From NCBI GenBank assembly GCA_002717465.1, contig PBDQ01000030.1, positions 21,046 to 59,009 of the forward strand: a stretch of 37,964 nucleotides of DNA, given 5' to 3'. Positions 1 through 37,964 of this stretch are shown one piece after another. Position 1 is the stretch's first letter; every line of letters starts with the position of its first letter. Position numbers and translations under genes: made by a program. Below the pieces are notes generated by a model. That model saw only the letters and a program-made list of their open reading frames with translations. It did not search any database and was not told the origin of the DNA. The stretch comes from Chloroflexota bacterium (GTDB lineage Bacteria; Chloroflexota; Dehalococcoidia; Lucifugimonadales; UBA826).

Positions 1-266
1 TTCATATCTTTTGTGAAATAAATATCTTTAATTCCTATGGGTATTCCATCTAGCGGTCCTAGGTAATGTCCTTCACGTATTTCTTTTTCCCGAATAGCTG
101 CCTGAGCCAAAGGGATACTTTTATCCATCGTTTCCCAAACTTGTATCGTATTGTTGAATTCGTCTGATCTATCTAAAAAATGAGAAGTGATTTCAGTTGG
201 CGATATCTTCATAGTTTTAATTTTTTTGCTGAGTTCACTTATTGGTAGATGATGTAGATCTTTCAT
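1..266 (-). CDS. Amidase (amidase-signature family), N-terminal part, cut by window edge
   Basis: Starting from an ATG whose complement is at 264-266, the minus strand stays open to base 1, giving 88 complete codons with no stop, so the 3' end lies outside the window. The N-terminal half (ISELSKKIKTMKISPTEIT) is the typical helical start of amidases and GatA-like proteins. Residues about 71-82 read GPLDGIPIGIKD. This is the family's first conserved block, and its lysine is the first member of the Ser-cisSer-Lys catalytic triad. The glycine- and serine-rich signature itself would be downstream of the edge. Family members hydrolyse amide bonds, or act as GatA in Glu/Asp-tRNA transamidation; the fragment cannot separate these. 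It diverges from the gene at 370. Confidence 0.85.
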   Translation of the reverse strand, partial: MKDLHHLPISELSKKIKTMKISPTEITSHFLDRSDEFNNTIQVWETMDKSIPLAQAAIREKEIREGHYLGPLDGIPIGIKDIYFTKDM

Positions 267-369
267 AGAATTATCCTGTTAGAATCAGTTATGTTGTTTG
301 ATATCTTGAAACGCAAGGTTGTTATAGTCAAATGGCATAACGTTAATTTTGATCAATGGAGATGTAATC

Positions 370-807
370 ATGCCACCGCTAACTAACCAACAGTTAAATG
401 AATTTTTGAATTCTGGATCCATCGTTTTGAAACTAGGAACTATTACTGAAGACGGATACCCTTATGTCAATCCTCTGTGGTACAGCTATGAAGAGGAGGC
501 ATTTCTACTGGCCGGTAGGTCCAAAGCTAGATGGGTAAAGCATATCATTTCAAATCCTAAGGTATCGGCATGTATTGATAGTCCTACATTTCCATATACA
601 CGAGTTATGGTAGAAGCAGATGCTGAAATTTTGGATCCAGCATGGACTGGTGACTGGGAACATTGGGCGCATAGATATATGGGTGAAGAAGTTGGGCGTA
701 AATATTATGATGAAACTAAACATATGCCTAGGGTATTAGTTCGTTTGAATCCCAGAAAAATAACAACCTGGGCCGGGCCGGGTTGGCACCCTAGGTACCA
801 AGATTAG
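370..807 (+). CDS. Pyridoxamine 5'-phosphate oxidase-like split-barrel flavoprotein
   Basis: The 145-aa product has the PPOX-like split beta-barrel pattern: LKLGTITEDGYPYVNPLWYSY near the N-terminus, then a cluster of basic residues (AGRSKARWVKHI), then a VMVEADAEIL strand. Members bind FMN, F420 or haem and reduce small molecules or serve in haem or cofactor metabolism; the substrate cannot be read from sequence. The frame is also open from a TTG at 349. ATG 370 is preferred because GGAG lies 8 nt upstream of it. A short GC-rich C-terminus (WAGPGWHPRYQD) follows the barrel. The gene is divergent from the amidase and ends 17 nt before the end of the convergent dehydrogenase gene. Confidence 0.8.
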   Translation: MPPLTNQQLNEFLNSGSIVLKLGTITEDGYPYVNPLWYSYEEEAFLLAGRSKARWVKHIISNPKVSACIDSPTFPYTRVMVEADAEILDPAWTGDWEHWAHRYMGEEVGRKYYDETKHMPRVLVRLNPRKITTWAGPGWHPRYQD

Positions 808-824
808 TTCATCTACTCATTATT

Positions 825-1802
825 TCAAAAAGTTATCGAGACTTTCAACGCTCCGTCAGTTCGAGACTCAGCTAGGTTAAATGCGTCTTGAATTTCTGAG
901 ATTGGAAACTGGTGGGTAACAAATGGAGACATGTCAATTTCCCCATTGACAATATAATCAATGGCTAGTTGAAATGCTGGCAGTCCGGCTTCGTCCTGAG
1001 CCCCAAAAACGGAATGCATATCAACACATTTCCTAAAGAAACTGTCCCAATCAAAGGGTATTTTTTCCATAGTAGGAGGAAGCCCAAATGCAGCTAATTT
1101 CCCGAATGGCTTTACCATCTTTAACGCTTGGTTTAAGGTGTCCACACTTCCTACAGCCTCTATAACGACATCTGCTCCTTCCCCGTTAGTAAGATCTAAT
1201 ATGGCATTTGTTGCTGCATCACCTGTGACGCCGACCAATTCATCAACCCCTAAATTTCTGCCAGCTTCCAATCTTTCTCCGACTGGTTCTATTGCGTAGA
1301 TTTTATGTGCGCCCATTTTCCTAAGGATAAAATCGTGAAATAATCCAACGGAACCTTGCCCAATAATCGCTACAGTTTTTCCGATTAGACTCGGTAACTT
1401 TCTTGATCCGAAAACCACTGTGCCAAGTTGTTGAGCCATTAGTAAATGTGATTCAGGGACACCTCGTGGCACCTTCAATAGGAATCTCGGATCGATAAGC
1501 TGATACCCTGAGAAGCATTTAGATTGCCATATGCTTGGAACAGTCAATACTAAATCTCCGGCTTGAAATTCAGTGTCTCCTCCGTCAATTACTTCTCCAA
1601 TTCCCTCGTGTCCAGGATATCCATGTTCCAAAGGGAATTCTTGAACATTCCAGCCCATGTGGACAATGTGTAAGTCACTTCCACAAATTGAAGCAAGTGA
1701 AGTTTTCACTAGCACTTTTCCAGATTCGATTATTGGTATGGGGATGCTGTCACAGCGCCACTCCCCGAGTCCGACCGCTTGGGCGGCTGGCATTTCACTC
1801 AT
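825..1802 (-). CDS. Zinc-dependent alcohol dehydrogenase (MDR superfamily)
   Basis: This 325-aa medium-chain dehydrogenase has an N-terminal GroES-like catalytic domain with the catalytic zinc ligands Cys40 (SICGSDLH) and His65-Glu66 (GYPGHEGIG). A Rossmann domain with VAIIGQGSVGL follows, and it ends with a typical LAESRTDGALKVSI tail. The usual four-cysteine structural zinc lobe after the HE motif is absent, as in sorbitol-dehydrogenase-like or threonine-dehydrogenase-like branches. It probably oxidises an alcohol or sugar-type substrate with NAD(P); the substrate is not inferable. The frame is open upstream to a TTG at 1829, but ATG 1802 has GGGAG 8 nt ahead and matches the family's N-terminus better. 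A paralogue-like MDR gene lies at 35963-36979. Confidence 0.85.
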   Translation of the reverse strand: MSEMPAAQAVGLGEWRCDSIPIPIIESGKVLVKTSLASICGSDLHIVHMGWNVQEFPLEHGYPGHEGIGEVIDGGDTEFQAGDLVLTVPSIWQSKCFSGYQLIDPRFLLKVPRGVPESHLLMAQQLGTVVFGSRKLPSLIGKTVAIIGQGSVGLFHDFILRKMGAHKIYAIEPVGERLEAGRNLGVDELVGVTGDAATNAILDLTNGEGADVVIEAVGSVDTLNQALKMVKPFGKLAAFGLPPTMEKIPFDWDSFFRKCVDMHSVFGAQDEAGLPAFQLAIDYIVNGEIDMSPFVTHQFPISEIQDAFNLAESRTDGALKVSITF

Positions 1803-1916
1803 TCTTTGTGCTCCCGTACAATTTAACAATGTTAGATATTTTAGAGGATTGTCTTCTCGGATGTCTCAATGTGTCAAGAAATAAAAGAGAAATGTTGAAA
1901 ATTGAGGTCGTTTAAG

Positions 1917-2333
1917 ATGATCAAAGGCGATGCTAATTGGATTGTTTTAGGTGCTTTATTAGGGTTCTGCGCTATTTTGCTGGGAGCTGGAGGCTCTCAC
2001 TGGTTTGACTCATTGTTATCTGAAAAAGGGAAGGAAACGTATACCATAGGTTTTAGATTTCATATTGTTCACGTAATTTTAATTTTTGTTGTCACAATAA
2101 TGAAATCTTTGATCAGTGTGGATATAAAGGCTTTAAAATTTTGCCTCTGGTTTTTCTTCTTAGGAATAATACTGTTTAGTGGAAGTTTGTACGCATTAGG
2201 TTTATCAGGTATTTCCTATTTTGGGATGATTGCTCCAGTTGGCGGTTTGTTTTTCATGATAGGTTGGTTGTGCTTGGCATATGCGGGATTCATCATAAGA
2301 AGTAATAGAACAAAAGGAGATAATTTTGATTAA
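1917..2333 (+). CDS. DUF423 family small membrane protein (YgdD-like)
   Basis: The 138-aa protein has four hydrophobic segments: about residues 8-28, 49-63, 72-95 and 101-125. It carries the DUF423 hallmarks: an LGAGGSHWFD motif after helix 1 (usually GAFGAHAL in the family), HIVHVILIF, LFFSGSLYALGLSG-type residues, and APVGGLFFMIGWLCLA. It should sit in the cytoplasmic membrane; the family has no established function. ATG 1917 is chosen over an in-frame TTG at 1902 because GAGGT lies just upstream at suitable spacing. It diverges from the MDR gene (start 1802) and converges on the DUF6282 gene. Confidence 0.85.
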   Translation: MIKGDANWIVLGALLGFCAILLGAGGSHWFDSLLSEKGKETYTIGFRFHIVHVILIFVVTIMKSLISVDIKALKFCLWFFFLGIILFSGSLYALGLSGISYFGMIAPVGGLFFMIGWLCLAYAGFIIRSNRTKGDNFD

Positions 2334-2340
2334 GCGGATG

Positions 2341-2361
2341 AACCATACGGGCTTAATGGTT
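2341..2361. terminator. Weak hairpin in the DUF423/DUF6282 convergent gap
   Basis: AACCAT at 2341-2346 pairs with ATGGTT at 2356-2361 around a 9-nt loop, in the 37-nt gap between two convergent stops. There is no clear T tract, so termination is only suggested by position. Confidence 0.25.
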
Positions 2362-2370
2362 AGCAATTTG

Positions 2371-3195
2371 TTATGTAAGCAATCCTATAGGATTAGTTTT
2401 TACAAGCATTTCAATATCTTTTTCGCTCAGTTCTGCGGCTAATAAGTGCCCTATGGCCATTCGCATTCCTTCAGGGGGGGGAGGGTTAAAGGGTTGCCCG
2501 AAATTGGTAGTCAAAATACAATGGTTTGCCCCCACTCTTCTGATTTTTTCTTTCAATTCTGTAGGTGAAACTGAATTTACTGAAGGCATACATGGAAGGA
2601 ATGTATATTCTAAATAAGAACCTAGTGATATTAGTTTATTTTGTTCTTCAATTGATTCTTTATTCGAATTATTTGAGGCTATCATTCTCTTAACTCCAAT
2701 ATCACTGGCTTTTTCAAATAAGAGTAATGTTTGTTGTGGGGATAGGCTTCCGGAGTTAAGTATTAAATCTCTATCGGAGATAATTTCAAGTATTTCTGTG
2801 GTTTCATTAGTTATTAAGCCAGAATTGTCGAAGATCGATGACTGGTTTAAGTTACCTTTTTTATCAGGATATTCAGATTTGATGGAGGATGGCATCCATA
2901 CAATTTTGGTCCCTAATTGGGATGCAGCCTCTACAGCATTAGGGTTTATTCCACCGATGGATTTTTCTAGGCTGATCGAGCCGATTACATTTAATCCTGG
3001 GTACATTTCATTTAGTATGTAAGCGATAGGCCCTGTTGGATATTCAATTGACTTTAATGCTATCCCCCCCATTTCTGCCTCGTAGGCAGCTCTTGCTGTT
3101 TCTAGTACATCCATTCTTCGTTCATTAATGTCGGGATTTGCATGAACGTGGAGATCGTAGGATCCTGTTAATAATGAAGAGATAACTGAATTCAA
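2371..3195 (-). CDS. DUF6282 family (amidohydrolase-like TIM-barrel) protein
   Basis: The 274-aa protein starts with YDLHVHANPDINERRMD (HxH at 16/18), the metal-binding entry motif of amidohydrolase-fold proteins. It continues with the DUF6282-like GGIALKSIEYPT strand and the late ILTTNFGQPFNPPPPEGMRMAI block. Members are predicted metal-dependent hydrolases of unknown substrate. The start is a TTG at 3195, with GGGAG 6 nt upstream; no nearby in-frame ATG fits. The gene lies 22 nt downstream of the HAD gene on the same strand, so the two are likely co-transcribed. A phosphatase next to a hydrolase hints at a small catabolic unit, but this is inference. Confidence 0.75.
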   Translation of the reverse strand: MNSVISSLLTGSYDLHVHANPDINERRMDVLETARAAYEAEMGGIALKSIEYPTGPIAYILNEMYPGLNVIGSISLEKSIGGINPNAVEAASQLGTKIVWMPSSIKSEYPDKKGNLNQSSIFDNSGLITNETTEILEIISDRDLILNSGSLSPQQTLLLFEKASDIGVKRMIASNNSNKESIEEQNKLISLGSYLEYTFLPCMPSVNSVSPTELKEKIRRVGANHCILTTNFGQPFNPPPPEGMRMAIGHLLAAELSEKDIEMLVKTNPIGLLT

Positions 3196-3217
3196 ATAAA
3201 ACTCCCGTTATGTTTTT

Positions 3218-3880
3218 CTAAATACTATTGATCAGACTAGGTAATTGTTGCATTGATTTAAATACAAACACACCTTCTGTATCGAGATTATTTAATTGGT
3301 CGGAATTTTGTGGATTGTATGCTAGTACCTTCATTCCAGCTGCCAATCCAGCCTTTATTCCTGGGATGGAATCTTCTACTACAATTGTCTTGGAAGCAAC
3401 GGAACCCATTTTTTTTGCAGCATATAAGAAAAGGTCTGGATAAGGTTTACCTCGTTTCACATCTTCTGCACTGTAAATTTTACCATCAAATTTTCTAACT
3501 AGTCCGGTTATAGTCAATGTTCTATTTATTTTTTCATGAGGTCCGCTGGATGCAACACAAAACCTATGTGAAATGGTATCTAATGCCTTTGCTATCCCTT
3601 TTATGGGCTGCAATTCTTTTTCAAATCTAAAAAAAACTTTCTTAATGTACATATCGTAAAATTCATCGGGCATTTTCTTTTGTGCTCTTTGCTCGATGGT
3701 TTTCAGACAGTCGTTCCACGAATGCCCAAGAAATAATGTGATGCATTCTTCATAAGACGTGGGTGACCCCATTGAGGTTAGCATTTCTGACATCACAGTA
3801 TTTGATATCAGTTCGCTATCCACCAGAACTCCATCACAATCAAATATAATTAGATCTGTAGACAAATTATTCTCACTCAA
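3218..3880 (-). CDS. HAD-superfamily hydrolase, subfamily IA (beta-phosphoglucomutase/phosphatase type)
   Basis: The 220-aa product has the HAD motifs in order: motif I FDCDGVLVDSE (nucleophile Asp14, acid/base Asp16), motif II VASSGP around residue 111, motif III lysine in RGKPYPDLF, and motif IV VVEDSIPGI. A helical cap lies between motifs I and II, as in subfamily IA. It likely dephosphorylates or isomerises a small phosphorylated metabolite; the substrate is unknown. The start is uncertain. TTG 3880 gives the full frame but has no clear ribosome site. TTG 3865 (codon 6) has a purine-rich GTGAG 6 nt before it. The gene diverges from the molybdopterin protein at 4000. Confidence 0.85.
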   Translation of the reverse strand: MSENNLSTDLIIFDCDGVLVDSELISNTVMSEMLTSMGSPTSYEECITLFLGHSWNDCLKTIEQRAQKKMPDEFYDMYIKKVFFRFEKELQPIKGIAKALDTISHRFCVASSGPHEKINRTLTITGLVRKFDGKIYSAEDVKRGKPYPDLFLYAAKKMGSVASKTIVVEDSIPGIKAGLAAGMKVLAYNPQNSDQLNNLDTEGVFVFKSMQQLPSLINSI

Positions 3881-3999
3881 ACTGTTGTTATAAGTACACG
3901 GCAGAAAGTCTATGAAGCTGTTGCATTTGATGTCAATGACCTCAGTGTACTATGCTATTTCCAAATCTGAAATTCTTGACATGATTGAGGTAAAACGAT

Positions 4000-4602
4000 T
4001 TGTTAAATAAGATCGGGAAGATAACGCCAGGTGCACCTGGACCGGAAGCTGGGGCTCCACCAGGTCAATTTGTGACTGAGAAATTCCCGGTTTTGACCGA
4101 AGGTTCGATACCTGACTTCAATATCAAAGACTGGGCTTTCACTATTAATGGTCTAGTAGATAAGCAAGTAGTGGTAGACTACGAAACTTTTATCTCTATT
4201 GGTATCAAAACTGTTCAGTCAGAATTTCATTGTGTCACGCAATGGAGCAAATTGCAGAATATTTGGGAAGGTGTTTTGTTTAAAGATGTGATGAAGCTTG
4301 TTTCAATTGCCTCAAACGCCAAATACGCAATGGTTCATTGTTTTGGTGATTATTCAATCAATTTATCATTAGATGTCTTGATGGATGATGATGTTTTGTT
4401 TGCGGTGAAACATGACGGAGAAGATATAACTTTAGAACATGGAGCACCATTAAGGCTTGTGGTCCCAAAGCGTTATGGATGGAAAAGTGCAAAATGGGTG
4501 AATGGTATTGAATTGATGGATGAAAACCGGCCAGGGTTTTGGGAAAGCAGAGGTTATCACATGGAAGGCGATCCCTGGAAAGAAGAACGTTTTGTAATTT
4601 AA
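4000..4602 (+). CDS. Sulfite oxidase-like molybdopterin-domain oxidoreductase
   Basis: The 200-aa protein is a stand-alone sulfite-oxidase-fold molybdopterin-binding domain. Cys78 in EFHCVTQWS is the expected molybdenum thiolate ligand. It is followed by W-x-G (NIWEGV), the HCFGDYSINLSL strand, GAPLRLVVPKRYGWKSAKWVNGIE, and the WESRGYHMEGDPWKEERF tail typical of small bacterial SuoxA-like proteins. It lacks a haem or dimerisation domain, and no Tat (RR) signal is visible, so a cytoplasmic location is likely. Substrate could be an S- or N-oxide or an aldehyde; not inferable. The start is TTG 4000, with GAGG 9 nt upstream. The nearby ATG at 3981 is in a frame that stops immediately. Confidence 0.85.
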   Translation: MLNKIGKITPGAPGPEAGAPPGQFVTEKFPVLTEGSIPDFNIKDWAFTINGLVDKQVVVDYETFISIGIKTVQSEFHCVTQWSKLQNIWEGVLFKDVMKLVSIASNAKYAMVHCFGDYSINLSLDVLMDDDVLFAVKHDGEDITLEHGAPLRLVVPKRYGWKSAKWVNGIELMDENRPGFWESRGYHMEGDPWKEERFVI

Positions 4603-4651
4603 TGTAGTTTTTTGCGTTGCTCATCCCTATACGGTCTTTCATGTTACCTTA

Positions 4652-4681
4652 GTTGACATGATTCGCATCAACCCTTATGAT
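4652..4681 (+). promoter_or_regulatory. hspR-grpE-dnaK promoter with overlapping HAIR-like operator
   Basis: A sigma-70 promoter is visible: -35 TTGACA at 4653-4658, a 17-nt spacer, and -10 TATGAT at 4676-4681. An imperfect 21-bp inverted repeat (half-sites GTTGACA and CATCAAC around 7 nt) occupies 4652-4672 and covers the -35 and spacer. Its length and the placement of TTGA and TCAA match the HspR-associated inverted repeat (CTTGAGT-N7-ACTCAAG). Binding of the HspR encoded just downstream would block the promoter, giving autoregulated heat-shock control. The promoter is clear from sequence; the operator is inferred from geometry. Confidence 0.7.
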
Positions 4682-4749
4682 TTAACCGTTGTCATCGAAA
4701 TCTCATGAAATTGGTTTGTTAGATCTTCTATTCCAAATTGGAGTTCAAT

Positions 4750-5166
4750 ATGGCCCGTATACCCTCAAATAGAGTGATTAGATTAGGGGTTTCCCTTGGA
4801 GAACCTCAGAGACGCAAAGTGACTAATCAATATGTGGAGGGAGAAGGGATATATGTGATAAGTGTTGCCGCTCGGCTGTTAAAAATGCACCCTCAAACGT
4901 TGAGGAAATATGAAAGAGCCGGCTTAGTTAGGCCATCTAGAACGGTGGGAATGCTGAGATTGTACTCTGAGGAAGACATAGTTCGGCTACGCTTGATTAA
5001 GCATCTTGTTGGGGAAATGGGGTTGAATTTAGCTGGTGTTGAAGTTGCGTTGGCCATGTTCAATCAAATGCTTAGGTTGAAGTCAGGATTAGATCAGGCA
5101 AAAGAGGGTGATCTGAAAGATTATTTAGAAGATTGTTTGGGTGAGATGTTCAAGATATTGCAATAA
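4750..5166 (+). CDS. hspR: HspR-like MerR-family heat-shock repressor
   Basis: The 138-aa protein has a MerR-type winged helix-turn-helix: YVISVAARLLKMHPQTLRKYERAGLVRPSRT, then RLYSEEDIVRLRLIKHLV (about residues 35-90). A short helical tail replaces the longer effector domain of other MerR proteins. HspR proteins repress dnaK operons, with DnaK acting as co-repressor. Position immediately before grpE and dnaK supports this over other MerR regulators. ATG 4750 has GGAG 6 nt upstream; a TTG at 4738 is in frame but overlaps that site. The N-terminal 25 residues are basic and unlike the canonical family. A HAIR-like site lies in its promoter. Confidence 0.85.
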   Translation: MARIPSNRVIRLGVSLGEPQRRKVTNQYVEGEGIYVISVAARLLKMHPQTLRKYERAGLVRPSRTVGMLRLYSEEDIVRLRLIKHLVGEMGLNLAGVEVALAMFNQMLRLKSGLDQAKEGDLKDYLEDCLGEMFKILQ

Positions 5167-5199
5167 ATGAGCAGTAGTTTTTAATGGAGAAACAATATA

Positions 5200-5802
5200 T
5201 TGGAAGATAAGGAAAATGATGAAAAATTGGATTGTGTAAATTCTGAAAACATTTCGAATGATGATGTTATTGGAGAGTCGGAAAATCAAAAAACCGAACT
5301 AGATAAGTCAGCTGAAGACATACAAGCGGAACTCTTGAAAGAAGCAGAACATTACAAGTCAATAGCTCAAAGGGCTCAGGCAGATTTGATCAATTATCGA
5401 AGTAGAGCTGCACAAGAGTTAGAAGAGACTCGTAGAACAATAAAATTTGGAATTTTGGGAAGGTTTTTAAGTGTGGTTGATGACCTTGCCAGAGCTGTAG
5501 AGAATGTACCGGATGAGGTCAATGATGATTGGGAAAAGGGTGTTTCTCTTGTTTTAAGAAACTTGGAAAATGCTTTAGAGATGGAAGGAGTTACAAAAAT
5601 AGAATCTCTTGGGCTTCAGTTCGACCCACATTTGCACGATGCGCTTATGTTTGAAGAAACTGAGGAAAAAGAAGAAGGGCTTGTCACTTCAGTAATTCAG
5701 GAAGGCTACAAGATAAACGACAGAATATTGAGACCAGCTAGAGTCGTAGTATCAAAGGCTCCGGCTGAACAAACGCAAAATGATAAAGAGGAGGGAGAAT
5801 AA
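5200..5802 (+). CDS. grpE: Nucleotide exchange factor GrpE
   Basis: The 200-aa protein has an acidic, low-complexity N-terminus (to about residue 45), a long coiled-coil helix ([35 protein letters not shown]), a four-helix region ([19 protein letters not shown]), and the C-terminal beta-wing with [11 protein letters not shown] and [25 protein letters not shown]. The last block is the GrpE signature. It releases ADP from DnaK in the cytoplasm. The start is TTG 5200, with GGAGA about 10 nt upstream; the ATG at 5184 is out of frame. The stop overlaps the dnaK start by one base (TAATG), indicating translational coupling. Confidence 0.95.
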
Positions 5803-7709
5803 TGGCAAAAATTCTCGGAATAGATTTAGGAACCACAAATTCGTGCATGGCTGTAATAGAAGCTGGCGAGCCTAGAGTCATTGAAAATGCAGAAGGGACT
5901 AGAACTACACCTTCTGTTGTCGGAATAAATCCGAGATCCAGTGAACGATATGTCGGTACCACTGCTAAGCGCCAGGCAGTTACCAATCCTGACAATACAG
6001 TATTTTCGGCTAAACGTTTCATGGGTATGAAGTTTAATGATGATTCAGTGAAACGTAGTTTGGATTTGGTGCCATACGCCGTTGTGGAACACGACAATGG
6101 TGATGCTCATGTATCAATGGGAGATAAAAGGTATGCTCCACCTGAGATAGCAGCAATGGTGCTGCAAAAACTTAAACAGGATGCAGAGTCAAAACTTGGA
6201 GAGGAAATTACGCAGGCTGTAATTACAGTGCCAGCTTATTTTAACGATAGTCAACGAAATGCTACTCGTGATGCTGGCAAGATAGCAGGGTTGGAAGTTT
6301 TAAGAATAATCAACGAACCGACAGCTGCTTCACTTGCTTATGGGCTTGATAATAATAAAGATCAAACAATTGCTGTGTATGATCTTGGGGGAGGTACTTT
6401 TGATGTCACTATCTTGCAGATCGGTGATGGTGTCTTTGAAGTGAAGGCCACAAATGGTGACACTCATTTAGGAGGCGACGACTTTGATCAAGCAATAATT
6501 GACTGGATATGTGATAAATTTCAGCAAGATCAAGGTATTGACTTAAGATCGGATCGTATGGCGTTACAAAGGCTACGAGAGTCTGCAGAAAGAGCGAAGA
6601 TTGAGCTTTCCACTCTTATGCAAACAGAAATAAATCTCCCATTTATAACGGCTGACGCCTCAGGGCCTAAGCATTTGGTTGAAACATTACAAAGGTCCAC
6701 TTTGGAGCAGATGGTTGGCGATCTTATAAAAAGAGCTATAGAGCCGTGTAAACAAGCGATGGCTGACGCTGGTGTTTCTAATTCCGAAATTGATGAGGTG
6801 ATATTGGTCGGAGGAATGACCAGAATGCCAGCTGTTCAAAGCGCTGTTGAGGAATTCTTCGGTACAGAAGCTCATCAAGGTGTGAATCCTGATGAAGTGG
6901 TTGCAGTAGGTGCTGCTGTGCAAGCTGGTGTATTGCAGGGAGACGTACAAGACATTCTTTTATTGGATGTTACGCCTTTGACGCTTGGCATAGAAACTTT
7001 GGGTGGTGTAACAACTGCTTTGATCCAACGGAATACTACTATCCCTACATCTAAGAGTGAGACATTTACCACGGCGTCTGATAATCAGCCTTCAGTGGAG
7101 GTGCACGTTTTGCAAGGTGAGCGACCTATGTCCGCCGAAAACAAAACGATAGGTCGATTTAACTTAGATGGTATATTACCTGCGCCTAGGGGCATCCCAC
7201 AGGTAGAAGTAACGTTTGATATAGACGCTAATGGAATTTTAAATGTTTCTGCTAAAGACAAGGGTACTGGTAAAGAGCAGAGTATAACTATCACTGCAAG
7301 TTCCGGTCTTTCTCAAGAAGAAATTGACCAAATGATTCAGGATGCTGAACAGCATGCTGATGAAGATTCTCAAAAACGTCAATCTGTAGAAGTTAGAAAT
7401 ATGGCCGAAAGTGCTATATACGCAGCGGAGTCGATGCTTAGAGAAAATGAAGAGCATGTTTCCGGTGATCTCAGGTCAGAAGTGGAGTCGAAAATTGCAA
7501 CGGTCAGAACAGCTCTTGAGGGGGAAGACACATCTGTGATTGAGAGCGGTTTACAGGAATTGCAAGAGACCGTCCAAAAAGTTGGGCAGGAAGTTTACAG
7601 TAAAACCGGTGCCGCGGGGGCCGAATCAGCCGCGCCGGAATCCCCTGAAGAACAAACTTCTTCAAGTGAGGATGAGAATACAGTCGACGGAGAATATAGA
7701 GAGATTTAA
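5802..7709 (+). CDS. dnaK: Chaperone protein DnaK (Hsp70)
   Basis: The 635-aa protein is full length for DnaK. All three Hsp70 signatures are present: [14 protein letters not shown] near residue 7, [14 protein letters not shown] near residue 192, and [14 protein letters not shown] near residue 333. The linker [19 protein letters not shown] is followed by the beta-sandwich substrate-binding domain, a helical lid, and a Ser/Glu-rich tail ending in EI rather than the EEVD-like end of eukaryotes. It is an ATP-dependent folding chaperone working with GrpE and DnaJ. It overlaps grpE by one base. No dnaJ follows; instead a strong hairpin closes the operon. Confidence 0.98.
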
Positions 7710-7719
7710 ATCTAAGCTA

Positions 7720-7758
7720 CGTGGCCATGGGGTATTCACATTCTTCCTCATGGCCACG
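7720..7758 (+). terminator. Strong 10-bp hairpin after dnaK
   Basis: CGTGGCCATG at 7720-7729 is perfectly complementary to CATGGCCACG at 7749-7758, with a 19-nt loop, 10 nt after the dnaK stop. On the plus strand it runs into the T-rich ATTTATTTATAT, so it probably terminates the heat-shock operon. It also lies just past the end of the convergent DUF3500 gene and could slow transcription from that side. Confidence 0.7.
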
Positions 7759-7764
7759 ATTTAT

Positions 7765-8751
7765 TTATATCACGTGGTATGCAAGAAGATGTTTTCTCAT
7801 GACATCTTCACCGAAATCGTTGTCGACGTCCCTCCAAACTGAATGAATGTGGTTAGCTCCATTTTGTCTGTTGTCGAATTCTACTACGAACCTACCTCCA
7901 TGAAGTCGGTAGTAATGTTCACCACCATGATCCGTCGCGCCACCCCAGGCAAAGTGAACATTTTCTATTCCATGTTCTTTGAGCTCTTCAAATTTTTGTT
8001 TGGCAAGTTCTTTGTGAACTTGATTAATATATTCTGTTATTAGGGATGTAACTATCTCCCTTTGTGTACCATTCATTTTTGAAATTGGCAGACCTTCCTC
8101 GGCTGGTAATGAAACCTTACTGCTGTTATAAGTTAAAATGTCATAAGGTGCTTGGCCATAAATGATTGCAGTTTTCTTTTGTCCTTCATCCAGGCTATTC
8201 ATCAAATCGAAGGCTATGTCTTCCCTATCGCTTAGAACACGTAGCCCATTATGAGGACCTTTCCGGACCTCCGCTGGGTTGGCCCCAAAGAAGAACGGAG
8301 TCATCGAAATGATTTTTCCTTGGTAAATGCTAAAGTGTAAGGAAATGTGGTGGCCTTCAGCTCTCCAACCCCATGGGCCATCGGTGTCTGGTGTTCCAAA
8401 TATTGTGAAATAGTAAAGTTCAGGGTCTCTTTTGAATGAAATGTGACCACGTTCCTTTTCAAGTGGTCCAAGTATAGTTTCAAGTTGAATAATTTGCTTT
8501 GCTTGTTTATATGACCGTTCTGTGAGACCTGTGGCCATTAAATCAAACGCTTTTTCTCTTTGATTATCATCCATATCTCTTAAAGAAAGTCCATGTCTGT
8601 TCATTGGGGGGTAATACCAGAATAGGCGTTCTCCGTCGAGATATTCGAAACAAGCCTTTGATTTCTGGTCAGCATTGAGACTATTGAGAAAGCTTGTTCC
8701 AGCGTCTGTCATCGTTTCAACAAGAATTGATTGATCTTGTACTGTTGCCAT
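7765..8751 (-). CDS. DUF3500 domain protein
   Basis: The 328-aa protein matches the DUF3500 pattern as I know it: an N-terminal LDGERLFWYYPPMNRHGLSLRDM block, the central YYFTIFGTPDTDGPWGWRAEGHHISLHFSI block with its paired histidines, and a C-terminal VHFAWGGATDHGGEHYYRLHGGRFVVEFDN...HSVWRDVDNDFG block rich in His and Asp. No function is established for the family; the conserved His/Glu residues suggest metal binding (inference). No signal peptide is visible. ATG 8751 is chosen; GTG 8766 is an in-frame alternative, with a G-run between the two. It lies 71 nt downstream of the NHL gene on the same strand and is likely co-transcribed with it. Confidence 0.8.
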   Translation of the reverse strand: MATVQDQSILVETMTDAGTSFLNSLNADQKSKACFEYLDGERLFWYYPPMNRHGLSLRDMDDNQREKAFDLMATGLTERSYKQAKQIIQLETILGPLEKERGHISFKRDPELYYFTIFGTPDTDGPWGWRAEGHHISLHFSIYQGKIISMTPFFFGANPAEVRKGPHNGLRVLSDREDIAFDLMNSLDEGQKKTAIIYGQAPYDILTYNSSKVSLPAEEGLPISKMNGTQREIVTSLITEYINQVHKELAKQKFEELKEHGIENVHFAWGGATDHGGEHYYRLHGGRFVVEFDNRQNGANHIHSVWRDVDNDFGEDVMRKHLLAYHVI

Positions 8752-8822
8752 ATTACATGCCCCCACTGATTTTTGAATGGATTCTATTTTGTGCCAAGGT
8801 TAGCACCTGTGATGATTCGCCG

Positions 8823-9782
8823 CTAGACCTTTAGGAGTTTTTGAAAGCTTCTGACGGATTCTGGAGGAGTGGTGTAGTGGCTCATGTTGGTTTTTGCGAC
8901 TTCCGCCACATATATATCCATGTTGGAGTCTAAGCAGATTCCATGAGGTGCAATAAATTGTCCTGTTTCTAATCCGTACCCTTTATCGCCTATTCTTTGG
9001 ATGATTTCCCCATTTTTGTTGAGGACTGTAAGTCGTGGCCCGATATTAGGCATATTACGGCTGACGTTATTTCCCCATCCAAGCTCTGCAATATAAACAA
9101 ATTTGTCATCTTTCGGATCTATGTAGATACCACAAGGGCGATGAACAGTTGCCCACAAGGTTTCGAAATTGCCCTTCCTATCAAATATTTGAATTCTATG
9201 GTTTTCTCTATCGCAAACGTATACATATCCGTCTTTATCAGTAGCAATATTATGTGCGATATTGAATTGTCCTATATCTGTGCCAGGTTCTCCCCATGAC
9301 AATAAAAGTTCCCCATTTGGGGAATATTTATGTATACGAGAATTCTGGTAACCATCTGAGATAAAAATGTCGCCGTTTGTAGGATCGATCGCGGTATGAG
9401 TGCATCTGTTGAAAGGTATACCGCTAAATGCTTTAGCAGGGTTTCCAGGGTTACCAATAGTAAGCAAAACTTTCCCTTCTATAGTGCATTGCCGTATCGT
9501 GTGGTCTCCATCATCTGAACAGTAAAGAGTATTGTCAGGGCCGAGGCTTACTCCATGAGGTCTTGTAAATATTCCTTCTCCCCAGGATTTGATAAAAGAC
9601 CCATTTTGATCAAAAACCATCATGGGGTGTTCACCTCTGTTGAACACATAGACGTTATCTTGATTATCGGTCGCTACTCCGGCAGTTTCTGGCCAACCGA
9701 ATCCATTTGGCAGTTGTTCCCAATTTTCGAGTACTTCATAGACGAATTCCCCACCCCCTATTTTTACTGATGATCTTGTCAT
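8823..9782 (-). CDS. NHL-repeat beta-propeller protein (copy 1)
   Basis: The 319-aa protein is built of NHL-type repeats, for example GVATDNQDNVYVFNRGEHP, GVSLGPDNTLYCSDDGDHTI, IAIDP-like TAIDPTNGDIFISDGYQNSRI, NIATDKDGYVYVCDRENHRIQIF and GICLDSNMDIYVAEVA. These form a six-bladed propeller similar to the lyase domain of peptidylglycine alpha-amidating enzymes. The DGYxNSRIHKY and DRENHRIQ strands are the most conserved blades. There is no signal peptide, unlike secreted PAL enzymes. The ligand or reaction is unknown; lactonase or lyase activity is possible. The gene at 29608-30495 is a paralogue sharing the N-terminal YEV-x3-NW-x-LP-x-G motif. AGGAG lies upstream of the ATG at long spacing. 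Confidence 0.85.
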   Translation of the reverse strand: MTRSSVKIGGGEFVYEVLENWEQLPNGFGWPETAGVATDNQDNVYVFNRGEHPMMVFDQNGSFIKSWGEGIFTRPHGVSLGPDNTLYCSDDGDHTIRQCTIEGKVLLTIGNPGNPAKAFSGIPFNRCTHTAIDPTNGDIFISDGYQNSRIHKYSPNGELLLSWGEPGTDIGQFNIAHNIATDKDGYVYVCDRENHRIQIFDRKGNFETLWATVHRPCGIYIDPKDDKFVYIAELGWGNNVSRNMPNIGPRLTVLNKNGEIIQRIGDKGYGLETGQFIAPHGICLDSNMDIYVAEVAKTNMSHYTTPPESVRSFQKLLKV

Positions 9783-9834
9783 TTTGTTAAATTACTCCTT
9801 ATGGGTAGAACTATGTTCCTGCTTGACTATCGGG

Positions 9835-9840
9835 AGTATA
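9835..9840 (-). promoter_or_regulatory. Candidate extended -10 for the NHL/DUF3500 unit
   Basis: On the minus strand TGCTATACT gives an extended -10 (TATACT, complement of 9835-9840), about 52 nt before the NHL start codon. No convincing -35 was found, so this is a candidate only. Confidence 0.35.
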
Positions 9841-9918
9841 GCATTTGGAAATATGGCAGGTATTATGTGGTGTAAAATAGAATTTGTAATTCAATTCTGA
9901 AATCATGGAGGTGTAAAT

Positions 9919-10395
9919 ATGGCAGACTCACAAGCAGGGATAATTGTTTCACTCCGTAAAAATGTTGGCAGCAGAGAGCCAATGGAGGTAGTTGATCAAA
10001 TGATCGTGATCAAGGATGAAGGCATAGAGGGTGATCGTCATAGGAAAGCATCGGTGAACCAGCAATACAGTGAAGTAGCATCTGTTTCGGCTAGAGCGAA
10101 AAGGCAGATCCTTCTTATGGACAGAGAGACATTACACAAATTTGATTTGGCTGATGGTCAAATAAGAGAGAATGTTACTGTTGAAGGATTGAAATTTTTG
10201 GGAATCAAGCAAGGTGATCGACTTCAGTTGGGTGATGATGTAATCCTGGAAATCACTGGATTGTGCGACCCTTGCCCTAGAATGGATGAAATTCGTGATG
10301 GGCTGAGGGATGAGCTTGAAGGACAGAGAGGATTGCTTGCATATTCAGAGATGGGTGGGATGGTTAAAGTTGGAGATCAAATCAAACTTATATGA
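9919..10395 (+). CDS. MOSC-domain protein
   Basis: The 158-aa protein is a stand-alone MOSC domain. It has an early GIEGDRHRKAS motif, ILLMDRETLHKF, the REN-x-TVEG strand (IRENVTVEGLKFLGIKQGDRLQLG), and the conserved cysteine motif TGLCDPCPRMDEI (Cys116 and Cys119). In MOSC proteins a cysteine carries sulfur or binds the molybdenum cofactor, in Moco sulfuration or in N-hydroxylated-base reduction. Whether it serves the sulfite-oxidase-like protein at 4000 is unknown. A clear GGAGG upstream of ATG 9919 supports the start. It is divergent from the NHL gene. Confidence 0.88.
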   Translation: MADSQAGIIVSLRKNVGSREPMEVVDQMIVIKDEGIEGDRHRKASVNQQYSEVASVSARAKRQILLMDRETLHKFDLADGQIRENVTVEGLKFLGIKQGDRLQLGDDVILEITGLCDPCPRMDEIRDGLRDELEGQRGLLAYSEMGGMVKVGDQIKLI

Positions 10396-10430
10396 ATCAA
10401 TCGAGAATATAAGTTCGTGATGTTGATGTT

Positions 10431-11180
10431 TTAGTAGGTTGCCCTACCTCCACTAATGTCAAAAACAGCTCCTGTACTAAATGAGCATTCATCTGATGAC
10501 AACCAACTAACCATAGCCGCAATTTCGCCTATTTCTCCAGTTCTGCCTACTGGTATTCTATCTACCATGTAATTGACTTGTTCTGGTGTGAATTCGTCCA
10601 ATATTCTTGTTTGAACCACAGCTGGGGTAATACAGTTTGCAAGTACACCCGTCCCGGCTAGTTCCTTTCCAATTGATTTAGTCAATCCAATTACGGCTGC
10701 TTTTGTGGCTGAATAGGGGACCATTCGTGGGTTGCCCTCTTTCCCGGCTATTGAAGCAATATTGACAATACGACCGTAGTTATTTTCGAGCATTGTTGGG
10801 ATAGTTTTATTGCAAAATGTAAAAACGCCCCTAAGGTTGGTTCTGTAAACTCTGTCTAGTTCTTCCACTTCTAGTTCCCAAATGTTGCCATTTATTCCGC
10901 CAATTCCGGCGTTGTTTACAAGGATATCTACGTGGCCCCATTTGTCGACAGCTGTCTTGACGGCTGCTTCAGCTGTTTCAGGTAAACTAACATCTCCTAT
11001 CACTACTTCTATATCTCCACCTTTAGCGATCAATTCAGAAGAAGACTGTTCAGCCATGTTGCCGTCGAAATCAACCATAATGATCTTTGTGTTCTCTGAA
11101 CTTAGACGTTTACTTATCCCATATCCTATGCCAGTGGCTGCGCCTGTTACTATTGCTACTTTCTCGCTGAATGTACTCAT
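10431..11180 (-). CDS. Short-chain dehydrogenase/reductase (SDR), FabG-like
   Basis: The 249-aa classical SDR has the cofactor motif TGAATGIG at residues 12-19, NNAG near 88, the catalytic Ser in NIASIAG, and YSATK as the Tyr-x3-Lys pair. It ends with a GAVFDISGGRATY dimer tail. Asp38 in VDFDG after beta-2 suggests NAD(H) preference. The most likely role is oxidation of a secondary alcohol or 3-oxoacyl reduction; the substrate is unknown. ATG 11180 has GAGG 9 nt upstream. It lies 37 nt after the small secreted-protein gene and could share a transcript with the aminotransferase upstream. Confidence 0.87.
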   Translation of the reverse strand: MSTFSEKVAIVTGAATGIGYGISKRLSSENTKIIMVDFDGNMAEQSSSELIAKGGDIEVVIGDVSLPETAEAAVKTAVDKWGHVDILVNNAGIGGINGNIWELEVEELDRVYRTNLRGVFTFCNKTIPTMLENNYGRIVNIASIAGKEGNPRMVPYSATKAAVIGLTKSIGKELAGTGVLANCITPAVVQTRILDEFTPEQVNYMVDRIPVGRTGEIGEIAAMVSWLSSDECSFSTGAVFDISGGRATY

Positions 11181-11217
11181 GATTTATCGCCTCAAACTTG
11201 ATTTCTAATTTTGTATG

Positions 11218-11388
11218 TTAATGAAATGGGCAAACTATCAATGCTGTTTTTTCTTTCCAATCGTAGTCTGTATACCCAGGTTCAGTTTTCGCAGTCGCTG
11301 CATTTGACACTGCATAGGCACTGGAAAATATTAGCATTAATAGAATTACTAGTAATGACACTGGAAATATTAGTGGTATATCTTTCAT
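11218..11388 (-). CDS. Putative 56-aa secreted or membrane-anchored small protein
   Basis: A short minus-strand frame fills most of the gap between the aminotransferase stop (11404) and the SDR start. It starts with ATG at 11388, with GGTGG about 7 nt upstream, and ends with TAA at 11218-11220. The protein has a charged MKD start, a hydrophobic core of about 18 residues (IPLIFPVSLLVILLMLIF), and then SSAYA followed by VSNAA. This is a good signal-peptidase I site (A-x-A). The remaining 30 residues are polar, include TDYDWKEK, and end in CPFH with one cysteine. I do not recognise the family. It could be exported, or anchored if uncleaved. Coding status rests on start, ribosome site, spacing and signal-peptide shape. 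Confidence 0.55.
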   Translation of the reverse strand: MKDIPLIFPVSLLVILLMLIFSSAYAVSNAATAKTEPGYTDYDWKEKTALIVCPFH

Positions 11389-11403
11389 CGATTGGCCACC
11401 CTG

Positions 11404-12597
11404 TTAAAATTGCGAGTCCGTCGCTGAAGATTTTAAATCTGAGCTTTCGTAGTATTCATTTGCGGCCCTTGTGGCTGTTTCAGAGGCGATTTCAAATCCA
11501 TAGTAGTTAAATATGTCTTCTAATGCAGAGAGAAGTTTTAGAACATATTCGCGTTTGCTTGATTCTCCCATCAAGCCAATTCTCCATACCTTACCACTAA
11601 AATCACCAAGGCCTTTGCCTATCTCAATAGAATAATCAGCGGCTAGTTTTGATCTTACTGCATCATCATTTATTCCTTCTGGTATCCATACAGGTGTGAT
11701 CTGATTGAGTCTAGATCCATCGGGTGGAATTACCTCTATTTGCAATTTGGCTAAACCAGCGATAAGAGCTCCGGCATTAGCCTCATGACGACGGAATCTG
11801 TTTTCTAGACCTTCTGAAAGAAGCAGTTCATATGCCTTATGAAGCGCAAAGATCATCGATACTGGGGTAGTATGATGATATATTTTTTTCTCACCCCAAT
11901 AGTCTGCAAGCAAACTTAGATCTAGATACCAAGAAGAAGGCTTAGTTTTCCTGGCGCGTATACTATCAAGCGCTGCGTCGCTTATAGCTACTGGTGAGAG
12001 TCCTGGCGGCGCACCAATACATTTTTGTGATGCTGAATATATATAATCTATCCCTGTTTTGTCGACCTCAATATTGGTACCACCAAGGGTGGTGACCGCG
12101 TCCACCATAAAAAGTGCTTCGTGATTTTTGGTAATCTGTGAGAGTTGTTTTAAATCTTGTTTTATGCCAGTGGAGGTCTCCCCGTGTATAGCCGTGACCA
12201 TCTTTACCTTTTCATGCTTTGAAATCTCCTTCTCTAACAATTCCGCAGGAAAAGGCTTACCCCAGTCAGCTCTGATTGGGATAACGGATGCGCCGATTCT
12301 CTCTGCCATATCAACCATTCGCTCGCAGAAAAAACCATACACACACATAATGACTTTTTCCCCGGGCTCTAAAAGGCTTGATAGGCCAGCTTCCATGCCG
12401 GCGGAGCCTGTCCCCGGAATTGCCATAGTCACATTGCTGGTACCGTATACGGTTTTGATTTTGTCAGCTAGATCATCAAGGACATTCATGAAATCAGGAT
12501 CTAGGTATCCAAACATTCCTTGTTGCATTGCCTCTATGACTCTGGGGTCAACCATGCTTGGCCCTGGGCCTAGCAGTAGTTTCTCTTTCAAATTCAA
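11404..12597 (-). CDS. Class V aminotransferase (alanine/serine-glyoxylate type)
   Basis: The 397-aa PLP enzyme has the family landmarks: LLGPGPSMVDPRVIEAM near residue 8, IPGTGSAGMEA near 60, HGETSTGI near 138, FMVDAVTTLGG near 163, and the Schiff-base Lys192 in YSASQKCIGAPPGLSP. It likely transfers an amino group from alanine or serine to glyoxylate, linking glyoxylate and glycine metabolism. The C-terminus is longer than usual by some 20 polar residues. The start appears to be TTG 12597 (AGGA about 9 nt upstream); no ATG lies near. It diverges from the SDR at 12836, and an inverted repeat lies in the shared promoter region. Confidence 0.9.
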   Translation of the reverse strand: MNLKEKLLLGPGPSMVDPRVIEAMQQGMFGYLDPDFMNVLDDLADKIKTVYGTSNVTMAIPGTGSAGMEAGLSSLLEPGEKVIMCVYGFFCERMVDMAERIGASVIPIRADWGKPFPAELLEKEISKHEKVKMVTAIHGETSTGIKQDLKQLSQITKNHEALFMVDAVTTLGGTNIEVDKTGIDYIYSASQKCIGAPPGLSPVAISDAALDSIRARKTKPSSWYLDLSLLADYWGEKKIYHHTTPVSMIFALHKAYELLLSEGLENRFRRHEANAGALIAGLAKLQIEVIPPDGSRLNQITPVWIPEGINDDAVRSKLAADYSIEIGKGLGDFSGKVWRIGLMGESSKREYVLKLLSALEDIFNYYGFEIASETATRAANEYYESSDLKSSATDSQF

Positions 12598-12681
12598 ATT
12601 CGGTGTTCCTATGTGTTTTCAGTGCTAAAGTTTATTGCTGTAAATGTGTATTTAAGTATATGCCTATCTAGAATCAATCTA

Positions 12682-12711
12682 CATTGGATAATTTGGTTTA
12701 GACATCCAATG
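12682..12711. promoter_or_regulatory. Inverted repeat in the aminotransferase/SDR divergent region
   Basis: CATTGGAT at 12682-12689 and ATCCAATG at 12704-12711 form a perfect 8-bp inverted repeat with a 14-nt spacer. It lies within the 238-bp divergent intergenic region (12598-12835). The geometry suits a dimeric regulator, but no family can be named. Confidence 0.35.
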
Positions 12712-12835
12712 AATTTTATCAAATTTGTAATGGCATTTTACGTTTTTATAAATTTAATGTTTGTTAGGAGTTAATGACTTTTCGTTTAATGAACCTGTTT
12801 TTAATGTTATTGTTCAAAAAAGAGAGGTTGTTAAC

Positions 12836-13690
12836 ATGGGAAAACTTTCAGAAAAAAACATCATAGTAACTGGAGCTAGCAGAGGAATAGGTGCGGAAAT
12901 TGCAAAACTATTTGCTTTGGAAGGAGGGAACGTAGTGTGCGCCGCAAGAACTCTACTTGAAGGTGACCATCCCTTAGAAGGGTCTTTACAAAAAACAGTC
13001 AAGGATATTAAAGAATCAGGTGGTAAAGCTGTACCAGCAGCGGTTAATATATCTCTTCCTGAGGATTGCCAGAAACTTTTTGATATAGCCAGAAGCGAAT
13101 TTGGCCCCGTTGATGTTCTGGTTAACAATGCTGCGCTCACGTATTTTATTCCGGTGAAACATTACCCCATAAATCGTTGGATGAGGTCATGGGCTGTGAA
13201 TTTTCATGCTCCATTTATACTAAGTCAATTGGCCTTGGAAGATATGATTGACAGAGGGTCAGGCAATATTGTCAACATCTCGTCGAGAGCAGCAGTGGGC
13301 CCTGGGAGTGGACCATATGGCGACACCGATTCTGGGCATGGAGGTACCTGTTATGGTGCTGAAAAAGCCGCATTGGAGAGGTTCTCCCAAGGTTTAGCCG
13401 AAGAAGTTTATTCACATGGGATAACTGTTAATTGCGTGTCGCCTTCACAGGTTGTCCCGACCCCGGGAACAGTTTTTCATAATCTTGTCAGTGGTTTTGA
13501 GGATCCGAGAGGAGAGCCGCCTTTCTTTATGGCGCAGGCAGCGCTTTTACTTGCTACTGAGCCTATAGACAAAGTGACTGGTAAAGTGACTTATAGCCAG
13601 CAATTACTTTCGGAATATGGCATTATCGATGATCCTAAAGGGACAGGCACGGATGGCAGTATTCCTGGAAGTGGTTATAGTCAAATATAA
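12836..13690 (+). CDS. Short-chain dehydrogenase/reductase (SDR)
   Basis: The 284-aa SDR has TGASRGIG near residue 12, NNAALTYF instead of NNAG near 97, NISSRAA with the catalytic Ser, and YGAEK as the catalytic Tyr-x3-Lys, preceded by a Gly-rich insert (GPGSGPYGDTDSGHGGTC) that is unusual for the family. The C-terminus is also extended (PKGTGTDGSIPGSGYSQI). Substrate is unknown; long SDRs with such inserts act on diverse alcohols. ATG 12836 follows AGAGG at 8-nt spacing. An in-frame upstream start at 12761 would add a non-homologous 25 residues and is rejected. Confidence 0.85.
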   Translation: MGKLSEKNIIVTGASRGIGAEIAKLFALEGGNVVCAARTLLEGDHPLEGSLQKTVKDIKESGGKAVPAAVNISLPEDCQKLFDIARSEFGPVDVLVNNAALTYFIPVKHYPINRWMRSWAVNFHAPFILSQLALEDMIDRGSGNIVNISSRAAVGPGSGPYGDTDSGHGGTCYGAEKAALERFSQGLAEEVYSHGITVNCVSPSQVVPTPGTVFHNLVSGFEDPRGEPPFFMAQAALLLATEPIDKVTGKVTYSQQLLSEYGIIDDPKGTGTDGSIPGSGYSQI

Positions 13691-13788
13691 ATATGAGAAT
13701 CAAAAAAATGATTTTCGTCAAATGAACACCTGTAAAAGCCTTGCGTGTGTCCTTACCCGACGCTAGCCTTGATTGGTGGATTAGACGA

Positions 13789-13832
13789 CCTGTGCCTGAT
13801 GGCTTATAGGTGGTTCAAATGAGTTTGAACCA
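13789..13832 (+). other. Two adjacent hairpins in the leader of the OLD-like gene
   Basis: In the 190-bp gap 13691-13880, CCTGTGCC (13789-13796) pairs with GGC-TT-ATAGG (13801-13810) around TGAT with a 2-nt bulge. The very next base begins TGGTTCAAA (13811-13819), a perfect 9-bp stem with TTTGAACCA (13824-13832) and a TGAG tetraloop. No T tract follows. The pair could be a leader structure of the downstream ATPase mRNA, a transcript end of the SDR, or a small RNA; sequence alone does not decide. Confidence 0.35.
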
Positions 13833-13880
13833 GTTCGATCCTATGTAATGTGGGCAGACATTCTTAGCTAGGGAGCTATC

Positions 13881-15812
13881 ATGAAACTAACCAGAGCCAG
13901 GGTTAAAAATTACCGCAGTATTGACGATTCCACTTGGGTGCAGCTTGAAGATGTGACAGCATTAGTGGGTAAAAATGAGTCTGGCAAGACTGCATTTCTC
14001 CAAGCGTTGCGAAAGATAAATTCTATATCCGGGGATAATGACAGGTTCAATATACGAGATTTTCCCAGAAAAGGGTACATAAAATATAAAAAGATTCATG
14101 AAAAGAGTCCTGAAACCGTGGTACAGGCAGAATTTGAGTTATCGGATACAGAAGTAGCAGAAATTGAGAGCAAATACGGGGCAAACATTCTTCTAAATAA
14201 CAAAGTAATTGTAAGCAAAGATTATAAAAATGATCGGCATTGGGACTTTGAATTACGTAGTGGCGTAACTTCCTCTCCACTCTTTGGAACCTCTTCAGTA
14301 TCAGTACCAAATACAACAAGAATTGGTGCTAGGACAAATGGGGTATCTGGGCCTAAAGAAGGTATTGAGCGGGATTTTCTTGAGGCATGGCTTCCCAAAT
14401 TTGTCTATTTTGATAACTACAGCACCATGAAAGGGAAAATATCTATAGCAGACCTTAAAAGAAGGTCCTTGGCGGGAGAAGAACTTGACGATTCTGATCG
14501 AACTTTCATGTCATTGTTGACTTTGTCGGGTGTTGATCTAGATGAGTTAGAGCAAGATTTAGGATATGAAGATATAAAAGTTGAATTGGAATCTGCATCG
14601 ATAGCGATCACTGATGAAATATTTGAATACTGGCAACAGAATCGACAGTTAAAAGTAGAATTTGATGTTTCTCATGCTGATCCTAGAGATCCAGCACCAT
14701 TGAATGAAGGGAAAATACTTCATGTTCGGATTGAAAATGCTCGGCATAGGGTGACAGTATCATTTGATGAAAGATCAAAGGGATTTGTTTGGTTTTTCTC
14801 TTTTTTGTCTTATTTTTCGCATCTCGAGGAAACTGAAGAAAGTGACTTAGTTATTTTGTTGGATGAGCCCGGTACAGCCCTGCATGCTATGGCACAAAAA
14901 GATTTTCTCAGGTTTATGGACGAGAGACTTGCTGAACAGTGCCAGGTAATTTATACGACTCATTCCCCCTTCATGGTGGATCTAAATAAATTACAGAGGG
15001 TTCGTACGGTGCAGGATATGGATGGCAGAGGAACTGTTGTTAGCCATGATGCCGTTGAAAATGACTCAGAGACAGTATTTCCGTTACAAATGGCAATGGG
15101 CTATCAGATGGCGCAAACGTTGTTTTTGGCTCCGCACTGTTTGATGGTAAATTCCGCTGCTGATCTGATTTATTTGCAAGTGTTGGGAGGGATGGTAGTG
15201 GAATCAAGTGGATCAAGAATAGATCCTCGATGGGTGGTTATACCTGTAGGGAGTGCCGAAAATCTTCCTACGTTTGTGTCATTGCTTGGTGATAATTATG
15301 TTAGCGTCGCTGTGATGATGGATATAACCCCGACCAATAGAGAACGTGTTGAGCGTATAAACAAGGAAAAGAATGCAAAAGAAGAGAATTCACTAAAGTG
15401 GGTTGAGGTTACGAGAGTAAGGGACGCAGATATAGAGGATTTGTTCGATGCGAGCGTTTATTTAAATTTAGTGAACAAAGCTTATCAAAAGGATTTGCCC
15501 GAACCTTTGACTATGAAAATGATAACTGGCAGTAATCCGAGGATTGTTGAGAGATTAATTGAGTATTTTGCGAATCAAAATATTGCAGACGGGAGATTTG
15601 ATAGATACGTACCAGCAGCATTCTTACTGGAGAACTTTGAAGTATTTAAAGATCAAATATCAGATGAAACCGTTTTAAAAATTGAAACTCTAATAAATAG
15701 AATTAATTCGTTATTACCAGGGTTTTCTCATAAAGACCCTGTACATGACAAAGTTAATGGTGCAGCTAGAGGAGTATCTAGGACAAACTCAATTCCAATT
15801 GGGGTTTCTTAA
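13881..15812 (+). CDS. OLD-family-like AAA ATPase with degenerate TOPRIM domain
   Basis: The 643-aa protein starts with an SMC/RecF-like ATPase: NYRSIDD, Walker A GKNESGKT at 30-37, signature-like RSKGFVWFFSF near 298-307, Walker B LVILLDEP at 323-330, and the H-loop YTTHSPF with His361. A C-terminal TOPRIM-like region follows. There the expected V-E-G-x-x-D motif reads VNSAAD (Asn424 in place of the catalytic Glu, Asp428 kept) and the second acidic strand reads VAVMMDITP (Asp481). OLD proteins are ATP-driven nucleases, several in phage defence. Loss of the Glu suggests reduced or absent nuclease activity here. The gene stands alone between an SDR and folC, with no partner such as GajB. Confidence 0.8.
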   Translation: MKLTRARVKNYRSIDDSTWVQLEDVTALVGKNESGKTAFLQALRKINSISGDNDRFNIRDFPRKGYIKYKKIHEKSPETVVQAEFELSDTEVAEIESKYGANILLNNKVIVSKDYKNDRHWDFELRSGVTSSPLFGTSSVSVPNTTRIGARTNGVSGPKEGIERDFLEAWLPKFVYFDNYSTMKGKISIADLKRRSLAGEELDDSDRTFMSLLTLSGVDLDELEQDLGYEDIKVELESASIAITDEIFEYWQQNRQLKVEFDVSHADPRDPAPLNEGKILHVRIENARHRVTVSFDERSKGFVWFFSFLSYFSHLEETEESDLVILLDEPGTALHAMAQKDFLRFMDERLAEQCQVIYTTHSPFMVDLNKLQRVRTVQDMDGRGTVVSHDAVENDSETVFPLQMAMGYQMAQTLFLAPHCLMVNSAADLIYLQVLGGMVVESSGSRIDPRWVVIPVGSAENLPTFVSLLGDNYVSVAVMMDITPTNRERVERINKEKNAKEENSLKWVEVTRVRDADIEDLFDASVYLNLVNKAYQKDLPEPLTMKMITGSNPRIVERLIEYFANQNIADGRFDRYVPAAFLLENFEVFKDQISDETVLKIETLINRINSLLPGFSHKDPVHDKVNGAARGVSRTNSIPIGVS

Positions 15813-15820
15813 AACAGGTA

Positions 15821-15840
15821 TTTGAGTATAAAGACTCAAG
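15821..15840. promoter_or_regulatory. HAIR-like inverted repeat between the OLD-like gene and folC
   Basis: TTTGAGT at 15821-15827 and ACTCAAG at 15834-15840 form six Watson-Crick pairs plus a T-G pair around ATAAAG. The half-sites nearly equal the HspR operator consensus (CTTGAGT and ACTCAAG), but the spacer is 6 rather than 7 nt. It may be a second HspR site or simply an mRNA hairpin. Confidence 0.3.
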
Positions 15841-15867
15841 CAATATTATGGATGTAAATTGCTTTTT
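15838..15867 (+). terminator. Probable intrinsic terminator after the OLD-like gene
   Basis: AAGCAAT at 15838-15844 pairs with ATTGCTT at 15858-15864 around a 13-nt loop and runs into TTTTT (15863-15867). It lies 26 nt after the OLD-like stop. It shares its first bases with the HAIR-like repeat, so the two structures exclude each other. Confidence 0.5.
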
Positions 15868-15892
15868 ATAGATCGGTTGAGATGATTTTAAG

Positions 15893-17254
15893 TTGAAATT
15901 GCCGCAAACTTATGCTGAAGCTTTGACTCTTTCGATGAGTCTAGTTGATTTTGAAAGGGGCTCTCGAATTCCTGATCATCATACCTTTCATCTGGAAAGA
16001 ATGAATTTACTACTAGATGAGATAGGTAACCCTCAAAATTCTATTCCATCTGTTCATATAGCCGGTACAAAGGGCAAGGGCAGTACATCTGCAATGGTCA
16101 CTTCAATACTGACTGCTTCAGGTTATAAGACTGGGTTGATTACGTCCCCACATTTACATTCAGTTACTGAGAGGATTAGGCATGGATTAGAACCAATTAC
16201 TCGATTAGCATTTGTTGATTTAGTGAGAGATTTGTGGCCTTGTGTTGAGAAGGTTTCCTGCTCGGGTGGATTTGGTGGGGTTACATGGTTTGAATTTATG
16301 ATTGCTGCTTCATTTTATGATTTCGCGAAGAGTCGGTTAGGGTTTATGGTCGTAGAGACTGGGCTGGGAGGACGATTAGATGCGACTAATGTCATTTTGC
16401 CTCAGGTTTCCGCTATAACATCGATCAGCCTAGATCACACCAATATACTAGGTGATACTGTGGAAGAAATAGCGTTTGAAAAGGGCGGGATAATAAAGTC
16501 AGGAGTTCCTGTAGTTGTATCTGACCAGACAGAAGGTGTTCATGACGTTTTGCATGCAATTGCAAAAAAAAATCAAGCTCAATATATAAAAGTGTCAGAT
16601 AAATATTCCGTTCAATCTGTGTTTCCTGATATCTCAGGCCAGACCTTGAGTGTGAGATCGGATGGTCGTTTACGTAATTTTAAACTTCCATTATTAGGAA
16701 CTCATCAAATAGAGAACGCCGTTGTTGCTATTGGCATTATTGACGCATTGAAAAATAATGGATATGAAATCGAAGAACAATCCGTAATAAAAGGTTTAGA
16801 AAAAATAAAATGGCGAGCTAGGTTCGATGTTTTGCAAGTTCGATCTCCGACAATTATCGTCGACGGTGCTCATAACCCCTATTCGATGGAACGTTTCACT
16901 GAAACTTTAGCGAATTATGCCACTTTTGAAAGAGCAATTATTATTTATGGAGCTTTATCAAACCATGAAATGGGAGATATGCTGTTGGCATTGAAAAAGT
17001 TGCCGTGTGTAATTGTAGGGGTTAAATCTAGGCATCCTAAAGCGTCACATCATTCCGAAATAGAGGAAAAATGTGGAGATATTAATCTGGATTATATACG
17101 AGGGTTTGATGATGTTTCAGAGGGATTTATCTATGCCCAGAGTATTGCCAGAGAAACGGATGTGATAGTCGGTACAGGCTCACTTTCTGTAGCAGCCGAA
17201 ATAATTGAAAATTATGAAAATATACTTCCGGAGACATACGATAGTTTATTATAA
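15893..17254 (+). CDS. folC: Bifunctional folylpolyglutamate synthase/dihydrofolate synthase
   Basis: The 453-aa protein has the Mur-ligase-type fold of FolC: P-loop HIAGTKGKGSTSAM near residue 55, VVETGLGGRLDATN near 155, LDHTNILGDTVEEIAFEKGGIIK near 178, and the second-domain signature IIVDGAHNP near 320. It adds glutamate to folates using ATP in the cytoplasm. The start is taken as TTG 15893 (TTG AAA TTG CCG), since the ATG at 15883 meets a stop after four codons; the ribosome site is weak. The fabF gene follows 41 nt later and is probably co-transcribed. Confidence 0.93.
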   Translation: MKLPQTYAEALTLSMSLVDFERGSRIPDHHTFHLERMNLLLDEIGNPQNSIPSVHIAGTKGKGSTSAMVTSILTASGYKTGLITSPHLHSVTERIRHGLEPITRLAFVDLVRDLWPCVEKVSCSGGFGGVTWFEFMIAASFYDFAKSRLGFMVVETGLGGRLDATNVILPQVSAITSISLDHTNILGDTVEEIAFEKGGIIKSGVPVVVSDQTEGVHDVLHAIAKKNQAQYIKVSDKYSVQSVFPDISGQTLSVRSDGRLRNFKLPLLGTHQIENAVVAIGIIDALKNNGYEIEEQSVIKGLEKIKWRARFDVLQVRSPTIIVDGAHNPYSMERFTETLANYATFERAIIIYGALSNHEMGDMLLALKKLPCVIVGVKSRHPKASHHSEIEEKCGDINLDYIRGFDDVSEGFIYAQSIARETDVIVGTGSLSVAAEIIENYENILPETYDSLL

Positions 17255-17295
17255 GTTAGTCGGTTCACTTGATATTTAATAGGGATGCAAATTTG

Positions 17296-18540
17296 ATGGA
17301 AAATAGGAAAAGAGTTGTTGTCACCGGTCTAGGTGTAATGTCTCCTCTAGGAGAGACTGTAGATGAATTTTGGAATGGCCTGACTCAGGGGATTTCAGGC
17401 ATTGGCCATATTACTTTATGTGATACGGAAGGGTTTCCGGGAGATTTAGCTGGAGAGGTTTCGGGATTTGATGCTGGGCAGTACGCAAACCCAAAAGAAA
17501 CACGGAGAATGGCGAGGTTTTCGCAATTCGCAGTGTCCGCCGCTTCGACGGCTATTGATGATTCTGGTCTCGATCTCTCAAGTTTGGATCGAGATAGAAT
17601 TGGAGTAGTTATGGGTAATGGCAATGGAGGATTTCCAACAACAGAAGAAAATGCCAAATTGTCGTTTGAGAAAGGTGGCATGAGAGTGAGCCCATTCTTT
17701 ATACCCATGATATTGCCGAATATGGCCGCAGCACAAATAAGTCGTATATTTGGCTTAACGGGATATACATCAACTGTTATAACGGCTTGTGCGGCCGGGA
17801 ATCAAGCTATAGGTGAGGCTTTAGAGGTTATCCGCAGAGGTACGTCGGATGTAGTGATTGCTGGAGGGTGTGAAGCTGGGATTAGTCGTATTGGTTTGGG
17901 TGGATTCCACGTTATAAAAGCTTTGAGCAGATTTCAAGGTGACCCGACTAAGGCGAGTCGACCATTTGATCAGAATAGAGATGGCTTTGTACCAGCGGAG
18001 GGCGGCGGAGTATTGGTTTTAGAGAGCCTTGAGCATGCTTTGAACAGGGGTGCAGAAATTAAAGCAGAAATTCTTGGTTATGGAGTCTCCTCAGATGCAT
18101 ATCATGCAGTTCAACCTGATAATGAAGGCCTGGGAGCTGCTAAAGCTATAAGTTGGGCATTGGATGATGCCGATAAAACGGTTGATCAGGTGGACTATAT
18201 TAACGCTCATGGAACTTCAACTCCTATGAATGATGCATCAGAAACAAAAGCTATCAAAAAAGTTTTTGGAGATTCAGCATCATATGTTCCAATAAGCTCG
18301 ACGAAATCTATGATTGGTCATGCGTTAGGAGGTGCTGGGGCAATTGAAGCGGTTGCTGTTGTAAAAACGATACAGACTGGGATTATTCATCCTACAATAA
18401 ATTATGAAACCCCTGACCCGAATTGTGATTTGAACTACGTCCCCAATAAGGCGATAAAACAGTCGGTAGATGTTGCCTTGTCTAATAATTTTGGATTTGG
18501 CGGACAGAACGCATGTGTTGTTTTTGGTGCATATCATTAA
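17296..18540 (+). CDS. fabF: 3-oxoacyl-[acyl-carrier-protein] synthase II
   Basis: The 414-aa enzyme is full length for FabF. Catalytic Cys165 lies in TACAAGNQ, His305 in NAHGTSTPMND, and His342 in SMIGHALGGAGA with Lys337 just before it. The N-terminus RVVVTGLGVMSPLG is the usual start of the thiolase fold. It elongates acyl-ACP with malonyl-ACP in type II fatty-acid synthesis. ATG 17296 is preferred over the in-frame TTG 17269, as AGGG lies 11 nt upstream and the protein then begins just before the fold. It lies some 16 kb from fabD-acpP, so the fatty-acid genes are split. Its stop overlaps the stop of the convergent small gene. Confidence 0.93.
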   Translation: MENRKRVVVTGLGVMSPLGETVDEFWNGLTQGISGIGHITLCDTEGFPGDLAGEVSGFDAGQYANPKETRRMARFSQFAVSAASTAIDDSGLDLSSLDRDRIGVVMGNGNGGFPTTEENAKLSFEKGGMRVSPFFIPMILPNMAAAQISRIFGLTGYTSTVITACAAGNQAIGEALEVIRRGTSDVVIAGGCEAGISRIGLGGFHVIKALSRFQGDPTKASRPFDQNRDGFVPAEGGGVLVLESLEHALNRGAEIKAEILGYGVSSDAYHAVQPDNEGLGAAKAISWALDDADKTVDQVDYINAHGTSTPMNDASETKAIKKVFGDSASYVPISSTKSMIGHALGGAGAIEAVAVVKTIQTGIIHPTINYETPDPNCDLNYVPNKAIKQSVDVALSNNFGFGGQNACVVFGAYH

Positions 18541-18821
18541 GGTATATCGAATCTTTCAGAGGCTGGACTTTTATCCCATAGAGAATCTGCTCCACGCATT
18601 GCTAAGGATCGTTCTTTACTTTGTTTCCATTCGTCGTATATTTCGTCATTTTCCCACATAACTATTGATGTAATTTGGTTGGGGTTTTCTCTAGAGAGTA
18701 ATGTCACCCTTGAGATAAAACCAGGCGCTTTACTTTGTGCTAGTCCGTTTCCATCGAGCAATATTCTAGCTTTGTTGAAACTCCCTGTTTTAGCCCAATG
18801 ATGTGTAAGTACGCCTATCAT
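18537..18821 (-). CDS. Small antibiotic-biosynthesis-monooxygenase-like (ABM) protein
   Basis: The 94-aa protein has the size and beta-alpha-beta-beta rhythm of a dimeric alpha-beta barrel (ABM/DUF1330-like) domain: VLTHHWAKTG, a first helix, GFISRVTLLSRENPNQITSIVMWENDEIYDEWKQSK, and a helix-rich tail. Such proteins bind quinones, haem or small aromatics; no catalytic residue can be assigned. AGGAG lies 6 nt before ATG 18821. The stop codon overlaps the fabF stop by 3 bases on the opposite strand. It follows the related larger gene by 13 nt, so the two form an operon. Confidence 0.6.
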   Translation of the reverse strand: MIGVLTHHWAKTGSFNKARILLDGNGLAQSKAPGFISRVTLLSRENPNQITSIVMWENDEIYDEWKQSKERSLAMRGADSLWDKSPASERFDIP

Positions 18822-18834
18822 TTGTGTCTCCTAA

Positions 18835-19473
18835 TTACAAATCTGTTGAAATCATAATTTCGACAAAAGTTTTTATGGTCAGATCTTCTCTTCTTGTTCT
18901 TAGTGCGCTTTCACGATTCCATAGATCATTGTTTTCATCAGGTGATCCTGGAGAAAATCTAGTGGATTCCCAATGTGCAAGACTGTTGTAACCTGTAAGT
19001 AATATTACCTCAGCAGGACTTACTGATTCCGCATTAGACCACATTCCAAGGATGCAAGCACCTTCACTTTCTAGTCGGGGCCAAATTCCTTCTTCGGAGC
19101 AGGCTGCAAATTCAGAAACCGAGGCAGGGGATATGATGAATTTACGATATCCATAAATAGTTCTTCTGTCTTCGGGTGGAACAAGGTCTTTTGGACGAGA
19201 CGAAATCGGTTTGAGTATCCGCGTCGATTCTTGGATTGCAAACTGCTCCCTGTTAACTGTCCAGGCACCCTGTGCAAGTTGCCAAGAATCAATATCTTCG
19301 TATTGAGTCATTTGTATCAGTGTTGTGCTTGGACTTCCGATCAACCCTTGTAAAAGGCACAATACCCTACCACCAGATGCCCTTATTGAGGGTGATATGG
19401 TATGTCTTACCAGATCAATATATTGAGGCAGTTGTTCCCGACTAAGATTTACGCGCCTTTCTTCAGTAATCAT
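18835..19473 (-). CDS. Two-domain dimeric alpha-beta barrel protein (NIPSNAP/ABM-like)
   Basis: The 212-aa product seems to hold two ferredoxin-like halves. The first runs from MITEERRVNLSREQLPQYIDLVR to the IQMTQYEDIDSWQLAQGAW block (about residues 1-85). The second runs from IYGYRKFIISPASVSEFAAC to EVILLTGYNSLAHWESTR (about 105-185). The strand-helix-strand order with W-rich second helices (DSWQLAQ, AHWESTR) recalls NIPSNAP and ABM proteins. Function is unknown. ATG 19473 is chosen; an in-frame TTG at 19536 would add 21 residues but has no ribosome site. It is divergent from apt. Confidence 0.55.
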   Translation of the reverse strand: MITEERRVNLSREQLPQYIDLVRHTISPSIRASGGRVLCLLQGLIGSPSTTLIQMTQYEDIDSWQLAQGAWTVNREQFAIQESTRILKPISSRPKDLVPPEDRRTIYGYRKFIISPASVSEFAACSEEGIWPRLESEGACILGMWSNAESVSPAEVILLTGYNSLAHWESTRFSPGSPDENNDLWNRESALRTRREDLTIKTFVEIMISTDL

Positions 19474-19642
19474 TAACAGCCTACTAATGGGACTATGATG
19501 GTAAATATCATTATCTATATGATCTAACCTATTCAACCAGTAAAGTTACTATATTTTCAATGCATAGAGGGTGCATTTAATGTTGTGTTTTTGGTAATTG
19601 CAGCAAGCACTTCGTATATTTGTGGAAGACGCAGTTATTGGA

Positions 19643-19658
19643 ATCATAATCGTATGAT
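19643..19658. promoter_or_regulatory. Short palindrome just upstream of apt
   Basis: ATCATA at 19643-19648 pairs with TATGAT at 19653-19658 around ATCG, 18 nt before the apt start. Just downstream is the GGAGG ribosome site. TATGAT could serve as a -10, but no matching -35 is seen. A second small repeat (AATGCA/TGCATT, 19559-19577) lies farther upstream in the same divergent region. Confidence 0.25.
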
Positions 19659-19676
19659 AGTGATGGAGGTAACAGC

Positions 19677-20201
19677 ATGTCGTCTATGGATCACTTGAAA
19701 ATGTATATTAGAGATATTGAAGATTTTCCTGAGAAAGGTATTTTATTTAGGGATATAACCCCTTTGCTCCTGAGCCCTGAGGCATTTAATGAAGCTTTAG
19801 CTAATTTAGAAGATAGATTGGTAAACTCGCATTGCGAGGTTGTTGCTGCTATAGAATCAAGAGGGTTCATTTTCGCGGCACCGTTAGCCTCCCGTTTAAA
19901 TATGCCATTAGTCCCGATTCGTAAGCCAGGTAAGCTGCCCTTCGATAAATTTTCAGTTGATTATCAACTCGAATATGGGTCCGGAACTTTGGAAATTCAT
20001 AAAGATGCCATATCAAATGGCCAAAAAGTATTTTTGTTAGATGATATATTAGCGACGGGTGGGACATTGGGCGCTGCTGCCTCACTCATAAAGTTAAGTG
20101 GAGGTCAATTAGTTGGTGCAGGAGTAGTGATCGAATTGGCTGAATTGAATGGTAGAAGTGTTATAGGTGTGAATGAATTGTATTCATTGATTAAGTACTA
20201 A
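19677..20201 (+). CDS. apt: Adenine phosphoribosyltransferase
   Basis: The 174-aa enzyme has the Apt features: an N-terminal IRDIEDFPEKGILFRDITPLL, the IESRGFIFAAPLA loop (about 59-71), RKPGKLP (82-88), and the PRPP-binding motif VFLLDDILATGGT (118-130). It makes AMP from adenine and PRPP in purine salvage. ATG 19677 is preceded by GGAGG at good spacing. It is a single gene with its own intergenic region on both sides. Confidence 0.95.
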   Translation: MSSMDHLKMYIRDIEDFPEKGILFRDITPLLLSPEAFNEALANLEDRLVNSHCEVVAAIESRGFIFAAPLASRLNMPLVPIRKPGKLPFDKFSVDYQLEYGSGTLEIHKDAISNGQKVFLLDDILATGGTLGAAASLIKLSGGQLVGAGVVIELAELNGRSVIGVNELYSLIKY

Positions 20202-20275
20202 TAATGAACTTTTGAAATTTCATGTTTTGTGATCACGCATCGCAAGTTTGTTTACCCGTTATATAGTAAAACCTA

Positions 20276-20295
20276 CTATTATTTATTAATAATAG
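20276..20295. promoter_or_regulatory. 8-bp palindromic hairpin before the kinase-like gene
   Basis: CTATTATT (20276-20283) and AATAATAG (20288-20295) are perfect complements around TATT, 35 nt before the start of the cytidylate-kinase-like gene. The surrounding 128 bp is AT-rich. It may be an operator or a leader hairpin; the position downstream of apt also allows a weak transcript end. Confidence 0.3.
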
Positions 20296-20329
20296 GGAAC
20301 TTATGAATTAAGATCTAGAGAGGTGATAA

Positions 20330-21046
20330 ATGTCAGTTATAACATTAGGTGGTTTGGCGGGCGGTGGAGCTAGGGTTTTAGGTCCTATAATCGCAGATAG
20401 ATTGGGAGCGGATTATTTGGATAGGGTATTTTTATCGTCGGTTGCTAAAGAGCTAGGAACCACTGTCGCAGCGCTTCATTCGAGAGAAGAACAAGCACCT
20501 AGCACGAGACAACGTATGTTGAGTTATGTTCAACGTATTTTGGAAAGATCCGCAGTTTCAGGAACCGGAGGGGATCCGTATTTTGGACCAGGAGTAGCTG
20601 CTTTTTTGACGGAGGAATATGAGGATATCCCAGGCACATCTATACGCTCGGACCATAATTTGCAAGATGAAGACTATATTGAATCCATCCAGGGAACCAT
20701 GAGAGAAATAGCTATGGGAGGTAACGTAGTTTTCGTTGGCCGAGGGGGGCATGTAATTTTAAGGGATATGCCTGATGTTTTGAGAGTAGGAGTTGTTGCT
20801 CATTATGAAGATAGAATATCTACAGTTATGGAGAGAGAGAATTTGTCTGAGCAGGATGCTATAGGAACAATCAGGGGTAGGGATGAAGCTCGCGCACACT
20901 ATTTTCGGAAATTTTTTGAGTTGAGTGATCCAGACAGACCAGATTTATTTCATTTTACTGTGAACACCAGTGAAATGAGTCAGGAGTATTGCGTAAAATT
21001 GGTTGTTGATGGATTGGCAGCATTGAAAAATGGGAATCTAACGTAA
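20330..21046 (+). CDS. Cytidylate kinase-like family protein
   Basis: The 238-aa protein resembles the Cytidylate_kin2 family: TLGGLAGGGARVLGPIIADRLGADYLDRVFL at the N-terminus, where the P-loop lysine is not evident, then GGNVVFVGRGGHVILRD (about residues 129-145) and a C-terminal VMERENLSEQDAIGTIRGRDEARAHYFRKFF with arginines typical of the lid region. True Cmk phosphorylates CMP; the substrate and even kinase activity of this branch are not established. ATG 20330 follows GAGAGG at 7-nt spacing. Downstream, 21047-21170 is AT-rich and contains a weak hairpin (ATTCAAT/ATTGAAT, 21048-21067). Confidence 0.78.
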   Translation: MSVITLGGLAGGGARVLGPIIADRLGADYLDRVFLSSVAKELGTTVAALHSREEQAPSTRQRMLSYVQRILERSAVSGTGGDPYFGPGVAAFLTEEYEDIPGTSIRSDHNLQDEDYIESIQGTMREIAMGGNVVFVGRGGHVILRDMPDVLRVGVVAHYEDRISTVMERENLSEQDAIGTIRGRDEARAHYFRKFFELSDPDRPDLFHFTVNTSEMSQEYCVKLVVDGLAALKNGNLT

Positions 21047-21170
21047 CATTCAATTAATATATTGAATTATTAATTAATAAAGTTGTTAGTATTGTAAATA
21101 TTAATTAGAATGATGCGTACTTACTGTGTATTGAAACAATTAAGATATTTTATGAATTCCGGAGGTGCCG

Positions 21171-22184
21171 ATGGCTTCTTTGCTAGAAGTTAAAAATTTA
21201 ACTACTCATTTTTTTACCCAAGAAGGAGTTGTTAGAGCAGTAGACGGCATTAGCTATAGTGTGGAAGAGGGAGAAGTCATAGGTATAGTTGGCGAGAGTG
21301 GATGTGGTAAAAGTGTCGGTGCGATGTCTATTATGCGTCTAGTGGCTAGTCCTCCAGGAAGAATCGTTGGTGGGGAGGTTTTATTTGAGGGGGAGGACCT
21401 TGTGCAGGCCAATGATGAAAGACTAAGAGACATAAGAGGTAATGGGATTTCTATGGTCTTTCAAGAACCGATGACTTCCTTGAACCCTGTTTTAACTGTT
21501 GGTCGACAATTGACAGAGACTCTCGAGCTTCACATGAACATGGATAAGAGAGAATCTAGAATCAAAGCCATATCTCTTTTGGAGATGGTCGGCATTCCGG
21601 ATTCGGAAACTCGGATCGATGACTATCCTCATCAATTTAGTGGCGGTATGCGCCAGAGAGTTATGATTGCTATGGCGCTTAGCTGTGATCCGAAATTAAT
21701 TATTGCTGATGAACCTACTACTGCTCTAGATGTCACGATTCAGGCACAAATACTTGAACTTATGCAGAATTTGTCACGCAAACTTGGTACCGCTCTAATA
21801 GTAATAACGCACAATTTAGGTGTAGTTGCGCGGTATGCCGATCGAGTAATAGTGATGTATGCCGGCAAAATCGTAGAAACAGCTTCATCGGTTGAGATCT
21901 ATAAGAATCCTCTGCATCCGTATACAAGCGGATTGTTGAATTCGGTCCCACGTCTTGATGCTGATGATAATGAACGCGTCAGATTGGAGGCGATAGAAGG
22001 CTCTCCTCCCAATCTAGGAAATAGACCTGGTGGTTGTGGTTTTCAGTCTAATTGTCCTCAATCTTTTCCTGAGTGTGAATCCACAGAGCCTATATTGGTT
22101 GAGGTTGAAAAGGATCACTGGGTATCTTATTGCGGCCATTGCCATGAGTCTTATGGATGTAAATGGTTTCCAAGAGATCCCTGA
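21171..22184 (+). CDS. Oligopeptide/dipeptide ABC transporter ATPase, OppD/DppD type
   Basis: The 337-aa ATPase has Walker A GESGCGKS at 41-48, the Q-loop in [11 protein letters not shown], signature [15 protein letters not shown], Walker [13 protein letters not shown], and the H-loop ITHNLGV. The C-terminal oligopeptide-HPY region carries cysteines ([15 protein letters not shown]), the type shown in some OppD proteins to hold an iron-sulfur cluster. It then ends in an extra tail, [16 protein letters not shown]. It powers uptake of peptides or related solutes from the inner face of the membrane. GGAGG lies 5 nt before ATG 21171. It is followed 54 nt later by its OppF partner, but no permease or binding-protein genes are present. 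Confidence 0.88.
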
Positions 22185-22238
22185 ATTTTGGTATTTGTCA
22201 ATCGAATTGTTTAATTGGACATATAAATTGGAGTGAAT

Positions 22239-23291
22239 ATGGTAGTCGAGACTGGGTCAGCGACAGCGAACAAAGACCGACCTTTGGTTGAGATAAATAA
22301 CTTAAAGATGTATTTTCCTGTAACTTCTGGTGTTATATTTCAGACTAAAATCGCGGACGTCAAAGCGGTGGATGATATTAGTTTTACTATCAACAAAGGA
22401 GAGACTCTTGGGTTAGTTGGGGAGAGCGGATGTGGTAAGACTACTACTGGTAGATGCTTGCTGCAATTGCATAAGCCAACATCTGGTGAAGTTCTTTTTA
22501 ATGGTGAAGATTTAACACAAATGGGTTCTCGTCAACTAAGACAAATGAGGCGAGAAATGCAGGTCATTTTCCAGGATCCTTATGGATCTCTAAATCCGAG
22601 GATGACATGTGGGGATATAGTTGGTGAACCACTTAAGGTTCATAAGTTGACGAATTCAAAGTCAGAATATAAAGATCGTGTATCTGAATTACTGTCAACC
22701 GTAGGGCTTAGCCCTTATATGGCTGATAGGTATCCTCATGAGTTCAGCGGGGGACAACGTCAAAGAATTGGGATAGCCAGAGCTCTAGCAGTGAATCCAA
22801 GTTTTATTGTCTGTGACGAACCGGTGTCGGCTTTGGATGTTTCCATTCAAGCACAAGTTATTAATCTTTTGGAAGATTTACAGGAAGAGCTTGGACTGAC
22901 ATATTTATTTATTGCCCATGATCTGTCGGTAGTTAAGCATATTAGCGATCGAATCGCTGTTATGTATCTCGGTCATATTGTTGAGATAGCTGAAAGAAAT
23001 GAACTGTACGCAAACCCAGTACATCCCTACACTAAGGCCCTTTTATCAGCTGTGCCAATACCTGATCCATTGCTGGAGGCTGATAGAGAAAGGATAATAT
23101 TAAGAGGCGGAGTTCCTAGTCCGATGTCGCCGCCTTCGGCATGTAGTTATGATCCATTTTGTTCGGAGCCGAATCCTGAATGTGATGGTAATAGCTTGGA
23201 GATGAGGGAGGTATCTCCTGGGCATCATGTTGCACATTGTGCTGTTTGTGTTGATGAATATGGATGTTATTGGTTCCCACGTGAAGGATAA
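22239..23291 (+). CDS. Oligopeptide/dipeptide ABC transporter ATPase, OppF/DppF type
   Basis: The 350-aa ATPase has Walker A GESGCGKT (about residues 63-70), IFQDPYGSLNPRM, signature FSGGQRQRIGIARAL, Walker B IVCDEPVSALD, and H-loop IAHDLSV. The N-terminal PVTSGVIFQTKIADVKAVDDISF is typical of the F-type subunit. The C-terminal HPY cysteines (ACSYDPFCSEPNPEC) and the tail CAVCVDEYGCYWFPRE parallel those of the upstream OppD-like gene. ATG 22239 has GGAG 5 nt upstream. It ends 4 nt before the end of the convergent TPP gene. Permeases are missing nearby. Confidence 0.88.
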   Translation: MVVETGSATANKDRPLVEINNLKMYFPVTSGVIFQTKIADVKAVDDISFTINKGETLGLVGESGCGKTTTGRCLLQLHKPTSGEVLFNGEDLTQMGSRQLRQMRREMQVIFQDPYGSLNPRMTCGDIVGEPLKVHKLTNSKSEYKDRVSELLSTVGLSPYMADRYPHEFSGGQRQRIGIARALAVNPSFIVCDEPVSALDVSIQAQVINLLEDLQEELGLTYLFIAHDLSVVKHISDRIAVMYLGHIVEIAERNELYANPVHPYTKALLSAVPIPDPLLEADRERIILRGGVPSPMSPPSACSYDPFCSEPNPECDGNSLEMREVSPGHHVAHCAVCVDEYGCYWFPREG

Positions 23292-23295
23292 GATT

Positions 23296-24939
23296 TTATA
23301 GAGATCCTCTAAAGGAAAAATCTTGTTCTTCAGATGTGACAAACTCCAATAAGGCTGCTTGACCATTTTCAGTTGCTGCTTTCGCTCTGGTAAAGGCGTT
23401 TCTTATTGAATCTGGGTCGGAAATTTTTTCTGCCCATCCTCCCATAGCTTTAGCCATGTCCGCATAATCACCACCCAAATCCCTTGTTTTATACATTTCG
23501 TGAGATGTTGCCATGTGACTGGTTTCAATTGCCATGGTGGAATTGTTTAAAACTACTGTAAGTATCGGTATATTGCTTCTCACTGCGGTCTCAAAATCTA
23601 ATCCGGTCATGCCAAAAGCTGCGTCCCCCATGAAATTCACAACGAATTTATCGGGAGAGGCTAATTTAGCCCCTAGATTAAGTCCGAGTCCGGTTCCGAG
23701 TCCGTGTGACTTACCCCATCCAATATAAGTTCCAGGTCCGCCTGAAATATAAAACGGCATTAATTGATCTCTTGGGCTGCCAGAGTCATGCGTCACTATA
23801 GTTTTTGAAGGATCAATGGTGTTCATGAATTCCCAAATGACTCTGTAAGGTGTCATGGGGGTTTCTTTAGATGTTAGTTTGTTGAACCAAGTTTTAAGCC
23901 ATTTATCCTTCAAACTTTTAATCTCATCAACTGGGGATTCAGGAAGTTTATCTTTTGTTAGTAAGTCTTTGCAGGCTTCTATCAGTTGTCGAAGGATTAA
24001 CTTCCCATCACCCAATAGCGCTATTTCGGGATCATAGTAATTTCCGATATCTTTTGGATCATTGACCGCGTGGATAATTTTTTTCTGGCCAGGAATGGTT
24101 GTTATCATTCCATGTTTAGTTAAGCTAGTCCCAATGGCTAAAATTGTGTCAGCTTTGAGCATATAGTGCCGAACAGCTCCATTCATGACTACTGAGGAAC
24201 TGCCTAAAGCCAGCGGGTGTCTTTCGTCTATCACACCTTTACCTGCCATAGTGGTAGTTACTGGAATCCGCGTAATTTCGGCCAGCTCGGTTAATTCTTC
24301 AGTAGCATTACTGTAACTGAGCCCTTGTCCTGCATAAATTAGAGGGGTTTCACTATGCAATAGTAGTTTGGCGGCTCTAACTATATCTTCGTCGTTTGCT
24401 TTGGAGATTAACTTTCGTGCGGGTGTGTATTGGGAGACAATATTATTGTCAACTTCATCGATAGCTATGTCAGATGGTATTTCTACCATTACTGGTCCAG
24501 GCCTACCGTTTTTAAGATTGTAAAAAGCTCGACGCATGGTGTCAGCTACAGCTTCTGGTTGGTTTATTTGTTCTACGTATTTTGTGATTGATGAAAAGCT
24601 TTCAACTGAACTAAAGTGTGGGAAAATACGATCTTTATTTAAAGGATGTCCCAGAGGCAAAAATAAAACGGGAGAAGCATCGGCATAGGCAGTAGCGACG
24701 CCAGGGTAAGCGTTTTCTGCCCCTGGCCCGTACTGCATAGCGAACACTCCAGGGGGGGTTCCTGATTTTATTCGAGCATAGCCATCTGCTATGCCAACTC
24801 CGACGCGCTCTTGCCGGCATATAATCGGTTTTATCCCTGCCGCCGCCGCTGCCTCTATTACAGACGTTGTTGGGAAGGCGCTAAGGTATTCAATTCCTTC
24901 TTTTAGCAAAATTTGTGAGATTGCGTCTATTACCCTCAT
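23296..24939 (-). CDS. Thiamine-diphosphate-dependent enzyme, acetolactate-synthase-like (copy 1)
   Basis: The 547-aa protein has the three domains of the pyruvate-oxidase/acetohydroxyacid-synthase family: an N-terminal PYR domain with the catalytic Glu44 in CRQERVGVGIADGYAR, a central domain with IYAGQGLSYS, and a C-terminal PP domain with the TPP motif MGDAAFGMTGL ending in VLNN. It should cleave or ligate a 2-oxo acid, with TPP and Mg; FAD dependence and substrate are not inferable, and true acetolactate synthase is unlikely since no small subunit is near. AGGAGG lies 9 nt before ATG 24939. It is a same-length paralogue of the enzyme at 27930. Confidence 0.85.
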   Translation of the reverse strand: MRVIDAISQILLKEGIEYLSAFPTTSVIEAAAAAGIKPIICRQERVGVGIADGYARIKSGTPPGVFAMQYGPGAENAYPGVATAYADASPVLFLPLGHPLNKDRIFPHFSSVESFSSITKYVEQINQPEAVADTMRRAFYNLKNGRPGPVMVEIPSDIAIDEVDNNIVSQYTPARKLISKANDEDIVRAAKLLLHSETPLIYAGQGLSYSNATEELTELAEITRIPVTTTMAGKGVIDERHPLALGSSSVVMNGAVRHYMLKADTILAIGTSLTKHGMITTIPGQKKIIHAVNDPKDIGNYYDPEIALLGDGKLILRQLIEACKDLLTKDKLPESPVDEIKSLKDKWLKTWFNKLTSKETPMTPYRVIWEFMNTIDPSKTIVTHDSGSPRDQLMPFYISGGPGTYIGWGKSHGLGTGLGLNLGAKLASPDKFVVNFMGDAAFGMTGLDFETAVRSNIPILTVVLNNSTMAIETSHMATSHEMYKTRDLGGDYADMAKAMGGWAEKISDPDSIRNAFTRAKAATENGQAALLEFVTSEEQDFSFRGSL

Positions 24940-24982
24940 TACTAGAAGCCTCCTGAATGCCGGATTTCAAATAATTGCCTGA

Positions 24983-25010
24983 AGTATATATCACCAGACA
25001 AATTTGTCTT
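24983..25010 (-). promoter_or_regulatory. Candidate promoter and 14-bp palindrome for the TPP gene/bpsA divergent region
   Basis: On the minus strand AAGACA (complement of 25005-25010), a 16-nt spacer and TATACT (complement of 24983-24988) make a plausible promoter for the TPP gene. A perfect 14-bp palindrome, AGACAAATTTGTCT (24996-25009), covers its -35. Lying between divergent units, it could control both. The regulator is unknown. Confidence 0.45.
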
Positions 25011-25058
25011 ATTATGTTGGAGTGATCTGGGAATTTTATTGGAGAAATGGAGAGAATA

Positions 25059-25967
25059 ATGTCTAATTCAATTAAGAAAATTTTAATGACTGGAGCAACC
25101 GGATATGTTGCGGATCAGATGTTGCCAACATTCAGAGAAAAATATGAAACAGTCCTTATTGATACTAGAAAAGAGAACCGGAGAGGTGAGCACGTTCAAG
25201 GTGTAAACGTTGTTGATTTGATTGATCCTGACACTAGTAAATATAAAGATTTATTCAATGGCGTTGATGCTGTTATACATTTGGCCTATAAAAGAAGAAC
25301 TGGAGACCCAGCAGATCACTTTTATGATGAAAAAGAAAATGTTGAGATGGCCTACAATGTATTTAGATCAGCCTACGATGCTGGAGTTCCTAGAGTTGTA
25401 ATGGCTAGTTCAAATCATGCCGCAGATTGGTATGAACATGCTTTGATACATAATAGAAAATTAGAAATAGTTGAGCCCTATAGCTTGGCTTTATCTGACA
25501 ATTTTTACGGTTGGGCTAAAGCGACTTATGAGCATATGGGGTTTTTATTTGCGGCAGGAGGATTGGGTAAGGAGCTTGATGGTACTTCAAGTAATTTTGT
25601 GGAAGGTAATTTGGGAAGTGGTCGAAAAATGGGCGTTGTGATGGTTCGTATAGGAGCTCCTCGCATTTTGGATAAATCATTGTATTTGGATAATCATGTT
25701 GCTTTTAAACGTGATTTGGGTGCTTACATAAGCCCTAGAGATATCACGCAATTATTTACAAAGGCTATGGAAACGGAATCTATAGAAAATGAAAATAATG
25801 TTCCATGGCAAGTAGTGTATGGGATAAGTAATAATACTCGATCTTTTTGGTCGTTAAAAAGTGCTAGAGATGTACTTGGGTACCGGCCTGAAGATGATTC
25901 TGAAATAGTATTTGCTCAAGAAATTAAGGAACTCTGTCTGAATGAAGGCAAACTGGGTCCATTGTAA
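25059..25967 (+). CDS. NAD-dependent epimerase/dehydratase (extended SDR, uronate dehydrogenase-like)
   Basis: The 302-aa protein has a Rossmann start with TGATGYVA at 11-18, acidic Asp35 after beta-2 (LIDTRKENR) indicating NAD, IHLAYKRR, SSNHAADW near 117-124, and the catalytic Tyr150-x3-Lys154 in NFYGWAKA. SSNHA is also seen in uronate dehydrogenases. It acts on a sugar, sugar acid or nucleotide sugar; which is unknown. ATG 25059, with GGAGA 5 nt upstream, is preferred over the in-frame ATG 25047. Its stop overlaps the bpsA start by one base (TAATG), so it is first gene of a tightly coupled three-gene operon. Confidence 0.82.
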   Translation: MSNSIKKILMTGATGYVADQMLPTFREKYETVLIDTRKENRRGEHVQGVNVVDLIDPDTSKYKDLFNGVDAVIHLAYKRRTGDPADHFYDEKENVEMAYNVFRSAYDAGVPRVVMASSNHAADWYEHALIHNRKLEIVEPYSLALSDNFYGWAKATYEHMGFLFAAGGLGKELDGTSSNFVEGNLGSGRKMGVVMVRIGAPRILDKSLYLDNHVAFKRDLGAYISPRDITQLFTKAMETESIENENNVPWQVVYGISNNTRSFWSLKSARDVLGYRPEDDSEIVFAQEIKELCLNEGKLGPL

Positions 25968-26974
25968 TGTCTCTGTCAGTTAGAGAGTTGCTGGAGGAAA
26001 TAGCCTTTAACACTTCCCTTGAAGAGGGAGCAGAGGGAGTGCGAGCTATTTTAAGGTCCGTTTTGAGGAGTCAGCCAATATCTGTGAATTTATTGGCTTG
26101 TTCGGTTGGAATAGCGGTTCCGGTAGTATCCGCTGTAAGAAGAGAGCTAGAAAAGAGGAAATTATTGGAGCGTAGAGGTGGTGCGGTACTTACGGATAAA
26201 GGGGTGGATGCTTTGAATGAATTAGGAATAAAAAACCTATGTTCTCATAGATATGACGTAACTCAAAGTTTACCCGATCCCATGCAAAAATTGATAGAAT
26301 TATTTAAGAAAAAAACTTTTGATAGACCAGAACCCGATCGGACTATAGATCAGTCTCATACTACCCCTGAAACTAGTATCAGAAGAGTTTTTTACATGTA
26401 CGAGCATGGAAGTATAGAAGGGCGAGATATTCTTCTTTTGGGCGATGATGATTTAACTTCAATTGCTATTGTGTTGTTTGCAGACTATTTTGGCATCGAT
26501 ATAGGATCAATTACTGTTTTAGATATTGATCGCAGAATATTAAATTTTATAGAAAAAAAATGTACTGATTATCAATTTAAATTAAATTCTGTTGCTCATG
26601 ATTTCCGTGAAGACCTACCAGGAAGTAATTTTAATTCTTTTGATGTTTTCTGTTCTGATCCACCATACACAGTTGACGGTGTTAAATTATTTGCTCTGAG
26701 AGGCGCACAAGCTCTCAAAAATGAACCAGGTAAAACGGCGTACATTTCTTTTCCTTCTCGTCCTTCTGACGACATATCTAGTATATTTGGTGCATTGAGT
26801 TCTCTTGGACTGGCTCCACAAGAAATGATTCCTGGATTTAACAGGTATCTAGGTGCCCAAATACACGCAGGCGCAAGTACGATGTTGAGATGTAATACTG
26901 GTTTGGATACAAGGACTGAAATTTCTTTAGATTTGAGTAATATTTATACCAATCAAAGAAGGAACGTAAACTGA
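25967..26974 (+). CDS. bpsA: Branched-chain polyamine synthase (N4-bis(aminopropyl)spermidine synthase)
   Basis: The 335-aa protein matches the BpsA/DUF43 family. It has an N-terminal winged-helix domain (about 1-90, with PVVSAVRRELEKRKLLERR), then DQSHTTPETSIRR at 128-140. A Rossmann-like catalytic domain follows with LLLGDDDLTS, in which GDDD is at 159-162 (the aspartate in this block is catalytic in the archaeal enzyme). TVLDIDRRIL is the cofactor strand, and SDPPYTVDG has DPPYT at 231-235. BpsA adds aminopropyl groups from decarboxylated S-adenosylmethionine to spermidine at N4, giving branched polyamines. Known members are mainly from thermophiles. ATG 25967 overlaps the preceding stop. 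No other polyamine gene lies in the window. Confidence 0.85.
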   Translation: MSLSVRELLEEIAFNTSLEEGAEGVRAILRSVLRSQPISVNLLACSVGIAVPVVSAVRRELEKRKLLERRGGAVLTDKGVDALNELGIKNLCSHRYDVTQSLPDPMQKLIELFKKKTFDRPEPDRTIDQSHTTPETSIRRVFYMYEHGSIEGRDILLLGDDDLTSIAIVLFADYFGIDIGSITVLDIDRRILNFIEKKCTDYQFKLNSVAHDFREDLPGSNFNSFDVFCSDPPYTVDGVKLFALRGAQALKNEPGKTAYISFPSRPSDDISSIFGALSSLGLAPQEMIPGFNRYLGAQIHAGASTMLRCNTGLDTRTEISLDLSNIYTNQRRNVN

Positions 26975-27903
26975 GATATACCGAAAAACCTTATTTGAAT
27001 GGTGCAAGACCAGTATTGCCAAAGTATGTAGACATATTCCAGAATTATTTCCATGACTACGACAAAAAATCTTGGTTTAATTTTGCGCCATTCTTAATTA
27101 GCTATCATCTCCCTCCTAACCGTCGTTTGGAATTTGTGGAGGAAGATTCAACTTTATTTATTTATCAAATTACTAGGTCAGCAACTGATAATTCACAGAG
27201 CCGCATTGACTTATTTACGTCACCCTGTCCGTTGAGTGCCTCTTCTGTAAATAAGTTATCAGATGTAGCGAAATGTAATGGGCAGTCAAATATTAGAATT
27301 TTATGGACAGATCAGAAAGATTTAGAAGGTTTACAGTCATTGTTTGGACAGAAGATAGAAGCTACATTCAAGGATGAAGAATATATTTATGATCCTCGTT
27401 TGATATTTGAAGCAAACGGTTCTAGGTACAAAGACTTGAGAAAAAAGACCCGTAGAGTTGAAAAATTGAAACCAGTATTCAGAGAATTAAGAGTAGATGA
27501 TTTGCCAGAGGCGTACAAACTACTGAAGGAATGGAGACGCGTACAAGGTAGGAAGCGAGATTTTTTACTTGATTGGGGATATACGAATTCTGCTTTAGAA
27601 AGACAATTTCAAATAGGCAGTGACAATATTTTTTCATGGTGTGTGGAAATTGATAATTGCCTGCAAGGATTTGCTATGGCAGGGCCTATTTCCAAAGAAG
27701 TTGCTTCTTTTTTCATAATTAAAACTAATTTACGTATTGATGGGTTATCTGAATATTTGAGATGGAAGGTTTGTGGAGAGCTTCAAGGGTTCAAATACTT
27801 GAATGATGCAGGAGACCTATGTCTTCCCGGTTTACGGCAACATAAAGTAAAAATGAGACCAATTGAATTTAACAAGGTAAGTTCCGTAAAGCTGTTCCTG
27901 TAA
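26971..27903 (+). CDS. DUF2156/GNAT-like protein, probable CTG start, coupled to bpsA
   Basis: The frame codes for about 310 aa. The C-terminal half has the DUF2156 (phosphatidylglycerol lysyltransferase C-domain-like) pattern: a basic KKTRRVEKLKPVFREL, then LDWGYTNSALERQFQ, GFAMAGPISKEVASFFI, and KYLNDAGDLCLPGLRQHKVKMRP, where the last block echoes the family's N-x-E-x-D-x-G-x-x-GLR motif. It lacks membrane segments, so it is probably a soluble acyl- or aminoacyl-transferase-like protein. No ATG is near. TTG 26995 has no ribosome site, while CTG 26971 has AAGGA exactly 7 nt upstream and overlaps the bpsA TGA (CTGA). I therefore favour CTG. Substrate is unknown; a link to branched polyamines is inference. 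Confidence 0.6.
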   Translation: MRYTEKPYLNGARPVLPKYVDIFQNYFHDYDKKSWFNFAPFLISYHLPPNRRLEFVEEDSTLFIYQITRSATDNSQSRIDLFTSPCPLSASSVNKLSDVAKCNGQSNIRILWTDQKDLEGLQSLFGQKIEATFKDEEYIYDPRLIFEANGSRYKDLRKKTRRVEKLKPVFRELRVDDLPEAYKLLKEWRRVQGRKRDFLLDWGYTNSALERQFQIGSDNIFSWCVEIDNCLQGFAMAGPISKEVASFFIIKTNLRIDGLSEYLRWKVCGELQGFKYLNDAGDLCLPGLRQHKVKMRPIEFNKVSSVKLFL

Positions 27904-27922
27904 AACTGAACAGCTTTACGGA
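27883..27922. terminator. Perfect 15-bp hairpin at the end of the bpsA operon
   Basis: Bases 27883-27897 (TCCGTAAAGCTGTTC) are the exact reverse complement of 27908-27922, with a 10-nt loop. The hairpin begins inside the last codons of the DUF2156-like gene, covers its stop, and ends 8 nt before the end of the convergent TPP gene. No T tract follows on either strand, so it may work as a bidirectional barrier or a 3'-end stabiliser rather than a classic terminator. Confidence 0.6.
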
Positions 27923-27929
27923 TAGAAAA

Positions 27930-29573
27930 TTATCTTCCGTACGTCGAAATATTTTCTTCTTCTTTAGTCATCATCTCAAGTAAAACAGGCTGTCCTGAAT
28001 TAGAGATTTCTACGGCTCTTTTGATAGCTGGAGCTATCTCAGCAGGGTCGCTTATTCTCTCCCCATGAGCCCCTAGGCTTTTTGCTGTATCTGAATATAT
28101 TCCTCCGAGCTCGTTGCTTTTCCAGTGCTCAGTTGCATGAGGAAGCATTGAAGAATAATGAGTCATCACACCATTATTTAGCACGATAGTGATTGTTCCT
28201 AGTCCTGATCTTGCTGCTGTTTCTATATCAAGCCCGGCCATACCAAAAGCGGCGTCACCCATTACGTTAATTGTGTGTTTTTCAGGAGCTGCTAGTTTAG
28301 CCCCTAGAGTAAGACCTAGTCCGTATCCAAGCTGTGTGGATTTCCCCCAGCCTATATATGACCTTGGTGTCAAAGCAGGCCAAAATGGAACAAGCTGGTT
28401 GCGCGGATAGCCAGAATCATGAGTTACTATTGCGTTTCTTGGATCTATGTTTGTCATTAATTCGTGGAAAACTCGATATGGGCTCATCGGTGTTTCATTT
28501 GAAGTTAATCTTGGCCCCCATTCATCCATGAATTCCTTTTTGATTTCCGAAATTTTTGCCTTCACCCCATTTACATCTCCCCTCCCATGTTCACCAAGCT
28601 GACTTTTGGCCTCCTCAATTAATTGCTGTACAACTAATTTTGCGTCCCCAACGGCACCGTATTGCACTCTATAATCTCTGTTGAGGTCTTCTGCAGTGTT
28701 GGTAACCTGAGCCTTTATTGCGTCATCTGGCATGGGAGCCGTGAAACTGGATATTGCAAAACTAGTTCCTATGCCGAGTACAAAATCTGTTGCTTGTAGG
28801 AAACGGTCCACCATCAACGTTCCAGTGTTACCGCCTGTGCCAAGAGCCAATTCATGGTCTTCTGGGAATGCGCTCTTGCCTGCCAGAGTTGTCATTACGG
28901 GGACATTTACTAACTCAGCAAATTCGACTAATTCTTCGGTTGCTTCAGCATAAAGGCTTCCCTGTCCAGCGTTTATGACAGGGTTCTTAGCTTTAAGGAG
29001 CGCGGCTACTATGTCGCGGACATCTTCATTGGCTGCTAAGGATTTATGAGTTTTTGAAGGTGTGTAGTTTTCAATGTCTGATGGGACCTCGGATTGTCCG
29101 ACATCTCCTGGTAACTCAAGCAAAACCGGGCCAGGCCTTCCGTTTCTGATATGTGTGAAGGCTCTACTGACCATCTCTGGTATCCGCCTAACGGTATTTA
29201 TTCGGCCTGCCCATTTAGTTATGTGTTGATAGTTCGGTACAGAGTCAAATCCAGGATGCACCCCGACTCTACCTTCAGAAGCCCCTCCAGGAATTACTAG
29301 CATTGGAACATTATCAGCGAAGGCTTGAGCCACACCACCAAAGGCATTTTCTGAACCTGGCCCACTTTGCATAGTGAAAACGCCAATTTTGTTGCCGTTG
29401 TTGATACGACTATAGGCGTCAGCCATGTTTACTCCAGCCCTTTCTTGCCTACACATAACAGGGCGAATACCTTCTGAGGAGCAGGCATCAATTAGAGATT
29501 GTGCTGGAAAGCACGAAATCCATTCAATACCTTCTTCTTTCAACAGTTTAGCCATTAACTGATCGCCATTCAT
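27930..29573 (-). CDS. Thiamine-diphosphate-dependent enzyme, acetolactate-synthase-like (copy 2)
   Basis: The 547-aa protein parallels copy 1 block for block: catalytic Glu44 in CRQERAGVNMADAYSR, FTMQSGPGSENAFGGVAQAFAD, NAGQGSLYAE, THDSGYPRNQLVPFW, and the TPP motif MGDAAFGMAGLDIETAARSG to VLNN. Similarity is clearly above family background (I judge roughly 40% identity by eye). It likely acts on a 2-oxo acid, different from that of copy 1. AGGAG lies 6 nt before ATG 29573. Upstream by 34 nt on the same strand is the NHL gene, then the flavoprotein gene, so the three may be an operon. Confidence 0.85.
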   Translation of the reverse strand: MNGDQLMAKLLKEEGIEWISCFPAQSLIDACSSEGIRPVMCRQERAGVNMADAYSRINNGNKIGVFTMQSGPGSENAFGGVAQAFADNVPMLVIPGGASEGRVGVHPGFDSVPNYQHITKWAGRINTVRRIPEMVSRAFTHIRNGRPGPVLLELPGDVGQSEVPSDIENYTPSKTHKSLAANEDVRDIVAALLKAKNPVINAGQGSLYAEATEELVEFAELVNVPVMTTLAGKSAFPEDHELALGTGGNTGTLMVDRFLQATDFVLGIGTSFAISSFTAPMPDDAIKAQVTNTAEDLNRDYRVQYGAVGDAKLVVQQLIEEAKSQLGEHGRGDVNGVKAKISEIKKEFMDEWGPRLTSNETPMSPYRVFHELMTNIDPRNAIVTHDSGYPRNQLVPFWPALTPRSYIGWGKSTQLGYGLGLTLGAKLAAPEKHTINVMGDAAFGMAGLDIETAARSGLGTITIVLNNGVMTHYSSMLPHATEHWKSNELGGIYSDTAKSLGAHGERISDPAEIAPAIKRAVEISNSGQPVLLEMMTKEEENISTYGR

Positions 29574-29607
29574 TAAAAACTCCTAATTAATAATTTAAAA
29601 ATATCGC

Positions 29608-30495
29608 TTATTTCCGTATAAATTTTTGAATCCTTCGACCTTCCAAAACTTCTCCGACGTATATGTTACTTTGTGAGTCTACTGCTATTCCATGGGGTGC
29701 AACGAAGCTTCCTGGGCTATGACTGCTTTCATCTCCCCATCTCGACAGTAAGTTTCCTTCCTTATCCAATATGGATATTCTGTGCTGCAGTTCAGAGACG
29801 TAAGCTTCTCCGTCTTTTCCAAATGTGATATCTGTTGGTTGTTTAAAACCCGACCATATAAATAGAAATATTCCTTCTTGATCTGTGAATTGAATCCTGT
29901 GATTTTCTCTGTCACAAATAGCCAGTCTCCCTTCTCCGTCTATCGCAATTCCGTGTGGTAGATGAAAATCCATAGGATTTGATTTACCTGCTTCCCCCCA
30001 CGTGTCTATAAGTGAGCCGTCAGAAGTAAACCTATGGAAACGGGAGTTCCCATATCCATCTGATACGAAAATGTCCCCCTCATCATTAACGGCTACTCCG
30101 GTTGGCATGTTGAATGGCCCAGCTGGGTTTGGTACAACCATTAAGTCACCTTCATATCCAGTATCAGAAGGAATTCCCTTTTGCCCTAAAGTAAGTAGTA
30201 GTTCTTGCTGTGGGCTATATTTCAGCACAACGTGATCGTCGCGGTCTGCAAAATAAAAATTCCCATCTGGACCGATGTGCATTCCGTGTGGATTTGCAAA
30301 GGAAACGTCCCATGATTGTTTGAATTCTCCATCACTGGTAAAGATCATGACTTGATGTGAACTTCTGTTGAATAGGTATACATCGTCGTTGTGATCTACG
30401 GCAACTCCGGCAACTTGATTAAATTCATACCCCTCAGGTAAATTGCCCCAATTTTTGTCAACTTCATATGTGTAATCGCCTGAACCGAAAGTCAT
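29608..30495 (-). CDS. NHL-repeat beta-propeller protein (copy 2)
   Basis: The 295-aa protein has NHL blades such as GVAVDHNDDVYLFNRSSHQVMIF, GMHIGPDGNFYFADRDDHVVLKY, GVAVNDEGDIFVSDGYGNSRFHRF, GIAIDGEGRLAICDRENHRIQF and GIAVDSQSNIYVGEV. The first residues (YTYEVDKNWGNLPEGYEF) match the start of copy 1 at 8823, showing a shared origin. It has no signal peptide. Function is unknown; propeller lactonase/lyase or binding roles are possible. GGAGG lies 6 nt before ATG 30495. A possible promoter (TTGACC, 18 nt, TACAGT on the minus strand) lies in the 90-nt gap upstream. Confidence 0.85.
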   Translation of the reverse strand: MTFGSGDYTYEVDKNWGNLPEGYEFNQVAGVAVDHNDDVYLFNRSSHQVMIFTSDGEFKQSWDVSFANPHGMHIGPDGNFYFADRDDHVVLKYSPQQELLLTLGQKGIPSDTGYEGDLMVVPNPAGPFNMPTGVAVNDEGDIFVSDGYGNSRFHRFTSDGSLIDTWGEAGKSNPMDFHLPHGIAIDGEGRLAICDRENHRIQFTDQEGIFLFIWSGFKQPTDITFGKDGEAYVSELQHRISILDKEGNLLSRWGDESSHSPGSFVAPHGIAVDSQSNIYVGEVLEGRRIQKFIRK

Positions 30496-30585
30496 GATAT
30501 TCCTCCATCTAAAGTGTCAAAGTCCCAATATCTATGCATACTGTAGGTTTTTTGCAGGAGGTTGGTCAAGAATTAGTCACTCAAA

Positions 30586-32076
30586 TTATGGATGCAACGA
30601 TTCGATAGCAGCATTTTGTCCAGCAATTTTTCCAAATACAGCTCCAGCCATTAATCCGGATCCCCCGGGGTAGTTATTGTAGAATAAGCCTCCAACCAGT
30701 TCTCCTGCTGCATAGAGGCCAGGTATTGGTTCATCTGAAGTGTCTTGTACCTGAGATTTTGAATTAATTTTTAGTCCGCCAAATGTGAAAGTTATTCCAC
30801 ATGTAACTGCATATCCCCTATAAGGAGGAGTATCAATGGTTTGTGCCCAGTTTGATTTAGGAGGATCAATCCCAATAGTTTTTTTCCCATCTAACACTGT
30901 GGGATTGAATAACCCAGGTTGAACAGCCTCATTGAAAGTGGAGATGGTTTCTGTAAGATTTTGGAGATTTATATCTAATCCAATGGCGAGATCTTCTATT
31001 GTGTCGGCTTCAACCATCGATACTTCTTTAATGAAGTACTCATCCCTTAATAAATCTATGGCCTTTTGATCAAAAAGTTGGAAAGCCACTCGCTGAGGCT
31101 GATTTAAGATTTCTCTTCCATATTTTGCGTAAGTGTAATTTCGAAAATCCGCTCCTTCGTCAACGAATCTTTTGCCATCTAAATTCACTATCAATCCAAA
31201 TGGATAGGAATGTTTTTGAAATAAATCAGCGACATTTCGATCACCATGCCTGGGAGAATTTAAATCCCATGCAACAGCATGGCACCCACTCCAATGGCCA
31301 AAAGATTGAGCTCCTACATCCAGGGCCATATTTATGCCATCACCAGTATTAAACTGGGTTCCTCTAACCTTCGCAAGTTCCCATCCCGGGCCCAAATACC
31401 TTGTACGCATTTCTTGATTTGCTTCAAATCCTCCACAGGCTAAGACTACAGATTTACAACTTATGTCTTTGTATCCAGAAGGGCTTTTTACTCGTATTTT
31501 ATCGATTGCTCCCTTGTCGTTTCTGACCAGAGATGTGGCCCCTGTCTCATACATGATATCTATTTCATTCTGTTCGGATATTTCGAATAGTCGATCGGAT
31601 AGCCCCTTACCTCCGCCTACAGCCTCCACTATCAAACCGCCCCAGAATTTAAATTTGCCTTCATGTTTGAATGATTGCCTGCCATAAGCAAGTACAAGTG
31701 GAACCCCTTTTTCCCTCATCCACATCATCGTAGGAAGTGATTCTGAGGTTAAAGTTTGCAATATGTTTGGATCAGATAGTCCTTCAGTAACTCTCATGAC
31801 ATCTGAATAAAATTCAGATTGACCATAACTGCCTACGTCTATATCATCCTTCTCTTTGTCAGTTAAATCTGGTAAAAGTTGAGCTATATCCCCTATTCCG
31901 TCGTATGCGAACCTGAACAATCCACCAGTGAAAAATGAATTACCTCCCCGGAGATGAATAGGCGCCTTTTCCAAAACCAATACCCTTGCACCGTTTTCAG
32001 AAGCCGACAAAGCTGCATTTAGCGCTGCGCTTCCTGCTCCGACTACAACCACATCGTAGATTTCATTTGTTGTCAT
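30586..32076 (-). CDS. FAD-dependent oxidoreductase, tricarballylate dehydrogenase/fumarate reductase type
   Basis: The 496-aa flavoprotein opens with the FAD dinucleotide motif VVVVGAGSAALNAAL and EKAP, then RGGNSFFTGG. It has the mid-domain VLACGGFEAN and closes with CGITFTFGGLKIN, PGLYAAGELVGGLFYNNYPGGSGLMAGAVFG. This is the FrdA/FCSD-like fold, closest by pattern to TcuA (tricarballylate dehydrogenase) and 3-ketosteroid dehydrogenase relatives. It would dehydrogenate a carboxylic acid, passing electrons to an unknown carrier. AAAGG lies 7 nt before ATG 32076. It is first in a minus-strand run with the NHL and TPP genes. The 193-bp gap to the next gene is divergent. Confidence 0.85.
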   Translation of the reverse strand: MTTNEIYDVVVVGAGSAALNAALSASENGARVLVLEKAPIHLRGGNSFFTGGLFRFAYDGIGDIAQLLPDLTDKEKDDIDVGSYGQSEFYSDVMRVTEGLSDPNILQTLTSESLPTMMWMREKGVPLVLAYGRQSFKHEGKFKFWGGLIVEAVGGGKGLSDRLFEISEQNEIDIMYETGATSLVRNDKGAIDKIRVKSPSGYKDISCKSVVLACGGFEANQEMRTRYLGPGWELAKVRGTQFNTGDGINMALDVGAQSFGHWSGCHAVAWDLNSPRHGDRNVADLFQKHSYPFGLIVNLDGKRFVDEGADFRNYTYAKYGREILNQPQRVAFQLFDQKAIDLLRDEYFIKEVSMVEADTIEDLAIGLDINLQNLTETISTFNEAVQPGLFNPTVLDGKKTIGIDPPKSNWAQTIDTPPYRGYAVTCGITFTFGGLKINSKSQVQDTSDEPIPGLYAAGELVGGLFYNNYPGGSGLMAGAVFGKIAGQNAAIESLHP

Positions 32077-32269
32077 TTCTTAGCCTTTCTTGATCAAGTA
32101 TTTAGTTTTTTAGGTGGCTGAAAAATCCATAATGGAATTTTAGCTCATTGATGCTTGGTTTATTTTAATTACAAATGGCGAAGGATGAGTACGCAGAAAG
32201 TTATTTGTGGATGTACAATCACCTCACGTACTATGAAAATAATGCATATAAGAACCTGGAGGCATCACT

Positions 32270-33223
32270 GTGAAAGTTTTAATCGGAGCTTTGATAACAG
32301 ATCAATTTAAACAAGATCTTATTAACGAATTTTCAAATCTTGAATTCTTATTTGGTGAAACAGAGCAAGAAGAAATAGAACTTGTAGCTGATGCCGATAT
32401 TTATATGGGAAATATCACTAGAGAAATATTCTTAGCTTCTCGGAAAATAAGATGGATACAATGTCCAGGAACAGGAATAGATAAAATTTTGAGTATACCT
32501 GAGATAATCGATAGTGATGTCGTAGTCACCAATTCCAAAGGCCCACATACCGAGCCAATGGCTGACCATGGGATATCGATGATGTTGACCTTTGCTCACA
32601 GGCTTCGTGACTTGTGGGAAGACCAAAAACAACGCAAATGGGATTTGCCATATTACGATGAAAAGATGATAGAACTTAATGGCAGTACCATGGGAATTCT
32701 TGGGGTAGGAGGGATCGGGTCTGCAGTTGCAAGGCGTGCATCTGCATTTGGGATTAATGTTTATGGAGTGGACGTCGATCCAAATGCCGGTGGCCCGGAG
32801 GTCAAAGAAATATGGGGTACAGATCGGCTTAATGAACTTTTGGCAATATCTGATTGGTTTGTAGTGTCTGTACCATACACTTCGGAAACCGACAATATAC
32901 TAGATAGGAATCGACTAATACATTTGAAAAATGGAGGGCGATTGATTGTATTATCCAGGGGTGGAATCGTTAATCAATCTGCTGTTTTAGATTTATTAGA
33001 TAACGGGCCCATAGCTGGAGCTGGATTTGATGTTACGGATATTGAACCCCTTCCTAAAACTGACCCACTATGGGAGCATCCAGAAGTTTTAATTTCTCCC
33101 CACGTTTCTGCTCTAACGACCGAAATGTGGGATGGACGGAGAGAAATATTTAAAGAGAATCTTAGAAGATATATCGCTAACGAACCATTTATTTATGTCT
33201 GTGATAAGACAGCTGGATATTAG
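32270..33223 (+). CDS. D-isomer-specific 2-hydroxyacid dehydrogenase
   Basis: The 317-aa enzyme has the family pattern: a split N-terminal substrate domain (ADADIYMG, IQCPGTGIDKI), the NAD motif LGVGGIGSAVARR with Asp in GVDVDP after beta-2, the catalytic Arg in VLSRGGIVNQ, Glu in DIEPLPKTDPLW and His in SPHVSALT. It interconverts a 2-oxo acid and a D-2-hydroxy acid with NAD(H). The start is GTG 32270 with GGAGG 7 nt upstream. It is divergent from the FAD enzyme, and the product class (2-oxo acid) could feed the TPP enzymes, though this is inference. A 32-aa open frame in front overlaps its GTG. Confidence 0.88.
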   Translation: MKVLIGALITDQFKQDLINEFSNLEFLFGETEQEEIELVADADIYMGNITREIFLASRKIRWIQCPGTGIDKILSIPEIIDSDVVVTNSKGPHTEPMADHGISMMLTFAHRLRDLWEDQKQRKWDLPYYDEKMIELNGSTMGILGVGGIGSAVARRASAFGINVYGVDVDPNAGGPEVKEIWGTDRLNELLAISDWFVVSVPYTSETDNILDRNRLIHLKNGGRLIVLSRGGIVNQSAVLDLLDNGPIAGAGFDVTDIEPLPKTDPLWEHPEVLISPHVSALTTEMWDGRREIFKENLRRYIANEPFIYVCDKTAGY

Positions 33224-33342
33224 TTATTCATAATCGGGCAGTCATGTTTTGTATATAACTAATTGTTTTGATTGATCTATCTCTGATTGTGGTGCTACCA
33301 TTTTAGATCGTTCTTCTAACGATATAAGACTGGGTTTGTTTT

Positions 33343-33858
33343 ATGTACTTCAATGTGGCAGGACTACTAATGAAGTCTAGTGGATACCAAGTGCTGGAAA
33401 CATTAGACGACGAGCTGAAATTTGACTGGGCTTTAGAGAAAAAGGCTGGGGTGAAGGGTTCTGTGGTGATTATACGGACAGACTCAGGTGTATGGGTAAG
33501 CGGTGATATTAATGTAGATCTATATTTTGATTGTTCCCGTTGTTTGACCTGTGCCAGTCAGCTTGTTAATTTTCAGATTGAAGAAGAATACCTTCCTTAC
33601 CGAGATATTAACACTGGTAGGTTAATAATTGAATCAGAGGAATATGATGGATTCAGGATTGATGATGACAATATTCTTGATTTAACCGAGGCTGTAAGGC
33701 AGTATAGTTCAGTCTCATCCCCAGTAAATCCACTGTGTGATGTTGATTGTAAAGGGCTTTGCCCTCATTGTGGGTCAAACTTAAATAAAATAACATGTCG
33801 ATGTAAAATTAATATACAGGACCGAAGATGGGGTCCTTTGTTAGACTTATTGAAATAA
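33343..33858 (+). CDS. YceD/DUF177 family protein upstream of rpmF
   Basis: The 171-aa protein begins MYFNVAGLLMKSSGYQ, matching the usual family start, which favours ATG 33343 over the ATG at 33370. It carries a DCSRCL cysteine pair, and ends with the DUF177 signature PLCDVDCKGLCPHCGSNLNKITCRC. The family is linked to 23S rRNA or rpmF expression and is nearly always next to rpmF, as here (30 nt downstream). A palindrome (ATCGTT/AACGAT, 33307-33323) lies shortly upstream in the leader, with no evident promoter consensus. It heads the yceD-rpmF-fabD-nusB-acpP run. Confidence 0.9.
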   Translation: MYFNVAGLLMKSSGYQVLETLDDELKFDWALEKKAGVKGSVVIIRTDSGVWVSGDINVDLYFDCSRCLTCASQLVNFQIEEEYLPYRDINTGRLIIESEEYDGFRIDDDNILDLTEAVRQYSSVSSPVNPLCDVDCKGLCPHCGSNLNKITCRCKINIQDRRWGPLLDLLK

Positions 33859-33888
33859 AGTTATTGGATATAAAAAGGATTTAAAATC

Positions 33889-34080
33889 ATGCCTCCACTT
33901 CCCAAAAAGAAACATTCGAGAAAAAGAAAGGGTGGAAGGAACGCACATAATGGCATAAAACAGGTGTCATTATCTACATGCCCTCAATGCCATGGCCCCA
34001 GAATGCCTCACAGAGCTTGCGATGTCTGTGGAACATATAACGGGCGAGAAGTATCACCTTCTGAGCAACAGACAGTGTAG
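33889..34080 (+). CDS. rpmF: Large-subunit ribosomal protein L32
   Basis: The 63-aa basic protein starts PPLPKKKHSRKRKGGRNAH and has the four-cysteine zinc-ribbon form, CPQCHGPRMPHRACDVCG (two CxxC pairs), typical of L32 of the C+ type. It is part of the 50S subunit near the peptidyl-transferase exit region. The start follows AGGA at about 9 nt. It lies between the DUF177 gene and fabD, a common arrangement. Confidence 0.95.
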   Translation: MPPLPKKKHSRKRKGGRNAHNGIKQVSLSTCPQCHGPRMPHRACDVCGTYNGREVSPSEQQTV

Positions 34081-34128
34081 CGTTTTGCTTGGTCTAAAAA
34101 TAATTAAGACTCTTTATAAGGAAAACGG

Positions 34129-35082
34129 ATGAGCACGAGCGAAAAACTGCAGCTAAATGCAGCTTTCATTTTCCCTGGTCAGGGAGCGCAAGCTGTGGGA
34201 ATGGGGGCTGACCTCTATGAAAAATCTGAAGCCGCCCGACTGGTTTTTAGAAAAGTTGATGAAGCTTTGGGCAGAGAATTGTCGACAGTAATGTTTGAAG
34301 GACCCGAAGAGGAATTGAGAGAAACGAAGAATGCTCAGCCTGGCATATTCGCCGTGAGCATTGCATGTATGGCGGCTTTGGAAGAAAATTTGCAAGGTTC
34401 CCGAATGCCTGTTCCAATTATGACGGCTGGCCACAGTCTTGGTGAATATACTGCTTTGGTTGCTTCTGGGGTGGCGGATGTCATGGAAGCCGTGTTGTTA
34501 GTTGAAAAACGTGGGGAGCTAATGCAAGAAGCGTGCGACACGAATCCTGGCACCATGGCAGCGGTCTTAGGAATGGAAGAGGAACGCCTTGCTGAAATCG
34601 TGAATGCAACTGGTGCTTACATTTCAAACGTCAACACTGGAGACCAGATCGTTATAAGTGGCTCTTTGGAATCAGTTGAGCAAGCAATGGTGATGGCTGC
34701 AGAGCGAGGTGCCAAAAGAGTTATTCCACTAAAAGTTGGTGGAGCGTTTCATTCGGGATTGATGAAGCCAGCGCAGAGTGGTCTTATTGAGGCCTTAGAA
34801 AAAGCAAATTTACATAGCGGGAATATACCAATTGTTGCCAATTGTACGGCGCAGCCTATCTCTACGGCAGATGAAATCAGAAAGGAATTATCTGACCAAA
34901 TTGTAGGATGTGTACAATGGAAAAAATCCATAGAATTTATGATTAAGTCAGGAGTAACTGATTTTTATGAAATAGGTCCAGGTAGAGCTTTGAGCGGAAT
35001 GGTTAAGAAAATCGATCGTTCTGTAGAGGTGCATTCCCTGGCTGATATGGAAGGGGTCGAGTTTTTAGCTGCCAGAAGTTAG
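34129..35082 (+). CDS. fabD: Malonyl-CoA:ACP transacylase
   Basis: The 317-aa enzyme has IFPGQGAQAVGMG at 14-26, the nucleophile Ser103 in GHSLGEYTAL, NAQPGIFA near 68, and the catalytic His207 in GGAFHSGLM, followed by DFYEIGPGRALSGMVKKI. It loads malonyl groups from CoA to the acyl carrier protein in the cytoplasm. ATG 34129 has AAGGA 6 nt upstream. Ten or so nucleotides separate it from nusB, so transcription is likely continuous from rpmF to acpP. Confidence 0.95.
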   Translation: MSTSEKLQLNAAFIFPGQGAQAVGMGADLYEKSEAARLVFRKVDEALGRELSTVMFEGPEEELRETKNAQPGIFAVSIACMAALEENLQGSRMPVPIMTAGHSLGEYTALVASGVADVMEAVLLVEKRGELMQEACDTNPGTMAAVLGMEEERLAEIVNATGAYISNVNTGDQIVISGSLESVEQAMVMAAERGAKRVIPLKVGGAFHSGLMKPAQSGLIEALEKANLHSGNIPIVANCTAQPISTADEIRKELSDQIVGCVQWKKSIEFMIKSGVTDFYEIGPGRALSGMVKKIDRSVEVHSLADMEGVEFLAARS

Positions 35083-35100
35083 AAATTAGGTAGGGGATTT

Positions 35101-35529
35101 ATGCTCGAATACAGGGCTGTTGCGAACCGTAGAGATTGTAGGGTATTAGCCTTGCAAGTTCTATTTGAGTCAGATCTTGTAAGACATCGGACGAGCTTTG
35201 TTACTAACAGGATGCTTCAAAATACCGCTATTTCTCCTGATTTAAGAAAGTTTGCTATTGAGCTCATCAAAAATGTACTTGAAAACCTAGCAGAAGTAGA
35301 TAATATAATCACCGGCCATGCAAATGATTGGCCGATAAATCAGATAGCTGTTGTCGATTTGAATATATTGAGGATGGCTATTTCAGAGATCGTATGGGGT
35401 AAGGGCGCGCCCTCAGGAGCAGTGATAAACGAAGCTATTGAGCTTTCAAAGGTTTTTGGTTCGGAGAGGTCATCACGTTTCGTGAATGGAGTGTTGGGGT
35501 CGTTTATGAAGAGCCGTAATATAAGTTAA
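35101..35529 (+). CDS. nusB: Transcription antitermination factor NusB
   Basis: The 142-aa all-helical protein shows the NusB pattern: [18 protein letters not shown] at the N-terminus (a variant of the RxxAxQxLY block), [40 protein letters not shown] in the middle, and [30 protein letters not shown] at the end. It binds boxA RNA with S10 (NusE) during rRNA transcription. AGGGG lies a few nucleotides before ATG 35101. The arrangement between fabD and acpP is unusual compared with E. coli, where it sits beside ribH. Confidence 0.92.
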
Positions 35530-35560
35530 AATTAAGGAAATAATGGAGGAAACGAGAATG

Positions 35561-35815
35561 TCACTTATAGAAAGAGTACAAGCCGTGGTGGCTGAAAAAC
35601 TAAGTGTTGATGAGTCTGAGGTTGTACCTAGTGCTTCTTTTACTGAAGACCTTAATGCAGATTCTTTAGATTTAGTTGAATTAATTATGGCGTTTGAAGA
35701 GGAGTTTTCAACGGATGACGTGGACATCGAAATATCAGATGAGGATGCAGAAGGGATAACGACAGTTCAGGCAGCCATTGATTACCTTCAGGATAATGGA
35801 GTTACTGACGACTAA
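35561..35815 (+). CDS. acpP: Acyl carrier protein
   Basis: The 84-aa acidic protein has [17 protein letters not shown] with the phosphopantetheine-bearing Ser36 in DSLD, and helix [20 protein letters not shown]. It carries acyl chains in fatty-acid synthesis. The frame opens at ATG 35543, but the clear GGAGG is 8 nt ahead of ATG 35561, which gives a normal N-terminus (MSLIERVQ). The tail QDNGVTDD is common. Downstream, 35816-35962 holds no clear terminator. Confidence 0.95.
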
Positions 35816-35962
35816 TAATCAATCCATGTACAAAAGCTTGTGGACGAGTATTCTACGTAGGTTGAAATTATTTGAAGAAAACATCAGAGGAATTATTAGT
35901 TCTTGGAATAATCATGTAAACTCTCGGTAGAGTCACCATTTTATGACTTGATGGAGGTTATG

Positions 35963-36979
35963 ATGAGGGCTGCTGTATACCGAGGAAACCAACGGATTGT
36001 TGTAGAAGATATTCCTATACCGGAACCTGGACGTGGTGAAGTGCTTGTGAAAATTGATTACAGTGCTATTTGTGGTACTGATGTGCACGCTTTCCTTTAC
36101 GATATAGCTCCAGTGGGAGCTGTTTTAGGACATGAGTTTAGTGGTCATGTGGTTTCCGTAGGACAAAATGTTTCTAGATGGAGTGAAGGTGACCGTATAG
36201 TATGCGGTGGGGGGACCCCTCCGCCAGGAAAGGAAGCTCCTTTAAGGCGTCAATCCCAGTATAATTACAGACTAGAGGGTTTTTCAAATTCTAGAAACCG
36301 AGGGTACGCTGAATACACAATTTTAAAGGATTGGGAGCCCTCTTTGGTTCCTGATGGTGTTGATCAGTTACATGCTTCTTTGGCGGAGCCATGTTCTGTA
36401 GTAGTGCGGGCTGTTAGGCTGTCAAACCAAAAGTTGGGAGATACAGTGGCTGTGTTAGGGGCAGGCCCAATAGGTCTGTTGTGCATGCAAGCAGCGAAAG
36501 CTGCAGGGGCCCGGAAAGTTATTGTATCTGAGCCCGCTGCAATAAGAAGGGAAGTTGCTTTAGATTTGGGTGCGGATGCTGTTGTTGATCCTACGGTGGA
36601 TGATTCAGTCAGATCAATAATTGATTTGACTGATGGGTTGGGCCCCCATGTGGTTTATGACTGTGCTGCCGCGAAACCTACTCTACATACAGCCCTTGAT
36701 ATGGTTAGAAAAAAAGGAAATGTCATGTTGGTGGCCTTGGCTTGGGAAGAGGTCCCTTTGTTACCGGTTGATTGGGCTGGAAAGGAAGTGCAATTAAATA
36801 CTACCTTTGGTGGAGAACCTTATGACTGGCAAGTAGCATTGGATCTCATAAGTACTGGACAAATCAATTTACAGCCCATGATATTGGACACAGATTTCAT
36901 TGGACTTGAAAATATCCAAGAAGCGTTCGAAGACCTAATAAAACCTTCTACACAAGTACAGATGGTAATTAAGTTTTAG
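35963..36979 (+). CDS. Zinc-dependent alcohol dehydrogenase (MDR superfamily), sorbitol/threonine-dehydrogenase-like
   Basis: The 338-aa MDR has the catalytic zinc ligands Cys37 in AICGTD and His57-Glu58 in GHEFSG, the NAD motif VAVLGAGPIGLL near residue 160, and a C-terminal IQEAFEDLIKP. The usual structural-zinc lobe is replaced by a long loop (GGGTPPPGKEAPLRRQSQYNY), with one Cys rather than four. It likely oxidises a polyol or similar alcohol. ATG 35963 has GGAGG 5 nt upstream; the nearer ATG 35960 would be too close. Its 3' end overlaps the convergent ruvX by 11 bases. Confidence 0.85.
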   Translation: MRAAVYRGNQRIVVEDIPIPEPGRGEVLVKIDYSAICGTDVHAFLYDIAPVGAVLGHEFSGHVVSVGQNVSRWSEGDRIVCGGGTPPPGKEAPLRRQSQYNYRLEGFSNSRNRGYAEYTILKDWEPSLVPDGVDQLHASLAEPCSVVVRAVRLSNQKLGDTVAVLGAGPIGLLCMQAAKAAGARKVIVSEPAAIRREVALDLGADAVVDPTVDDSVRSIIDLTDGLGPHVVYDCAAAKPTLHTALDMVRKKGNVMLVALAWEEVPLLPVDWAGKEVQLNTTFGGEPYDWQVALDLISTGQINLQPMILDTDFIGLENIQEAFEDLIKPSTQVQMVIKF

Positions 36980-37382
36980 CGTGAGTATCGTCTAGATATC
37001 TCTGAAGGATTACTGCTGCTGAGGCTGAATCTAAAACACCTTTATTTTTGCGTATTTTATTGGGGTTTAATATGTTTCTTCTTGCTTCTATGGAGGATAA
37101 TCTCTCATCTATAGTTTGTATTGGTAAAGAAGTGAACTTGGATAGTTCATCTATGAAAGAATTAGTCTTTATTGCTTGAGAACCTATTTTACCGGAGGGT
37201 AAATACGGTAATCCTACTAAGATTAAAGAACAGCATTCCGAAGTTGCTATTTCTGAGATTATTTTAGCTCCGTTTTTTCTTGGACATGCTGGCCGTGTAG
37301 ACGCCAGAGTTTGTGTTGGGTCACTGATTGCAATGCCTATTCTTTTATCCCCAACATCAAGAGCAAGTATAGTTGATAACAT
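36969..37382 (-). CDS. ruvX: Putative Holliday junction resolvase / pre-16S rRNA nuclease (YqgF)
   Basis: The 137-aa RNase H-fold protein has LALDVGDKRIGIAISDP (first catalytic Asp), LILVGLPYLPSGKIGSQAI, the DERLSSIEARR block and the final DSASAAVILQRYLD with the last conserved Asp. RuvX/YqgF family members process 16S rRNA 5' ends and were first predicted as resolvases. It lies only 6 nt after alaS on the same strand, a common alaS-ruvX pairing. It lacks a clear ribosome site, so coupling with alaS is likely. The C-terminus overlaps the convergent MDR gene. Confidence 0.9.
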   Translation of the reverse strand: MLSTILALDVGDKRIGIAISDPTQTLASTRPACPRKNGAKIISEIATSECCSLILVGLPYLPSGKIGSQAIKTNSFIDELSKFTSLPIQTIDERLSSIEARRNILNPNKIRKNKGVLDSASAAVILQRYLDDTHAKT

Positions 37383-37388
37383 GGGTGG

Positions 37389-37964
37389 TTAGTTTTTTGT
37401 TAAATTTTTGATGAGATTTGGAATAGTTTCAATAGCAATGGGGAGTTTTGAGCTGTCCTTTCCACCGGCTTGAGCAGAACTTGGTCTACCTCCGCCGCCG
37501 CCTTTGATGATTTCTGAAATTGGTTTTACTAATTCGGAAGCGCTTACACCCATTTCCACTACATCCTCAGATACAGTTATTATTATCATAGGATTTCCAT
37601 TTATAATTGATCCTATTCCTATTACCCCACTGCCTATTTTGTCTCTAATCCAGTCTGCTGTACTTCTCAATAGTTCAGTTGACTCAACGTTTACAATGTT
37701 ACAGACAACTCTGATGCCGTTCACCGTTTTTGGGACATCTATCAGAGATTCAGCTGATTGAATAGCTAATTTCTGCTCTAGGCCCTGTGCCCGTTTTTGA
37801 GCAGAATCGAGTTCGATTAAGAGGCCAGAAATTTTGGATTCTAATTCTGTTTCTGTAGTCTGAAGCATACTTGTGAGTTTCTTTTCAGATTTAAACCGAT
37901 CCCAGATCAATTTTTCTGCGGCTCGTCCACTTACCGCTTCAATTCTCCTCATTCCCGCACCGAT
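37389..37964 (-). CDS. alaS: Alanyl-tRNA synthetase, C-terminal part, cut by window edge
   Basis: The frame is open through the right edge (IGAGMRRIEAVSG, continuing upstream), so the ATG at 37952 is internal, not a start. The visible 191 residues are the end of the editing domain (GAGMRRIEA), a coiled coil (about 25-75), and the DHHA1 domain ending in GGGGGRPSSAQAGG and SSKLPIAIETIPNL. AlaRS charges tRNA-Ala; DHHA1 helps editing and tRNA binding. The catalytic and most editing parts are beyond the window. Confidence 0.95.
   Translation of the reverse strand: MGAGMRRIEAVSGRAAEKLIWDRFKSEKKLTSMLQTTETELESKISGLLIELDSAQKRAQGLEQKLAIQSAESLIDVPKTVNGIRVVCNIVNVESTELLRSTADWIRDKIGSGVIGIGSIINGNPMIIITVSEDVVEMGVSASELVKPISEIIKGGGGGRPSSAQAGGKDSSKLPIAIETIPNLIKNLTKN

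Follow-up and report, generated by a model that had tools for sequence, protein, structure and literature searches.

A BpsA-like branch without the known carrier residues and its conserved DUF2156 partner in marine SAR202 bacteria

Introduction

What does a relative of the branched-chain polyamine synthase BpsA do in a bacterium that does not seem to live in heat, and what does the DUF2156-like transferase encoded by the overlapping downstream gene contribute? The two genes lie in a window of 37,964 nucleotides, the whole stretch of DNA analyzed, from a marine SAR202 bacterium of the Chloroflexota. According to a 2026 review, branched polyamines occur predominantly in thermophiles (PMC12979288), and bpsA is described as absent from mesophiles in the literature searched. 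An earlier note on this DNA had proposed a branched-chain polyamine synthase coupled to a transferase that might modify its product. This interpretation is partly supported, and is restated here as a mesophilic BpsA branch that lacks the known carrier residues and has a conserved DUF2156 partner. The best explanation, with a probability of roughly one half, is a translationally coupled two-gene unit for polyamine modification, in which the BpsA-like protein would transfer an aminopropyl group and the DUF2156 protein would then acylate the product. The features discussed are listed in Table 1.

Table 1. Features of the bpsA-DUF2156 locus and of the second SpeD locus of the host.
Feature	Position	Strand	Description
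NAD-dependent epimerase-like gene	25047..25967	+	PF01370, E=1.4e-12; 1-nt overlap with bpsA (TAATG)
bpsA-like gene (type II)	25967..26974	+	335 aa, ATG start; PF01861, fold, residues, tree
Features of the BpsA-like protein	residues as given		N-terminal winged-helix region; GDDD 159-162; DPPYT 231-235; FNxY 291-294; C-terminal IYT 326-328
Junction	26960..26974	+	AGGA 26960-26963, 7-nt spacer, CTG 26971-26973 overlapping the bpsA TGA 26972-26974
DUF2156 / LPG_synthase_C-like double-GNAT gene	26971..27903	+	about 310 aa; PF09924, fold
Second SpeD homologue and agmatinase-like gene	L147, 4120-4563 and 3215-4117	-	

Host and family membership

The host is a MAG without 16S, and its genome-wide tests were family (profile) searches. 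The G+C content of the window is 41%, 18 ORFs of the window have an IVYWREL content that corresponds to a predicted growth temperature of about 25°C, and the named relatives in the host GTDB family are SAR202 cluster or marine Chloroflexota-type records. These results agree with the mesophilic, AT-rich, marine-type host suggested before; a thermophile-like host genome was rejected on the predicted temperature.

The window protein matches PF01861 (BpsA_C) with E=3.6e-46 and 157.8 bits against a Pfam cut-off of 27, which bears out the family call, and the GDDD and DPPYT motifs are both present at the residues first reported. A phmmer search of the PDB found 5xnc/5xnf, the BpsA of Thermococcus kodakarensis (Tk), with E=4e-35. 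The best Foldseek matches of its AF2 model (pLDDT 84) were 5xnc/5xnf/2qm3/5xnh/6j28, the first being Tk-BpsA, and solved BpsAs, with their homologue 2qm3, made up the nine best. When the model was superposed on 5xnc, the overall rmsd was 16-17 Å and the TM score about 0.58; this large rmsd perhaps reflects a different domain placement in the model, and no residue-level structural claim is therefore drawn from the superposition. The entry 2qm3 is titled 'predicted methyltransferase', and weak N6-adenine methylase scores were also obtained. A methyltransferase reading nevertheless has a low probability: among solved structures the nearest relatives are BpsAs, and relatives of the protein carry fused AdoMetDC homologues. 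Viral origin or spread was rejected as well, as viral contigs contained no BpsA relative.

Two kinds of BpsA

The solved BpsAs (EC 2.5.1.128; 5xnc/5xnh of T. kodakarensis and 6j27 of T. thermophilus) share with the window protein the PF01861 fold, the winged-helix N-terminus, GDDD (Tk 157-160), the Asp of DPP, and FNxY. Tk numbering was carried over through the 5xnc alignment with an offset of 20. On this basis, the acceptor-site residues D225 and Y290 of Tk (PMC12979288) correspond to D231 and Y294 in the window protein, and both are kept. In contrast, the window protein has Tyr for the Glu of DPxET, lacks E259 (the aligned region reads FPSRPS) and the insert before the C-terminus, and carries IYTxxR in place of the acidic cluster (Tk E339-E345; DEE motif). 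It also differs in its mesophilic hosts and DUF2156 partner. In Tk-BpsA, E339/D342/D343/E344/E345 are assigned the role of aminopropyl carrier, and E259 is among the acceptor-activating residues (PMC12979288).

Among 74 aligned homologues, 13 had Glu in DPxET (type I, the classical kind) and 61 had Tyr in DPPYT (type II), with no exception. GDDD was kept throughout (61/61 and 13/13), and the Asp of DPP in 60 of the 61 type II proteins, the remaining one being unread. All 61 type II proteins carried a C-terminal Y[TS] motif at the place of the acidic stretch of the 13 type I proteins. Acidic residues among the six following the C-terminal Tyr numbered 2-4 in type I and 0-2, mostly 0-1, in type II, and there were none in the window protein (IYTNQRRN). 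Likewise, in the region of Glu259 most of type I read E[AS]S, and type II had S[FY]GxxxP or a similar sequence. A tree of 52 homologues separated the classical kind from type II by a branch with 100/100 support, and a tree of all 74 rows gave the same split. Since type II sequences served as seeds for the homologue scan, the relative numbers of the two types are biased; a Chloroflexota family search that was not seeded in this way found both kinds, with BpsA_C above the cut-off in only 10 of the 400 genomes sampled.

The hosts of type II include mesophiles, namely SAR202, Xenorhabdus, Enterococcus, and Pediococcus. Type II is apparently a large, undescribed BpsA branch of non-heat-loving microbes in which part of the catalytic machinery is missing. 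The earlier note had regarded the family as mainly thermophilic; it is widespread in mesophiles, and the argument from rarity therefore has to be restated. No description of BpsA in Chloroflexi or Xenorhabdus was found in the literature searched, although priority is uncertain because subscription papers were mostly outside the search. Without the acidic C-terminal residues, type II proteins cannot use the described carrier set, and since E259 is absent as well, catalysis in the manner of Tk-BpsA should not be assumed. Thus, membership in the BpsA family stands, while 'branched-chain polyamine synthase' is used here as a family name only.

The DUF2156 partner

The DUF2156 reading frame is open from position 26971, and its nearest ordinary start codon is TTG 26995. 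At the equivalent site, relatives have CTG (L008-L010, L012, L013), TTG (L011, L014, L015), or ATG (L004), as read by eye. Judging from these sequences, the gene probably starts at CTG 26971, which overlaps the bpsA stop codon (CTGA), has AGGA 7 bases upstream, and stands at the same place as the starts of the relatives. The start and overlap first proposed are accordingly preferred over TTG 26995. A Shine-Dalgarno-like AGGA is also found 7-8 bases upstream of the DUF2156 start in several relatives.

The partner matches PF09924 (LPG_synthase_C, formerly DUF2156) with E=5.6e-8 and 32.6 bits, above the cut-off of 27.5, and its AF2 model (pLDDT 87) has a tandem-GNAT fold, in agreement with the DUF2156/GNAT-like assignment made at first reading. 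Foldseek placed 2hqy first (1.5e-16, TM 0.83-0.86), followed by MprF/A-PGS C-domains (about 1e-10), streptothrisamine-bound Sbb17/Sba18 (about 1e-8), and FemX (9e-8). A profile of the partner also matched 2hqy (E=4e-18), a soluble, stand-alone DUF2156 protein of similar length and the same double-GNAT fold with which it aligns end to end. However, the 2hqy type has the C-terminal signature NREQDLGxxGLRxAKxSYxP, whereas the bpsA-linked proteins have NDxxDLxxxGL[RK]Q[HY]KxKxRP; the link to bpsA is a further difference. The aminoacyl-tRNA-dependent A-PGS/MprF C-domain, FemX, and streptothricin-type Sbb17/Sba18 share the overall two-GNAT fold, although their identity to the partner is only 9-17%. 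The N-terminal membrane flippase domain of MprF is absent, the whole protein being about 310 aa.

The pair could instead carry out ordinary branched-polyamine synthesis, yielding the products of Tk- or Tt-BpsA, N4-aminopropylspermidine or N4-bis(aminopropyl)spermidine, with the DUF2156 protein acetylating the product. The family and fold matches, the retained GDDD, Asp of DPP, and FNxY Tyr, and the SpeD and SpeE genes of the host are consistent with this, and a passage of the 2026 review mentions an acetylated branched polyamine in T. kodakarensis (PMC12979288, citing Hidese 2017). It is unlikely, however, given that neither the acidic carrier cluster nor the region around E259 is kept in type II, which has Tyr for the DPxET Glu in 61 of 61 proteins, and that SpeG-type acetyltransferases are further from the partner fold than 2hqy and the aminoacyl-tRNA-dependent transferases are.

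Supply and use of decarboxylated SAM

The host encodes speD and speE side by side. In addition, a second SpeD homologue adjoins an agmatinase-like gene, which suggests a route to putrescine by a pyruvoyl arginine decarboxylase and agmatinase. This arrangement resembles the SpeDA arrangement of neofunctionalized SpeD homologues (PMC10407285), so that the route to spermidine looks complete in the host; those homologues concern putrescine supply, in contrast to the bpsA-DUF2156 pair.

Type II homologues are fused to the AdoMet_dc domain (PF02675) in Pediococcus, Xenorhabdus, and Lokiarchaeota, and adjoin a PF02675 gene in Chloroflexota family f113 and a Euryarchaeota MAG. Because ornithine or arginine is the substrate of some SpeD homologues (PMC10407285), the fused or adjacent domains could supply either the acceptor or decarboxylated SAM (dcSAM). 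The type II fusions recorded (L109, L070, L072, L060, L086, L094) are from Pediococcus, Xenorhabdus, Lokiarchaeota, and Enterococcus, and the L070 fusion has lost the Cys of the AdoMetDC motif. The classical BpsA of Chloroflexota family f119 (L125, L126) also has a C-terminal AdoMetDC fusion, apparently independent of those in type II, so the association of BpsA with AdoMetDC probably arose more than once.

One genome of the family, G002, retains speD and the bpsA-DUF2156 pair but shows a clean loss of speE from its place between uvrD and speD, which the gene occupies in the genome of the window (L146 on G002:C5 compared with L148 on G000:C7). No G002 contig yielded speE, which leaves the BpsA-like protein as the one aminopropyltransferase identified in that genome that could use dcSAM. 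As G002 is a single MAG with 94% completeness, this loss is suggestive only. It fits the idea that type II BpsA can stand in for SpeE as another linear aminopropyltransferase (a spermidine, thermospermine, or N1-aminopropylagmatine synthase), as do the AdoMetDC-homologue fusions, including those of CPR bacteria and Pediococcus. But most genomes of the family keep speE alongside the pair, and its loss in one MAG may reflect polyamine uptake; we regard a stand-in for SpeE as improbable.

Conservation and recurrence of the pair

BpsA_C scored above the cut-off in 15 of the 16 genomes of the host GTDB family, while 44 genomes of the order outside this family gave sub-cut-off matches only. The DUF2156 gene directly follows bpsA in all 14 family loci with a readable downstream side, which span six genera; the co-occurrence survey proposed earlier thus found the neighbor neither absent nor distant. 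The proteins of the pair are about 40% identical to those of the window, and dN/dS of 0.10-0.22 for both genes indicates purifying selection. Sampled genomes of the class outside the host family yielded distant, 2hqy-like matches and no close DUF2156 form.

Outside the phylum, the pair was seen once. An Armatimonadota MAG carries bpsA-speD-DUF2156 in one array of overlapping genes; its speD product is an AdoMetDC homologue (PF02675, E=5e-26), and its DUF2156 protein (PF09924, E=8e-11, 42 bits) is 27% identical to the window protein (E=6e-25). This operon is an independent recurrence of the pairing, and it strengthens the view that the DUF2156 protein may modify a polyamine. The other genomes of 291 Armatimonadota lacked the close form; their DUF2156 matches were of the ordinary NREQDLG type, with no bpsA alongside in the stretches examined. 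The Armatimonadota genome was the only one with the partner among 18 genomes with BpsA homologues outside the SAR202 family. DUF2156 as a general BpsA partner was therefore rejected, and its absence from the other 17 marks it as an optional addition.

Alternatively, the two genes may serve different pathways, with the DUF2156 protein acting alone on lipids as an MprF-like aminoacyltransferase, or as another acyltransferase, and only sharing the operon. This accords with the naming of PF09924 after the lysyl-PG synthase domain and with MprF and A-PGS among the fold matches. It is very unlikely, though, in view of the 14/14 adjacency despite changing upstream neighbors, the shared presence and absence of the two genes, the independent operon of the Armatimonadota, where speD lies between them, and a length too short to accommodate the MprF membrane domain.

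Proposed function and significance

In the coupled polyamine-modification unit that we favor, type II BpsA, which keeps the GDDD donor site, would take dcSAM from the host SpeD and put at least one aminopropyl group on a host polyamine, spermidine or else putrescine or agmatine. As the acidic C-terminal residues are missing, the group would probably be transferred directly or via another carrier, and the acceptor preference may differ. The double-GNAT partner would then join an acyl group to an amine of the BpsA product. GNAT folds use acyl-CoA too, and acyl-CoA is an alternative donor here. The best-scoring fold relatives with known function are aminoacyl-tRNA-dependent transferases, so an aminoacyl group transferred from aminoacyl-tRNA to a polyamine amine, as in MprF/Fem/Orf11-type transferases, is the favored guess; amide formation on amines is known for Orf11 and FemX (PMC12945691). 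The analysis shows the family membership, the fold, the conserved pairing, the co-inheritance, the purifying selection, the host genes for dcSAM supply, and the loss of the carrier residues; from these we infer the two reactions and their order, the acceptor, the acyl donor, and the product, which may or may not be branched.

It is tentatively conceivable, though rather doubtful as a whole, that type II proteins are widespread mesophilic, carrier-independent aminopropyltransferases and that, in SAR202 and one Armatimonadota lineage, aminoacyl-tRNA-dependent conjugation by the DUF2156 protein leads to aminoacyl-polyamines, a route undescribed in the literature searched. The link between the BpsA family and thermophily would be broken by a mesophilic branch that lacks the carriers and occurs in culturable Xenorhabdus, Enterococcus, and Pediococcus. 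Type II proteins offer natural variants for a direct test of the carrier model, and the DUF2156 partner suggests that the polyamine chemistry of marine SAR202 bacteria includes a step not yet explored.

Flanking genes

The upstream neighbors of bpsA vary among the 15 family loci, with an epimerase in 5, an ABC transporter ATPase in 2, and other genes elsewhere. In the window, the upstream epimerase overlaps bpsA by a single nucleotide, an overlap also noted earlier. The epimerase is lineage-specific and was rejected as a third member of the unit because it lies upstream in only 5/15 family loci. On either side of the epimerase-bpsA-DUF2156 segment, the minus strand encodes one of two paralogous thiamine-diphosphate enzymes of 547 aa each (23296-24939 and 27930-29573); where enough sequence is available, most family loci retain the downstream one beside the pair.
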